From the NCBI GenBank assembly GCA_016184105.1, contig JACPDI010000017.1, forward strand, positions 31,187 to 82,865: 51,679 nt of DNA, in the 5' to 3' direction. The stretch is from Acidobacteriota bacterium (GTDB lineage Bacteria; Acidobacteriota; Vicinamibacteria; Vicinamibacterales; 2-12-FULL-66-21). The notes under the pieces are model-generated. The model was not told the origin of the DNA, did not search any database, and was given only the letters and a program-made list of their open reading frames with translations. The position numbers and the translations under genes are program-made. Shown here one piece after another: positions 1 to 51,679 of this stretch. Within the stretch, counting starts at the first letter, position 1; each line of letters starts with the position of its first letter.

Positions 1-403
1 CCGCCAGCAACCTGACGACGTCGCCCGCGACCCTGAGCGTGGCGACGTCGAGATGGCGCGCGCCGCCGGCGAACTCCCGCAGCCAGATGGGCGGGAAGTG
101 CGGCCGCTCGCTCGCGGCGCGCGCGATGGCGTCGACGAACTGCCGGATCTTGTCTTCCGGCGTGCACGTGGAGGCGGCCACTACCTGGACCGACGCGCGC
201 ACGTGCTCGAAGACGCCCTCCACGATGGCGCGGTAGAGCCCGACTTTGCTCGTGAAGTGGTAGTAGATCATCGCCTTGTTCAGGCGTGCGGCGCGGGCGA
301 TGCGGTCGACGCTGGTGCCGTCGTAGCCGCGGGCCGCGAACTCCTTCGCCGCCGCGGCGAGGAGGCGGCCGCGCGAGCCCTCCGGCGGGGTGCGATTAAC
401 CAT
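1..403 (-). CDS. TetR/AcrR family transcriptional regulator (3' part outside window)
   Basis: Reading the minus strand from the ATG at 403 gives an open frame of 134 codons that runs off the window edge, so the C-terminus is missing. The N-terminus begins MVNRTPPEGS and carries a typical TetR helix-turn-helix: a GRLLAAAAKEFAARGYDG helix, a TSVDRIARAA recognition region, and the family hallmark LNKAMIYYHFTSK near residues 40-52. The following helices look like a TetR ligand-binding core but are too incomplete to suggest a ligand. Most TetR proteins repress themselves and a neighbour. Two perfect palindromes that overlap this start codon (395-433) are the obvious autoregulatory operator. The target gene is probably outside the window. 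Confidence 0.9.
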   Translation of the reverse strand, partial: MVNRTPPEGSRGRLLAAAAKEFAARGYDGTSVDRIARAARLNKAMIYYHFTSKVGLYRAIVEGVFEHVRASVQVVAASTCTPEDKIRQFVDAIARAASERPHFPPIWLREFAGGARHLDVATLRVAGDVVRLLA

Positions 404-433
404 CAGGTTAATAGTATTAACCAAACGGTTAAT
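395..433. promoter_or_regulatory. Tandem palindromic operator for the TetR regulator
   Basis: Two copies of the same perfect palindrome, ATTAACC-N4-GGTTAAT, lie at 395-412 and 416-433. Their centres are 21 bp apart, about two helical turns, so two dimers would bind the same DNA face. The first copy covers the ATG of the TetR gene at 401-403. The AT-rich sequence stands out sharply from its GC-rich surroundings. That this protein binds here is inference from position and symmetry. Confidence 0.75.
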
Positions 434-445
434 TCGTTGTCAATC

Positions 446-626
446 GGGTTCTGGGTTCCGGGTTCGGTTCTGGATTCCAGGTGCGGTTCCGGGTGCCAGG
501 TACGGTGCGGGGTCCAGATGCGGCGCGAGCCTTCAGGCTCGCGCGGGCGGACCTGAAAGGTCCGCCCCGCAGGATCCACCGCACCCTGCACCGCACCCGG
601 CACCCCGAACCCGGCACCTTGAACCC
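446..626. repeat. Intergenic short degenerate tandem repeats
   Basis: The gap between the TetR start and the LytTR regulator stop is largely simple sequence. At 446-518 the unit is a degenerate heptamer related to GGGTTCC/GGGTTCT, drifting to AGGTGCG and GGGTGCC. At about 585-626 the complementary flavour appears (CACCCTG, CACCCCG, AACCCGG, CACCTTG). Two hairpins at 523-567 separate the halves. No gene is visible. Confidence 0.6.
523..567. repeat. Pair of adjacent perfect hairpins (REP-like)
   Basis: Two strong GC-rich stem-loops stand back to back. Positions 523-544 form a 10-bp stem with a 2-nt loop (GCGCGAGCCT, TC, AGGCTCGCGC). Positions 545-567 form a 10-bp stem with a 3-nt loop (GGGCGGACCT, GAA, AGGTCCGCCC). 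There is no T-tract, so a Rho-independent terminator is not the best reading. Twin hairpins in an intergenic gap resemble REP doublets. Confidence 0.55.
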
Positions 627-629
627 AGT

Positions 630-1379
630 TCAGAGCAGTGCGTTGAGCCGCTGGTATCCCGCGCGGCTGACCGGCAGGCGCGAGCCGTCGCGCAGGATCG
701 CCACGCGGCTGTCCTTCGCGTACAGCTCCACGCGGGCGATCCGTTCGACGTTCACGATGTAGGAACGATGAATGCGCACGAACCGCGTCGCATCCAGCGC
801 CTGCTCCAGCTCGGCGAGCGTCTGCTCCTTGAGGTGGGTTCTCCCTGCGGCGTGAAACGCGACGTAATCGTCCTGCGCTTCCACGTAATCGATCTGCTCG
901 ATCGGGATGACGTGCACCTGCGCGCCGTCGCGGACGAGGATCCGCTCGAGCGCGCGCGCGTGCCGGGCCTCGTCCGCGAGCTGCCGTGGCGGCGCGGCGG
1001 GCCCTTCACGCCCGAGCCGCGCGCGCGCCCGCGCGAGCGCGTCGCCGAGCCGCTCCGCGCCATACGGCTTGAGGAGGTAGTCCACGGCGTGCACCTCGAA
1101 GGCGCGGAGCGCGAACTCGTCGTACGCCGTGGCGAAAATGACCGCCGTGCGGTCGAGCGCGCCTGCCAGGAGGTCGAGCACCTCGAAGCCGTCCAGCTTC
1201 GGCATCTGCACGTCGAGAAACAGCAGGTCCGGCCGGTGCTCGGCGACCGCCTTGACCGCCTCGAAGCCGTTGGCGCACTCGGCGGCGATCGTAATGTCGC
1301 CGTGCGCCGCGAGGTACTCCCTCAACACCATCCGCGCCGGCGCCTCGTCGTCGACGATGACGGCCTTCAACTGCTGCAT
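630..1379 (-). CDS. LytTR family response regulator
   Basis: A 249-residue two-domain response regulator. The receiver domain (about 1-120) has the acidic pair VDDE near the N-terminus, phosphoacceptor Asp56 in LLFLDVQMP and the conserved Lys in YLLKPY. The C-terminal 100 residues are a LytTR DNA-binding domain (DYVEAQDDYVAFH; RFVRIHRSYIVN; GSRLPVSRAGYQ). Family members usually control cell-surface or secreted functions. The ATG at 1379 lies inside the 3' end of the kinase gene (13-nt overlap), so the two are translationally coupled and almost certainly form a LytS/LytR-type pair. It is the last gene of the operon that starts at 3750. Confidence 0.95.
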   Translation of the reverse strand: MQQLKAVIVDDEAPARMVLREYLAAHGDITIAAECANGFEAVKAVAEHRPDLLFLDVQMPKLDGFEVLDLLAGALDRTAVIFATAYDEFALRAFEVHAVDYLLKPYGAERLGDALARARARLGREGPAAPPRQLADEARHARALERILVRDGAQVHVIPIEQIDYVEAQDDYVAFHAAGRTHLKEQTLAELEQALDATRFVRIHRSYIVNVERIARVELYAKDSRVAILRDGSRLPVSRAGYQRLNALL

Positions 1380-2428
1380 GGCATGACCAGGTCCACCTTG
1401 AACACGCCGTCGCGCTCCGACGACTGCGCGGCGGCCTCGGCGCCAAACGCCGTCTGGAGCCGGCGGCGGACGTTCTCGAGTCCAACCCCGGCGCCGCGGC
1501 GCATCGGTCGATCCGGATCGCACGGGTTTTCGATCCCGACGTACAGGCGGCCGCCGCGCCGCTCCGCGCGGATGCGCACGTCGCCTCCGTCGAGCAGGTG
1601 CGCGATGCCGTGCCTGACCGCGTTCTCGACCAGGGGCTGCAGGAGCAGCGGCGGCAGCTCGCAGCCGTGCGTGTCGTCGGAGACCGTCCAGGTCACGCGC
1701 AGGCGATCGCCGAAGCGCACGTGCTCGATGTCGAGGAACTGCCGCAGGAGGCGCAGCTCCTCGGCCAGCGGGATCCGGTCGCGCCCGCCGACGCGCAGGC
1801 TGTCGCGCAGGAAGTCGCCGAGGAGCAGCGCCATCCGCCGCGCGCCGGCCGGATCGCTGCCGGTCAGCGCGCTGATCGAGTGCAGGCTGTTGAAGAGGAA
1901 GTGCGGGTCGATCTGGGCGCGCAGCGCGCGCAGCTCGGCCTCGCGCGCGTGCACCTGCAGCTCGAGCGCCCGCCGCTCCGCGAGCCGCGACGCGTCGGCG
2001 GCGAGCAGCGCGTAGTGCACCGCGCTGCCGAGCAGGTACAGGAGCACGCCGACCGCAAAGAGCAGCACCCGCTGGTCGCGAATCCGGACCTCGACGCCGG
2101 CGAATGAGGGCACGGCGGTCTCGAGGGCGCGCGAGAGGGCGATGCCGAACGCCACCCACAGCGCGCTCGAGACGGTGGCCGCCGCGGCGTGCGCGCCGAG
2201 CAGGCGCGACAGGCCGGACGCGGTCTGCGGGAGCGAGCGCGAGACATACCACGCCGAGAGCGTCACGAACGCGTAGAACAGCGCCAGCGGGAACGCGATG
2301 AGCGCGCTTTCGATCCACCCGAGCCGTCCGCCGGCCGCGAGCAGCACCGCCAGCAGGATGGCAATGGGAATCCAAGCGAGCAGGTACAGGCGCAGGCGAT
2401 CGCGCTCGGCGAAAATCGGATGGACCAC
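1367..2428 (-). CDS. LytS/YehU-type sensor histidine kinase
   Basis: A 353-residue membrane kinase. The N-terminal 130 residues contain about four hydrophobic segments. A short coiled linker (ERRALELQVHAREAEL) leads to the His_kinase motif QIDPHFLFNSL with His176 as phosphoacceptor. The ATPase part has the N-box VENAVRHGI and a G-box (GAGVGLENVRRRL) typical of this class. The GTG at 2428 is chosen because it follows a GAGG Shine-Dalgarno at the right distance and 17 nt after the stop of the LiaF-like gene. No separate sensory domain is visible, so sensing is probably intramembrane or relayed by the upstream membrane proteins. The partner is the overlapping LytTR regulator. Confidence 0.93.
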   Translation of the reverse strand: MVHPIFAERDRLRLYLLAWIPIAILLAVLLAAGGRLGWIESALIAFPLALFYAFVTLSAWYVSRSLPQTASGLSRLLGAHAAAATVSSALWVAFGIALSRALETAVPSFAGVEVRIRDQRVLLFAVGVLLYLLGSAVHYALLAADASRLAERRALELQVHAREAELRALRAQIDPHFLFNSLHSISALTGSDPAGARRMALLLGDFLRDSLRVGGRDRIPLAEELRLLRQFLDIEHVRFGDRLRVTWTVSDDTHGCELPPLLLQPLVENAVRHGIAHLLDGGDVRIRAERRGGRLYVGIENPCDPDRPMRRGAGVGLENVRRRLQTAFGAEAAAQSSERDGVFKVDLVMPCSS

Positions 2429-2445
2429 GCAAGCCTCAGCGCGGG

Positions 2446-3150
2446 TTACGCACTCTTGATCTCGACCCCGCCCATGATGCAGATCCCGCGGATCACCAGG
2501 CGCTTCGCGGCAAGATCCGCCGACGGCCGCGTCCGATCGTCGGCCCCGCCCAGCACGGGGACCACGCGGTTGACCACGGTCCACCCTTCCGGGACCGTCA
2601 TCTCGATGCCGCCCCAGAACGCGAACACGTCGACCACCGCTTCCGGCGCCGTGATGCCCGCGTCCTGCAGGTCGATCTTCACGCCGCCCAGCAGCGCCGT
2701 CGCTTCTCCGCCCCGGAAATCCGGCGAGTTGATCTTGCGCCCCACCCCCCCCATCACGGCAAGCGCCGAGAAGGTGGACTCCTGCTCGCGATCGGCGGGC
2801 TTGTCCGGACCGTGCACCGCCTGCCAGATCAGATACGCCCCGGCGATCACCATGGGAACGGGCCAGAGATCCCAGATCTCGAGGCGCAGGACGCCAAGGT
2901 TCCCGAGCAGCAGCCACGTGCCGATGAACACCCAGAACAGTCCGCCGACGCGGCCCGCGGCGCGCTGCGCCTGCGCGACCATCGCGAGCCCGATGAAAAT
3001 CAGCCCGACGGGCCACAGCCGGAGCACGCGGTAGGCGTGCAGCACCCCGAAGTTGTCCAGCAGCAGGACAACGCCGGCCGCCAGCAGCAGCAGCCCGATG
3101 ACCAGCTGGGGCGCCAGCACGCGCGACGAGGCGGGGCGGCCGTTCGTCAT
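2446..3150 (-). CDS. LiaF-like membrane protein
   Basis: A 234-residue protein. The first 110 residues carry four short hydrophobic segments (VIGLLLLAAGVVLLL, LWPVGLIFIGLAMV, GLFWVFIGTWLLL, LWPVPMVIAGAYLIW) separated by the recurrent LWP motif. The C-terminal 115 residues are a beta-rich domain (FSALAVMGGVGRKI, TALLGGVKIDL, VVPVLGGADD) matching the LiaF C-terminal fold. In Firmicutes LiaF inhibits the LiaSR cell-envelope stress system. Here it precedes a LytS/LytTR pair rather than LiaSR. Its ATG overlaps the upstream stop (ATGA), so translation is coupled. A role as negative regulator of the downstream kinase is inference. Confidence 0.88.
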   Translation of the reverse strand: MTNGRPASSRVLAPQLVIGLLLLAAGVVLLLDNFGVLHAYRVLRLWPVGLIFIGLAMVAQAQRAAGRVGGLFWVFIGTWLLLGNLGVLRLEIWDLWPVPMVIAGAYLIWQAVHGPDKPADREQESTFSALAVMGGVGRKINSPDFRGGEATALLGGVKIDLQDAGITAPEAVVDVFAFWGGIEMTVPEGWTVVNRVVPVLGGADDRTRPSADLAAKRLVIRGICIMGGVEIKSA

Positions 3151-3524
3151 CGGGATCCTCGCGCGCACCGCTCGCAGGCGCCGATGCCGAATGCGCGCGC
3201 CACCATCAGCAGCCCGGCGCCCACGATGAAGAGCGGCCAGGAGTCGTCCAGCCCCATGACGCCCTGCGTGTCGAGCAGGAAGATGCCGCCGATCAGGATC
3301 GGCCAGAAGCCCGCGAGGCGCCCCCGCCCGCGGCGGGGGAAGGCCACGCGCGCGGCGCCGAACGCGATCAGCCACAACGGCCAGAGGCGGAACAGCTCGG
3401 TCGCGTCCACCCAGGAGAGGCGATCGAACAGGAACGCCAGGCCGAAGGTCAGGAGCAACACGCCGGTAATCAGCTTCGGCGCGTCGAATCCGCGCTCCGG
3501 TCGTTCGATGACGTGTTCGGTCAC
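3147..3524 (-). CDS. Small four-helix membrane protein (DUF5668-like)
   Basis: A 125-residue membrane protein with the same short-helix plus LWP architecture as the N-terminus of the next gene (KLITGVLLLTFGLAFLF, LFRLWPLWLIAFGAARV, LAGFWPILIGGIFLL, SWPLFIVGAGLLMVA). The GTG at 3524 is preferred because an AGAGGAAG ribosome binding site precedes it by 3-4 nt; an in-frame ATG at 3542 would add six residues. It ends ATGA-overlapped with the LiaF-like gene. The similarity to that gene suggests an ancient duplication of the transmembrane module, and the pair probably acts with the downstream kinase. Confidence 0.8.
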   Translation of the reverse strand: MTEHVIERPERGFDAPKLITGVLLLTFGLAFLFDRLSWVDATELFRLWPLWLIAFGAARVAFPRRGRGRLAGFWPILIGGIFLLDTQGVMGLDDSWPLFIVGAGLLMVARAFGIGACERCARGSR

Positions 3525-3552
3525 AGCTTCCTCTTTCGGCATCCAGGGCGCC

Positions 3553-3750
3553 TCACAGCAGCCGTGCGAGCGCGCGGAACAGATCGCCGACCCGGTCGGC
3601 CAGCACGGCCAGCAGCGGCTCGTACTGCCCGCTCGACACGGCATCGGCGACCGCCACCGGCTGGCTGAGCACCAGCCAGACCAGGGACCCCGCCGCAAGC
3701 AGCGCGACGATCCCGATCAGGCCGAGCAGGGTGAGCAGCGAGGGGCGCAT
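3553..3750 (-). CDS. Small single-span membrane protein
   Basis: A 65-residue protein with one long hydrophobic segment (LLTLLGLIGIVALLAAGSLVWLVL) directly after MRPS, then an amphipathic tail rich in Leu, Ala and Val. An AAGGA ribosome binding site lies about 9 nt before the ATG. It is the first gene of the operon 3750-630 (29 nt before the next start) and lies divergent from the ABC ATPase gene at 3897. No family is recognised. Confidence 0.65.
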   Translation of the reverse strand: MRPSLLTLLGLIGIVALLAAGSLVWLVLSQPVAVADAVSSGQYEPLLAVLADRVGDLFRALARLL

Positions 3751-3896
3751 GGCGTTCGTCCTTCCCTGGTGGCAGGATACGAAAGGCGCCCGCCCCGGGC
3801 GCGGCGTTTTCGGCGAACGGCGGCGCCTCCCCGGTGAACGGCGACCCGGATAGAATGAACCGGTCGCGGCCGCCCGCCGTCTAAATCCGGGGAACC

Positions 3897-4628
3897 ATGG
3901 CACTGTTCAAGAGCAAGGCGCAGGAAGCCGCCGTCGAAACGGAAGCGCCGGCAGCCGGCACGCTGATTTCAGTCCGCAACCTGGAGAAATCGTACGCGCA
4001 CGGCACGAGCCGGACGTTCGTGCTCCGGCGCGTTTCGATCGAGGTGAAAGACGGCGAGTTCGTGTCGATCATGGGGCCGTCGGGCGCCGGCAAGTCCACG
4101 CTGCTGCACATCCTGGGCATGCACGACAGCGCGTGGACCGGTGAGTACTACTTCCTCGGCCAGCCGGTGCACCGGCTCGGCGCCAAGGAGCGCGCGCAGG
4201 CGCACAAGCAGCACATCGGCTTCGTGTTCCAGAGCTATCACCTGCTCGATCACCTGACCGTCTACGAGAACCTCGAGATCCCGCTCTCCTATCGCGACGT
4301 GAAAAGGGCCGAGCGCGAGAGTGTCGTCTGCGACGTGCTGGACCGCTTCGCCATCGTCGGGAAGAAGGACCTGTATCCGAGCCAGTTGTCGGGCGGGCAG
4401 CAGCAACTCGTCGCGGTTGCGCGGGCCGTGATCTCGAGCCCGAAGGTGATCCTCGCCGACGAACCCACCGGCAACCTGCACTCCAGCCAGGGCCGCGAGA
4501 TCATGGAGCTGTTCAAGAAGCTCAACGACGAGGGGACGACGATCATCCAGGTGACGCACTCGGAGACGAATGCGGGCTACGGCGGCCGCGTGATCCAGCT
4601 GCGGGATGGGTGGGTGGTCTCACACTAG
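3897..4628 (+). CDS. ABC transporter ATP-binding protein (LolD/MacB-like)
   Basis: A 243-residue cytoplasmic ATPase. Walker A is GPSGAGKST (residues 60-68), the Q-loop is [13 protein letters not shown], the signature is LSGGQQQ, Walker B is VILADEP, the D-loop follows as TGNLHS, and the switch His is in VTHSE. The length and the QSYHLL and EPTGNL motifs place it with the MacB/LolD/FtsE lipoprotein and peptide exporter ATPases. The first 22 residues ([16 protein letters not shown]) are an unusual low-complexity extension. No permease gene lies next to it, so its membrane partner must be encoded elsewhere. A GGGGAA ribosome binding site precedes the ATG. Confidence 0.92.
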
Positions 4629-4631
4629 AAT
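4626..4631 (+). promoter_or_regulatory. -10 element giving a leaderless transcript of the SCO1 gene
   Basis: TAGAAT lies six nucleotides before the GTG start at 4638, exactly where a sigma70 -10 hexamer must lie for transcription to begin on the start codon. It overlaps the stop codon of the ABC ATPase gene. No Shine-Dalgarno precedes the GTG. Confidence 0.5.
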
Positions 4632-4637
4632 AGGCGG

Positions 4638-5501
4638 GTGATTCGCTTCACCCGTTTCATCGCGCTCGCGCTCATCCTCACCATCGCCGCGGCGTGCCGG
4701 CAGCAGGAGCCCGCGAAAGAATACCGGCTCACGGGCCAGATCGTCGGCATCAACCGCGACACCCGCCAGCTCACGGTCAAGCACGAAGACATCAAGGGCC
4801 TGATGCCCGGGATGATCATGTCCTTCGACGTCGCCGATCCGGCGGAGATCGACCGGCGGTCGGTCGGCGAGCTGGTGACGGCGACGCTCGTCGTGCAGGA
4901 CTTCTCGTCGAAGCTCAAGGACATCACGGTGACGGGCCGCGCGCCAGTGGACCGCGCCGTCGAGCGGCACGCGACGACCCCCGTCCTCCAGGAGGGGGAC
5001 TCCGTTCCGGATGCCGCGCTCGTCGATCAGGACGGGCGGCCCCGTCGCCTGTCGGAGTGGCGCGGCTCGGTGGCGGTGCTGACCTTCATCTACACGCGCT
5101 GCCCGCTGCCGGATTTCTGCCCCCGCATGGAGCGCAACTTCCTCGCGCTGCAGAAATCGCTGCAGAAAGAAGGCATGGGCGAGCGCGCCCGCTTGTTGGC
5201 GGTCAGTTTCGACCCGAAGTACGACACGCCCGGCGTGCTGAAGGCGCACGCGGCGGCGATCGGCGCCGACCCGCACATGTGGCGTTTCTTCACCGGCGAT
5301 CTCGACGCCCTGGAACGCTTCGCGGCGCAGTTTGGCGTGAGCATCATCCGCAGCCCCTCGGACGAGCGCGACATCACGCACAACCTGCGCACCGCGGTGA
5401 TTGCACCCGATGGGCGAATCGCGGCGATCTTCAGCGGCAACGGCTGGACCGCGGACGAGACGCTCGAGCGCGTGAAGAGCGTGTATCCCGGACGGCCGTG
5501 A
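4638..5501 (+). CDS. SCO1/SenC copper-delivery lipoprotein with CusF-like N-terminal domain
   Basis: A 287-residue predicted lipoprotein (signal ALILTIAAAC, lipobox Cys). Residues about 28-105 resemble the CusF/YdeI copper-binding fold (GQIVGI, VKHEDIKGLMPGMIMSFDV). Residues about 115-287 are a SCO1/SenC thioredoxin fold. The copper site is Cys155 and Cys161 in RCPLPDFCPRM, a C-x5-C spacing instead of the classic C-x3-C, and His248 in DITHNLR. SCO proteins deliver copper to the CuA centre of cytochrome c oxidase; the wider Cys spacing is a known subgroup often fused to a CusF-like domain. The GTG start fits a leaderless promoter. Confidence 0.92.
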   Translation: MIRFTRFIALALILTIAAACRQQEPAKEYRLTGQIVGINRDTRQLTVKHEDIKGLMPGMIMSFDVADPAEIDRRSVGELVTATLVVQDFSSKLKDITVTGRAPVDRAVERHATTPVLQEGDSVPDAALVDQDGRPRRLSEWRGSVAVLTFIYTRCPLPDFCPRMERNFLALQKSLQKEGMGERARLLAVSFDPKYDTPGVLKAHAAAIGADPHMWRFFTGDLDALERFAAQFGVSIIRSPSDERDITHNLRTAVIAPDGRIAAIFSGNGWTADETLERVKSVYPGRP

Positions 5502-6211
5502 AGGGGACGGTCCAGGCTCCGCCGCGCTCCGCCTTCCGCCCGGCCGAACGGCGGATCATTTCGCGCCTGCAGACGCCGCGTGACGTGCAGCGCTGGCTCA
5601 ACGCACTCCCCTACAACAGGGAGCCGCCGCCCGGGCGCGCGACGCTGCGCAGTTTCCGCGGCGTGGTCGCGCATGGAACGGCGCACTGCCTCGAAGCGGC
5701 GCTGTCCGCCGCGGTGATTCTCGAACAGCACGGCTACCCACCGCTCGTCCTCAGCTTCGAGTCGATCGACGAGCTCGACCACGTGCTGTTCGTCTACCGC
5801 GCGCGCACCGGTTGGGGATCGGTGGCGCGGTCGCGAGACCCGGGCTTGCACGGCCGGCGCCCCGTGTTTCCGGACGCGCGCGCGCTGGCGATGAGTTACT
5901 TCGATCCGTATGTCGATTTCACCGGGCTCATTACCGGGTACGCGGTGGTCGATCTTCGGGAGCTGGGCACGTACGACTGGCGGTTATCGGAACGGAACGT
6001 GTGGAAGGCCGAGCGGCTGCTGCTCGACTGGCCGCACCGCGCGATCGCGGCGCCGCGCGGGCGCGAGGACGGCCTTCGCCGCTGGTATCGCGAGTATCGC
6101 GAAACCCATGGGCGCAAGCCGGCCTACGAGTACGACGGATGGCAGCACTGGACGGAGCTGCCGCGCGAGTTTGCGGCCTCTCCCCGTCAGTCCAGGTCGA
6201 AGTCGCGCTGA
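5498..6211 (+). CDS. Conserved hypothetical protein, possible transglutaminase-like fold
   Basis: A 237-residue soluble protein starting at a GTG that overlaps the SCO1 stop (GTGA), so the two are coupled. The centre has GTAHCLEAALSAAVIL, then YPPLVLSF, DELDHVLFVYR and a later Asp-rich stretch. A Cys at the start of a helix, followed by a His on a strand and an Asp, is the order seen in transglutaminase/papain-like folds, but I cannot confirm catalysis. The C-terminus is Arg- and Tyr-rich (RRWYREYRETHG). It overlaps the convergent zinc-ribbon gene by 25 bp. Confidence 0.75.
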   Translation: MKGTVQAPPRSAFRPAERRIISRLQTPRDVQRWLNALPYNREPPPGRATLRSFRGVVAHGTAHCLEAALSAAVILEQHGYPPLVLSFESIDELDHVLFVYRARTGWGSVARSRDPGLHGRRPVFPDARALAMSYFDPYVDFTGLITGYAVVDLRELGTYDWRLSERNVWKAERLLLDWPHRAIAAPRGREDGLRRWYREYRETHGRKPAYEYDGWQHWTELPREFAASPRQSRSKSR

Positions 6212-6492
6212 GGCTTCGAGACCGGTTCTTCGCGCGCCTGCCGGAGCGCTTCCTCGAACCGCCTGGACAGCGCGTCACCGCGTCCCTTCTCCGCCTCGAC
6301 CGACTGCTGGAAGATCGCCTCGCGGCGCGCCGCTTCCTCCGCCAGAATCCGCGCCGCCTCGCTCAGCTCGGGTCGCGGGCCGTCCTTCGGCGGATCGCTG
6401 TGCCGCACGACGCGCCGCAGGTTCGCGTCCACCACGAGCGCGGCGTTGCAGCAGGGGCACGCAATGTCGAATTCCGACTGAATCTTCACCAC
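6187..6492 (-). CDS. Small zinc-ribbon protein with charged coiled C-terminus
   Basis: A 101-residue protein. The N-terminus has a CPCCNAAL knuckle within a short beta region (IACPCCNAALVVD). The remainder, residues 40-101, is a highly charged Glu/Arg helix (ARILAEEAARREAIFQQ; RRFEEALRQAREEP). Only two Cys are close together, so a full zinc site would need dimerisation or the knuckle binds another partner. Function unknown. It ends inside the 3' end of the plus-strand gene, and an array of 7-nt repeats lies upstream. Confidence 0.75.
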   Translation of the reverse strand: MVKIQSEFDIACPCCNAALVVDANLRRVVRHSDPPKDGPRPELSEAARILAEEAARREAIFQQSVEAEKGRGDALSRRFEEALRQAREEPVSKPQRDFDLD

Positions 6493-6498
6493 GTTTGA

Positions 6499-6547
6499 CC
6501 TTTTTTACCTTTTACCTTTTACCTTTTACCTTCTGCCTTGTGCCCTT
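6499..6547. repeat. Heptanucleotide tandem repeat array
   Basis: The gap between two minus-strand genes is about six head-to-tail heptamers of TTTTACC drifting to TTCTGCC and TTGTGCC. The plus strand is almost pure pyrimidine with few A, very unlike the coding DNA around it. The TTGTGCC variant recurs at 31089, 38763 and 51184. Confidence 0.7.
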
Positions 6548-6901
6548 CTACTTCCTGTAAGGCCTTCCCCACACGAGCCTCACCTCGCCCGCCTCGCTCT
6601 TGGCCGTCAGCAGCACGCCGTACGGGCTCTGGCGCGCCGGATCGTAGTGCTGTCCCATCGCGGCGATGAAGTCGCGCTGCTGGACCATGAAGCGCCCGTT
6701 CGGCTCGAGGACGGGCGTGCCGGCGAGGTAGTGATCGTTCAGCCATACCCGCACGTCCGACCAGGGATCGCCGGTCTGGTTGTGAATGCGGACGACGCGA
6801 TCCTCGACGACGATGGCCGGCGTACGGTCCCGCCGGCATGCCGGCGGGGCGACCGTAATCGCGGCCACGATTGTCAGCGCCGCGGCAAGCCTGCGCAGCA
6901 T
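6548..6901 (-). CDS. Small lipoprotein of unknown function
   Basis: A 117-residue protein with a signal peptide (MLRRLAAALTIVAAITV) and a likely lipobox ending in APPAC. The mature part contains a beta-rich NQTGDPWSDVRVWLND segment and ends in EVRLVWGRPYRK. The ATG at 6901 is preferred to one 21 nt further upstream because the latter would overlap the divergent gene's promoter. A -10-like TATCAT at 6914-6909 lies seven nucleotides before this ATG. The perfect palindrome CCCGCCGGCATGCCGGCGGG at 6829-6848 sits in frame around the lipobox codons. No family recognised. Confidence 0.7.
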   Translation of the reverse strand: MLRRLAAALTIVAAITVAPPACRRDRTPAIVVEDRVVRIHNQTGDPWSDVRVWLNDHYLAGTPVLEPNGRFMVQQRDFIAAMGQHYDPARQSPYGVLLTAKSEAGEVRLVWGRPYRK

Positions 6902-6907
6902 CGGGAC

Positions 6908-6914
6908 TATGATA
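6908..6914. promoter_or_regulatory. Shared divergent -10 element, leaderless in both directions
   Basis: TATGATA reads TATGAT on the plus strand (6908-6913) and TATCAT on the minus strand (6914-6909). Each hexamer is seven nucleotides from a start codon: ATG 6921 on the plus strand and ATG 6901 on the minus strand. The two start codons are only about 20 bp apart, and neither has a Shine-Dalgarno. Confidence 0.5.
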
Positions 6915-6920
6915 TCGCTC

Positions 6921-8555
6921 ATGTTGCCGGCCGTGGTTGCCGCGCTGCTCGGGTGGGCGCAGGCGACCCAACCATCGACTCCAGCCGAGCGTATCCCTCT
7001 CGACAGCGCGAGCCTCAGCGGCACGGTCACGGCGGCGGGCGGCACGACGCCCATCGCCCGCGCCCGCGTCGTCCTGTCGTCGCCGGGTGCGGCGGCGCCG
7101 CGGGTGACGATGACCGACGAGTCCGGCCGGTATCGGATCGATCGGCTGGGAGCCGGGCTTTACACGGTCGCCTTCTCGCGCAACGGGTTCGTCGACGCCA
7201 CCTTCCCCGCGCCGATTGAGGTGGCCGAGCGCCAGCAGCTGCAGCACGTGGACATCGCGCTCGAGTCTGCGGCGGCGATTCGCGGAAGGATTTTGGATGA
7301 GGACGGGACGCCGTTTGCCGGCGCCATCGTGCAGGCGCTGCGCGTCACGAGCGAATCCGGCCAGCGCAGCCTGGCGGCCGCGGCAACCGCCACCTCGGAC
7401 GACGAGGGGCGGTTCAGCCTCTTCGGCCTGCCGGCGGGAAGCTACCTGGTGAGCGCGATGGATCCGGCGTTCGCTCGCGCGGGAGACGACCGCGGGCCGC
7501 TCAATTACGGGCCAACCTATTACCCTGGCGTGGGCACTCCGGAGTCGGCGACGCCGGTACGCGCGGCGATACCGGCGGCGCCCGGCGCGCAGCGCGTTGA
7601 ATTTCGCCTGCAGATCCTGCGACCCGTGCAGGTCTCCGGCCGCCTTCTCACGTCCGACCGGCGGGCGCTGGCCAGCGCGGCGGTGATCATGAGCCCGCAG
7701 ATCGACACCGGCGTCGTCAACCGGGCCGTCGGGGACGCGCGCATCAGCCCGGACGGCACGTTCACGTTCACCAACGTGCCGCCTGGCCGCTACGTGATTC
7801 GGGCGCGCGGGGAGGCCGAGGCCGACGGGAGGCCGCTGTTTGCCACGTTCGCGATCGCCGTGCAAGGGCGCGACGTGAGCGGTCTGGAGATGACGCTGAC
7901 GCCGGGCGCCGTGATCGAAGGCCGCGTGGAGATCCAGCCGCGGCGCGGGAGCGCGCTCCCGCGGTCCACGTTGCGCGTGCGCGCGCCGCTCGCCGACGGG
8001 GCGGCGTTCGGCGACACGCTGACGGGCACGGTGCGGTCCGACGGCGCGTTCCGCCTCGCCGGCCTGATGTCGGGCTCTCACGTGCTGATGGTCGAGGGCC
8101 TGGTGTTCCCGTGGCGGATCGCCGAGGCGCGGCTGCAGGGGCGCGACGTGACCGAGAGCACGATCGATATCGATCGCGATCAGCAATTCCGCAGCGCCCG
8201 GATCGTGCTCACCGACACGGCCGGTGGAGTGGCCGGGACGGTGACGCTCCCGCGCGGTGTCGCGCCGGCCGACGTGCTCGTCATCGCGTTTCCCGCCGAC
8301 GCCTTGCGCCGGCGGGTGCCCCTCCGCTTCGTGCGCGCCGGCCGTCTGCTCTCGGACGGCGCCTATCGTGTGGTTGACCTCGTTCCGGGGGCGTACCTCG
8401 TGGCCGCCGCGGTCGGCGTGGCGGAGCAGGACGCGATGAATCCTTCAATGCTCGAGCGGCTCGTGCCGATCGCCAGTCTGGCGACCATCAGCGAGGGACA
8501 GGTCCTGAGGGTGGCGCTTCAGGCGGCTCCGCTGCCGGCGGTCTCTCGACGCTGA
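6921..8555 (+). CDS. Secreted protein with five carboxypeptidase-regulatory-like repeats
   Basis: A 544-residue protein with a short signal peptide (MLPAVVAALLGWAQA) and no enzymatic domain. At least five Ig-like CarboxypepD_reg/Cna-B repeats follow. Each starts with a G-x-V/I or GRI/GRL strand and ends with a G-x-Y/F-x-x-x-x-L-x-x-G-x-Y pattern: GRYRIDRLGAGLYTV, GRFSLFGLPAGSYLV, GTFTFTNVPPGRYVI, GAFRLAGLMSGSHVL and GAYRVVDLVPGAYLV. Such proteins are abundant in Acidobacteriota and are thought to be extracytoplasmic structural or binding proteins. ATG 6921 is preferred over 6909 because of the promoter spacing. It overlaps the next gene by one base. Confidence 0.85.
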   Translation: MLPAVVAALLGWAQATQPSTPAERIPLDSASLSGTVTAAGGTTPIARARVVLSSPGAAAPRVTMTDESGRYRIDRLGAGLYTVAFSRNGFVDATFPAPIEVAERQQLQHVDIALESAAAIRGRILDEDGTPFAGAIVQALRVTSESGQRSLAAAATATSDDEGRFSLFGLPAGSYLVSAMDPAFARAGDDRGPLNYGPTYYPGVGTPESATPVRAAIPAAPGAQRVEFRLQILRPVQVSGRLLTSDRRALASAAVIMSPQIDTGVVNRAVGDARISPDGTFTFTNVPPGRYVIRARGEAEADGRPLFATFAIAVQGRDVSGLEMTLTPGAVIEGRVEIQPRRGSALPRSTLRVRAPLADGAAFGDTLTGTVRSDGAFRLAGLMSGSHVLMVEGLVFPWRIAEARLQGRDVTESTIDIDRDQQFRSARIVLTDTAGGVAGTVTLPRGVAPADVLVIAFPADALRRRVPLRFVRAGRLLSDGAYRVVDLVPGAYLVAAAVGVAEQDAMNPSMLERLVPIASLATISEGQVLRVALQAAPLPAVSRR

Positions 8556-9304
8556 TGGTCGAGGCGTCTTCACGTCACGCATCGCGGGCGCCGGTCGATC
8601 TGCGCGTGGTCACCTACAACGTTCATCGGTGCCGCGGCATGGACCGGCGCGTGCGGCCGGATCGGGTTGCCGCCGTGCTTGCCGAAGTCGGCGCGGACGT
8701 CATCGCGCTCCAGGAGGTGGTGGGCGCGGGACCGCACGACGCCGGGCAGGCCGCGGAGCTCGGCGCCGCGCTGGGAATGGGATGGGTGATGGCGCCGGCG
8801 CGTCACCTGCGCGGGCATCTGTTTGGGAATGTCATCCTCAGCCGGCTCCCGATCAAGTTTCACACGCAGCATGACCTGTCGTGGAAGACGTGCGAGCCGC
8901 GGTGTGTTCAGCGCGTGGACCTGCAGGCCGGCGAGCACGTGGTGCACCTGTACAACGTCCACCTCGGTACCGCGGTGCTCGAGCGCCGGTACCAGGCGGA
9001 GCGGCTGGGATCGATCGTCCGCGACCATCGCGTGCCGAGCCCGAAGATCGTGCTGGGTGATTTCAACGAGTGGTTGCGCGGCCTGGCGACGATCACCCTC
9101 ACGTCGATGCTTCAGAGCATCGACATCTACGCCCACCTGAAGCGTCGCCGGACGTATCCCGGTGTCTTCCCCATCCTGCATCTCGATCACATCTACTACG
9201 AGGGCAACGTGGAGGTCAGCGGCGTCGAGCTCCCGCGCACCCGCAAAGCCCTGATGGCGTCCGACCACCTCCCCCTGATCGCCAACCTCCGCATCCGCCT
9301 CTAG
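8555..9304 (+). CDS. Endonuclease/exonuclease/phosphatase (EEP) family hydrolase
   Basis: A 249-residue metal-dependent phosphodiesterase fold. The expected motifs appear in order: VVTYNVHRC (metal-ligand Asn), IALQEV (catalytic Glu), LYNVHL, VLGDFNEW (Asp and Asn), LDHIYY and SDHLPLIA (Asp-His pair at the active site). The family includes DNases, sphingomyelinases and inositol phosphatases; the substrate cannot be told. There is no signal peptide. It overlaps the upstream gene by one base (TGATG). Its TAG stop lies in the CTAG that begins the inverted repeat of the neighbouring RAYT element. Confidence 0.9.
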   Translation: MVEASSRHASRAPVDLRVVTYNVHRCRGMDRRVRPDRVAAVLAEVGADVIALQEVVGAGPHDAGQAAELGAALGMGWVMAPARHLRGHLFGNVILSRLPIKFHTQHDLSWKTCEPRCVQRVDLQAGEHVVHLYNVHLGTAVLERRYQAERLGSIVRDHRVPSPKIVLGDFNEWLRGLATITLTSMLQSIDIYAHLKRRRTYPGVFPILHLDHIYYEGNVEVSGVELPRTRKALMASDHLPLIANLRIRL

Positions 9305-10373
9305 TTGGGGTCAGATCCCGAATTCGCGCGTTTTTCTAGGTCTGACCCTTTTGAGCATCTTTCCGATGGTCGACGGATGCACGTCGAGGAACTCGGCGAT
9401 CTGCCGCATGGAATAGTGATGCTCCCGATACGCCACCGCCGCCTGCCGGTCGCGCTCGCGCCGGCGGACGACGCCGCAGAACAGGTCTGACAGGGATGGC
9501 GCTCCCTGTCGGCGATCCGAAACCGCAACGTCGAGCGGGGCGCGACGCAACAAGTCCGTGAAGCGCGCGACGAACGCGCGGTCGCCGATAATCGGGCCGC
9601 GCCACTTGACGGACTCGGCCCCCTGTCTCAGACCGTCTTCGACGTAGCGCCGGTAGCGCGCCGCCGCCTCCCCGTCGAGGGCGCCGAATTGCCCCAGGAC
9701 CAGATCCGGCCAAAGAAACGACGGCCGCTCGTCGAAACCGGCCGTCGCGCGGTAGCTGCTCCACGGCCAGTCTTCCGGTTTCGCGACCATGTGCGCCCTC
9801 ACGGGATTCAGCGCCACGTACCGGCACACGGTGAGGAGGTATCCATCCTCCTGCACGATCTTCGCGGTAAAGCGTCCCTGAAAGAGGTGTCCCTGCATGC
9901 TGTGGCGGCGGTTCCACAACGTGGCATACGTACCGTTCAGGTCGTGCATGGCGCGCGAGAGATTTGGATGCGTGGTGGTGACAACCGCGTGGTAGTGCGT
10001 GTCCATCAGACAGTAGCCATGACATACCAGCCCGTGCGTCGCCACACATTTGCCGAACACCTGGAGAAAGCACCTCCGGTCCTCGTCGTCGCGCACGATG
10101 GCCATCTTGCGATTGCCTCTCGACATGACGTGATAGGTCAGACCTGCAGCATCGATACGGAGGGGACGCGCCATGACCGATCGGCGTTCACAACGCGGGC
10201 CGACCCGACTCGGGGCGTTTTCTTGGGACTTTTCAGGGTTTCTTCAGCGGCGGGCAACAACGAATCGCAGTTTCAACCAGCGCCAGCACGGACGCTGATG
10301 GCGCATTCTGCAATCTGGTCCAAAAGGGTCAGTCCGAGAAAGACCTTCGAATTCGGGATCTGACCCCTACTAG
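9301..10373. mobile_element. RAYT transposase element with imperfect terminal inverted repeats
   Basis: The element is bounded by CTAGTTGGGGTCAG (left) and the reverse complement of CTAGTAGGGGTCAG (right). The inverted repeat covers 9301-9326 and 10348-10373 with one mismatch; its inner 20 bp (9307-9326 and 10348-10367) are perfect. Looser similarity continues inward for about 20 bp (TCTGACCCTTTTGAGC against ACTGACCCTTTTGGAC). One minus-strand RAYT gene lies inside. The 170 bp between its start and the right repeat hold no gene. Confidence 0.8.
9311..10174 (-). CDS. REP-associated tyrosine transposase (RAYT, IS200-like Y1 family)
   Basis: A 287-residue Y1_Tnp-type transposase. The N-terminus MARPLRIDAAGLTYHVMSRG is the RAYT hallmark. 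The metal-binding HUH-type pair is His60-Tyr61-His62 (MDTHYHAV), and the catalytic tyrosine is probably Tyr119 in CRYVALNPVRA. The C-terminal 70 residues contain a helix-turn-helix (YSMRQIAEFLDVHPSTIGKMLKR). RAYTs process short palindromic REP or MITE-like sequences with single-stranded DNA chemistry. The last codons (EFGI-stop) are encoded by the inverted repeat itself. It is the likely source of activity for the related element at 22314-22471. Confidence 0.93.
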   Translation of the reverse strand: MARPLRIDAAGLTYHVMSRGNRKMAIVRDDEDRRCFLQVFGKCVATHGLVCHGYCLMDTHYHAVVTTTHPNLSRAMHDLNGTYATLWNRRHSMQGHLFQGRFTAKIVQEDGYLLTVCRYVALNPVRAHMVAKPEDWPWSSYRATAGFDERPSFLWPDLVLGQFGALDGEAAARYRRYVEDGLRQGAESVKWRGPIIGDRAFVARFTDLLRRAPLDVAVSDRRQGAPSLSDLFCGVVRRRERDRQAAVAYREHHYSMRQIAEFLDVHPSTIGKMLKRVRPRKTREFGI

Positions 10374-10600
10374 CCTTCTTCTTCGTAATCGATCTCTTCG
10401 CGCGGCAGGGCCCGCGTCGCGGGGCGCTGGGCTTCGCGGTAGTCGTAAAGCGGCAGGTCGCGCACGTGGTGCGTCAGCGGACACGACGGGGACTTCGCCT
10501 CGAGCACGACGGTGACCGCCCGCCCCTCGACGCCTTCGCGGAACGCAACGCGGCACCCGCAGAACAACCGCGCGTGCGTGAACCCCTTCATGTTCCCCAC
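10370..10600 (-). CDS. Small Cys-containing hypothetical protein
   Basis: A 76-residue acidic protein. Near the N-terminus is FCGCRVAFREG and later a single Cys in SPSCPLTHHVRDLPLYDYRE; the C-terminus is very acidic (EEIDYEEEG). Three Cys and two His might form a small metal site, but no family is recognised. The GTG at 10600 is favoured because a TATGAT lies exactly six nucleotides upstream; ATG 10591 is an in-frame alternative. Its TAG stop is part of the terminal repeat of the RAYT element, so the true C-terminus may have been altered by insertion. Confidence 0.6.
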   Translation of the reverse strand: MGNMKGFTHARLFCGCRVAFREGVEGRAVTVVLEAKSPSCPLTHHVRDLPLYDYREAQRPATRALPREEIDYEEEG

Positions 10601-10606
10601 GCGTCG

Positions 10607-10612
10607 ATCATA
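10607..10612 (-). promoter_or_regulatory. -10 element, leaderless start of the small protein
   Basis: On the minus strand TATGAT (10612-10607) is followed after six nucleotides by the GTG at 10600. No Shine-Dalgarno lies in between. Confidence 0.45.
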
Positions 10613-10619
10613 GCAGATC

Positions 10620-11207
10620 TCAGATGGCGAGGAGCGCCTTCAACTCGCGCTCGAGCTGCTCCTTGGTGACCAACCCCATATACCTGCGGCAGATGGTCCC
10701 GTCCTTCGCGATCAGGAAGGACACCGGGATGCCCCACATCGGCCCGTACGCGGCATCGGTGATGTCGCTGCGATCGCTGCCGACCAGCACCGGATAGTTC
10801 ATCTTCATCTGCTGCGCGAAATTCTTCAGCTGCTCCGGGGTGTCATCGGTCGAAATGCCAAGGACGACGAAGCCCTTGTCCTTGTACGCGTCGTACATCT
10901 CGACGAAGCCAGGAATCTCGTGCTTGCACGGCCCGCACCACGTCGCCCAGAAATTGAGCAGGATCACCTTGCCCTTGTAATCCGACATCCGAACGTCGCG
11001 CCCGTGCATGTCCTTCACGGTAAACGCCAGCGGCGCCGCCTTTCGCTTCGCGTCGCAGAAGGACGGGGCGGCACCCGCCGGCAGCGCCGCCGCGCCGTCC
11101 GGCTCCGTGCGATCGAACAACCGCGCCCCGAGCGGGATGGCGGCGAACCCGAGGAGCACCGCGAGGGCGGCGGCAAGCAGCCAGCGTGTACGAGTCGGCG
11201 TCTTCAT
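10620..11207 (-). CDS. TlpA-like thiol-disulfide oxidoreductase
   Basis: A 195-residue periplasmic thioredoxin-like protein anchored or exported by an N-terminal hydrophobic segment (LLAAALAVLLGFAAIPLG). The active site is WATWCGPC with Cys91 and Cys94; a further Cys51 precedes the fold and another lies in the GTICRRY strand. The AhpC/TSA-Redoxin signature strands are present (VILLNFWATW, FVVLGIS, IPVSFLI). Such proteins reduce periplasmic disulfides, for example in cytochrome c maturation. The start ATG overlaps the anti-sigma stop (ATGA), so it is the third gene of a sigma/anti-sigma operon. That position suggests it acts in the redox response the sigma factor controls. Confidence 0.92.
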   Translation of the reverse strand: MKTPTRTRWLLAAALAVLLGFAAIPLGARLFDRTEPDGAAALPAGAAPSFCDAKRKAAPLAFTVKDMHGRDVRMSDYKGKVILLNFWATWCGPCKHEIPGFVEMYDAYKDKGFVVLGISTDDTPEQLKNFAQQMKMNYPVLVGSDRSDITDAAYGPMWGIPVSFLIAKDGTICRRYMGLVTKEQLERELKALLAI

Positions 11208-11929
11208 TGCAGCGGCAGATCCTTCCTGATGATGGCGGCGAGGGCTTCCATCTCCTGCCGCGGTTCGCGCCCGACGAGCACGTACGTGCGGTCGTCCGAC
11301 GACCAGACGATCGCTTCATGGCCGAATACATCGAAGATGCGCGGAGTCCGCCCTCCGTCGCGCGCGATGAAAAGCGAGAGCGGGCGTCCGTCGATCCTGT
11401 ACATGATGTGCGCCGTGCCGCCCTCGCTGCTGTCGCAGCGCCGCACCCCGGCGAGGCTCACGCGGTCGTTCATCGCGGCGGGAACGCGAATCGGCCACCC
11501 GTAACGCTCGCGCCAGTACGCGGCCAGCTGCACGGGGGACCCGCTGACGCGCGCGCCGTTCATCTTCGAGCACTTCACGTGGTCGAGCGTGAGCTGCGCG
11601 GCCAGCACCGGCGTGCCCGCGTCGGTCCCGCCGAACCAAATCAGGGCGGCCAGGAGGCTGGCGGCGGCCGCCAGCGTGAGCGAAATCCAGCGGCGGGAGT
11701 GCCGCCCGCGACACAGCCGGGCGCAGCGCGCGCGCAGCGCGGGCGGCGCCCCCTCGCGCATGCCTTCGCGCGCCGCGCAGACCGCCTCCCGCGCGGCGCG
11801 TTCGGCGTCGATGCGGGTTCGGCACGGCGGGCACGCAGCGAGGTGGGCGCGCACGTCGGCTCCATCCGCGTCGGCAAGCTCACCGTCCACGAACGGCACG
11901 GCGAGGGGTTCGAGCTCTTTACATCGCAT
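11204..11929 (-). CDS. Membrane anti-sigma factor with zf-HC2 zinc-binding domain
   Basis: A 241-residue protein. The N-terminal zinc-binding anti-sigma domain has Cys3 and the His29-x3-Cys33-x2-Cys36 motif (HLAACPPC). A single transmembrane helix lies near residues 80-97 (ISLTLAAAASLLAALIWF). The extracytoplasmic part (about 100-241) contains two Cys (HVKCSKM and VRRCDSS) that could form a redox-sensitive disulfide. It should bind the ECF sigma encoded 66 bp upstream. Its stop overlaps the TlpA start, so all three genes are co-expressed. Confidence 0.92.
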   Translation of the reverse strand: MRCKELEPLAVPFVDGELADADGADVRAHLAACPPCRTRIDAERAAREAVCAAREGMREGAPPALRARCARLCRGRHSRRWISLTLAAAASLLAALIWFGGTDAGTPVLAAQLTLDHVKCSKMNGARVSGSPVQLAAYWRERYGWPIRVPAAMNDRVSLAGVRRCDSSEGGTAHIMYRIDGRPLSLFIARDGGRTPRIFDVFGHEAIVWSSDDRTYVLVGREPRQEMEALAAIIRKDLPLQ

Positions 11930-11995
11930 GCGCCGGCACCTTCGTCAGTTTCATCTCGCTCATCTGGCTCATCCGGCCCGTCCCGGCCGCCCGCC

Positions 11996-12553
11996 CTAAC
12001 CCGGCTCCACTCCCGTGGTGAGACGCGCGTGGAGGAGCCGGCGTCCCCGTGAGATCCGCGACATCACCGTGCCGATCGGAACATCGAGCATGCGGGCGAT
12101 GTCGCCGTAGGAGAACTCCTCGACGTCGCGCAGCCAGACGGCCTGGCGAAACGCCGGCGGCAACGCGTCGAGCGCTTCGCGCAGCCCCCTGCCAAGAGAC
12201 TGCCGGAGCAGCACCTGCTCCGGCGAGTGGCTGCGAGGTCCCGCATCGACTGCGCGCTCGACGGCCTCGCTGTCCACGTCCACCGGATTCCTGCCGCGGT
12301 CGCGGAGCGTGTTCCGCCACGTGTTGTGGAGGATCGTAAACAGCCACGCCTTGAGGTTCGTGCCCGCCTGGAAGCGGTGCGCGGCGCGAAACGCCTTCAA
12401 GTATGTCTCCTGCACCAGGTCCTGCGCTTGGTCGGCGTCGCGCGCGAGCCGCAGCGCCGCACCATAGAGGCTGTCGAGGTGCGAGAGCGCGTCAGCTTCG
12501 AAGGCGTCGCGGCCATCCGGCCCGCGTTCGGCCCGTGGCCGGAAGAGCGGCAT
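11996..12553 (-). CDS. ECF-type RNA polymerase sigma factor
   Basis: A 185-residue sigma70-family factor with region 2 (YGAALRLARDADQAQDLVQETYLKAFRA; LKAWLFTILHNTWRN) and region 4 (ALDALPPAFRQAVWLRDVEEFSYGDIARMLDVPIGTVMSRISRGRRLL). Regions 1 and 3 are absent, as expected for ECF factors. It heads the sigma/anti-sigma/TlpA operon. Upstream on the minus strand, GGAAT and GGTTA occur about 16 bp apart (roughly 12575-12615); this could be an ECF-type autoregulatory promoter, but the match is weak. The 194 bp between it and the divergent fusion gene at 12748 hold no gene. Confidence 0.95.
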   Translation of the reverse strand: MPLFRPRAERGPDGRDAFEADALSHLDSLYGAALRLARDADQAQDLVQETYLKAFRAAHRFQAGTNLKAWLFTILHNTWRNTLRDRGRNPVDVDSEAVERAVDAGPRSHSPEQVLLRQSLGRGLREALDALPPAFRQAVWLRDVEEFSYGDIARMLDVPIGTVMSRISRGRRLLHARLTTGVEPG

Positions 12554-12747
12554 GGTGAACCTGCATGCGCGGACGCCTCCAAGATATAACCCGGGACGCC
12601 CGATCTTTATTCCCGGAGCCGGGATCCAGGCCGTTGCGACGGCCGTCTGAGCTACAGTAACATCCGGCGTGGCGAGGAATCGAGTCCAACGCCGGTTTGG
12701 CGGCGGGAGTGCCTGCCTGCCCGCCGCAGCGTTACCAGAGGTGCCCC

Positions 12748-15700
12748 ATGCGTAAGCGGACCTGCCGCGGCGCCGGCCGTGTTTACGGCGCTGCCGGGCT
12801 GGCTCTTCTCCTGCTCACCGCGGGCGCGGCGGAACTCCGCGCGCAGACGTCGTTCGTGCCCTACTACGGCAAGAACCGCGTCAAGTATGACAAGTTCGAG
12901 TGGCACATCTACACCACTGACCATTTCGAGATTTACTACTATCCCGACCTCGAGCCGCACCTCGAGCGCGTGGCCGGCTACGCCGAGAGCGCCTACCAGC
13001 AGGTCAGCGCCGACCTCAAACACGATCTTGCCTTCAAGGTTCCCCTGGTCCTGTACAAGACGTCGAGCGAGTTCCAGCAGCAGAACGTGATCGGCGAGGA
13101 GCTGCCCGAAGGGGTGCTCGCCTTCGCGGAGCCGCAGCGGGATCGCATGGTGCTGCCGATCGACGAGCCGCCCGACCAGCTGTACCGGCTCATCACGCAC
13201 GAACTGACCCACGTCTTCGAGTTCGACATCATCCCGCGCTCGCTCGTCCGGCGCGGCCTCCCGCTCTGGGTGGATGAAGGCCTCGCCAATTACGAGGCCG
13301 GGTTCTGGCATCCGTTGGACCTGATGCAGGTCCGCGACGCCGCGATTGCCGACATCGTCCCGAAGATGAGCGAATTCGAGACGCGGCCCCTGAGCGGCCG
13401 CCTTCCGTACTCGCTGGGCCACGCCGCCTTCGAGTTCATCGAATCGAAGTGGGGCAAGGAGGGGCTGCGCCAGTTCCTCTTCGCGCTGCGCAAGAGCGTG
13501 ATCGGCGGCGGCGAGAACGCGTACGAGGAGGCGTTCCGCCTGAAGCCGGACGAGTTCGACGACCAGTTCGACAAGTACCTGAAAGACCGTTTCAGGGCCT
13601 TCCGCGACAAGGAGCGCCCGGTCGACTACGGCAAGGACCTCGCGCCGCGCCCTGACAAGACCCGCTACACGGTCGTCGTGTCGATCGAGCCCTCTCCCTC
13701 GGGCGACATCATCGCCGCGGCCGCCGGCAACCGGAAGGACCAGGAACTGGATCTCATCCTGATCTCGTCGAAGGACGGGCAGGTCATCCGCAACCTGACG
13801 AGCGGCTTCAACAAGGACCGCGGGTTCGAGTACATCACGACGCCCGGCGGGCTGCGCAACAACACGGTGTCGTGGATGTCGTGGGGGCCGACGGGCGACC
13901 GGCTCGCGTACTTCGTCCGCACCGAAAAGGAGAAATCGCTCATCCTGCAGAACGTGCTCACGCGGAAGATCGAGAAGCGATACGAGCTGAAGACGGTTGA
14001 CAACCCGGAGTCGCCGGCGATCAGCCCCGATGGGCGCACGGTCGCCTTCTCGGGGCTGCGCGGCGCGGTGGCCGACATCTTCACCATCGATCTCGAGACC
14101 GGCGCGATCACCAATCTCACCAACGACGCGTTCGGCGACTACGGCCCCACCTTCGCACCCGACGGCAAGTCGATCGTGTACATCGCGCGCGTGAGCGGCA
14201 ACGACAAGCTGTTCCGGCTCGACGTCGCGAGCGGCCAGAAGACGCAGATCACGTTCGGCACGCACGACGATGGCGGCGCGAAGTTCATCGACGCAGAGAC
14301 GATCGTGTTCCCGTCCACCGCGACGGATCCGAACCAGCCCATCGATCCCGACGTGGCGCGCAACGGCAACATCTACAACCTGTGGACGCTCAACCTGAAG
14401 ACGGGCGAGCTGCGGCAGTGGACCGACACGCTCGGGTGCAACGTCAGCCCGGCCGTCCTGCGCGACCAGGCGGCACCGCGCATCGCCTTCGTGACCTACT
14501 ACAAGGGCGAGTACGGCATCCACACGCTCGCGCGGCGGGAGCCGATCCACAAGACCGCCTCGTCCGACTTCGGCGCGCCGGGCCCGATCATCGACTTCCA
14601 GGCGCCGCTCACCCACACGCTCGTCGCGGCGAACAAGCGGAAGAAGGGCACGTTCGAGAAGCTGTTCCTCGAGGGACGGCCGCCGGTCAACGTCGGGGTG
14701 ACGAGCGGCGGGGACGTGTTCGGCGGTTCGGCGGTCACCTTCACCGACGTGCTCGGCGATCAGCAGTTCAACCTGTTTGCCGCGTCCGTGGCGCAGTACC
14801 GCACGCTGTCGTTCTCCTACGTCAACCTCGCGCGGCGCCTCCAGTACGCGCTGCAGGGGTTCTCGCAGACGCAGTTCTTCTACGGCTATCTGCCAGGGCT
14901 CGTCTACGACCCGACCTACGCCTTCATCGACCGCGACTTCGCGATCGCCACGCGCACGGCGCGCGGCGGCTCGGCCTTCGCGATCTACCCGATGAACCGC
15001 TACGCGCGCGTCGAGCTGTCGGGCGGCCTCTTCCAGTTCAAGGAGGAGTACGACGACCCCGCCGTCGAGGAGTTCGCGCGGCAGTACGAGGAAGCCGTCT
15101 ACGGCACGCCGATTTTCCGCAACGGCACGATGATGCCGCTCGGCGTCACCTTCACGCAGGAGACGACCGTCTTCCGCGAGTTCGGGCCGCTGGCCGGCAA
15201 CACGGTCCGCATCGGCTACGAGTTTTCTCCGAAGGTGGGCGACTTCCTCTCGCGCCAGACGATCGAAGCGGACGCCCGTTACTACATGCGGATCGGCACG
15301 ACCGGCGTCCTGGCGCTGCGCGCGCGGGGGTTCAACAGCTGGGGGGACTTCCCCGATTTCCTGTACTTCGGCGGCAACTCGGAGATGCGCGGGTACGAGT
15401 ACCTCGAGTTCCTCGGGCACAAGGCGATGTTCGCCAACGCCGAGCTGCGCTTCCCGCTGATCGAGGCGATGCTGACGCCGCTGGGCGTCATGGGAGGCAT
15501 CCGGGGCGTGTTCTTCTTCAACGTGGGGGCGGCGGGCCTCAGGGGGCAGCCGCTGAAGCTGTGGTCGACCGAGCGCGAGGTCGTGGAGACGGTCGCCGAC
15601 GTGGTCTTCGATCCCCTGCGCAACGCGTTCGTCACGGTGCCCGGCGAGCCCAGGCTGATCTCCGGGTTCCGGCTGAAAGACGCCCGCGCCTCGTACGGCA

Positions 15701-15861
15701 TCGGCCTCGAGACGTTCGCCCTCGGCTTCCCCATCCACTTCGACTGGTCGTGGCGCACGCTGTTCAACAAGGACTGGGAAGACGCGCTCTACGGGCTGCG
15801 CGGGGGCAGCGGCTGGTTCCGCAAGGCGCGGTTTGACGTGTGGATTGGGTACGACTTCTAA
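12748..15861 (+). CDS. Metallopeptidase / beta-propeller / BamA-type outer-membrane barrel fusion
   Basis: A 1037-residue exported protein (signal peptide 1 to about 33, ending ELRAQ). Residues about 40-290 are a gluzincin peptidase-MA-like domain: His151-Glu152 and His155 in ITHELTHVF, with Glu177 in WVDEGLANYE as the likely third zinc ligand. Residues about 300-640 contain TolB-like WD40 propeller repeats (SPAISPDGRTVAFSG; GPTFAPDGKSIVYIA). The C-terminal 370 residues are rich in alternating aromatic strands (FFYGYLPG; MRGYEYLEF; SYGIGLETFALGFPIHFDW) and end in Phe, as Bam-assembled barrels do. ATG 12748 follows a GAGGTG ribosome binding site. It probably sits in the outer membrane with a periplasmic protease domain. 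Confidence 0.9.
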   Translation: MRKRTCRGAGRVYGAAGLALLLLTAGAAELRAQTSFVPYYGKNRVKYDKFEWHIYTTDHFEIYYYPDLEPHLERVAGYAESAYQQVSADLKHDLAFKVPLVLYKTSSEFQQQNVIGEELPEGVLAFAEPQRDRMVLPIDEPPDQLYRLITHELTHVFEFDIIPRSLVRRGLPLWVDEGLANYEAGFWHPLDLMQVRDAAIADIVPKMSEFETRPLSGRLPYSLGHAAFEFIESKWGKEGLRQFLFALRKSVIGGGENAYEEAFRLKPDEFDDQFDKYLKDRFRAFRDKERPVDYGKDLAPRPDKTRYTVVVSIEPSPSGDIIAAAAGNRKDQELDLILISSKDGQVIRNLTSGFNKDRGFEYITTPGGLRNNTVSWMSWGPTGDRLAYFVRTEKEKSLILQNVLTRKIEKRYELKTVDNPESPAISPDGRTVAFSGLRGAVADIFTIDLETGAITNLTNDAFGDYGPTFAPDGKSIVYIARVSGNDKLFRLDVASGQKTQITFGTHDDGGAKFIDAETIVFPSTATDPNQPIDPDVARNGNIYNLWTLNLKTGELRQWTDTLGCNVSPAVLRDQAAPRIAFVTYYKGEYGIHTLARREPIHKTASSDFGAPGPIIDFQAPLTHTLVAANKRKKGTFEKLFLEGRPPVNVGVTSGGDVFGGSAVTFTDVLGDQQFNLFAASVAQYRTLSFSYVNLARRLQYALQGFSQTQFFYGYLPGLVYDPTYAFIDRDFAIATRTARGGSAFAIYPMNRYARVELSGGLFQFKEEYDDPAVEEFARQYEEAVYGTPIFRNGTMMPLGVTFTQETTVFREFGPLAGNTVRIGYEFSPKVGDFLSRQTIEADARYYMRIGTTGVLALRARGFNSWGDFPDFLYFGGNSEMRGYEYLEFLGHKAMFANAELRFPLIEAMLTPLGVMGGIRGVFFFNVGAAGLRGQPLKLWSTEREVVETVADVVFDPLRNAFVTVPGEPRLISGFRLKDARASYGIGLETFALGFPIHFDWSWRTLFNKDWEDALYGLRGGSGWFRKARFDVWIGYDF

Positions 15862-15932
15862 GGAGTTGCTGTCGTGGCCATTGGTCGGTGGTCGGCCACC
15901 ACGACCAACACTGGCCACTGGCCACCGGCTAC
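15862..15932. repeat. Intergenic short repeats around CTGGCCA
   Basis: The 74-bp gap before the zf-HC2 gene is built from repeated TGGCCAC/CTGGCCA heptamers and their near-complement GGTCGGTGGTCGG, so the stretch can also fold back on itself. No promoter is apparent within it. Confidence 0.55.
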
Positions 15933-15935
15933 GAC

Positions 15936-16175
15936 ATGAAACCCTGTTCGAGAGTCATCTCCCTCCTCGCCGATTATCTGGAGCGTCGCCTGCCGGCTGA
16001 CGTGCAGGCCCGTCTCGAGCGCCACCTCGCAGACTGCGAAGTGTGCCTGCGGCAGCTCCGCACCTACGAGTCCACCGTGTCACTGCTCCGGTCGCTCCAG
16101 GAGGAGGACCTGCCGGGGGAGCTCCGACTCCGCCTGCGGGCCTTCATCGACCGAAAGCACTGCTCCAACAACTGA
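15936..16175 (+). CDS. Small soluble zf-HC2 (anti-sigma-like) protein
   Basis: A 79-residue protein that is almost only a zinc-binding anti-sigma domain: Cys4, then His30-x3-Cys34-x2-Cys37 in RHLADCEVC, with the typical helix LLADYLERRLPADVQARLERHL between them. There is no transmembrane segment. Soluble proteins of this type can bind ECF sigma factors; no sigma gene is adjacent, so the partner is unknown. Its stop overlaps the thioesterase start by one base (TGATG). Confidence 0.82.
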   Translation: MKPCSRVISLLADYLERRLPADVQARLERHLADCEVCLRQLRTYESTVSLLRSLQEEDLPGELRLRLRAFIDRKHCSNN

Positions 16176-16669
16176 TGGATCTCACGCCGAAGCGACCGTC
16201 CGAATCCGCCACCGAAATGGTGCAGGTCGTCCTGCCGAACGACGCGAACCCGCTGGGGTTCATCCTCGGCGGCACCGTCATGCACCTGATCGACATCGCC
16301 GGCGCGATCGCGTGTCATCGCCACACGCGGACGCTGCTCGTCACCGCCGCCGTTGACGGCCTGCAGTTTCTGCACCCGATCAAGGTGGGGGACCTCATCA
16401 TCCTGCGTGCGCGCGTGACCGCCGCGTGGGACACCTCACTTGAAGTGGAAGTGGAAGTTTTCTCGGAAGAAACGCTGACCGGCGTGCGCCGGCTGACGAG
16501 CCGCGCGCACCTGACCTTCGTGGCGACGGATCGACAGGGCGGGCGCGTCCGCATCCCGCCCCTCGTCCTCGAGACCGCCGAGGAGCAGCAGAAAGCGGCG
16601 GAGGCCGCGGTGCGCCGCGCGGAGCGCCTGAAGGCGCGCGCGCGGTTCCGGGAGAACGTGCCTTCCTAG
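16175..16669 (+). CDS. Acyl-CoA thioesterase, hotdog fold (YciA/ACOT type)
   Basis: A 164-residue single hotdog-domain enzyme. The diagnostic segment is NDANPLGFILGGTVMHLIDIAGAIAC, with the Asn/Asp pocket and the long central helix, followed by VDGLQFLHPIKVGDLI and RRLTSRAHLTFVA. These enzymes hydrolyse fatty acyl-CoA to free acid and CoA in the cytoplasm and usually work as hexamers. The C-terminal 35 residues are a charged Ala/Arg/Glu helix. It is translationally coupled to the small zf-HC2 gene and converges on the AsmA gene. Confidence 0.92.
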   Translation: MDLTPKRPSESATEMVQVVLPNDANPLGFILGGTVMHLIDIAGAIACHRHTRTLLVTAAVDGLQFLHPIKVGDLIILRARVTAAWDTSLEVEVEVFSEETLTGVRRLTSRAHLTFVATDRQGGRVRIPPLVLETAEEQQKAAEAAVRRAERLKARARFRENVPS

Positions 16670-16674
16670 AAATC

Positions 16675-16740
16675 ACCGCGGAAGGCGCGGAACCCGCAGA
16701 CACCACTTGACTGTTCAACGTATTCTGCGTGTTCCGCGGT
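16675..16740. terminator. Inverted repeat between convergent genes
   Basis: ACCGCGGAA (16675-16683) pairs perfectly with TTCCGCGGT (16732-16740). Inside it CGCAGA (16695-16700) pairs with TCTGCG (16724-16729). The structure fills the gap between the thioesterase stop and the AsmA stop and touches the latter. It has no T-tract, so it may be a bidirectional mRNA end structure or a repetitive palindrome. Confidence 0.4.
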
Positions 16741-18467
16741 CAAGGAATCTTCAGGAGCCCTTTCAGGCCGCGCTTCTCGAGCTGCTTCTTCAGCTCTTGT
16801 TTCGCCGCGTCGCGCACCGCGGCGCCGGCCTGGATGCGGTACGCCGGCGCGTCGAACGGCCCTTCGATCGCGATCGGCACGGCGACGTTGCCCGCCTGAT
16901 CGCTGCGGGCGCGCAGGAGGTAATCGATCCGCTCCCGCACGAGGTCGATTGTCCCCTCGCCGGTGGCCGCCAAGTCGGGAGCCTCGAGCTTCAGATCGCG
17001 GCTCCGGGCCACGCCGCGGACGATCGTCGTGCTGCCCGTCAGCCGCGTGAACTTCGTCCGATCGGCGGGATCCGGCTGCACCGCCGCCGGCTTGCCGCGA
17101 AGCGTATCGGCCATGGCCCGCGCCTGCGCCAGGAACTTGAGCAGATCGGCCCCCTCGATTCGCCCATCGCGCACGGACATGCTCACCTGCCCGCCGAGCG
17201 CGTCCATGAGGCGCGACGGATCGGCGGCCTCGGCCTCCAGGCTGAGCGAGAGATCGCCGGTCCCCGAGAGCGCGCTGATCGACCGCGCGTCGGCCAGCAG
17301 CGGCTGCACGCTGACGTTCGTGAAGGTTCCGTCGAGATGGTAGGTCGCGGCCTCCTTCCCGCGCACGTCCACGCGCGCCGCCAGCTCGCCCCGGCCGCCG
17401 TACAACGCGCCGCGAATGGGCGCAACGGAGATCACGCCGTCGCGGGCCGTCGCGACCGCGCTGACGCCGGAGAACTGCAGCCCGAAGGCGCGCAGGCGCT
17501 GCGCGGACAGCTCGACGCGGGCGACCAGCTCACGCAGTGACGCGTACGGATCAGCCGGGGACGAGACCGCCGATGCCGCGACCGCCGCCGGCAGGTAGCG
17601 ATCGACGTCCAGCGAGTCCACCGCGAGGGCCGCGTCCCACGACGGCGTCGCGCCGGCGATCATCGTGGCCGCTCCCTTCAGCGTGCTGCCGTCGAGCGAC
17701 GCCACGAGGTCGCGCAGCTCGGTGCGGGCGGGCGACGAGGCGACGCCAGCGGCCAGCGAGACGGCCGTCATGGCCTTCGCGTCGGCGGGCGCGTACGCGA
17801 TGCCGAGCTGCGACAGCAGGGCGCGCAGGTTGAACGTGCCGGTCTCGAGCTGCCCGTCGAACACGGGAGCGTCCAGCACGCGCTGCGCGCGGACGCGTCC
17901 CGCGAACGACATGCCGCCCGCGGTCCCCTTGAGGTCGGACAGGTCGAGCCGCTGCTCGGCGACATGGAACACCATCCGGCCGTCCAGCGCCACCGGCACA
18001 CCCGGGGCGTCGTCAGGGACCAGCGTGAATCTGAGCGAGACGTCCGTCGCCTCTCCGCCGCCGAAGGCGCCGGTCGAGACCGCGAGGTCGCGCAGCTGGT
18101 ACCCGGCGAGCGAGATGCGGCCGCCGGCGCCCCGCACGCCGCCGACTTCGATCGCGCCGCGGATGAGCGGCAGCAGCCTCACCCTCAGGCCCACCTCGGC
18201 GAAGCGCGCGAATGGGCCGCCGCCGGCTGCGGCAGGCTGCGCGACGCTCACGTCTCTGAGTTCCGCGCCCAGCCAGGGAAAGAACGAGAGGCGGATGGGC
18301 CCGCGCAACGTCAGCTCGCGACCGGTCTGCTGCCTGATGTACTGGGAGGCGCGGGCCCGCAGGTCCTGCTCGTCGAACAGGAGCCACAGCGCCGCGGGGG
18401 CCGCAACGACGAGCACAATGACGATGGACGCCACGACGAGCAGGATCCGGCGCGCGCGTGTAGCCAT
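16740..18467 (-). CDS. AsmA family protein
   Basis: A 575-residue protein with an N-terminal membrane anchor (ILLVVASIVIVLVVAAPAALWLLF) followed by the AsmA signature (YIRQQTGRELTLRGPIRLSFFPWLGAELRDVSV). A long beta-rich periplasmic region follows, ending with the AsmA C-terminal features (LSGTGDLSLSLEA; GGQVSMSVRDGRIEGADLLKFL; GTIDLVRERIDYLLRAR). AsmA-like proteins form repeating-groove bridges in the periplasm and are tied to outer-membrane lipid homeostasis. A GGAGGA ribosome binding site precedes the ATG. The gene starts 15 nt after the aspartyl-protease gene and likely shares its transcript. Confidence 0.92.
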   Translation of the reverse strand: MATRARRILLVVASIVIVLVVAAPAALWLLFDEQDLRARASQYIRQQTGRELTLRGPIRLSFFPWLGAELRDVSVAQPAAAGGGPFARFAEVGLRVRLLPLIRGAIEVGGVRGAGGRISLAGYQLRDLAVSTGAFGGGEATDVSLRFTLVPDDAPGVPVALDGRMVFHVAEQRLDLSDLKGTAGGMSFAGRVRAQRVLDAPVFDGQLETGTFNLRALLSQLGIAYAPADAKAMTAVSLAAGVASSPARTELRDLVASLDGSTLKGAATMIAGATPSWDAALAVDSLDVDRYLPAAVAASAVSSPADPYASLRELVARVELSAQRLRAFGLQFSGVSAVATARDGVISVAPIRGALYGGRGELAARVDVRGKEAATYHLDGTFTNVSVQPLLADARSISALSGTGDLSLSLEAEAADPSRLMDALGGQVSMSVRDGRIEGADLLKFLAQARAMADTLRGKPAAVQPDPADRTKFTRLTGSTTIVRGVARSRDLKLEAPDLAATGEGTIDLVRERIDYLLRARSDQAGNVAVPIAIEGPFDAPAYRIQAGAAVRDAAKQELKKQLEKRGLKGLLKIP

Positions 18468-18482
18468 CGGTCCTCCGGGAAT

Positions 18483-20030
18483 CTAGTTGCTCAATGACAG
18501 CGTGCTGCGCTCCAGATCGATCGTGACGGTGTATCGGCTCAGGAACTGGTGACCGACGATTCCGCCAAGCTGGAACCCGAGCAGGGCGCTTGGCGCCTCG
18601 AGGTTCAGCACGACGACGGCGGTCTTCGGCATGAGCAGGCGTTGAAACGCCAGATCGACGTTTGGCATCAGGAACGCGTCGGGATCCCAGCCCGACGTCC
18701 CGTACACCTTCAACGCAATGCGGCGCCCTCCGGGCGGCGGGAGCAAGCCGGCCGTGGACTGGCTGATCGAAATCACCTCGCCACCCGTGTCGACGACGAA
18801 GTTCGCGCGGTGCGAGTTGTTGACGAGCCCCTGCACCATGGCGAGCCGGTGCAGCCACAGCGGCAGATCCAGCGCGTCGGACCGCCGCGGCAGGGATGCA
18901 CCGAACGTCAGCAGGCGCAGGCGGTAGTCGATCGTCATCGACATGCCAAGCACGAGCGGCGAGAACGCCTCTGCCTCGCGCGTCGGCATGCCCTGGAGCG
19001 GCGGGTTCTTGATCAGGCATGGAACGTTGGTGATCGTCATCGTGCCGATCTGCAGGCGGTCGATGCTGCCGACCTGGAGCCCGCGCCATCCGGCTTCCCC
19101 AACGCCGGCGCTCTTCACGTAGGTCACCGCCTTCACGCCCGCGCGGCTCGCGAACTGCTGCGAGACGATCGTCATCTCTGCGCCCGTGTCGAGCACGAAG
19201 TCCCGATAGTCGCCGCCGTTCACGCGCGCCTTGACGACCACCTTGTCGCGCACGAGGCGGAACGGGACGACGTGGATCCCGCTGTCGGACACGACCTCCA
19301 GGGGATGACGGTCGTCGAACGAGCGCAGGAAGCGGACCTGCGCGCGCGCCCACGCCGCCTTTTCGCTCTTGTCGCGGTTCGGCAGCAGGTTGACGTAGTT
19401 CTCGAAGGCGGCGGCGGCCGCCTCGAACTGGTTCATGCGCTGGTAGATTGCGCCGAGCGTGTACTGATACTCCCCCTCGGTGGGAAACGCGCGCAGGGCC
19501 GCCTGGGCGGACGTGATCGCTTCATCGAGCCGGCTGCGCGCCGCGAGCACGCGGGCCAGCCCGTGGCGCCCCCGCGCGAGGTCCGGATCGATCGCGAGCG
19601 CATCGCGCTGGGCGTTTTCAGATTCCTCGAAGCGCCCCAGCGCCCACAGCGTGTCACCGTAGATCGAGCGCACCTCCGCCGAACGCGGATGGTCACGAAC
19701 CGCAGTCTCGGCCTCGGCAAAGGCGTCGCGGAATTCGCCCACCCGGAGCAGCGAGGTGACGAGGCCGGTTGCGGAGGGCACGGCGACGTGCGGCGCCGCG
19801 GTTGCCCCTTCGGCACGGCTCAGGGCAAGCGCGCGGCGAAAGGCGTCAATCGCCTCGAGGTAGCGCCCGTCTTTGAAGAGGAGATTGCCGAACTGCAGCT
19901 GGATGTCGGCGTCGGCGCGCTGCGGCGCGCCCTGAGCCGAGTCGAAGGGCGCCCCCTGAGCTGAGAGCGTGAGGACGAGCGCCAGCGCCGCGGCGGCGCT
20001 CGCGCCCGCAAGCCGAAGCCTCTGGCGCAT
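18483..20030 (-). CDS. TPR protein with two retropepsin-like aspartyl protease domains
   Basis: A 515-residue exported protein (signal peptide up to about LTLSAQGA). Residues about 40-220 are tetratricopeptide repeats (LLFKDGRYLEAIDAFRRAL; TLWALGRFEESENAQRDAL; YTLGAIYQRMNQFEAAAAAF). Two retropepsin-like modules follow, each with an active-site triplet: DTGAEMTIVS and DTGGEVISIS. Two such motifs in one chain could make a single-chain active site. Two copies of a 20-mer related to CCCTTCGACTCGGCTCAGGG lie in opposite orientation inside the gene (19930-19949 and 19806-19825), one of them creating the sequence FDSAQG. The gene probably has a leaderless promoter and is followed by asmA. Confidence 0.88.
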   Translation of the reverse strand: MRQRLRLAGASAAAALALVLTLSAQGAPFDSAQGAPQRADADIQLQFGNLLFKDGRYLEAIDAFRRALALSRAEGATAAPHVAVPSATGLVTSLLRVGEFRDAFAEAETAVRDHPRSAEVRSIYGDTLWALGRFEESENAQRDALAIDPDLARGRHGLARVLAARSRLDEAITSAQAALRAFPTEGEYQYTLGAIYQRMNQFEAAAAAFENYVNLLPNRDKSEKAAWARAQVRFLRSFDDRHPLEVVSDSGIHVVPFRLVRDKVVVKARVNGGDYRDFVLDTGAEMTIVSQQFASRAGVKAVTYVKSAGVGEAGWRGLQVGSIDRLQIGTMTITNVPCLIKNPPLQGMPTREAEAFSPLVLGMSMTIDYRLRLLTFGASLPRRSDALDLPLWLHRLAMVQGLVNNSHRANFVVDTGGEVISISQSTAGLLPPPGGRRIALKVYGTSGWDPDAFLMPNVDLAFQRLLMPKTAVVVLNLEAPSALLGFQLGGIVGHQFLSRYTVTIDLERSTLSLSN

Positions 20031-20038
20031 GGGGCCAG

Positions 20039-20044
20039 ATTCTA
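20039..20044 (-). promoter_or_regulatory. -10 element upstream of the TPR/protease gene
   Basis: On the minus strand TAGAAT (20044-20039) is followed after eight nucleotides by the ATG at 20030, leaving no room for a ribosome binding site. Confidence 0.45.
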
Positions 20045-20056
20045 GCCCGGAATGCG

Positions 20057-20527
20057 TTAATGCGTGTAGCGCTCGATGGGGACCCCGTCGTACATCTGGT
20101 CGATTCGGAGCACCTGGAAATCGCGGCTGTAAGTGCCGAGCTCGTAGTCCTCGCTCATGATGAGCGCCTTGACCGGCTTGGTGGGGCACACCTCCGCACA
20201 GAGCCCGCAGAAGCTGCATCGCGAGAGGTTGAAGTCGAAGTAGTCGAGGACCTTCAGCTTCGACCCCGGCTCGCGGTGTCCGCCGAGCGCGATGAGGTCG
20301 TCCGGGCAGGCCTTCGCGCACTGGTCGCAGACGATGCAGGTCTGCGCGCCGGTTTCCGGCTCGACCTGCAGCCGCAGGACGCCGCGGAAACGCGGCGCGA
20401 CCGGCCGGCGTTCGGCGGGGTACTGAAACGTGAAGGCCGGCTGCGGCGTGTAGCGCAGCGTGAGCCACAGGCCCTTGAGGATGTCGACAAGGAAAATCGT
20501 GTTCAGGAATCTGGTCACGGCCGCCAC
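20057..20527 (-). CDS. nuoI: NADH-quinone oxidoreductase subunit I (8Fe ferredoxin)
   Basis: A 156-residue protein with two [4Fe-4S] motifs: Cys64, 67, 70 and 74 in CIVCDQCAKACP, and Cys104, 107, 110 and 114 in CSFCGLCAEVCP. In complex I, NuoI carries clusters N6a and N6b and passes electrons toward NuoB. The N-terminal helix (FLNTIFLVDILKGLWLTLRYT) and the RFRG and ERYTH motifs fit NuoI. The GTG at 20527 is chosen because GGAGG lies seven nucleotides upstream; it starts right after the nuoB stop. In standard operons nuoCDEFGH separate these genes; here they are adjacent. Confidence 0.92.
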   Translation of the reverse strand: MAAVTRFLNTIFLVDILKGLWLTLRYTPQPAFTFQYPAERRPVAPRFRGVLRLQVEPETGAQTCIVCDQCAKACPDDLIALGGHREPGSKLKVLDYFDFNLSRCSFCGLCAEVCPTKPVKALIMSEDYELGTYSRDFQVLRIDQMYDGVPIERYTH

Positions 20528-20529
20528 GG

Positions 20530-21066
20530 CTATGCCTCCGCCTCGAGCACGCGCGGCTCGCTCTGCCCGACGGGAATCAGGCGTTCCTTGCGGAAGATCG
20601 TGCCCTCGCGTTTGATCTTGTCCTGCAGCCGCATCAGGCCGTACAGCAAGGCTTCCGGTCTGGGCGGGCATCCCGAGACGTACACATCCACGGGGACGAT
20701 CTTGTCCACGCCCTGCAGCACGCTGTAGGTCGGGAACGGGCCGCCGGCATTCGAGCAGCTCCCCATCGAGATGACCCACTTGGGCTCCGGCATCTGGTCG
20801 TACAGCCGGCGCAGGACGGGGGCCATCTTCTTGGTGACGGTCCCCGCAACGATGAGCAGGTCGGCCTGGCGGGGGGACGCACGGAACACTTCGGAGCCGA
20901 ACCGCGCGATGTCGAAGCGCGAGGCGGAGGCGGCCATCATCTCGATGGCGCAGCACGCGAGGCCGAAACCCATGGGCCAGAGCGAGGACTGGCGTGCCCA
21001 GTTCAGGACGTTATCCAAGTTCGTGGTGATGAAGTTGTCCTCGAACTTGTGCTCGAACAAACCCAT
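20530..21066 (-). CDS. nuoB: NADH-quinone oxidoreductase subunit B
   Basis: A 178-residue protein with all NuoB hallmarks: [11 protein letters not shown] (tandem Cys), [49 protein letters not shown] and [13 protein letters not shown]. Four Cys ligate cluster N2, which hands electrons to quinone. It starts with [15 protein letters not shown] after an AAGGGG ribosome binding site. It is directly followed by nuoI, with the seven-iron ferredoxin gene 147 bp upstream. No other complex I gene is in this window. Confidence 0.95.
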
Positions 21067-21185
21067 ATTGAAACCCCTTTCGGGGGAAGAGCAGGGAGAA
21101 CGCGGATTGAGAATGAAAAACTCAGAGAGAAAATCGGCGGACGGTCGCGGCACCGACCACTCTTATCTTACATTCCCTTTCCCCG

Positions 21186-21212
21186 GATCCTCAAATTCTC
21201 AAACCCTCAAAT
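21186..21212. repeat. Short intergenic CTCAAA repeats
   Basis: Three 8-nt units of the type CTCAAATT, CTCAAACC, CTCAAATC abut the stop codon of the ferredoxin gene. The rest of the 21067-21185 gap contains AT-richer sequence but no visible gene. Confidence 0.5.
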
Positions 21213-21473
21213 CTACTTCTGGTAGTACTGCGCGTTCACCGGGATATAGGTCTTCCACTTCTCGGGTGTTTCATCGAGCGCGAAGATCGCTTCCACGGGG
21301 CACGCCGGCACGCACGCGCCGCAGTCGATGCACTCGTCCGGGTGGATGTAGAGCATCTCGGCGGTCTGGAACTCCGGTTCGTCCTTGCGTGGGTGAATGC
21401 AGTCCACCGGACACACGTCCACGCACGCCGTGTCCTTGGTACCGATGCAGGGCTCACAGATGATGTACGCCAA
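21213..21473 (-). CDS. Seven-iron ferredoxin (Thermus/Azotobacter FdI-type)
   Basis: An 86-residue ferredoxin. The first cluster motif is [17 protein letters not shown] (Cys6, 9, 17, 21, plus Cys25 in VDC), the insert-containing pattern typical of seven-iron [3Fe-4S][4Fe-4S] ferredoxins. The second is [12 protein letters not shown] (Cys48, 51, 54, 58). The C-terminus [16 protein letters not shown] resembles the conserved tail of this class. The TTG at 21473 is chosen because GGAGGAGGGAA precedes it at ideal distance and the mature sequence then begins AYIICEPC; an upstream ATG at 21494 would add seven atypical residues. A soluble low-potential electron carrier. Confidence 0.93.
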
Positions 21474-21502
21474 TTCCCTCCTCCAATCCTTCACGAAAAC
21501 CC

Positions 21503-21545
21503 CAGCTCACGCTCTCAATGCTCAACCCCTCACATCCTCAACTCC
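21503..21545. repeat. Short intergenic CTCAAC repeats
   Basis: About five 7-8-nt units (CTCAATG, CTCAACCC, CTCACATC, CTCAACTC, CTCGACG) lie between the ferredoxin gene and the stop of the IclR gene. The unit resembles that of the array at 21186-21212. Confidence 0.5.
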
Positions 21546-21559
21546 TCGACGTCCGCGCT

Positions 21560-22282
21560 TCAGGCGATCGCGGCCGTCGCCGGCAGATATCCGAGCCGCA
21601 TGGAAATCAGCCGCGCGAGCTCCCACGCGGCGCTCGGCGCGGCGCCGGCAAACGTGCGCTCGTCCGGCCCGTGCGTGAACACGCCGACGCGCGCCACTTC
21701 CCTGCCCGTGTAGTCGAACACGGGCGCGCACGTGCAGAGCATCCGCTGGGCGTCGGGCGAACTGGGCGGCGTGCCGAGCCGCACGACCACGCTCTCGCTC
21801 TGCGCGGCGTCGCGGGGTTTCGCGAGCCGCACGCAGCTCAGGCGCCGCGTGGCTTCACGCTCGAAAAAGACGGCGCAGTGCCCGGGCATCTCGCGGCCAT
21901 ATGCGGTGTAGGTGCCGATCTCGTCTGCCCCGGTGCTCCAGATGTAGGTCACCTCGCCAACCGCCGGAACGGCAAAGAACGCGCGCTGTCCCGTGCGGAC
22001 GACGTGTTCGCGGATGACGGGATAGGCGTGCAGCCGTAGCTCCGACCGCCCCATCTGCCGGAATGAGAGGTCGAGCATCTTCAGGGTCAGGCTGTAGCGC
22101 GACGTTTCTTCGTCCTGGCGGACATAGCCGCGCCGTTTCAACACGCCGAGCAGACGGTGCACGGTCGGGGCAGGCATGTCGAGCGTGCGGGAGAGCTCGC
22201 GCAAACTGAGCCCGCGGGTCGAAACGCTGAGCGCCTCGCAAATTTCGAGCGCTTTTTCAAGAGACGTAGCGCGTTCCATCAT
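21560..22282 (-). CDS. IclR family transcriptional regulator
   Basis: A 240-residue regulator. The N-terminal winged helix-turn-helix is SLEKALEICEALS, GLSLRELSRTLDMPAPTVHRLLGVLKRRGYVRQDEETSRYSLTLKMLDL. The C-terminal effector domain includes FFAVPAVGEVTYIWSTG, a GHCAVFF loop and the late CAPVFDYTGREVARVGVFT strand seen in IclR ligand domains. IclR proteins often control aromatic or acyl catabolism; the target is not evident. The ATG at 22282 is taken; a longer reading frame runs into the inserted element and is rejected. An AT-rich stretch (TAAGATAAAATATGA on the minus strand, about 22297-22311) is a plausible promoter. Confidence 0.92.
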   Translation of the reverse strand: MMERATSLEKALEICEALSVSTRGLSLRELSRTLDMPAPTVHRLLGVLKRRGYVRQDEETSRYSLTLKMLDLSFRQMGRSELRLHAYPVIREHVVRTGQRAFFAVPAVGEVTYIWSTGADEIGTYTAYGREMPGHCAVFFEREATRRLSCVRLAKPRDAAQSESVVVRLGTPPSSPDAQRMLCTCAPVFDYTGREVARVGVFTHGPDERTFAGAAPSAAWELARLISMRLGYLPATAAIA

Positions 22283-22313
22283 GCGGAATCTCGTTTCATA
22301 TTTTATCTTATCA

Positions 22314-22471
22314 GGGGTCAGATCTAGAAATCGCACTTTCTTCTTGGGTCGGCACCTTCGGCGGGCCCTGAAATCGAGGCCTTTCAATCGGCGACCGATA
22401 TCTCCCCGGGAAAACAGCTCGGATTTGGGGGGGCAGACCACGAAAAAAGTGCGATTTCTAGATCTGACCCC
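22314..22471. mobile_element. 158-bp MITE-like palindromic element related to the RAYT ends
   Basis: The element begins with GGGGTCAGATCTAGAAATCG and ends with its exact reverse complement. The perfect inverted repeat is 26 bp (22314-22339 and 22446-22471). The first ten bases, GGGGTCAGAT, match the RAYT element ends at 9307 and 10367. The 106-bp centre codes for nothing. TCA flanks both sides. It is best read as a non-autonomous element mobilised in trans by a RAYT. Confidence 0.8.
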
Positions 22472-22808
22472 TCATGATCAGTGTGCCGGGGTTCAGGCGG
22501 CGGAGGTCGGGCTCGGGGTAGGGGGACACGAGGAGGATCACTTCCACGACCGCGCCGCCCCGCGTGACGGGGCCGCGCGACACCCGCGGCGGCCGGCCGC
22601 CGTACAGCCGGGCCAGGCGCGCACGATCGAACAGCGCCGCGCCATCGAACACCTCGGTCGCCGCGACGGGCTCAATCGTCCACGACCGCGCGTCGGAGGA
22701 CGGAAAGCGCTCGCGATAGAACCGCGCCACGGTGTCGATCGAATCTGGCGTGCGCGCAAACCGAAAGCGCGCGGCGCGCCACACACCAGGGCATGAACGG
22801 ACGAGCAT
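22458..22808 (-). CDS. Hypothetical protein with C-terminus altered by the MITE-like element
   Basis: A 116-residue protein with no recognisable family. A segment DTVARFYRERFPSSDARSWTIEP and a beta-rich VTRGGAVVEVILLVSPYPEPD are visible. The last residues, RGQI and the TAG stop, are encoded by the right inverted repeat of the element, so the native C-terminus has been replaced or lost. It is divergent from the porin gene with starts 12 bp apart. The absence of a Shine-Dalgarno and the unusual N-terminus (MLVRSCPGVWRAARFRFAR) leave the start uncertain. Confidence 0.55.
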   Translation of the reverse strand: MLVRSCPGVWRAARFRFARTPDSIDTVARFYRERFPSSDARSWTIEPVAATEVFDGAALFDRARLARLYGGRPPRVSRGPVTRGGAVVEVILLVSPYPEPDLRRLNPGTLIMRGQI

Positions 22809-22814
22809 TATAAT
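22809..22814 (+). promoter_or_regulatory. -10 element giving a leaderless transcript of the porin gene
   Basis: A consensus TATAAT ends five nucleotides before the GTG at 22820. An ATG at 22832 is an in-frame alternative, but neither codon has a Shine-Dalgarno. Confidence 0.5.
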
Positions 22815-22819
22815 CGCGC

Positions 22820-24055
22820 GTGAGCCGCCACATGCTGTCCCGCGCCGTGCTGACTGCCGCGCTCGCCGCCGCGCTCACGCTGAACGCCCCGCCGGCGTCC
22901 GCCCAGTCTCTGCCGGCCTCGCCGCTGGTCTTCGCCAGCGGACGCGTAATCATCGGCGGCGACATCGCCGCGACGATCAGCGAACGCGACGACGTGGGCT
23001 GGTTCAACTACACCGACTACGAGCACGACGCGCTGCGGCTGTTGCGCGTCGGCCTCACGGGCGAATGGCGCATCGCCGGTCGCGTATCCGTCCTGGGCGA
23101 TTTCCGATCGCAAAACGGCGAGGACCTGCAGGCGTTCGCCGCCTTCGTGCGCGTGCGGCCGATTGCCCGCCTGCCCCTCGACGTGCAGGCGGGAAAGATC
23201 CCGCCAACCTTCGGCGCGTTCGGGCGCCGCGTGTATTCAAATGACAACCCGCTGATCGGATACCCGCTCGCCTACCAGTACCTGTTGTCGCTCCGCCCCG
23301 ACGCGATTCCGGCCTCCGCCGACGACCTCCTCCGCATGCGGGCGCGCGGCTGGCGTTCATCCTTCCCGGTCGGGTCCCCCGAGCCGCGTCCGGGAGTGTC
23401 GATCGTCGCGGGGTTCGCATGGGACGCGGGCGTGCAGCTGCGCGGAGGCACCGATCGGCTCCAGGGGGCGATCGCCGTCACGAACGGCTCGCTGTCGACG
23501 CCGCGTTTCTCGGATGACAACGGCGGCAAACAGGTCTCGGGCCGGGTGCAGATTCAGCCGGTCTTCGGCCTGTTCATCGGCGTGTCGGGCGCGCGCGCGG
23601 CCTGGCTGGACAGAAACGTCGAGCGCCGCGTGGCGCCAGGCCAGCCCTCGCCGTCGCAGCGCGCCATGGGGGCCGACGCCGAGTACTCGCGAGGCCACTG
23701 GATCGTGCGCGCCGAGGCCGTTCGCAGCACCTGGACCGTCCCGGGAGTGTTCTCGGCTGCCGGCAAGGTGGATCTGTCCGCCACGGCGGCCTGGATCGAG
23801 GCGCGGTACCGGGCGACGCCGCGCCTTTTCATCGCGGCGCGTGCCGACGGCATGACGTTCTCGAAGATCTCCGGCACGCTGTTCGGCGGGGCCCCCACGG
23901 AATGGGATGCGCCGATCAGCCGGTTCGAACTGGGGGGCGGGTGGTACTTGCAGCGGAATCTCATCGCGAAGGCATCCGTGCAGCGCAACGCACGCGATGG
24001 CGGCCGGCAGGCGAACCGCACGTTCGTCGCGGCGCAGGTCCTCTTCTGGTTCTGA
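22820..24055 (+). CDS. Outer-membrane beta-barrel (porin-like) protein
   Basis: A 411-residue exported protein (signal peptide around MLSRAVLTAALAAALTLNAPPASAQ). The body alternates amphipathic strands and short turns (RLLRVGLTGEWRIAGRVSVLGDFRSQNG; LPLDVQAGKIPPTFGAFGRR; FELGGGWYLQRNLIAKASVQRN) and ends in VLFWF with the terminal Phe of Bam substrates. The pattern is that of a porin or substrate-specific channel; the substrate is not deducible. It leads the operon 22820-27878 and ends one base before the cupredoxin gene, so it is co-translated with the copper protein and the two-component system. Confidence 0.78.
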   Translation: MSRHMLSRAVLTAALAAALTLNAPPASAQSLPASPLVFASGRVIIGGDIAATISERDDVGWFNYTDYEHDALRLLRVGLTGEWRIAGRVSVLGDFRSQNGEDLQAFAAFVRVRPIARLPLDVQAGKIPPTFGAFGRRVYSNDNPLIGYPLAYQYLLSLRPDAIPASADDLLRMRARGWRSSFPVGSPEPRPGVSIVAGFAWDAGVQLRGGTDRLQGAIAVTNGSLSTPRFSDDNGGKQVSGRVQIQPVFGLFIGVSGARAAWLDRNVERRVAPGQPSPSQRAMGADAEYSRGHWIVRAEAVRSTWTVPGVFSAAGKVDLSATAAWIEARYRATPRLFIAARADGMTFSKISGTLFGGAPTEWDAPISRFELGGGWYLQRNLIAKASVQRNARDGGRQANRTFVAAQVLFWF

Positions 24056-24056
24056 G

Positions 24057-24743
24057 ATGACGCGAGCTCTCGCCGCCGTGCTTCTGACGCTTGCCGCCTT
24101 CGCGCTGCCGGTCACGGCCGGCGGGCGCGCCAGCGGCGCGATCCGCGGCCGGATCGAGCTGGAGGAGACGATCTCCGCCATCCAGGCGCGCCCCAACGTC
24201 GGAGACCTCGGCAGCCGCGGGCACCGGGGCATCAGCGTCGATCAGCGGCGCACCGTCGTCTACCTCGAGACGGCGCCCCGCGGCGCATTCGAAGATCGCG
24301 GCGACATGCGCGCCCGCATGGACCAGCGCAACGAGACGTTCGTGCCGCACGTCCTCGCCGTCATGGCGGGCACTACGGTGGAGTTCCTCAACAGCGACCG
24401 GACCTACCACAACGTGTTTTCGCTCTCACGGATCCGGCCCTTCGACCTTGGCCGCTATCCGACGGGCAAGTCCAAGTTCATCCGCTTCGAGCGGCCGGGA
24501 ATCGTCCGAGTGTTCTGCGATATCCACTCGCACATGTCCGCGTTCATCCTCGTGTTCGGGCACCGCTTTTTCGACGTGGCGGCCGCCGATGGCCGCTTCC
24601 GGATCGAGAACGTGCCCCCGGGCACCTACACCGTGGCAGTCTGGAACGAGACGCTGCCGAAGGAATCCACCCATCGCGTCACCGTGCCCGACGAGGGAGG
24701 CGAGGTCGAGCTGAACGTGACGCTCGGCCGCGGGCGGCAGTAG
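24057..24743 (+). CDS. Periplasmic cupredoxin-like protein with carboxypeptidase-regulatory tail
   Basis: A 228-residue exported protein (signal MTRALAAVLLTLAAFALPVTAG). The middle third is a plastocyanin-like fold related to the so-called methylamine utilisation proteins: GTTVEFLNSDRTYHNVFSLS supplies the first His, and GIVRVFCDIHSHMSAFIL supplies the Cys, His and Met expected of a type 1 copper site. The last 60 residues form a CarboxypepD_reg-like repeat (GRFRIENVPPGTYTVAVWNE). It probably carries electrons or copper in the periplasm. The last base of its stop codon is the first base of the kinase GTG, so it is a candidate input protein for that kinase. Confidence 0.85.
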   Translation: MTRALAAVLLTLAAFALPVTAGGRASGAIRGRIELEETISAIQARPNVGDLGSRGHRGISVDQRRTVVYLETAPRGAFEDRGDMRARMDQRNETFVPHVLAVMAGTTVEFLNSDRTYHNVFSLSRIRPFDLGRYPTGKSKFIRFERPGIVRVFCDIHSHMSAFILVFGHRFFDVAAADGRFRIENVPPGTYTVAVWNETLPKESTHRVTVPDEGGEVELNVTLGRGRQ

Positions 24744-26518
24744 TGTCGATCATTTCGTCGCTCAGCAACCGGATCTTCTTCGCGACGGCGCTGCTGGCCG
24801 TCGTCTCGATCGGCGTCGCGGTGTACCGCGTGAACGTCGCGGTGACCGCGCAGGCGGAACGCGAGCTGCAGCGCGGCCTGGATGAAGCGGCCACGCTCGT
24901 CGAAAACTACCGCCGCACGCTCATCGAACATTACCGGCGCGAAGCGCGGCTCATCGCGGACCTACCCAAGCTCAAAGCGGCGGTCGAAACCAACGATCCC
25001 CCGACCGTGGAGCCGATCGCGCGCGAGTACCGGCAGCAGCTCGAGGCCGATCTGTTCGTCATCACAGGGCGCGGCGGGCGGCTGCTGGCGGCGATCGACG
25101 CGCCGGCGGCGGAGCACGTCGCGCGGCTCGACGGCGTGCGCGCCGCGCTCGCCGGGCGCGAGGCAGTGTCGTTCTGGCCGGCGGCCGGTGGCGTGCGAGA
25201 GGTCGTCTCGGTGCCGATCCTGCTGCTGGGCCCCGGAGGACCGGAGCTGTTCGGAACGCTGAACATCGGCTTTGCGCTCGACGCGCGCGCCGCCGCGCGG
25301 CTGAAGGCGCTCACGGCCAGCGAGATCGCGTTCCTGTTCGACGGCGAAATCCAGGCGTCAACCCTTCCGCGCGAGCACTGGCCCGCGATCGCCGACCTGG
25401 CAGGCCGCCCGGACGCCACGCACCGCCAGCTGGATGGCGAGGAGTACGTCGCCGTCAGCCGTGCCCTGCTCCGGGCGTCTCCGGCCAACGGGGGCACACC
25501 CGCGGGAACGACGATCGTCCTGCGATCGCGCACCGAACGGCTGCGCGTGCTGTCCGGCGTGCACAAGGCGCTCGCCGCCACCGCCCTCATCGCGGTGCTG
25601 GCCGCCATCGGCCTGAGCTTCGCGCTCGCGCGCACGGTGACGCGCCCGTTGGGCGTCATCACCAACGCGATGCGCGAACTCGCCTCGTCCGGTGACCTGA
25701 CGCACCGCATTCCAGAGCCACCCGCCACGGCGTGGGACGACGAGGACGCCAAGCTGCTCGCGCGTACCTTCAACACGATGACCGCGTCGATCGCGCGGTT
25801 TCAGCGCGAGGCGGCCCAGCGCGAGCGCCTGTCGTCGCTGGGGCGGCTGTCCACGGTGATCGCGCACGAGATCCGCAACCCGCTGATGATCATCAAGTCC
25901 GCGTTGCGCCCGCTGAAGCGGGAGAGCGCCACGCCGGAGCTGCGCAAGATCGGCGAGGACATCGAGGAAGAGATCGCGCGGCTGAATCGCATCGTGTCGG
26001 ACGTTCTGGACTTTGCCCGCCCGATCCGGTTCGAGCTGGCGCCGGCCGATCTCAACGTGATCTGCCAGGACGCCGCGCGCGCCGTCTGGCCGGAAGGCGC
26101 CGGGCAGGCGCCGGACATCATCGTCGAGCCCGCATTGCCGATCGTCGTCACGGACGCCGAGCGGCTGCGGCACGCGCTGATCAACGTGCTCACCAACGCG
26201 CGGCACGCCGCCGAGGCACACGCCACGCCCGGCCGCGCGGCGCGAGTCTCGCTGACCACCGAACGACGCGGCGCCACGGCGCGAATCACCGTCCGCGACA
26301 ACGGCCCGGGCATCACCGCTGACGCGCTGCCGCGCGTCTTCGAGCCGTTCTTCACGACGAAGCGCACGGGCTCCGGTATCGGCCTGGCCATCGCCAGGAA
26401 TATCATTGAAGGCCTCGGCGGGACGATCGCCGTCGCGGCCAGCGGCGCTCGAGGGACGGCTATTGCCGTCGAGTTGCCGGTGTCGCCGCAGGCGGAAGCG
26501 AGGTCGGTGAGTGCGTAA
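24743..26518 (+). CDS. Membrane sensor histidine kinase (NtrB/PAS-less HAMP type)
   Basis: A 591-residue kinase. A first transmembrane helix (FFATALLAVVSIGVAVYRV) and a second near 280 (ALAATALIAVLAAIGLSFAL) frame a periplasmic sensor region of about 230 residues with a double-Cache-like look (LFVITGRGGRLLAAID; VVSVPILLLGPGGPELFGTLNIGF). HAMP follows (LARTVTRPLGVITNAMRELA), then the H-box IAHEIRNPL with His375, an N-box (LINVLTNARHAAE), G1 (DNGPGI) and G2 (GSGIGLAIARNIIEGLGG). GTG 24743 overlaps the upstream stop. The overlapping downstream NtrC-type gene is its partner. Confidence 0.95.
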   Translation: MSIISSLSNRIFFATALLAVVSIGVAVYRVNVAVTAQAERELQRGLDEAATLVENYRRTLIEHYRREARLIADLPKLKAAVETNDPPTVEPIAREYRQQLEADLFVITGRGGRLLAAIDAPAAEHVARLDGVRAALAGREAVSFWPAAGGVREVVSVPILLLGPGGPELFGTLNIGFALDARAAARLKALTASEIAFLFDGEIQASTLPREHWPAIADLAGRPDATHRQLDGEEYVAVSRALLRASPANGGTPAGTTIVLRSRTERLRVLSGVHKALAATALIAVLAAIGLSFALARTVTRPLGVITNAMRELASSGDLTHRIPEPPATAWDDEDAKLLARTFNTMTASIARFQREAAQRERLSSLGRLSTVIAHEIRNPLMIIKSALRPLKRESATPELRKIGEDIEEEIARLNRIVSDVLDFARPIRFELAPADLNVICQDAARAVWPEGAGQAPDIIVEPALPIVVTDAERLRHALINVLTNARHAAEAHATPGRAARVSLTTERRGATARITVRDNGPGITADALPRVFEPFFTTKRTGSGIGLAIARNIIEGLGGTIAVAASGARGTAIAVELPVSPQAEARSVSA

Positions 26519-27878
26519 GGTCAAGGGCTCGGTCCTCCTGGTCGACGACGAGACGAAGATACGGGTGGCGCTGGCCAGCGCGCTCCGGGAGGAGGGGCAC
26601 GAGGTGCTCGCCACCGGCAGCCCGCGCGAGGCGCAGCAGCTGCTCTCGCAACGGCTCTTCGACGTGCTGGTCGTCGACAACCTCATGCCCGAGCTCACCG
26701 GCCTCGACCTGATTCGCGAGATCGCTGCCGCCACGCCCCTCGCCGACCGGCCGCAGATGATCATGATGACGGCGCACGCCACGATCGAAAGTGCGATCGA
26801 GGCGATGAAGCTCGGCGCCTCCGACTACCTCCAGAAGCCTTTCGCGATCGACGAGCTGCTGGTCATCGTGGACCGCGCGATGAACCTGCAGCGCCTCAGC
26901 ACCGAGCACGGCTACCTGCGGAGCGAGCGCGACCAGGAATTCGGCAACTACGGCATCGTCGGGCGCAGCCGCAAGATCGAAGAGGTCATCCGGACGATCG
27001 ATCTCGTGGCGCAGTCGCGCAGCACGATCCTCGTGACCGGCGAGACCGGCACCGGCAAGGAGCTCGTCGCGCGCGCGATTCACCATCGCAGCGCGCAGCG
27101 CGATATGCCGCTGATCAAGGTGAACTGCGCGGCGATCCCGGACACGTTGCTCGAATCCGAGCTGTTCGGCCACGTCAAGGGTGCGTTTACCGGAGCGGTG
27201 TCGAACAAGAAGGGCAAGTTCGCGCTTGCCGATGGCGGCACGATCTTCCTCGACGAGATCGGCACGATGGCCACCGCGCTCCAGGCGAAGCTGCTGCGCG
27301 TGCTGCAGGAGCGCGAGTTCGAGCCGCTCGGGTCCGAGCGGAGCCAGGCCGTCGACGTCCGCGTGATCGCCGCGACCAACCGCGACCTGCGACAGATGGT
27401 GGCGGACGGAAAGTTCCAGGAAGACCTGTACTACCGCCTCAATGTCATTCCGCTCGCGCTGCCGCCGCTGCGCGAGCGGCGCGACGACATCCCCGTGCTG
27501 GTCGACCACTTCATTCGCAAGCACGCGCAGAGGGCGGGCAAGCGGATCGACGGCATCGAGCCCGCCGCTCTGAAAGCGATGCAGCAGTACGACTGGCCCG
27601 GCAACGTGCGCGAACTCGAGAACGCGCTGGAGCGGGCCGTCGTGCTCTCGACGACGCCGACCATCCAGGCCTCGTCGGTGTTCATGCTCGGTGCGGCCGG
27701 CACGGCAACGCCCGGACTGCCCTCCTTCAACCTGCAGCAGAACCTCGTGTGGGTTGAAAAAGAGACGCTGCGGCGCGCGCTCGAAAGCGCCGGAGGCGTG
27801 AAGAAGGACGCCGCGGAGCTGATGGGCATCAGTCAGCGCGCCATGAGCTATTACCTCACCAAGCACAAGCTGGAATAA
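26511..27878 (+). CDS. Sigma-54-dependent response regulator (NtrC family)
   Basis: A 455-residue activator. The receiver domain has the acidic pair VDDE, Asp56 in VVDNLMPELTG and the Lys in YLQKPF. The AAA+ domain has Walker A GETGTGKE (177-184), the sigma-54 contact loop GAFTGA (224-229), Walker B GTIFLDEIG and the R-finger region. The C-terminal Fis-type helix-turn-helix is AAELMGISQRAMSYYL. GTG 26511 overlaps the kinase stop by eight bases. It needs sigma-54 promoters; I looked for a -24/-12 GG/GC pair upstream of 28042 and 22820 and saw none convincing, so the targets may lie elsewhere. Confidence 0.96.
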   Translation: MRKVKGSVLLVDDETKIRVALASALREEGHEVLATGSPREAQQLLSQRLFDVLVVDNLMPELTGLDLIREIAAATPLADRPQMIMMTAHATIESAIEAMKLGASDYLQKPFAIDELLVIVDRAMNLQRLSTEHGYLRSERDQEFGNYGIVGRSRKIEEVIRTIDLVAQSRSTILVTGETGTGKELVARAIHHRSAQRDMPLIKVNCAAIPDTLLESELFGHVKGAFTGAVSNKKGKFALADGGTIFLDEIGTMATALQAKLLRVLQEREFEPLGSERSQAVDVRVIAATNRDLRQMVADGKFQEDLYYRLNVIPLALPPLRERRDDIPVLVDHFIRKHAQRAGKRIDGIEPAALKAMQQYDWPGNVRELENALERAVVLSTTPTIQASSVFMLGAAGTATPGLPSFNLQQNLVWVEKETLRRALESAGGVKKDAAELMGISQRAMSYYLTKHKLE

Positions 27879-27880
27879 GA

Positions 27881-27937
27881 GGGGTCGGGAGCCTTTTTCG
27901 GCCTGCGTCAGCCGAAAAAGGCTCCCGACCCCTTTTT
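27881..27937 (+). terminator. Perfect 22-bp stem-loop with T-tract after the NtrC gene
   Basis: GGGGTCGGGAGCCTTTTTCG and its exact complement form a 22-bp stem (27881-27902 and 27911-27932) with the 8-nt loop CTGCGTCA, followed by TTTTT. It starts two bases after the TAA stop. It can act as an intrinsic terminator. Its GGGGTC terminus and length also match the palindromic element family of this window, so it is probably a captured repeat doing a terminator's job. Confidence 0.75.
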
Positions 27938-28041
27938 ACGTGCGACGTAAGCCGTTACTGCCAGCGTAACGACTCGCCTTCACAAACCTAAATAAGCCAA
28001 CCATTTAAAGCGCGGCATCCTGCTTGCCATTCGTCAGCCGT

Positions 28042-28530
28042 ATGACAGCAGCACACCCGTCGCTCGTCGTGGTTCGGCTCCTCGAGGCGCTCTCCGTCCC
28101 CGCCATCGTGGGCATGCTCAGCATTGCCACCGCATGCGGTGGTGGCGGGGGCGGCGGCGCCGGTTCCTCCACACCGACCGCCCCATCGCCGGGCGGCGGC
28201 AGCGCCGCGCCGTCGGCGACGATCATGATTGGATCGAGCGTCACGCCGGCAGATGTCCGGATTGACACGGGCGACAGCGTCCGCTTCGTGAACGACTCGT
28301 CGCGGGTACACGAAATCAAGTCGGACCCGCATCCGACTCACGGGAGCTGCCCGCCGATCGACCGCTCCGGCACGCTGCAACCGGGTGCGAGCACGGTGGT
28401 GGGACCGTTCACACTCACGGGCACCTGCCACTACCACGATCACAGCGACCCGGAGAACGCCTCCTTGCGCGGGCAGATCCGCATCGGCGTGGACAGCCCC
28501 GGGCCTGGGCCCGGCTACCTTCGCCCGTAG
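28042..28530 (+). CDS. Small cupredoxin-like lipoprotein (copy 1)
   Basis: A 162-residue predicted lipoprotein: hydrophobic signal (LSVPAIVGMLSIAT) with lipobox Cys in TACGGG, then a Gly/Ser/Pro-rich linker. The mature domain of about 100 residues has a cupredoxin pattern: GDSVRFVNDSSRVHEIKSD, then PHPTHGSCPP and the late TCHYHDHSDP. Candidate copper ligands are the His in VHEI and the Cys/His of CHYHDH; the second Cys (GSCPP) may instead form a disulfide. ATG 28042 is used; a TTG 18 nt upstream is in frame. It shares the H-x-I, PHP and HDH motifs with the gene at 29439, so the two are paralogues around the DUF5777 gene. Confidence 0.82.
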   Translation: MTAAHPSLVVVRLLEALSVPAIVGMLSIATACGGGGGGGAGSSTPTAPSPGGGSAAPSATIMIGSSVTPADVRIDTGDSVRFVNDSSRVHEIKSDPHPTHGSCPPIDRSGTLQPGASTVVGPFTLTGTCHYHDHSDPENASLRGQIRIGVDSPGPGPGYLRP

Positions 28531-28538
28531 GAGTCCTG

Positions 28539-29426
28539 ATGATCATCGCCGCTACGCTTCTGGCGTCACTACTCTCGCTGCCGTTCCCGCTCCCGCAGGC
28601 GACACAGGTCGGGACGGCGGGCGCGCCGTCCCAGGAGATCGATTCGCAGGAAATCGATGCGGACACGGCCGACGCGCGCCTCAATCCGGCCCAGCCCGAT
28701 TTCACGCTCGTGGCCTTGCCCACCGCGCTGCGCGTGCCGAGGCATAAGAGCGCGTTCCGCGTCACGCACCGCTTCACGCGTGCGCTCGGCCAGGGGGACT
28801 TTGGCGATCTCACGTCGGACCTGTTCGGGCTCGACTCCGGGGCCCAGATCGGGCTCGAGTACCGGGTCGGCGTCATCCGGGGCGGCCAGATCGGCGTACA
28901 CCGCACGAACGACAAGACGATCCAGCTCTTCGGACAGTACGACCTGGTGCGCCAGGTGGAGGGCCGGCCGCTCGGCGTCGCGGCGTACGTGTCGGTGGAC
29001 GGCACCAACAACTTCCGGGACCGCTATTCGCCGGCGCTCGCCGCCGTGCTCTCACGCGAGTTCGGCAGGCGCGGCGCCGTGTACGTGGAGCCCATCTGGG
29101 TCGGCAACAGCAACCCGTCGGACGACACGGCCAACACCGCGGCGGAGGACGACAGCACGTTTCTGCTCGGCGTCGGCGCGCGGCTGCGCGTGCGGCCCAC
29201 CGTCTATCTCGTCGGCGAATTCACCCCGCGGGTCGCCGGCTTCGATCCCGGCGTGAACCAGGCCAGCGTCGCGATCGAAAAACGCGCGGGCGGCCACGCG
29301 TTCCAGCTCAATTTCTCGAACGCCTTCGGCACGACCATGGGGCAGATTGCCCGCGGCGGCCCCAGGGCGTTCGACGGCGGCAGCAACTGGTATCTCGGCT
29401 TCAACATCTCGCGCAAGTTCTTCTGA
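28539..29426 (+). CDS. DUF5777-like outer-membrane beta-barrel protein
   Basis: A 295-residue exported protein (signal MIIAATLLASLLSLPFPLPQA). It has the DUF5777 look: LVALPTALRVPRHKSAFRVTHRFTR, then repeated amphipathic strands (QIGLEYRVGVIRGGQIGVHRT; GVAAYVSVDGTNNF; FLLGVGARLRVRPTVYLVGEFTPR) and a terminal WYLGFNISRKFF with the Phe end signal. DUF5777 genes commonly accompany cupredoxin or cytochrome genes in Bacteroidetes and Acidobacteria. It starts 8 nt after copy 1 of the cupredoxin lipoproteins and ends 12 nt before copy 2, so the three form one transcription unit. Confidence 0.85.
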   Translation: MIIAATLLASLLSLPFPLPQATQVGTAGAPSQEIDSQEIDADTADARLNPAQPDFTLVALPTALRVPRHKSAFRVTHRFTRALGQGDFGDLTSDLFGLDSGAQIGLEYRVGVIRGGQIGVHRTNDKTIQLFGQYDLVRQVEGRPLGVAAYVSVDGTNNFRDRYSPALAAVLSREFGRRGAVYVEPIWVGNSNPSDDTANTAAEDDSTFLLGVGARLRVRPTVYLVGEFTPRVAGFDPGVNQASVAIEKRAGGHAFQLNFSNAFGTTMGQIARGGPRAFDGGSNWYLGFNISRKFF

Positions 29427-29438
29427 GGGGGAAAACGG

Positions 29439-29846
29439 ATGCGCTCGAGGGTCATTTCCGGAGCCGTCATGACGGCGGTCCTGGCGGGAGCGGTCGCCGC
29501 ATGCGGGGGCGGTGGTGGCGGGTCGTCGCCGACCGCTCCCTCCGGTGGGGGCGGAGGCGGGACGGGACCTGTCGGCGCGACGGTCACGATCACGTCGACC
29601 GGCACGAACAGCGTGACCGTGAACGTCGGTCAGTCGGTGGCCATCGTGAACAACGATTCGCGCACGCACAACATCGCTTCGAATCCGCACCCGGCGCACA
29701 CCGACTGCCCCGCGCTCAACGTGGGAATCCTGTCGCCGGGCCAATCAAAGACGACCGCCGCGTTCACCGCGGCACGCACGTGCGGGTTCCACGACCACGA
29801 CGATCCGGGCGATTCGCGCTGGATGGCGCAAGTGACGGTTCGGTAG
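29439..29846 (+). CDS. Small cupredoxin-like lipoprotein (copy 2)
   Basis: A 135-residue predicted lipoprotein with signal MTAVLAGAVAAC, lipobox Cys and a Gly-rich linker. The mature domain matches copy 1 motif by motif: VGQSVAIVNNDSRTHNIASN, PHPAHTDCPALN, a GILSPGQS turn and RTCGFHDHDDPGD. Both Cys and the three His positions are conserved between the copies, which favours a real metal site. A GAGGGGGAA ribosome binding site precedes the ATG. It closes the locus; the following 467 bp hold no intact gene. Confidence 0.85.
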   Translation: MRSRVISGAVMTAVLAGAVAACGGGGGGSSPTAPSGGGGGGTGPVGATVTITSTGTNSVTVNVGQSVAIVNNDSRTHNIASNPHPAHTDCPALNVGILSPGQSKTTAAFTAARTCGFHDHDDPGDSRWMAQVTVR

Positions 29847-30099
29847 GCAGCCGCGGCGGCTCGCCTGCCAACGAGTGGGAGAAATGGCGGGGTTTGTGTT
29901 GGCGCGGATGGGCCGCGGCAGCAGCTCCGGCAGCCCCGCCACTCCCAGTTCCTTGAAGCGCTGCGCGCCGGGTGCTGGGTGCGGCACGAGCCGCAGGGGA
30001 GGACGACAGCGACTATTTGACAACGTTGCAGGATTCATGTAGAAACGCCGAACGTCGCACCGCCCGTACGCGGTCGGCGGCCAGCAGATCCTGTCCGGT

Positions 30100-30275
30100 C
30101 CATGAGCACGGTGGCGCGCATCCAGCCGCGTGATCGGATCCTCACCGCCGTCGGGGCGCCGGCTGACAAGGCCGCCGCCTTCACCCCGCATTGACGCGAG
30201 GACCAGGGATCTTACGGCGTCGTTGCACGACCTGACCGGCCGGACGCTGTACACCGTGGAGCTGCCACCGGACTA
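30100..30275 (+). pseudogene. Possible decayed coding remnant in a 467-bp non-coding gap
   Basis: The gap 29847-30313 contains no convincing intact gene. Within it, ATG 30100 opens a 30-codon frame (MSTVARIQPRDRILTAVGAP...) that stops at TGA; in another frame the sequence continues with coding character to a TAA at about 30275 (SLHDLTGRTLYTVELPPD). This looks like the end of a gene broken by a frameshift. The family is not recognisable and the call is tentative. A short AT-richer stretch near 30015-30045 might be a promoter. Confidence 0.25.
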
Positions 30276-30313
30276 AACGGGGTCGCCGATGTGCGCGGCG
30301 GCGCCGGGATTCG

Positions 30314-31084
30314 CTACGTGCCGCTGAACTTCGGCCTTCGCTTCTCGAGGAATGCGGTGGCGCCCTCCTGCTTGTCGTCCGAGTCGAAGCAGATCGCCTG
30401 CGCGAGGGTTTCGATCAGAAGGCCGGAATCGAGGTCGACGCGCGCCGAGGCATTCAGCGACAGCTTCGCCAGGCGCGCCGCCAGCGGTCCGAGACGCAGG
30501 ATGCGGTTGGCGACATCACGCGCGCGCGCCATCAGCTCGGCCGGCGGCGCGATGACAGACACGAGGCCGAACTCGAGCGCGCGCTGCGCGTCGATGATTT
30601 CGCCGGTCAGGATCATGTGCTTCGCGCGTCCGAGGCCGATCGTCCTCGGCAGCCGCTGCGTCGCTCCCGCCGCCGGGATGATCCCGAGGTTCAGCTCCGG
30701 CTGCCCGAACTTCGCCGTTTCCGACGCGACACGGATATCGCACGCCAGCGCGAGCTCGCACCCTCCGCCCACGGCGTAGCCGTTGACCGCCGCGATCGTG
30801 GGCCGCGGGAATCGCTCCACCGCTGAACACAACGACGAGTTGATCGCCGCCAGGCCGTCCTCGAGCGTGCGACGGCGAATGTCGTTGATGTCGGCGCCCG
30901 AGACAAACGCCTGGTCCCCCGCCCCGGTGATGATCAGCACGCCGACCGAGCCGTCGCGCCCCAGCTCCTGCAACGCCGCGTGGCACTCGTTGACCGTTTC
31001 GAGGTTGAGCGCGTTCCTCACCTCGGGCCGGTCAATCGTGAGCGTGGCAATCTGCCCGTCGATTTCTACCGAGATGTTCCCCAT
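30314..31084 (-). CDS. Enoyl-CoA hydratase/isomerase family protein
   Basis: A 256-residue crotonase. It has the oxyanion-hole segments FVSGADINDI and AAVNGYAVGGGCELALACD, and the catalytic Glu region ETAKFGQPELNLGIIPAAGATQRLPRTIG; both Glu positions expected of a true hydratase (GCELAL, QPELNL) are present. The C-terminal trimerisation helix ends EGATAFLEKRRPKFSGT, very close to the PaaF/EchA consensus. It hydrates 2-enoyl-CoA to 3-hydroxyacyl-CoA. The next upstream gene encodes the enzyme for the following step, a 3-hydroxyacyl-CoA dehydrogenase. Confidence 0.95.
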   Translation of the reverse strand: MGNISVEIDGQIATLTIDRPEVRNALNLETVNECHAALQELGRDGSVGVLIITGAGDQAFVSGADINDIRRRTLEDGLAAINSSLCSAVERFPRPTIAAVNGYAVGGGCELALACDIRVASETAKFGQPELNLGIIPAAGATQRLPRTIGLGRAKHMILTGEIIDAQRALEFGLVSVIAPPAELMARARDVANRILRLGPLAARLAKLSLNASARVDLDSGLLIETLAQAICFDSDDKQEGATAFLEKRRPKFSGT

Positions 31085-31088
31085 CCCT

Positions 31089-31150
31089 CGTTCTTCCCTT
31101 CTGCCTTTTCCTTGTGCCTTGTGCCTTGTGCCTTTTCCCTGTTGCCTTGC
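31089..31150. repeat. Heptanucleotide tandem repeat array (TTGTGCC type)
   Basis: Between the hydratase start and the dehydrogenase stop lie about eight 7-nt units (TTCTGCC, TTTTCC-, TTGTGCC three times, TTTTCCC, TTGCC). This is the same unit as in the arrays at 6499, 38763 and 51184. The array separates two genes that otherwise look co-transcribed. Confidence 0.65.
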
Positions 31151-31151
31151 A

Positions 31152-31997
31152 CTAGTACTCGTACACCCCTCGGCCGACCTTCCTTCCCAGACGGCCTGCC
31201 TTCACGTATTGCACGAGCAACGGACAGGGCCGGTACTTCTCGCCGAGGCTCCGGTGCAGGAACTCGAGGACGCTCAAGCGCGTGTCGAGGCCGACCAGAT
31301 CGACCAGTTCGAACGGGCCCAGGGGGTGGTTCAGCCCGAGCTTCAGCGCCTTGTCGATGTCGCGCGCCGACGCGATGCCTTCCTGCAGCATGTAGAACGC
31401 CTCGTTGCCAATCAGGGCATTCACGCGGCTCGTGACGAACCCGGGAGATTCGCGGATGACCACGGTCTCCTTGCCCATGCGCCTGGCGACGTCCTCGACG
31501 GCCTGCAGCGCCGCGTCAGACGTCTCGAGCGCCCGGACGATTTCAACGAGCTTCATCTTGTGAACCGGGTTGAAGAAATGCATCCCGGCGGCGCGCGCCG
31601 GGTTGCCGAGTGACCCGGCCATTTCCGTGATGCTCAGCGCCGAGGTATTGGTCGCGATGACCGCCCCGGCTGGCGCGAGCCGCTCGATCTGATGAAGCAG
31701 CTCGATCTTCAGATCGAGCCGCTCCGGCGCCGCCTCGATGACCATCGCCGCGCCGGCGAGCGCCTCGCCAAGATCGTTCGTGGTGCGCAGCCGGCCAAGC
31801 GTCGCATCGGCTTCGGCCCGCGAGACTTTGCCCAGCTCCACGCCTTTCGCGACGATGGCCTCGATGGCCGCGCGCGCCCTGTCGAGCATCGGGGCGGACA
31901 CGTCGTACAGCCGCGTCTCGAACCCCCCGGCCATCGCCGCATGCGCGATGCCGTGCCCCATCGTCCCCGCACCAATCACCGCGATCGCGTCGATCAT
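31152..31997 (-). CDS. 3-hydroxyacyl-CoA (3-hydroxybutyryl-CoA) dehydrogenase
   Basis: A 281-residue NAD-dependent dehydrogenase. The Rossmann motif is AVIGAGTMGHGIAHAAMAGG. Catalytic His and Asn lie in MHFFNPVHKMKLVEIV, and ESPGFVTSRVNALIGNEAFYML plus the GLNHPLGPFELVDLVGLD segment mark the C-terminal helical domain. The length equals the short PaaH/HbdH type rather than the fused FadB type. It oxidises 3-hydroxyacyl-CoA to 3-ketoacyl-CoA. The start overlaps the stop of the kynureninase-like gene (ATGA). A ketothiolase is not in the window. Confidence 0.95.
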   Translation of the reverse strand: MIDAIAVIGAGTMGHGIAHAAMAGGFETRLYDVSAPMLDRARAAIEAIVAKGVELGKVSRAEADATLGRLRTTNDLGEALAGAAMVIEAAPERLDLKIELLHQIERLAPAGAVIATNTSALSITEMAGSLGNPARAAGMHFFNPVHKMKLVEIVRALETSDAALQAVEDVARRMGKETVVIRESPGFVTSRVNALIGNEAFYMLQEGIASARDIDKALKLGLNHPLGPFELVDLVGLDTRLSVLEFLHRSLGEKYRPCPLLVQYVKAGRLGRKVGRGVYEY

Positions 31998-33169
31998 CCG
32001 CCCCCCTGCAGCTCGACCACCTCGTCCAGCACCTCCATCGCGTGCCGGACCTCGTCGCCGGTGTTGTAGAAATGCGGCGCGATCCGAATGCCGGCACCCG
32101 GCCGGTGGTCCACGATGACCTCGCGACGGATCAACTCCCGGGCGACGGCCTCTCCATTGGGAACGTCGAGCACCACCGTGCCGCCACGCCCGTCGTCATC
32201 GATGGGCGTGTTGATGCGCCAGCCGCGCGCCTGTGCGTGCTCGATGATGCCACGCGTGAGGCGCAGCGATTTCTCGCGGATGGCCGCCACGCCGACCTCG
32301 TTCACGATCCTGCAGCCTGCGCGCGCCGCGTAGAGCGCGGGCACGTTGGGCGTGCCGGATTGAAAGCGCTCGGCCGCGTCTGCCGCGTACTGCGTGGCGC
32401 CGGTGGCAAACGCGAACGGGCGCGCGTGCGCCGCCCAGCCGGTGATCGCGGGTTCCAGCTGTGGCGCCAGGTCCGGCCGGACGTAGAGATATCCGGCGCC
32501 AGGCCCGCCGCAGAGCCACTTCACCGAGCCGCCCACCGCGAAGTCCGCGCCGGCCGCGCCGATCGAAAGCGGCATGGCTCCGGCCGCCTGATAGACGTCG
32601 AGCACGACACGCGCGCCCACGCGGTGCGCCTTCTCGACGATCGCGGCGGCGTCCTGGATGCCGGCGCTCTTGAACAGGACCAGGGACGCGATGGCGAGCA
32701 CGGTCGAATCGTCAATCGCGTCGAGCGTGGCCTCGAGCGGCACGCGGATGCCATCCGGCGCCGCGACGTACTCGATCCGCGCGCCGTATCGCCGGAATCC
32801 CTCGAACAGGTACATGTTCGAGGGGAATTCCAGCTCGCTCATCACGATCTTCCGGCGTCGCCCGTCGTAGCTGTGACACGACGCGATGATGCTCTGCGCG
32901 ACCGTCACGTTCTGGTGCATCGAAATCGTGCCGGGTGCCACCCCCAGCAGCGGCGCGAGCAGGTCACCGGTCGTGCGTCCGATTTCCCACCAGCCCTCGT
33001 GCCACGCGCGCACCCCGCGGCGCCGCCATTCCGTTGCGAATGTCAACAGCTCCTGCTCTGCCGCGCGCGGCATCGCCCCGAGCGAATGGCTGACCAGGTA
33101 CGTACACGTCTCGAGGATGGGAAATTCGGGGCGCCAGCGGGCCAAGGGGTCGGAACATTCGGCGCTCAT
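31994..33169 (-). CDS. PLP-dependent aminotransferase class V, kynureninase-like
   Basis: A 391-residue fold-type I PLP enzyme. The Schiff-base Lys is in FAVGGSVKWLCGGPGAGYLYVRPD, the PLP-phosphate/Asp region in ARVVLDVYQAAGAMPL. The segments LEFPSNMYLFEGFRRYGA and ITGWAAHARPFAF are close to kynureninase signatures rather than to NifS/SufS, which would need a catalytic Cys loop that is not seen. Kynureninase cleaves kynurenine to anthranilate and alanine. No other tryptophan-catabolic gene is adjacent, so the reaction is uncertain. It heads an operon with the beta-oxidation genes. The ATG at 33169 is preferred; 9 upstream codons are open. Confidence 0.85.
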   Translation of the reverse strand: MSAECSDPLARWRPEFPILETCTYLVSHSLGAMPRAAEQELLTFATEWRRRGVRAWHEGWWEIGRTTGDLLAPLLGVAPGTISMHQNVTVAQSIIASCHSYDGRRRKIVMSELEFPSNMYLFEGFRRYGARIEYVAAPDGIRVPLEATLDAIDDSTVLAIASLVLFKSAGIQDAAAIVEKAHRVGARVVLDVYQAAGAMPLSIGAAGADFAVGGSVKWLCGGPGAGYLYVRPDLAPQLEPAITGWAAHARPFAFATGATQYAADAAERFQSGTPNVPALYAARAGCRIVNEVGVAAIREKSLRLTRGIIEHAQARGWRINTPIDDDGRGGTVVLDVPNGEAVARELIRREVIVDHRPGAGIRIAPHFYNTGDEVRHAMEVLDEVVELQGGG

Positions 33170-33179
33170 CGTGAGTCTT

Positions 33180-33197
33180 ATTCTATTCGGATACAAT
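33180..33197. promoter_or_regulatory. Overlapping divergent -10 elements
   Basis: On the minus strand TAGAAT (33185-33180) lies ten nucleotides before the ATG at 33169. On the plus strand TACAAT (33192-33197) lies 36 nt before the ATG at 33234 of the efflux operon. The two promoters run back to back and would interfere if both were active. Confidence 0.45.
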
Positions 33198-33233
33198 TAG
33201 ACGTTTCTGCCCAGTCCCACGGAGTCCGTTTAC

Positions 33234-34319
33234 ATGCCACGATGCACCTTTCCTTTTCTCCTCCTTCTGCTGGGCGCTGCCGGTTGCAGCGACGCGCCGC
33301 AGGCCGGAGGTCCCGGCGCGCCCGGCGGCGGAATGCCGCCGGCCGAGGTCAAGACGATGACGCTGGCGCCCAAGCCGGTGCCGCGCGCGTCAGAGTTTGT
33401 CGCCACGATCCAGTCGCGCGCCTCCACGACCATTCAGCCGCAGGTAGAGGGGCTCGTCACCCGGATCTTCGTCAAGTCGGGCGACCGCGTGCGCGTGGGA
33501 CAGCCGCTCGTCCAGATTGATCCCGACAGGCAGCAGGCCAGCGTCGGCAGCCTCGAAGCGTCGCGCGCGGCGCGCGAGGCGGATGTCGCCTACGCGAAGC
33601 AGCAGCTCGACCGGATGCAGAAGCTGTTCGACGCCGGCGCGGTCAGCCGGCAGGAGCTCGAGCAGGCGCAGACGGCCCACCAGACCGCGCAGGCGCAGCT
33701 CAACGCCATCCGGCAGCAGATCCGGCAGGGGCGCGTGGAGCTGCAGTATTACCGCGTCACGGCCCCGGCGGCCGGCGTCGTCGGCGACATCCCGGTTCGC
33801 ACGGGGGACCGCGTCACCCCGTCGACCGAGATCACCACCATCGACCAGGCGCAGGGCCTCGAGGTGTACATCAGCGTGCCGCTCGAGCAGGCGGGCGAGT
33901 TGCGCGTCGGCCTTCCCGTCGAACTGCTCGACTCGGACGGCAAGGTTCTGTCCGCGCATTCGATCACCTTCGTCGCGCCACGCGCCGACGATGCGACGCA
34001 GTCGGTGCTCGTCAAGGCGCAGCTCCGCGAACGCCCGCAGGGGTTTCGCGTGATGCAGTACGTCCGCGCGCGGATCGTGTGGAGCAACGCGCCGCAGCTG
34101 ACCGTGCCGGTCGTGGCGGTGAACCGGATGGCGGGCCAGTACTTCGTGTTCGTCGCCGAATCGGGCCAGCAGGGCACGGTCGCCCGGCAGAAGCCGGTCA
34201 CGGTGGGCGAGATCGTCGGCGACGACTACGTCGTGCGCGGCGGGCTCAAGCCCGGCGAGCGCGTGATCGTCTCCAACCTCCAGAAGATCGGCGACGGCGC
34301 GCCGGTCAAGCCGAGCTAA
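33234..34319 (+). CDS. RND efflux periplasmic adaptor (membrane fusion protein) lipoprotein
   Basis: A 361-residue lipoprotein (signal FPFLLLLLGAAGC, lipobox Cys). The hairpin adaptor layout is clear: first barrel-sandwich half (IQPQVEGLVTRIFVKSGDRVRVGQPLVQIDPD), an alpha-hairpin of about 80 residues (AKQQLDRMQKLFDAGAVSRQELEQAQ...), second lipoyl half (YRVTAPAAGVVGDIPVRTGDRV), then beta-barrel and membrane-proximal domains ending in KPGERVIVSNLQKIGDGAPV. It couples the inner-membrane pump to the TolC-like channel. The pump gene starts 7 nt downstream after AAAGGA. Confidence 0.95.
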   Translation: MPRCTFPFLLLLLGAAGCSDAPQAGGPGAPGGGMPPAEVKTMTLAPKPVPRASEFVATIQSRASTTIQPQVEGLVTRIFVKSGDRVRVGQPLVQIDPDRQQASVGSLEASRAAREADVAYAKQQLDRMQKLFDAGAVSRQELEQAQTAHQTAQAQLNAIRQQIRQGRVELQYYRVTAPAAGVVGDIPVRTGDRVTPSTEITTIDQAQGLEVYISVPLEQAGELRVGLPVELLDSDGKVLSAHSITFVAPRADDATQSVLVKAQLRERPQGFRVMQYVRARIVWSNAPQLTVPVVAVNRMAGQYFVFVAESGQQGTVARQKPVTVGEIVGDDYVVRGGLKPGERVIVSNLQKIGDGAPVKPS

Positions 34320-34326
34320 AGGACCC

Positions 34327-37300
34327 ATGTTCGTCGACACGTTCATTCGTCGTCCGATCCTCGCGAGCGTGTGCTCGCTGGTGATCGTCATCGTGGGCGT
34401 CCTGGCGATCCCGACCATGCCGGTCGCGCAGTATCCGGACGTGGCGCCGCCGCAGGTGAGCGTCACGACCTTCTACACCGGCGCAAACGCGGAGACCGTC
34501 GAGACCGCCGTCACGACCCCGCTCGAGCAGGCGATCAACGGCGTCGAGGGCATGCTCTACATGTCCTCGTCGAGCACCAACAGCGGGTTCTCGCAGATCA
34601 GCGTCGTCTTCGACGTCACGCGCGACCCGGACATCGCCGCGGTGGACGTGCAAAACCGCGTCAACCAGGCGATGGGACGGCTGCCCGCCGAAGTGCGGCA
34701 GACCGGCGTCACCGTCCAGAAGCAGTCGATGAATTTCATCATGGGCGTGGGCGTGTTCTCCGAGCGCGCCGAGTACGACACGCTCTTCATGTCGAACTAC
34801 CTCGACGTGTACGTGCGGGACGCGCTGAAGCGCGTCCCCGGCGTGGCCGACGCGATGATCTTCGGCGAGCGCAAGTACTCCATGCGACTGTGGCTCGACC
34901 CCGTGCGCCTGGCGGCGCGCCAGATCACGGCGGGAGACGTCGTCAGCGCACTGCGCGAGCAGAACGTGCAGGTGGCGGCCGGGAGCGTCGGCGATGCGCC
35001 GGCGCGCGAGGGGCAGACCTACCAGATCTCCGTGCGCGCCGCGGGGCGGCTGACCGAGCCGCGCGAGTTCGAGAACATCATCGTGAAGTCCGGCAAGGAT
35101 GCCTCGCTGATCCGGCTGAAGGACGTCGGCACCGCCGAGCTCGGGGCGGAAACCTATTCGTCCGTGCTGCGCTTCCACGGGTTCGAGGCGGTCGGCTTCG
35201 GCGTCATGGCGCTCCCCACGGCGAACGCGCTCGACGTGGAGCGCGGCGTCATCGCCGAGCTCGAGCGGCTGAAGCACAACTTCCCGCCGGGGATGCGTTA
35301 CGCGATCGCGTTCAACACGACCGAGTCGATGCTGGAGTCGATCACGGAGGTGGTCAAGACGCTCGTCGAGGCGATCATCCTCGTCATTCTCGTGATGTTC
35401 GTCTTCCTCCAGAGCTGGCGGGCGACGCTGATCCCGACGCTCACCATCCCGGTCTCCCTGGTCGGAACCTTCGCGTTCATCAAGCTGCTGGACTTCTCGA
35501 TCAACACGCTCACGCTGTTCGCCATCGTCCTGGCCACGGGCATCGTCGTCGACGATGCGATCGTGGTCATCGAGAACATCGAGCGTCATATCCACCAGTA
35601 CAGGAAAGGCGCCGCGCACGCAGCGTCGGACGCGATGAAGGAAGTCTTCGGCGCACTGATTGCGACCGCCCTCGTGCTCATCGCGGTGTTCGTGCCGGTC
35701 GGCTTCTTCCCGGGCACGACCGGGCGGCTCTACGCGCAGTTCGCACTCACGATCGCCTTCGCGGTCGGCATCTCCGCGTTCAACGCGCTGACGCTCACGC
35801 CCGCGCTCTCCGCGCTGCTGCTGCGCGGCGGCCGCGGCGTGGACCAGGGCAAAGGGCGCGTCTTCGGGCTCTTCGAATCGATCATCACGCGGGGCACCGA
35901 CATGTATGTCGGCGTGCTCCACCGGCTGCTGCGCGTCCGCTGGGCCGTCGTGGCCGCCTTCATCGTCGGGCTCGGCCTGACGTTCATGGCCTACCGGTGG
36001 GTGCCGCAGTCCTTCGTGCCCGAGGAAGACCAGGGGTGGTTCATCACCGTCGTGCAGGCCCCCGCGGGCTCGTCGCTGGAGTACACGAGCAACGTGATGA
36101 AGGAGGTCGAGCAGCTGCTGATGAAGACGCCCGAAGTGCGGACCGTGTTCACGGTCGTGGGCTTCAGCTTCGGCGGCGCCGCGCCCAACCAGGGCATCAT
36201 GTTCGTCCCGCTGAAGCCGTTCGACGAGCGCCCGGGAGAGGAGCACCGGCTGCAGGCGGTCCTGAACCGGTTGCGCGGTCCCCTGTTCGGCGTCCAGGGG
36301 GCGCTCGTGATCCCGTTCGCGCCGCCCGCCATCGAGGGGATCAACGCGTTCGGCGGGTTCACCTTCGAAGTGCTGGACCAGAGCGGCGGCGACATCAGCC
36401 GCCTGGCGCAGGCCACCTACGGCATCATCGGCGAGTCGATGAAATCGCCGCGCGTGGCCGGCCTCTTCAGCTCGTTTACCGCGAACGATCCGCAGCTGGC
36501 CGTGGACATCGACCGCGAGCGGGCGCGCAGCCTCGGCGTGCCGATCAGCGAAATCACGAGCGCGATGCAGATCTATCTGGGGTCCGCGTACGTCAACGAC
36601 TTCGACTTCAACAACCGGGCGTACCGCGTGTACGTGCAGGCCGACAAGGCATACCGGTCGGATCCCAAGGACCTGGGCCAGTACTACGCGCGCACCAACA
36701 ACGGGCAGATGGTGCCGCTCTCCAATCTCGTCCGCGTGCGCGAAACGACGGCACCCCAGGTGATCTCGCACTACAACCTGTTCCGGTCGGCAGAAATCAA
36801 CGGCGGCGCGGCGCCGGGCTTCAGCTCCGGGCAGGCGATCGAAGAGATGGAAGCGATCGCCGCTCGCGCCCTTCCCGACGGCTTCGGCTACGCCTGGTCG
36901 GGCCTGTCGCGCGAGGAGATCCAGGCGGGGCAGCAGTCCGTGTACATCTTTCTCATTGGGCTGCTCTTCGTCTACCTGACGCTCGCCGCGCAGTACGAAT
37001 CGCTCGTGCTGCCGTTCATCGTCATGCTGAGCGTCCCGCTCGCGGTGCTCGGGGCGTTGACATTCGTCGGCGTGCGCGGCCTGCAGAACGACATCTACGT
37101 CCAGATTGGCCTGGTCATGATGATCGGGCTCGCGGCGAAGAACGGCATCCTGATCGTGGAGTTCGCCGAGCAGCTGCGCGCCCGCGGCATGTCCATCGCC
37201 GAAGCGGCGGTGGAAGCCGCGCGGATCCGGCTGCGGCCCATTCTCATGACGTCGCTGGCCCTGATTCTCGGCGTCATGCCGCTCGTCTTCGCGTCGGGCG

Positions 37301-37473
37301 CCGGACAGGAAGGACGCCACTCGGTCGGCACCACCGTGTTCGGCGGGATGGTGTTCGCCACGTTTCTGAACGTCGCCATGATTCCGATCCTCTATGTCGT
37401 GGTTCAATCAATTCGGGGTGAGACGAAACGCGCCCACGATCTCGATGAGGCCGATGGAGGCGCGCATGCGTAG
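34327..37473 (+). CDS. RND multidrug efflux transporter, HAE1 (AcrB/MexB) family
   Basis: A 1048-residue inner-membrane proton antiporter, full length. It starts with the HAE1 hallmark MFVDTFIRRPILASVCSLVIVIVG. TM4 has the paired Asp of the proton relay (GIVVDDAIVVIENIERH) and TM10 the essential Lys (GLAAKNGILIVEFAEQLRARG). PISEITSAMQIYLGSAYVNDF and the docking-domain segments match the AcrB porter fold. Twelve transmembrane helices are expected. It expels drugs, dyes or detergents; the substrate cannot be predicted. The gene overlaps the outer-membrane channel gene by eight bases. Confidence 0.97.
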   Translation: MFVDTFIRRPILASVCSLVIVIVGVLAIPTMPVAQYPDVAPPQVSVTTFYTGANAETVETAVTTPLEQAINGVEGMLYMSSSSTNSGFSQISVVFDVTRDPDIAAVDVQNRVNQAMGRLPAEVRQTGVTVQKQSMNFIMGVGVFSERAEYDTLFMSNYLDVYVRDALKRVPGVADAMIFGERKYSMRLWLDPVRLAARQITAGDVVSALREQNVQVAAGSVGDAPAREGQTYQISVRAAGRLTEPREFENIIVKSGKDASLIRLKDVGTAELGAETYSSVLRFHGFEAVGFGVMALPTANALDVERGVIAELERLKHNFPPGMRYAIAFNTTESMLESITEVVKTLVEAIILVILVMFVFLQSWRATLIPTLTIPVSLVGTFAFIKLLDFSINTLTLFAIVLATGIVVDDAIVVIENIERHIHQYRKGAAHAASDAMKEVFGALIATALVLIAVFVPVGFFPGTTGRLYAQFALTIAFAVGISAFNALTLTPALSALLLRGGRGVDQGKGRVFGLFESIITRGTDMYVGVLHRLLRVRWAVVAAFIVGLGLTFMAYRWVPQSFVPEEDQGWFITVVQAPAGSSLEYTSNVMKEVEQLLMKTPEVRTVFTVVGFSFGGAAPNQGIMFVPLKPFDERPGEEHRLQAVLNRLRGPLFGVQGALVIPFAPPAIEGINAFGGFTFEVLDQSGGDISRLAQATYGIIGESMKSPRVAGLFSSFTANDPQLAVDIDRERARSLGVPISEITSAMQIYLGSAYVNDFDFNNRAYRVYVQADKAYRSDPKDLGQYYARTNNGQMVPLSNLVRVRETTAPQVISHYNLFRSAEINGGAAPGFSSGQAIEEMEAIAARALPDGFGYAWSGLSREEIQAGQQSVYIFLIGLLFVYLTLAAQYESLVLPFIVMLSVPLAVLGALTFVGVRGLQNDIYVQIGLVMMIGLAAKNGILIVEFAEQLRARGMSIAEAAVEAARIRLRPILMTSLALILGVMPLVFASGAGQEGRHSVGTTVFGGMVFATFLNVAMIPILYVVVQSIRGETKRAHDLDEADGGAHA

Positions 37474-38761
37474 GGCACCGGCGATCTCCGGCCTGGCATG
37501 GCTGATCGTGGCCGCGACGGCGCCGCCGGCCGCGGCGCAGCAGGCAGCGATGGATCGACTCACCTTCGACGAGGCGATCGAACGCGCCGTCACGCGCAAC
37601 CCGACCATCGAGCAGGCGGCGGCGGGCATCCTGCGCGCAGAGGCGCTCCTGCAGCAGGTGCGGTCGCTGTCCCTGCCCACCCTCGACGCGACGCTGACGA
37701 CGCGCACGATCGGTCCCGTGCAGAAGTTCGCGGGCGAATCCATCAATCCCCGGACACAGTTGACGACGTCCGCCGTCCTCGGTGTCCCCCTGCTGAGGCC
37801 GGCGCGGTGGGCGCTCCGCGCGCAGGCGCGGGACCAGGTGCTCGTCGCGCAACGAAGCGCGGCCGATGCGCGCCGCGAGATCGCGGTCGCCGCGGCACAG
37901 GCCTATCTCGCCATCATCACCCAGCGGCGCGTCGCCGAGTTGAACGAGCGCGCGCGCGACAACGCCCGCGCGCACTTCGATGACGCACACCAGCGGTACG
38001 AAGGGGGTCTGGGCAGCCGCCTGAACGCGCTGCGGGCGCAGCAGGAATTGTCTGCCGACGAAGCGCGCGTCGAAGATGCGCGCCTGGCGGTCCGGCGCGC
38101 GCAGGAGGCGCTGGGCGTGCTGGTGGCCGGGGATGGCCCTGTCGATGCAGCCGCCGAACCGGCGTTCGACATTCCGGCTGATGTCATCGCTCCGGCCGGG
38201 GCTCCGGCACCGCCGGCCATCGGCTCGCGGCCGGACGTTCGGCTCGCCGAGGCCCGCATTGCCGCAGCCGAGCGGGTCGTCGCCGATTCGTGGAAGGACT
38301 ATCTCCCGGAGCTCACCGGCGTCGTCAGCCCGCAGCTGCTGACGCCGTCCGGGCTGTTCTTCCCGACGCGAAGCTGGAGCGCCGCGCTGATCTTCTCGGC
38401 GCCGGTGCTCGAATTCGGCGAGCGCCGCGGGCTGAAGCGCGAGCGCCAGGCGCGGCTCGACATCGCGCGCGCCGACCGCACCGGAGTGGAGCGACAGGCG
38501 CGCGCGGAACTGCGCGCCGCGATCGAAGCCGTGCGCAGCACGGAGCGCGCCCTCGAGCGCACGCGCGCCGCGGCCGAACAGGCGAACGAGGTGGTGCGCA
38601 TCACCGTCATCGCCTTCCGGGCAGGCGCGACGACGAATATCGAGGTGATCGACGCCCAGCGAGGCGCGCGCGACGCCGAGACGGCCGCCGCAATCGCTGA
38701 AGACGCGCTGCGCCGCGCCAGGCTCGAGCTGCTCGTCGCGCTCGGGCGGTTTCCGCGGTGA
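37466..38761 (+). CDS. TolC-family outer-membrane efflux channel
   Basis: A 431-residue exported protein (signal ISGLAWLIVAATAPPAAAQ). It shows the twofold TolC repeat of long coiled helices (LTFDEAIERAVTRNPTIEQAAAGILRAEALLQQ; RPDVRLAEARIAAAERVVADSWKDYLPEL) and beta segments (FFPTRSWSAALIFSAPVLEFGERR). The C-terminal helix ends RLELLVALGRFPR. ATG 37466 follows GGAGG and overlaps the pump gene, so adaptor, pump and channel form a complete tripartite system from one operon. Confidence 0.93.
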   Translation: MRRAPAISGLAWLIVAATAPPAAAQQAAMDRLTFDEAIERAVTRNPTIEQAAAGILRAEALLQQVRSLSLPTLDATLTTRTIGPVQKFAGESINPRTQLTTSAVLGVPLLRPARWALRAQARDQVLVAQRSAADARREIAVAAAQAYLAIITQRRVAELNERARDNARAHFDDAHQRYEGGLGSRLNALRAQQELSADEARVEDARLAVRRAQEALGVLVAGDGPVDAAAEPAFDIPADVIAPAGAPAPPAIGSRPDVRLAEARIAAAERVVADSWKDYLPELTGVVSPQLLTPSGLFFPTRSWSAALIFSAPVLEFGERRGLKRERQARLDIARADRTGVERQARAELRAAIEAVRSTERALERTRAAAEQANEVVRITVIAFRAGATTNIEVIDAQRGARDAETAAAIAEDALRRARLELLVALGRFPR

Positions 38762-38762
38762 T

Positions 38763-38858
38763 CAGCAGGCACGAGGCACAAGGCTCAAGGGGGTCGTCCT
38801 GAAGCCAAATGCCTCGTGCCCGCTACCTCGTGTCTCGTGCCTCGTGCCTGACGCCTGA
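38763..38858. repeat. Intergenic repeats of the CTCGTGCC type, both orientations
   Basis: The whole gap between the channel gene and the ABC-F gene is repeat: GCACGAGGCACAAGG at its left and CTCGTGCCCGCTACCTCGTG and further TCGTGCC units at its right. The halves are complementary, so the stretch could fold into a loose hairpin and end transcription of the efflux operon. Confidence 0.6.
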
Positions 38859-38860
38859 GA

Positions 38861-40762
38861 ATGCCCCTCGTCACCCTCGACCGCGTCTCGATTGCCTACG
38901 GTCACCTCCCCCTGCTCGACGCTGTGGCCCTGCAGATCGAACCTGGTGAGCGTGTCTGCCTCGTCGGGCGGAACGGCACGGGCAAGTCCACGCTGCTGCA
39001 GATCGTCAGCGGCGAACTGCCGCCCGACGCCGGAACGGTCTGGCGGCAGCCGGGCGTGCGCATCGCCCGCCTGGTCCAGGATGTGCCGCTGTCCGACGAT
39101 CGTCCCGTGTTCGACGTCGTGTCCGACGGGCTCGGCGAGCCGGCGGATCTCGTCAAGGCCTACCACCATGCGGCGATCGACGTCGCGGAGGGCGGCAACG
39201 CCGCCGCCCTCGAGCGCCTGGGACGGCTGCAGCACGAACTGGAAGAGCGAGGGGGCTGGACGATCGAGCAGCGCGTGGAGATGGTGCTGGCGCGGCTCGA
39301 CCTTCCCCCCGACGCCGTCGTGGACACGCTTTCCGGGGGATGGCGCAGGCGCGTGCTCCTCGCGCGCGCGCTCGTCTCCTCGCCGGACCTGCTCCTGCTC
39401 GACGAGCCCACGAACCATCTCGACATCGAGGCCATCACGTGGCTCGAAACGTTTCTGGCCGACTTCTCGGGGGCGGTGCTGTTTGTCACGCACGATCGCG
39501 CATTCCTCCAGCGCCTGGCGACGCGGATCGTCGAGCTCGATCGGGGCGCGCTGACGTCGTGGCCCGGTGACTACGAGGCGTTTCTGCGGGGAAAAGCGGA
39601 GCTGGCGGCCGCCGAAGCCTCGCAGCAGGTGAAATTCGACAAGCGGCTCGCGGGCGAGGAGGCCTGGCTGCGCCAGGGGATCAAAGCGCGGCGAACGCGA
39701 GACGAGGGGCGCGTCCGGGCCCTGCTCGCCATGCGCGAGGAGCGTGCGGCGCGGCGGTCGCAGCCGGGTACTGCGAGGATCGGGATCGAGCTCGCGGACC
39801 CGTCCGGGCAGATGGTCTTCGAGGTGCGGGGCGTCTCCAAGGCCTTCGGCGACACCGTCGTCGTACGGGATTTCTCGACACGGATCATGCGGGGCGATCG
39901 CATCGGCCTCATCGGGCCGAATGGCGCCGGCAAGACGACGCTGCTGCGGATCCTGCTCGGCGAGATCGAGCCTGACGCCGGGGAGGTGCGGCACGGCGCA
40001 GGCGTGCAGGTCGCCTATTACGACCAGCAGCGGGAGCAGCTCGACCCCGAGCGCGCGGTGTTTGATGTCATCGGCGAAGGCAGCGACACGGTGACGGTGA
40101 ACGGCCGGTCGCGTCACGTGAACGGATATCTTCGCGACTTCCTGTTTCCGCCCGAGTGCGCCCGCTCGCCTGTGAAGGCCCTGTCGGGCGGCGAGCGGAA
40201 CCGGCTGCTCCTGGCGCGGTTGTTCACACGCCCCGCCAATGTGCTCGTGATGGACGAGCCCACCAACGATCTCGACCTCGAAACCCTCGAGCTGCTGGAG
40301 TCGCAGCTCGCGGAGTTCCCGGGAACGGTGCTGCTGGTCGGCCACGATCGCGTGTTTCTGGACAGCGTGGTGACCGGCACGCTCGCCTTTGAGGGCAACG
40401 GCCGCGTCGCGGAATACGTCGGCGGCTACCAGGACTGGCTCCGCCAGCGGCCCACCACGCCAGAACCGTCCGCGCTGCCCGCGCGCCTCCCGTCAATCGC
40501 GCAGCCGGCGGCCAAACCGGCGCCAGGGGCCCGCCGAAAGCTCTCCTACAAGGAGGCGCGGGAACTGGCGGACCTGCCGGCACGCATCGGCGTGCTGGAG
40601 GCCGAACAGCGTCGGCTCAACGAATTGGTGTCGTCGCCGGGGTTTTACAAGGAGAGCGCGGCGAGGATCAGGGAAATCCTGGCGCGACTTGAACAGCTCG
40701 AGGTGGAGATACGCGACGCGTACGACCGCTGGGAGCAACTGGATTCCAGGGGCGCAGGCTAG
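38861..40762 (+). CDS. ABC-F family ATPase, Uup type
   Basis: A 633-residue soluble protein with two ATPase domains and no membrane part. Domain 1: Walker A GRNGTGKST, signature LSGGWRRR, Walker B LLLLDEPTNHLDIEA. Domain 2: Walker A GPNGAGKTT, signature LSGGERNR, Walker B VLVMDEPTNDLDLET. The inter-domain linker is charged (EEAWLRQGIKARRTRDEGRVRALLAMREERAARR). The C-terminal 75 residues (ARRKLSYKEARELADLPARIGVLEAEQRRLNELV) are the Uup coiled-coil DNA-binding tail. Uup acts on branched DNA and the ribosome. It is placed alone between the efflux operon and a convergent gene that it overlaps by four bases. Confidence 0.95.
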   Translation: MPLVTLDRVSIAYGHLPLLDAVALQIEPGERVCLVGRNGTGKSTLLQIVSGELPPDAGTVWRQPGVRIARLVQDVPLSDDRPVFDVVSDGLGEPADLVKAYHHAAIDVAEGGNAAALERLGRLQHELEERGGWTIEQRVEMVLARLDLPPDAVVDTLSGGWRRRVLLARALVSSPDLLLLDEPTNHLDIEAITWLETFLADFSGAVLFVTHDRAFLQRLATRIVELDRGALTSWPGDYEAFLRGKAELAAAEASQQVKFDKRLAGEEAWLRQGIKARRTRDEGRVRALLAMREERAARRSQPGTARIGIELADPSGQMVFEVRGVSKAFGDTVVVRDFSTRIMRGDRIGLIGPNGAGKTTLLRILLGEIEPDAGEVRHGAGVQVAYYDQQREQLDPERAVFDVIGEGSDTVTVNGRSRHVNGYLRDFLFPPECARSPVKALSGGERNRLLLARLFTRPANVLVMDEPTNDLDLETLELLESQLAEFPGTVLLVGHDRVFLDSVVTGTLAFEGNGRVAEYVGGYQDWLRQRPTTPEPSALPARLPSIAQPAAKPAPGARRKLSYKEARELADLPARIGVLEAEQRRLNELVSSPGFYKESAARIREILARLEQLEVEIRDAYDRWEQLDSRGAG

Positions 40763-41304
40763 CGCAGGAAGGTGAACTTCGCGTGCGCTGACGCCGCGCT
40801 CACCCAGCCGAAGACCGACCCGCCGTGGGGCCGCGCCTTGACCCGAACCTCCACGTAATACTCGCGATTCGGTTCGAGCCTGGACGTGCGAAACAGCGGC
40901 AGGCGGTCGAGCGTGGTCATGAAGCGCGGCACGAGCGAGGCGTCTTCGGTCACGAGCGCCTCCTCCACGCGCCCGTCGATCGTGCGCAACAGGCTGTGGC
41001 GGCGCGTGAGGTTGTCGTACTGGTCGCTGTTGCTGACCACGGCCGTGTCGATCGTGCGATCGACCCACGCGGGCACTTCCATCCGGAGGTCGACCGTGTA
41101 GGTGAAGGTCGTCCGCAGGCCGCTCGCGATCGCCGCGCGGACCTCATCGTTGAATGCGTTCGGCAGGTCGCACGAAATGAGGACGCGGTCGTCCCGCACG
41201 AGCGGCGTGATCCTGATCGTGTCGGCCGCGTAGAGCGCGACCGATGCGGCCACAACCGCGACGAGGCTCCACGCGCGCCGTGCGTCCTCCGGACGTCGTC
41301 TCAT
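40759..41304 (-). CDS. DUF4390 family exported protein
   Basis: A 181-residue protein with an N-terminal signal or anchor (AWSLVAVVAASVALYAAD). The remainder shows the DUF4390 pattern: IRITPLVRDDRVLISCDLPNAFNDEVRAAIASGLRTTFTYTVDL, a TIDTAVVSNSDQYDNLTRRH core and a terminal NREYYVEVRVKARPHGG. DUF4390 proteins are periplasmic, of unknown function, and in Proteobacteria often sit with the NtrY/NtrX two-component system. The 3' end overlaps the Uup gene by 4 bp. It lies upstream of the Uup terminus and downstream of the pseudo-beta-lactamase gene with 28 bp between. Confidence 0.82.
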   Translation of the reverse strand: MRRRPEDARRAWSLVAVVAASVALYAADTIRITPLVRDDRVLISCDLPNAFNDEVRAAIASGLRTTFTYTVDLRMEVPAWVDRTIDTAVVSNSDQYDNLTRRHSLLRTIDGRVEEALVTEDASLVPRFMTTLDRLPLFRTSRLEPNREYYVEVRVKARPHGGSVFGWVSAASAHAKFTFLR

Positions 41305-41332
41305 CGGAATTCCCTGCGAACTTTACAACGAT

Positions 41333-42913
41333 TCAGTACCGCAGCGTGAGCGCCATGTTCGCCCGCCAGAACGACAGCTGCGGCCTGCCGATGCTCGTGC
41401 CCGTCGGGGTGTCTGGCCCGCCGATGCTGCGGAAGTACCGCACGTCCCAGCTCACGCCGAACGTTTCGGTCAGGAAGCCGGTCACGCCGCCGCCCACGTC
41501 AAATGCCGGCATCGTCTCGGTGAGCGGCAGCGCGCCGAGCACATCCTTCGTGCGCGCGCGCATCAGCCCGAAGCCGCCGACGAAGTACGGGCGCAGCGTG
41601 TATTCCGTCACCCGCTGCGGCGCCGCCACGACCACGTTGCCGGTGAGCGTGATGACACTGCTGCGAACGACCAGCGACGTGCCGCCCTCGAAAAACCCGG
41701 GCATGTAGGCGAAATCGGCCTCGACGCCGAGCATCTCACCGAGGACGACCGTGCCTACGCCAAGCGTGAGATGCCTGTTGTCCCGCGCCTCTCCGACGTC
41801 GACCAGCGTGGTGTCGCCGCCGAATGTCAGCCCCGCGAACGGCTTCAACTGGCGCTCGGCCGAAAGCTGAGCCGTGGTCGCCGTCAGCAGCGCCGTGACG
41901 AGCACATCGCCCGCCTCGAGCGGAAACGACCTCACCAGCCCGTCGCTGTTCGCCAGCGCAATGAACGTGAGCCCGCGCCCCGGCACGCTGATGATGAGCG
42001 AAGACGAGGCGTTCTCCCCCACCCCGAATTGCCAGACGATCAGCTCGCCGTTGTAAATCTGTGAGAACCAGCCGAGACCGTGCGGCAGCGGCTGACCGTT
42101 GAAGCCCAGCGGGGCCCGCCACGCCCCCTCCAACGTGTCAGGCCGCACGAGTATTCCGCGGCGGAGCGCGACGTCGAACTGCGCGAGATCGCGCGCGCTG
42201 GCAATCAGCCCCGCAGAGGGTGACAGCCCGGCCGCGACGTAGTTCGATCGCGTCGCGCGGCCGCGCTTGTCCACCGCATAGGGGACAGCCACGCGCTCCA
42301 GAACGCTGCGGTAATGCTCGATCTCTGCCGGCTCGAAGGTCCCTTCGGATCCAGGCGCGAGGCTGATCGCATCCGGTCCGGGCACCGAGTCGAGCATGGA
42401 GAGCCGGTTGAGGAGGTTCGCCAGGGTCTCACGATAGGAATCACCCGTGCACATCCGCATGCCCCGCCAGAGCGGCGCGAGCCGTTCCGGACGATAGGCG
42501 AACACCAGAAACTCCGGCGCGCCGGACGTGTGGGACAGGAGCTGGCGAACAGTCGCATCCGGCTCCGGGCTGGCGCTGTCGAACCGCGCCACGCGGTCGT
42601 CGAGCGACAGGCGTCCTTCCTCGGCGCAGCGCAGCGACATCGCGGCGGTGAATGTCTGAGTGAGGCCGTCGACGTGAAAAGGCGTATCGGGGCGGACGGC
42701 GATCGATCGGTCGACATCCTGCAGGCCGAAGCCGCGCTCCCAGGCGATGCCGCCATCGCCGACCACCGCGGCTGCGAGACCAGGAATGCCCGCCTGCCGG
42801 GCCAGCGCCTGGAGGTACCGGCCGAACAACTCGAGCGCGAGCTCGTCGGCGCCCGCGGGCACCCGGACTAACAGCAGAGCTGCAACGAGCAGGCCGAAGA
42901 CGCCTCGGCGCAT
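41333..42913 (-). CDS. Serine beta-lactamase-like pseudoenzyme fused to an outer-membrane barrel
   Basis: A 526-residue exported protein (signal GVFGLLVAALLLVRVPAGA). Residues about 25-360 follow the class C beta-lactamase/PBP4-like fold (IPGLAAAVVGDGGIAWERGFGLQDVD; EEGRLSLDDRVARF; TVRQLLSHTSG). The active site is lost: where homologues have a Ser-x-x-Lys, this protein reads VDGLTQTFTA, so Ser is Gly83 and Lys is Gln86. The Tyr-x-Asn motif is also not intact. The last 150 residues look like an OmpA/porin-type barrel (FAGLTFGGDTTLV; TLRPYFVGGFGLMR; FGVSWDVRYFRS) ending in LTLRY. A binding or anchoring role is more likely than hydrolysis. Confidence 0.85.
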   Translation of the reverse strand: MRRGVFGLLVAALLLVRVPAGADELALELFGRYLQALARQAGIPGLAAAVVGDGGIAWERGFGLQDVDRSIAVRPDTPFHVDGLTQTFTAAMSLRCAEEGRLSLDDRVARFDSASPEPDATVRQLLSHTSGAPEFLVFAYRPERLAPLWRGMRMCTGDSYRETLANLLNRLSMLDSVPGPDAISLAPGSEGTFEPAEIEHYRSVLERVAVPYAVDKRGRATRSNYVAAGLSPSAGLIASARDLAQFDVALRRGILVRPDTLEGAWRAPLGFNGQPLPHGLGWFSQIYNGELIVWQFGVGENASSSLIISVPGRGLTFIALANSDGLVRSFPLEAGDVLVTALLTATTAQLSAERQLKPFAGLTFGGDTTLVDVGEARDNRHLTLGVGTVVLGEMLGVEADFAYMPGFFEGGTSLVVRSSVITLTGNVVVAAPQRVTEYTLRPYFVGGFGLMRARTKDVLGALPLTETMPAFDVGGGVTGFLTETFGVSWDVRYFRSIGGPDTPTGTSIGRPQLSFWRANMALTLRY

Positions 42914-43040
42914 GGATCTCACAGCATGATACAGCAGCGGTCGCGCCAAGGCACAGCAGAAGAGCATCCGGCCTTTTCGTGGGGTTGGCCGCGGAGCCGT
43001 ACGCGGATGTGTAATGGGCCGGCGATTTCTGTGACCGGCG

Positions 43041-43901
43041 CTATCGTTCCGGAAACAGCGCGTCCGCATTCTCGTAGAGCACCTTGCGCTTGGTCTCGTC
43101 GCTGAGCGGAAGCGCGAGAAACTGATCGACGTTCTTCCGCATCGACGCCACTCCCGGGCTCGGCCAGTCCGATCCCCACACCGTGCGGTCGGCGATCTCC
43201 TCCAGCCTGGGGAACCATTCGAGCAACCGCGACGGCGGTATTCCCGAAAGCTCCAGGTACACGTTCGGGTGCCGGCGCACGACGAAGAAGGCTTCTTTCG
43301 TCCAGAGCGGACGCCCACCGTGGGCGAGCAGGATCGTCAGATCCGGAAAGTCGATGGCGACGTCATCGACATCCATCGGGTTTCCGAGGCGGCTCCGCGC
43401 GCCTGGGAACACCGATGTCCCGGTGTGAATCGTCACCGGCAAACCGGCGCCCTCGGCGGCCAGGTAGATCTTCGCGAGCGCGTCGAGGCCGCCGGTATAG
43501 GCGTTGGCCGCGAACTCCTGGTGGGGCGGATGGATCTTGATGGCGCGAATGCCGCGCTCGGCAAGGTTCGAGACCTCCGCCGCCGGGTCCGCGGTGTGGC
43601 GCGGGTGCACCGACCCGAATGCGAGGAGCCGGGAGGGAGCGGCCGACGCGAACTGGAGGGTCCAGTCGTTGACCTCCGGCCCCGGGCCGATCACGTCCGG
43701 GCTCACGTAGTTGATCATCCCGACCCGCTCGATGCCTTCCGCGTCCATCAGGCGCAGCAGCGCCGCGGGGTCGGACGAATACGCCTCGATCTCCTCCCGA
43801 TTCGGCTTGCCGGCAAGAAAGGTCCGGCGCGCCTCGGGACGCAGCAGGTGATAGGGGGCGACGTGGACGTGGAGGTCGATGACGGCGGACACGGCGGACA
43901 C
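43041..43901 (-). CDS. Amidohydrolase 2 (ACMSD-like) family metal-dependent hydrolase
   Basis: A 286-residue TIM-barrel hydrolase. Metal ligands and catalytic residues appear in order: VIDLHVHVAP (H-x-H), a Lys in RAIKIHPP, VTIHTGTS, ILLAHGGRP and the catalytic Asp in GSDWPSPG. The family includes decarboxylases such as ACMSD and o-pyrocatechuate decarboxylase, common in aromatic degradation; the substrate is unknown. The start region is a 9-bp tandem repeat of GTGTCCGCC, giving alternative GTG codons at 43901 and 43892. It is divergent from the MatC-like gene. Confidence 0.88.
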   Translation of the reverse strand: MSAVSAVIDLHVHVAPYHLLRPEARRTFLAGKPNREEIEAYSSDPAALLRLMDAEGIERVGMINYVSPDVIGPGPEVNDWTLQFASAAPSRLLAFGSVHPRHTADPAAEVSNLAERGIRAIKIHPPHQEFAANAYTGGLDALAKIYLAAEGAGLPVTIHTGTSVFPGARSRLGNPMDVDDVAIDFPDLTILLAHGGRPLWTKEAFFVVRRHPNVYLELSGIPPSRLLEWFPRLEEIADRTVWGSDWPSPGVASMRKNVDQFLALPLSDETKRKVLYENADALFPER

Positions 43902-43947
43902 GGCGGACGCACGGCCGATCCTACCGGAAAGCGGGGCGGCGCCGGGC

Positions 43948-43953
43948 TATAAT
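43948..43953 (+). promoter_or_regulatory. -10 element upstream of the MatC-like gene
   Basis: A consensus TATAAT ends nine nucleotides before the GTG at 43963, giving a leader of at most a few bases. There is no Shine-Dalgarno. Confidence 0.5.
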
Positions 43954-43962
43954 CGCCGGCCG

Positions 43963-45213
43963 GTGCTCACCCCTGCCGTCGCTTCGCTCCTCGCCCTCGC
44001 GGCCGCGATCGTCCTGAGCTGCACGACGCAGCTGAACGTCGGCCTGATCGCGATCGCTGCCGCCTGGGCGATCGGCGCGTTCGTGGCGGGCTGGCCCGGC
44101 GAAATCATCGCCGCCGGCTTCCCCACGCAGCTGTTCCTCACGCTGGCCGGCGTCACGCTGTTGTTCGCCGTCTCCGACGCGAACGGAACCGTCCACGGGG
44201 TTGCGGCGCGTCTGATGCGGCTCGCGCGGGGCAACGCCCGGATCGTGCCGCTCCTCTTCTTTGTCATCGCCATGGCCATCGCGACCGTCGGTCCCGGTGC
44301 CATCGCGAGCGTCGCCCTGGTCGTGCCCATCGCCATGGCGCTCGGCACCGAAGCGCGGGTGCCGGCGCTGCTCACGGCGCTGATGGTGGCCAATGGCGCC
44401 AACGCGGGAAACCTGTCGCCGTTCAGCTCCGTCGGCGTGATCGCGAACACGAGGATGGCGGCCGTGGGGCTCGGCGGGCACGAATGGAAGGTGTGGGGAG
44501 CCAACTTCACCGCCCACCTGCTCGTGGGGCTGGCGGCCTGGGCGATGTTCGGCGGGCTGCGCCGCTCGCGCGGCGAGCGGGCCCACGCGGGGGCCTCCGC
44601 GCCGCCGCTTGGCTGGCGTCAGGCGCTCACGATCGCGGCGGTCACGGCGTGGATCGCCGCCGTCGTGTTCTTCGGCGTGCACGTCGGGTTCTCCGCGTTC
44701 GCGGCCGCCGTCCTGCTCGTCGTGGCGAGGGCCGCTGACGAGACCGCCGCGGTGAAGCGGATGCCGTGGAGCGCGATCCTGATGGTGTGCGGCGTGTCGC
44801 TGTTGATTGCCGTTCTCGAGAAGACGGGCGGCATGGATCTGTTCACGCGGCTGCTCGCGGGGCTCGCCACGCCCGCGACCATCAACGGCACGATCGCCTT
44901 CGTCACCGGCACGATCTCGACCTACAGCAGCACGTCGGGCGTGGTGCTCCCCACGTTCCTGCCGACCGTGCCGGGGCTCGTCGCGCGCGTCGGCGGCGGC
45001 GATCCGCTGGCGGTCGCGCTCAGCATCAACGTCGGCGCGTCGCTCGTGGACGTCTCGCCGCTCTCGACGATCGGCGCGTTGTGCGTGGCCGCCGTGTCCG
45101 ACCCGGCGCTCTCGCGCGACCTGTTCCGCCGCATGCTGATCTGGGGGCTGGCGATGACGCTCGTCGGCGCCCTGCTCTGCCAGGCGTTCGCCGGCACGTT
45201 CGCGCGGCTGTAA
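43963..45213 (+). CDS. MatC-like dicarboxylate (malonate) carrier
   Basis: A 416-residue permease with about 11 hydrophobic segments. The N-terminal half closely follows the MatC_N domain: NVGLIAIAAAWAIGAFVAGWPGEIIAAGFPTQLFLTLAGVTLLFAV, NGTVHGVAARLMRLARG and the re-entrant region NGANAGNLSPFSSVGVIANTRM. The C-terminal half mirrors it (TISTYSSTSGVVLPTFLPT; INVGASLVDVSPLSTIGAL). MatC imports malonate in Rhizobium and lies beside the malonyl-CoA synthetase gene matB. GTG 43963 is used; the upstream in-frame codons run through the repeats of the divergent gene. An acyl-CoA synthetase remnant starts 5 nt later. Confidence 0.9.
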   Translation: MLTPAVASLLALAAAIVLSCTTQLNVGLIAIAAAWAIGAFVAGWPGEIIAAGFPTQLFLTLAGVTLLFAVSDANGTVHGVAARLMRLARGNARIVPLLFFVIAMAIATVGPGAIASVALVVPIAMALGTEARVPALLTALMVANGANAGNLSPFSSVGVIANTRMAAVGLGGHEWKVWGANFTAHLLVGLAAWAMFGGLRRSRGERAHAGASAPPLGWRQALTIAAVTAWIAAVVFFGVHVGFSAFAAAVLLVVARAADETAAVKRMPWSAILMVCGVSLLIAVLEKTGGMDLFTRLLAGLATPATINGTIAFVTGTISTYSSTSGVVLPTFLPTVPGLVARVGGGDPLAVALSINVGASLVDVSPLSTIGALCVAAVSDPALSRDLFRRMLIWGLAMTLVGALLCQAFAGTFARL

Positions 45214-45218
45214 TCGCC

Positions 45219-45602
45219 ATGGCGCTCGCCGATCTGTTCGCACACACGTTCGAGACGCGCCGCGGCGAAACGGCGCTCGAATGGAAGGGGCGGGCGTTCA
45301 CGTTCGGAGAGATCGACGCGCGCGCGTGGCGCATGGCGCGCGAGATCGAGGAGCTGCTGCTCGAACAGGGCGCCGTCGCGGACGCCGCAGTGGTCGGCGC
45401 GCCCGATCCGGTGCGCGGCGAGGTGCCCGTCGCCTATCTCGTCCTTGCGCCGGGCGCGACGCTCGACGCTGCGGCCCTCGAGGCCGCCTGCCGGCGCAGC
45501 CTCGCGTCATTCAAGATCCCGCGCGCCTTCATCGCCGTCGGCCACATCCCCCGCACGGCGCTCGGAAAAGTGCAGAAGCATCTGCTCGGAGGAGGTCAGT
45601 AG
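45219..45602 (+). pseudogene. Acyl-CoA synthetase (AMP-binding enzyme) with in-frame internal deletion
   Basis: A 127-residue open frame made of the two ends of a roughly 500-residue enzyme. Residues 1-40 are the usual N-terminus (ETALEWKGRAFTFGEIDARAWRMA). Residues 41-127 are the C-terminal AMP-binding domain (REIEELLLEQGAVADAAVVGAPDPVRGEVPVAYLVL; SLASFKIPRAF; PRTALGKVQKHL), with the A10 Lys117 intact. The whole adenylate core (P-loop, A3-A8) is missing. It directly follows a MatC-like carrier, so the ancestor may have been a MatB malonyl-CoA synthetase. It might be a deletion in the strain or an assembly error. Confidence 0.8.
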
Positions 45603-45629
45603 CGGCCGGTGGCTCCCGACCCTTGACCA

Positions 45630-47075
45630 CTACAGATTCAAGTCCACCCACACGCTCTTCACCTGCGTGTAGTGCTCGAGGGCGTGGACGCTCATCTCCC
45701 GGCCGAACCCGCTCTGCTTGTAGCCGCCGAAGGGGGCCGCCGTGTCGTAGACATTGTACGTGTTCACCCAGACGGTGCCGGCCTTGAGCTTCCCCGCCAC
45801 GTGATGCGCCTTCTTGATGTCCCTCGTCCAGACCGCGGCGGCCAGGCCGTACTGCGTGTCGTTGGCCTTCGCGATCGCCTCGTCCAGGTCGGCGAACTCG
45901 ATTGTCGCCAGCACGGGCCCGAAAATCTCCTCGCGGGCAATCGTCATCTCCGGGGTGACGCCGTCGAACACGGTCGGCTGGAGGAAATATCCCTTGCCCG
46001 TGCCGATGTCCGCGCGCCCTCCGCCGGCGACGAGCGTGGCGCCTTCCCTTTTTGCCGTTTCAATGTAGCCCAGCACTCGCTCCATCTGGGTCTTCGACGC
46101 GATTGCCCCCAGCTTCGTCTTCGGGTCCAGGGGATCTCCGGGCGTCATCTTCCTGGTGCGCGCGGCCAGCTTCTCCATGAACTCGTCCTTGATGGACCGG
46201 GCGACCAGCAGGCGCGAGCCCGCGGCGCACACTTCCCCTTTGCCGTAGAAGATCCCGACCGTTGCGCCGCGGATCGCCGCCTCGAGATCGGCGTCGGGCA
46301 ACACGATGTTCGGCGACTTGCCGCCCAGCTCCAGCGTGATGTGCTTCAGCGTGTCTGCGGCGCTTCGCATGATCCCCTTGCCGGTGCTCGTGTCCCCCGT
46401 GAACGCGATCTTGTCGATGCCGGGGTGCTCGACGATCGCCTGCCCCACGCTCGACCCCGGGCCGGTGATGACGTTGAGCACGCCGGGCGGGAACCCGACT
46501 TCCTGCGCGATTTCGCCGAGCGCAATCGCCGTGAGCGGCGTCTGGCTCGCGGGCTTCAGGATCAGCGTGTTGCCGCACGCAAGCGCCGGCCCGACCTTCC
46601 AGGATGCGAGGAGCAGCGGAAAGTTCCACGGCACGATCGCCGCCACCACGCCGACTGGCTCGCGCAGGGTGTAGGTGAAGTAATTTCCCTTGACGGGAAT
46701 CGTCTCGCCATGAACCTTGTCCGCCCATCCGGCGTAATACTGCAGGCACTCGGCGGCGGCGGGGATCTCGACGTGCCGCGACTCGGTAATCGGCTTGCCG
46801 TTGTGGAGCGTCTCGAGCCGCGCAACGTCGTCCACCCGTTCCATCAGGCGCTCGCCCAGCTTCCACAACAGCCGGCCGCGTTCCCGCGCCGGCATCTTCG
46901 CCCAGGGACCATCGAGCGCCGCGCGCGCGGCCCTGACCGCGGCATCGACGTCCTCGCGCGTGGCCGACGCCACCTCCGCGATGACTTCTTCCGTTGCGGG
47001 GTTGATGACCGGCACGGTCTTCCCGCCGGACGCGTCGACCCACTGGCCGTTGATCAGGAGCTTCTTTCGTTCCAC
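45630..47075 (-). CDS. NAD(P)-dependent aldehyde dehydrogenase
   Basis: A 481-residue ALDH-superfamily enzyme of full length. The cofactor-binding region has PWNFPLLLASWKVGPALACGNTLILKPA and the GDTSTGK loop, the general base is in LELGGKSPN, and the nucleophile is Cys283 in GEVCAAGSR. The 3' part reads EEIFGPVLATIEF and PFGGYKQSGFGRE. It is closest to the betaine/phenylacetaldehyde type. In this place it could oxidise an aldehyde of benzoyl-CoA degradation, but it is not obviously BoxD. GTG 47075 has a GAGGA ribosome binding site. A palindromic element separates it from boxB. Confidence 0.94.
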   Translation of the reverse strand: MERKKLLINGQWVDASGGKTVPVINPATEEVIAEVASATREDVDAAVRAARAALDGPWAKMPARERGRLLWKLGERLMERVDDVARLETLHNGKPITESRHVEIPAAAECLQYYAGWADKVHGETIPVKGNYFTYTLREPVGVVAAIVPWNFPLLLASWKVGPALACGNTLILKPASQTPLTAIALGEIAQEVGFPPGVLNVITGPGSSVGQAIVEHPGIDKIAFTGDTSTGKGIMRSAADTLKHITLELGGKSPNIVLPDADLEAAIRGATVGIFYGKGEVCAAGSRLLVARSIKDEFMEKLAARTRKMTPGDPLDPKTKLGAIASKTQMERVLGYIETAKREGATLVAGGGRADIGTGKGYFLQPTVFDGVTPEMTIAREEIFGPVLATIEFADLDEAIAKANDTQYGLAAAVWTRDIKKAHHVAGKLKAGTVWVNTYNVYDTAAPFGGYKQSGFGREMSVHALEHYTQVKSVWVDLNL

Positions 47076-47090
47076 GTGGCGATCCTCGCA

Positions 47091-47164
47091 GAGGACGTAA
47101 GGGGGACAGTCACACTTTCCCGGGCCCCTGCTTCGGAAAGTGTGACTGTCCCCCTTACGTCCTC
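47091..47164. repeat. Palindromic element between boxB and the aldehyde dehydrogenase gene
   Basis: A perfect 30-bp inverted repeat (47091-47120 and 47135-47164) with a 14-nt loop. The arm reads GAGGACGTAAGGGGGACAGT then CACACTTTCC. The GGGGGACAG core resembles the GGGGTCAG ends of the RAYT and MITE-like elements. The TCA complement of the boxB stop begins at 47163, so the element supplies the last two bases of the boxB stop region. Confidence 0.75.
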
Positions 47165-48584
47165 AGAGCTCCGTCCTCACGTATTCGAAATCAACCGGCT
47201 GCCGGTTGATGCCGCGGGCTGGCGGCGCGATGTAGTTGGCGTACACCCCCGGCTCGTACACCGGTTCGGCCATGATGCTGAGCAGGTACTCGCGATCGCG
47301 TTCCGAGGGCAGCCACTCGTGCTTGCGTCGCTCCCACTCTTCTTCCGAGAGCGGCGTTCCATGCGGGTCGAAATGCGCGGCGGAGAACATGCCGATCTCG
47401 CGGTTGAACTTGCGGTCGGGCAGGCGCAGCCGGTCCGCCATGCCGTGCCGCTCGAGGATCTTATTCCATCGGTCGACTCCCGCCTGGCAGTCGCCCACGT
47501 ACCAGTCGCGCAGGACTTCGTTCATGACCTGGCGCATCGGGACGGCCCGCTGCCCGAGCGATCCGTCGCTCAGCACCTGCAGATGATAGTGGCGATCCTC
47601 GCTGACGACGTGGTCGTCCCAGCGGGTTTCCTGGGCGCGCCCCTTGAGCCCGTTGGCGAAGTAGGCGGCGGCGTTGTTGGAGATCTCGTTGCCGTGCAGG
47701 TCCAGGCTGCGGCTGAACCACAGGTTGATGTGCTTCTGGATCGTCGGCACATCGATGCCGCCCAGACTGCGGACATCCTCGGAGAACCCCGCCTCCTTCA
47801 TCAACTGACACGTGCGCTCGAGGATGCGCCCCACGCCCGTCTCGCCGACGAACATGTGATGCGCCTCTTCGGTCAGCATGAACCGCGTCGTCCGGGACAG
47901 GGGATCGAGCGAGCTTTCGGACAGCGAGAGCAGCTGCGACTTGCCGTCACGATCCGTGAACATCGTGAACATGAAGAAATCCAGCCAGTTCTCGATCGGA
48001 TCGTTGAACGCCTCGAGGATGCGCGGCTTGTCGCGGTTGCCGCTTTGTCGATCCAGCAGTTCCTCGGCCTCGTCGCGCCCATCGCGACCGAAATACGAGT
48101 GCAGCAGATAGACCATCGCCCAGAGGTGCCGCCCCTCCTCCACGTTCACCTGGAACAGGTTTCTGAGGTCGTACACGCTCGGGCAGCGGTGCCCGAGCCA
48201 GCGCTGCTGCTCAACGCTGGCCGGCTCGGTGTCTCCTTGCGTGACGATGAGCCGTCGGAGCTGGTTGCGGAACTCGCCCGGCACTTCCTGCCAGACCGGC
48301 CGGCCGAAGAAGTCACCGAACCCGACGCGACGATCGTGCACCGGGTCCGCGAGGAAGATCCCCCAGCGGTACTCCGGCAGCTTGACGTATTCGAAGTGCG
48401 CCCACCCGGACGGATCGACGCTGACGGCGGTGCGTACGTAGACCTGGTGGTAGTCCTGGAAGCCCTGCGGCCCCATGTCGCGCCACCACTGGATGTACTT
48501 CGGCTGCCAGTGCTCGAGCGCGCGCTGCAGGCGCTTGTTGCTCGAGAGGTTGACGTTGTTTGGAATCTTCTCGGCGGAGATCAT
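47163..48584 (-). CDS. boxB: Benzoyl-CoA 2,3-epoxidase, oxygenase subunit
   Basis: A 473-residue diiron monooxygenase. It inserts one oxygen of O2 into benzoyl-CoA to give the 2,3-epoxide, receiving electrons from the reductase BoxA. The two diiron motifs are visible: NVEEGRHLWAMVYLLH and LTEEAHHMFVGETGV. The N-terminus ISAEKIPNNVNLSSNKRLQRALEHWQPKYIQWWRDMGP and the C-terminus EPVYEPGVYANYIAPPARGINRQPVDFEY agree with BoxB end to end. A GGGGGA ribosome binding site precedes the ATG. boxC lies 30 bp upstream. No boxA is in the window. Confidence 0.97.
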   Translation of the reverse strand: MISAEKIPNNVNLSSNKRLQRALEHWQPKYIQWWRDMGPQGFQDYHQVYVRTAVSVDPSGWAHFEYVKLPEYRWGIFLADPVHDRRVGFGDFFGRPVWQEVPGEFRNQLRRLIVTQGDTEPASVEQQRWLGHRCPSVYDLRNLFQVNVEEGRHLWAMVYLLHSYFGRDGRDEAEELLDRQSGNRDKPRILEAFNDPIENWLDFFMFTMFTDRDGKSQLLSLSESSLDPLSRTTRFMLTEEAHHMFVGETGVGRILERTCQLMKEAGFSEDVRSLGGIDVPTIQKHINLWFSRSLDLHGNEISNNAAAYFANGLKGRAQETRWDDHVVSEDRHYHLQVLSDGSLGQRAVPMRQVMNEVLRDWYVGDCQAGVDRWNKILERHGMADRLRLPDRKFNREIGMFSAAHFDPHGTPLSEEEWERRKHEWLPSERDREYLLSIMAEPVYEPGVYANYIAPPARGINRQPVDFEYVRTEL

Positions 48585-48614
48585 TCGGTCCCCCTGCCTC
48601 GCCTCTGGCCTCTG

Positions 48615-50285
48615 CTAACACCGGTTCCAGTCGAACTGCGGCCGCGCGCCCGCCGTGCCGTACGACGTCAGCGCGCCCTTTTCCCCGACCGCGTTCGGCC
48701 GCTGGAAGATCCAGTTCTGCCACGCCGTCAGGCGCCCGAAGATCTTCGTTTCGAGCGTTTCCGGCCCGGCGAATCGGAGGTTGGCCTCCATCCCCGTCAG
48801 GGCATCCGGAGAAAAGGCGGCGCGCGCCTCCAGCGCCAGGCGGATCTCGTCGTCCCAGTCGATGTCGTCTGGCGCGAAGGTGACGAGGCCGGCCTCCTCC
48901 GCCTGCTGCGCGTCGAACAGACCATCGTGCGCCAGCACGCGATCGACCGCCGCCGGGTCGGCGAGAAAACGCGTCTCCAGCCGCGAGAGCCCGTTGCCCA
49001 TCGGCAGCAGCCCGGCGTTCATCGGCGAAAGCGCGATCGCATTCTGCAGGTCCTCGTCCGCACGCATGTAGCTCCGGTCGCAGGCGAGCGCCAGCTCGAA
49101 GAGCGACCCGGCAAACGCGCTGCCCGGCTCGATGAGCGCGAAGAGGCTGCGCGAGGTGAGGTCAACACGTTTCAGCGTGCGCTTGATGAAGTGGACGATC
49201 TCGCGGACGAGCCAGTGGTCCCGATGTGCGGCGAGCGCCCGATCGGACGCGAGGACGCGCTCGACAGGGCCCTCGGTGCGGAAAATCACCGTGCCGATCG
49301 ACGGCTCGTTCATCCGGATCCGCAGGATGGCGTCATCGAGCTCGCGGAACGCGCGCAGCGCCCAGAACCGGTCTCCCATCGCGGCAATGGCCTGCGGCGT
49401 GTCCGGCTGGTCCTCCTCCGGCGCGCGCACGACGACGGTGGCCAGGCGCTTCTCGCGATCGATCGCCAGCGTGACGGCGGAGTACGCGACGAGGTCGGGC
49501 GACACCACGGGATTCAGCGGCGTGAGCACGATGCCGGGACCGCTGTCCGGCCGATCGGAGAGGTTGGCGAGCGCCCGCGCGCGCGCCTCGACGGCGTCCT
49601 TGAACCGGCTGGCCGGATGAACGGCGTCCACGAGCCGCCATTCGACCGCGCGCTTGCCCTTGATGCCTTCGGTGAGCGTGCTGAAGAAGTCGGCACGATC
49701 GCGCCGCACCTTCCGCTTGTCCACGACCCGGGTCAGGCCGCCCGTACCGGGCAGCACGCCCAGCAGCGGCGTCTCCGGCAGGCTCACCGCTGAATTCCCA
49801 TCGTCCACGAGCAGGATTTCGTCGCACGCCAGCGCCAGCTCGTAGCCCCCTCCGGCGCAGATGCCGTTCAGCGCGGCCACGAACTTGAGCCCGGAGTGCG
49901 CGCTCGCGTCCTCGATCGCCAGGCGCGTCTCGTTGGTGAACTTGCAGAAGTTCACCTTCCATCCGTGCGTGGAGCTGCGGAGCATGTAGATGTTCGCGCC
50001 CGCGCAGAAGATGCGCTCTTTCAGGCTGGTGATGACGACCGAGTGCACCTCGGGATGCTCGAACCGGATGCGTTGAAGGGCGTCGGCGAGCTCGATGTCG
50101 ACGCCGAGGTCGTACGAGTTGAGCTTGAGCCGGTAGTCTGTCGACAGCCCGGCATCCTCGGTGACGTCCATCGACAGCCGGGCGACGGGACCGCCGAACG
50201 ACAGCTTCCAGTGGCGGTACTTGTCCGGGGACGTCCCGAATTCGACACGTGTGGCGGGTACGGTGCTTTGGCTCGCGGCTGCCAT
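48615..50285 (-). CDS. boxC: 2,3-Epoxybenzoyl-CoA dihydrolase
   Basis: A 556-residue two-part crotonase. It opens the epoxide ring hydrolytically to 3,4-dehydroadipyl-CoA semialdehyde and formate. The N-terminal crotonase half has the SLKERIFCAGANIYML oxyanion loop, FVAALNGICAGGGYELALACDEI and SLPETPLLGVLPGTGGL. The C-terminal half repeats a degenerate crotonase (LFALIEPGSAFAGSLFELALACDRSYM). Length and both halves match BoxC. It is the first gene of the boxCB-ALDH operon and divergent from boxR; the 85-bp gap holds the candidate operators. Confidence 0.97.
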   Translation of the reverse strand: MAAASQSTVPATRVEFGTSPDKYRHWKLSFGGPVARLSMDVTEDAGLSTDYRLKLNSYDLGVDIELADALQRIRFEHPEVHSVVITSLKERIFCAGANIYMLRSSTHGWKVNFCKFTNETRLAIEDASAHSGLKFVAALNGICAGGGYELALACDEILLVDDGNSAVSLPETPLLGVLPGTGGLTRVVDKRKVRRDRADFFSTLTEGIKGKRAVEWRLVDAVHPASRFKDAVEARARALANLSDRPDSGPGIVLTPLNPVVSPDLVAYSAVTLAIDREKRLATVVVRAPEEDQPDTPQAIAAMGDRFWALRAFRELDDAILRIRMNEPSIGTVIFRTEGPVERVLASDRALAAHRDHWLVREIVHFIKRTLKRVDLTSRSLFALIEPGSAFAGSLFELALACDRSYMRADEDLQNAIALSPMNAGLLPMGNGLSRLETRFLADPAAVDRVLAHDGLFDAQQAEEAGLVTFAPDDIDWDDEIRLALEARAAFSPDALTGMEANLRFAGPETLETKIFGRLTAWQNWIFQRPNAVGEKGALTSYGTAGARPQFDWNRC

Positions 50286-50323
50286 GGCCCCTGAGCGTAA
50301 TTCGCAGACGGACGGGTGTCAAG

Positions 50324-50369
50324 GCACTATAGTGCTCCCACCCAGCGTCAGAGGTGATATAGTGCACTA
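50324..50369. promoter_or_regulatory. boxR promoter and candidate BoxR operators
   Basis: GCACTATAGTGC (50324-50335) and TAGTGCACTA (50360-50369) are perfect palindromes built from the same half-site TAGTGC/GCACTA, centred about 35 bp apart. The second overlaps the -10-like TATAGT (50358-50363) that ends seven nucleotides before the boxR GTG at 50371, so a bound repressor would block the promoter. The first lies in the boxC upstream region. BoxR/BzdR-type repressors are known to bind TGCA-containing palindromes. This particular assignment is inferred from position. Confidence 0.6.
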
Positions 50370-50370
50370 C

Positions 50371-51135
50371 GTGCTCAGCGCTGATCAGCTGCTCGACTCT
50401 CTCGGGCGCCGGGTGCGTGCGGCGCGAACCGCGCGCGGGTGGACGCTGCGCGAGCTGTCGGAGCGTTCGGGCGTGTCGCTGCGCTTCCTCGTGCAGCTCG
50501 AGGCGGGCGACGGCAACATCTCGGTGCGCCGCCTGACGTCGGTCGCCTCGGCGCTCGAGACGACGCCCGGCGTGCTGCTGGCGGACGGCAACGTGGCGGG
50601 GCCGGAAGCCACGACGGTCATTGCCTTACTGGGACTGCGCGGTGCCGGGAAGACGACTGTGGGGCGGCGGCTCGCGCGCCGGCTCCGGATGCGGTTCGTC
50701 GAACTTGACCAGCGCATCGAAGAGATCGCCAACCTGACGCTGAGCGAAATCTTCTCGTTGCACGGCGAGGAGTACTACCGGCGGCTCGAGCGCCAGGCGC
50801 TCGCCCAACTGCTCGACGGCCCGACTTCCCTGGTCATTGCCACGGGCGGCGGCATCGTGACCGCTCCCGAGACGTTCGCCCTGCTCCGTCGCCAGGCCCG
50901 GACGGTGTGGCTCAAGGCGACGCCGGAGGATCACTGGAACCGCGTGGTGAAGCAGGGCGATCGGCGGCCGATGGCCGACCATCCGCAGGCCATGCGGGAT
51001 CTGCGCGACCTGCTCGCCGCCCGCGAGCCGCTCTACTCCGCCGCCACGATGACCATCGACACCTCGGGCCGGACAATCGGGGAGGTGGTGCGCGCGGTGG
51101 AGGCGGGGGTGCGGGTGAATGGGGAGGTGCGATAG
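50371..51135 (+). CDS. boxR: XRE-shikimate kinase fusion regulator (BoxR/BzdR type)
   Basis: A 254-residue regulator. Residues about 8-70 are an XRE helix-turn-helix (LGRRVRAARTARGWTLRELSERSGVSLRFLVQLEAGDGNISVRRLTSVASAL). Residues about 84-250 are a shikimate-kinase-like domain with P-loop GLRGAGKTT (88-96, Lys94), FVELDQRIEE, ATGGGIV and RRPM. In BzdR and BoxR this domain does not phosphorylate shikimate; it binds benzoyl-CoA and releases the repressor from DNA. The gene is divergent from boxC, as in characterised box clusters. GTG 50371 fits a leaderless promoter; GTG 50362 is also in frame. Confidence 0.93.
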   Translation: MLSADQLLDSLGRRVRAARTARGWTLRELSERSGVSLRFLVQLEAGDGNISVRRLTSVASALETTPGVLLADGNVAGPEATTVIALLGLRGAGKTTVGRRLARRLRMRFVELDQRIEEIANLTLSEIFSLHGEEYYRRLERQALAQLLDGPTSLVIATGGGIVTAPETFALLRRQARTVWLKATPEDHWNRVVKQGDRRPMADHPQAMRDLRDLLAAREPLYSAATMTIDTSGRTIGEVVRAVEAGVRVNGEVR

Positions 51136-51138
51136 GGT

Positions 51139-51214
51139 TCGAGGGGTTCGAGGGGTTCGAGGGGTTCGAAGGGGTTCGAGAAGTACCTTGTGCCCGGCGC
51201 CTCGTGCCTCGTGC
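51139..51214. repeat. 9-nt tandem repeats followed by 7-nt repeats
   Basis: The convergent gap between boxR and the AtoE-like gene is entirely repeat. Five near-perfect copies of GGGTTCGAG (51139-51180) are followed by TTGTGCC/TCGTGCC heptamers (51184-51214) that run into the stop codon of the transporter gene. Confidence 0.75.
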
Positions 51215-51679
51215 CTAGAGATTCACTGGAATCAGCAGCATTGCTACAACGCTAATCACGGCACACACCAGAGCGACAAGGCAAGTGTAACCAAGGATGT
51301 CACCAAACCGCAGGCGCGTGACCGCCAAGAGCGGGATCGCCCAGAACGGTTGAATCAGATTCGTCGTGGAGTCACCGTACGCATAGGCGAGCAGCGTGGT
51401 AGTCGCCGACACGCCCAGCTCCCGGGCTGCCGGCAACAGGTAGGGCGCTTCAATCAACCATTTCGAGCCCGCGGACGGCACGAAGACATTCATAAAAGCG
51501 GAATAGATGTAGACGATCAACGGATAGGTGTCTGCGGTGGCCACTCGGACGAATAGCTCTCCGAGCCAGCTGCCCAAGGCGGTGTTGTTGATCACGCCGA
51601 AGATACCGGCGTAGAAGGGGAACTGCAGGATGATGCCCGACGCGGTCCCGACTCCGCGGCTGACGGCACGCACCAGATT
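51215..51679 (-). CDS. Short-chain fatty acid transporter AtoE family (5' part outside window)
   Basis: The last 155 residues of a membrane transporter; the gene continues beyond the window. The visible region has about five hydrophobic segments and the AtoE signatures LVRAVSRGVGTASGIILQFPFYAGIFGV, FMNVFVPSAGSKWLIEAPYLLPAARELGV and YAYGDSTTNLIQPFWAIPLLAV. AtoE imports acetoacetate and short-chain fatty acids. Its GC content looks lower than the neighbouring genes and its codon use less extreme, which may hint at a different history. Confidence 0.9.
   Translation of the reverse strand, partial: NLVRAVSRGVGTASGIILQFPFYAGIFGVINNTALGSWLGELFVRVATADTYPLIVYIYSAFMNVFVPSAGSKWLIEAPYLLPAARELGVSATTTLLAYAYGDSTTNLIQPFWAIPLLAVTRLRFGDILGYTCLVALVCAVISVVAMLLIPVNL

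Follow-up and report, generated by a model that had tools for sequence, protein, structure and literature searches.

A catalytically dead beta-lactamase-fold hydrolase, its outer-membrane barrel and a relocated DUF4390 protein as a possible sensory front end of NtrYX in Vicinamibacterales

Inside the beta-lactamase fold, bacteria of the order Vicinamibacterales carry a clear and old clade of pseudoenzymes, for which a signalling role is plausible. These proteins, which we call PSH (the name used here for the dead S12/class-C-fold hydrolase), are encoded beside an outer-membrane barrel and, in most loci, beside a DUF4390 protein of the type that elsewhere neighbours the NtrY kinase. PSH, barrel and DUF4390 could form one exported module acting in the NtrYX two-component pathway, a proposal to which we would give slightly under an even chance. 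The locus described here lies in the window, that is, the whole stretch of 51,679 nucleotides that was analysed, from contig JACPDI010000017.1 of an Acidobacteriota genome (assembly GCA_016184105.1).

The reading frame at 41333..42913 of the minus strand is open over its full length and encodes 526 amino acids, a single fused gene that starts with a signal peptide, continues with a dead hydrolase domain of S12 (class-C beta-lactamase-like) type and ends in an outer-membrane barrel. The N-terminal leader is hydrophobic, and the hydrolase domain, at residues ~23-336 (41906..42847, minus strand), matches the Pfam family PF00144 (Beta-lactamase) with an E-value of 4.1e-35. Most of this domain is predicted at a pLDDT above 90 (residues ~30-330 of the AlphaFold2 model), and VIA-align superposes it over ~300 residues on the S12 hydrolases 6ksu (Z 30.8), 2qmi (Z 30.6) and 7spn (Z 29.6), which bears out the intact fold that an initial annotation had read from the sequence. 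The same annotation had noticed Gly83-x-x-Gln86 in place of the catalytic Ser-x-x-Lys in a full-length frame, and this reading was confirmed: the former active site (42656..42667, minus strand) is now Gly83-Leu-Thr-Gln86. Elsewhere in the window, HlyD-type, AcrB-type and OEP genes follow each other in a row at 33234-38761 as an RND efflux pump operon, beyond which an ABC-F-like gene lies at 38861-40762.

A scan of genome contigs with the single window sequence found no relatives. When 162 genomes of the order were searched with a profile of the family, 71 gave a match; one of them (G013), a single fragment with an E-value of 3.4e-31, was taken as an ordinary S12 enzyme and set aside, leaving 70 PSH genomes, 68 of which are represented in the alignment; the other two, G112 and G113, have only fragments at contig ends. 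As an outgroup, 13 proteins were used, corresponding to the matches outside the order at an E-value of 1e-30 when 396 genomes across the phylum were surveyed; a protein from G185, located on a stretch outside those retrieved, is not among them.

Ser-x-x-Lys occurs in none of the 68 aligned orthologues of the order, where the Lys is missing in all 68 and the Ser in 66, and both residues are present in all 13 of the nearest outgroup proteins, aligned with Gly83 and Gln86. The initial annotation had considered that orthologues with a normal motif would reduce the window copy to a recent mutant, and no such orthologue was found among the 68. The Gly and the Gln are themselves not fixed, a point that had been left to the orthologues: position 83 is Gly in 39 of the 68, followed by Asp (22), Asn (3), Ser (2), Glu (1) and Ala (1), and position 86 is Gln in 53, Glu in 11, Gly in 3 and Ser in 1, a variation that rules out Gly/Gln as a fixed new motif. 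The Ser is retained only in two loci (L135 and L138, of genomes G127 and G128, which share a genus code), in the form Ser-x-x-Gln. The Tyr of the second motif, Tyr140 (42494..42496, minus strand), is largely kept, as Tyr in 61 and Phe in 7 of the 68 proteins; the Asn of Tyr-x-Asn is gone, position 142 being mostly Pro, as in the window, and Asn in none of the 68. At the site of the third motif the window has W294-Q-F-G297 (42023..42034, minus strand), which does not fit Lys/His-x-Gly, and position 295, a His in 12 of the 13 outgroup proteins, is Gln in 36, His in 22, Thr in 8 and Ser in 2 of the dead ones. Two cysteines, Cys96 (42626..42628, minus strand) and Cys155 (42449..42451, minus strand), are each present in 68 of 68 proteins of the dead clade and in none of the 13 outgroup proteins, and a disulfide between them is possible.

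The tree places the dead proteins in a single clade set among proteins that have Ser-x-x-Lys, with a support of 100/99; like all our PSH trees it was thinned, and two paralogues and two outgroup rows were omitted from it. The hydrolase is under purifying selection, with dN/dS values of 0.06-0.25 in ten out of ten close pairs. On this phylogenetic evidence, the catalytic loss is judged to be old and fixed in the clade, and the dead clade to have a single origin. The preservation of a beta-lactamase fold without catalysis, as originally suggested, is thus upheld by the loss in every orthologue and by the selection on the gene, which together rule out a recent mutant or a pseudogene. A search-level look at the literature on dead serine hydrolases found nothing fitting the PSH family.

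Some further relatives deserve mention. Two S12 proteins from records titled Candidatus Hydrogenedentota (L290 and L291) show T-x-x-Q at the Ser-x-x-Lys site and WQFG as third motif; they are without Cys96, and profiles detect neither a barrel nor a DUF4390 neighbour. The tree does not place them firmly; they perhaps lost catalysis independently, and across the wider family the catalytic pair may have disappeared on several occasions. By its grouping the window genome belongs to family f1, but its PSH and DUF4390 cluster with the copies of family f6, so that a horizontal transfer of the module is possible. One contig with the acidobacterial module (L242) is titled Bifidobacterium breve, probably a mislabelled metagenome bin.

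The outer-membrane barrel takes up residues ~353-526 of the window protein (41336..41857, minus strand). The family PF13505 (OMP_b-brl) matches residues 338-497 with 27.6 bits, just under its cut-off of 28.7, and among five separate barrels of relatives scanned against it, two are over the cut-off, two under it and one gives no match; the assignment as a barrel draws on Pfam, on the protein's own sequence and on its relatives, the model having a pLDDT below 50 from residue 345, in a region covered by one sequence. Of the 67 other loci, 65 encode the barrel separately, in a frame of its own directly downstream of PSH, and the remaining two are cut by a contig end after the hydrolase. The fusion first reported for this gene is therefore real in the window frame but not general, being found in the window genome only among the 68 loci, and in one assembly; as the usual state it is ruled out by the two separate genes in 65 of 65 other loci that show both. 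By comparison with the two-gene relatives, the joint, at residues 337-352 (41858..41905, minus strand), is an apparent remnant of the signal peptide of the barrel gene. The same comparison suggests that a deletion took out the C-terminal residues and stop codon of the hydrolase together with the beginning of the barrel gene, and that the tail of the barrel's signal peptide stayed behind as a linker. As the fusion shows at the level of sequence, PSH and barrel are able to function within a single polypeptide. In OmpX-type barrels of eight strands both ends are periplasmic, and a domain N-terminal to such a barrel is expected in the periplasm.

A gene for a PlrP-type periplasmic protein of the DUF4390 family lies 28 bases downstream of the fused gene (40759..41304, minus strand; PF14334, 50.8 bits with a cut-off of 27). 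DUF4390 adjoins PSH in 62 of the 68 loci, in three different layouts: divergent from PSH (37 loci), after the barrel (19, including the window) and before the hydrolase (6). Three of the six other loci are cut by a contig end (G048, G104 and G126), and the remaining three (G005, G017 and G030) lack DUF4390 next to PSH and barrel and keep it at ntrY, an arrangement that appears to predate the move of DUF4390 discussed below. A fold search with DUF4390 gave weak matches only, many of them immunoglobulin- or fibronectin-like and none at an E-value of 0.001 or better. PlrP of Bordetella, likewise a DUF4390 protein, is described as the third, periplasmic member of PlrSR, a system of the NtrYX family, and is proposed, from genetic evidence, to hold back phosphatase activity in PlrS by way of the periplasmic domain of this kinase (PMC13001219). 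Papers found to mention DUF4390 propose an NtrY-type kinase as its partner.

The ordinary locus in the order has the genes for LPG synthase, nrdR, DUF4390, ntrY and ntrX, and one is also found in the window genome, whose contig C52 encodes an NtrY kinase and an NtrX regulator (NtrY_N, HisKA and Sigma54 domains). The second DUF4390 of this genome sits at ntrY and is 42% identical to the window copy over the aligned positions, and the two copies may divide the work between them. Both kinds of DUF4390, PSH-linked and ntrY-linked, occur in four genomes (G000, G065, G076 and G048), the last one being counted only if its contig C311 carries the rest of its PSH locus. An NtrY match is present in 66 of the 70 PSH genomes. 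Among the 123 genomes with NtrY, a DUF4390 at 1.5 kb or less from ntrY is found in 7 of the 66 with PSH versus 45 of the 57 without it (Fisher p 4e-15, with genomes treated as independent of shared descent); the 12 others without PSH have no NtrY-linked DUF4390, in some cases perhaps through contig breaks. Genome G098 has neither PSH nor any DUF4390 match. When 19 ntrY loci from genomes that carry PSH were searched by tblastn, no DUF4390 was found in them; these loci keep the order nrdR, ntrY, ntrX (one is cut upstream and another has ntrX cut), and a control with 12 ntrY loci picked for having a DUF4390 recovered it in all 12, which speaks to detectability only. As judged from gene order, the adjacency of PSH and DUF4390 is not required, given that seven genomes keep DUF4390 at ntrY.

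The history of these copies was followed with a phylogeny of 88 DUF4390 proteins, in which 24 or 25 of the 52 copies linked to NtrY are represented; its careful run leaves out G074 (a 31%-filled row) and G032 (a long row), and repeats of the same copies were excluded from both runs. The PSH-linked copies, labelled as such from gene order ahead of any tree, fall into two clades, one of 55 rows (100/99) and another of 6 rows (100/98). The small clade, which has its own layout with DUF4390 before the hydrolase, joins, with a support of 100/100, copies from three other genomes of its GTDB family, two of them NtrY-linked and the third on a contig that has no ntrY match. A tree that unites all PSH-linked copies in one clade is modestly disfavoured (AU p 0.0245). 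DUF4390 usually seems, then, to have moved from the ntrY operon to the PSH locus, in two separate events. At the 39 positions conserved in NtrY-linked DUF4390, the same majority residue is found at 35 in the large clade and at 37 in the small one, as would be expected if DUF4390 still meets the same partner.

Since DUF4390, elsewhere a neighbour of the kinase, was placed beside the PSH-barrel pair at least twice, PSH and barrel would act in the same pathway. A pathway shared with NtrYX is in this sense well supported by the company of the genes; physical contact, the direction of signalling and a ligand within the module are what we infer. The barrel would tether PSH to the outer membrane on its periplasmic side, and PSH, unable to cut, could shift its state or its partners as the condition of the envelope changes. 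The PSH-barrel unit would then bind or release DUF4390, which may set the balance between the kinase and phosphatase activities of NtrY, by analogy with what is proposed for PlrP in Bordetella. That NtrYX has its sensory front end in the PSH-barrel pair, in a chain that spans the envelope from barrel to dead hydrolase, PlrP, NtrY and NtrX, and to which DUF4390 moved at least two times, seems to us a tentative proposal, somewhat further below an even chance than the module itself. As part of the module proposal, PSH could possibly bind some other ligand or protein partners, and a ligand in the former active site is conceivable. In Rhodobacter, NtrYX is reported to control genes of peptidoglycan and other envelope functions (PMC7240162).

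Other readings of the same loci have to be weighed. PSH could serve the barrel, without any catalysis, as an escort, plug or lid, with a role in its assembly, stability or gating, in which case DUF4390 would have joined them for envelope coexpression and NtrYX would have no direct part. The pairing of PSH and barrel in 65 of the 67 other loci, even where DUF4390 is missing, agrees well with such a role, as does their fusion in the window, and mere coexpression of envelope genes could account for the relocation of DUF4390. However, it leaves unexplained why it was an NtrY-linked DUF4390 that moved in, on two occasions, and why its usual position was vacated, and we consider this explanation unlikely, if worth keeping in mind. 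A weaker candidate is that PSH and barrel are targets of the NtrYX regulon or feedback parts, whose amount or state DUF4390 reports back, PSH sensing nothing itself. The gene company would be the same and the control of envelope genes by NtrX in Rhodobacter (PMC7240162) fits in, but DUF4390 is mostly divergent from or after the PSH-barrel genes, an arrangement uninformative on direction.

Binding of beta-lactams or peptidoglycan peptides (muropeptides) on the surface of the cell, which the initial annotation had offered as an example of a binding function, finds no support in these data and appears improbable: the overall fold is intact and Tyr140 mostly kept, but the pocket positions 83, 86, 142 and 295 drift, the N-terminal side of the barrel is expected in the periplasm from the topology given above, and the neighbouring genes point to NtrYX. 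It is very improbable that PSH remains an enzyme that uses other residues, despite the purifying selection and the two orthologues with Ser-x-x-Gln, when the Lys is gone in all 68 proteins, no replacement Ser-Lys pair is seen in any of them, and their alignment shows no apparent alternative nucleophile among the invariant residues. Hardly any weight is left for a recent decay, a pseudogene or an assembly artefact, for which the fusion in one assembly could be invoked, against a loss common to 68 of 68 orthologues, the low dN/dS values, and a fused frame that is open and has kept its barrel.

The participation of PSH and barrel in the NtrYX pathway would bear on the wider question of which signal NtrYX-type kinases sense. 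A conserved operon that joins DUF4390, a dead peptidoglycan-enzyme fold and a barrel names candidate partners, and makes this question of NtrYX sensing testable.

Compared with the S12/class-C beta-lactamase-fold serine hydrolases (PF00144), such as SurE (6ksu), the Pyrococcus homologue (2qmi) and the esterase IS11 (7spn), PSH has in common the fold over ~300 residues, the export, the layout of the motifs and the second-motif Tyr, and differs in the absence of Ser-x-x-Lys from all 68 proteins, the missing Asn of Tyr-x-Asn, the altered third motif, the clade-specific pair of cysteines and the fixed barrel neighbour. The DUF4390 of the window belongs to the same Pfam family as PlrP of Bordetella, and the ordinary copies of the order likewise stand directly before ntrY; unlike these, the window copy has a dead hydrolase and a barrel as neighbours instead of ntrY. 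The PSH-linked barrel resembles the small OmpX/OmpA-like barrels (PF13505) in size and, with Pfam scores on both sides of the cut-off, in domain match, but is always paired with PSH where the locus is visible, and is fused to it in the window. The beta-lactam sensors BlaR1 and MecR1 use a penicillin-binding fold for sensing, in which the serine is kept, and RcsF is a barrel-associated, periplasmic sensor of outer-membrane stress that reports to an inner-membrane kinase through an intermediate. Both are analogies only for the PSH module, with which RcsF shares no protein family.
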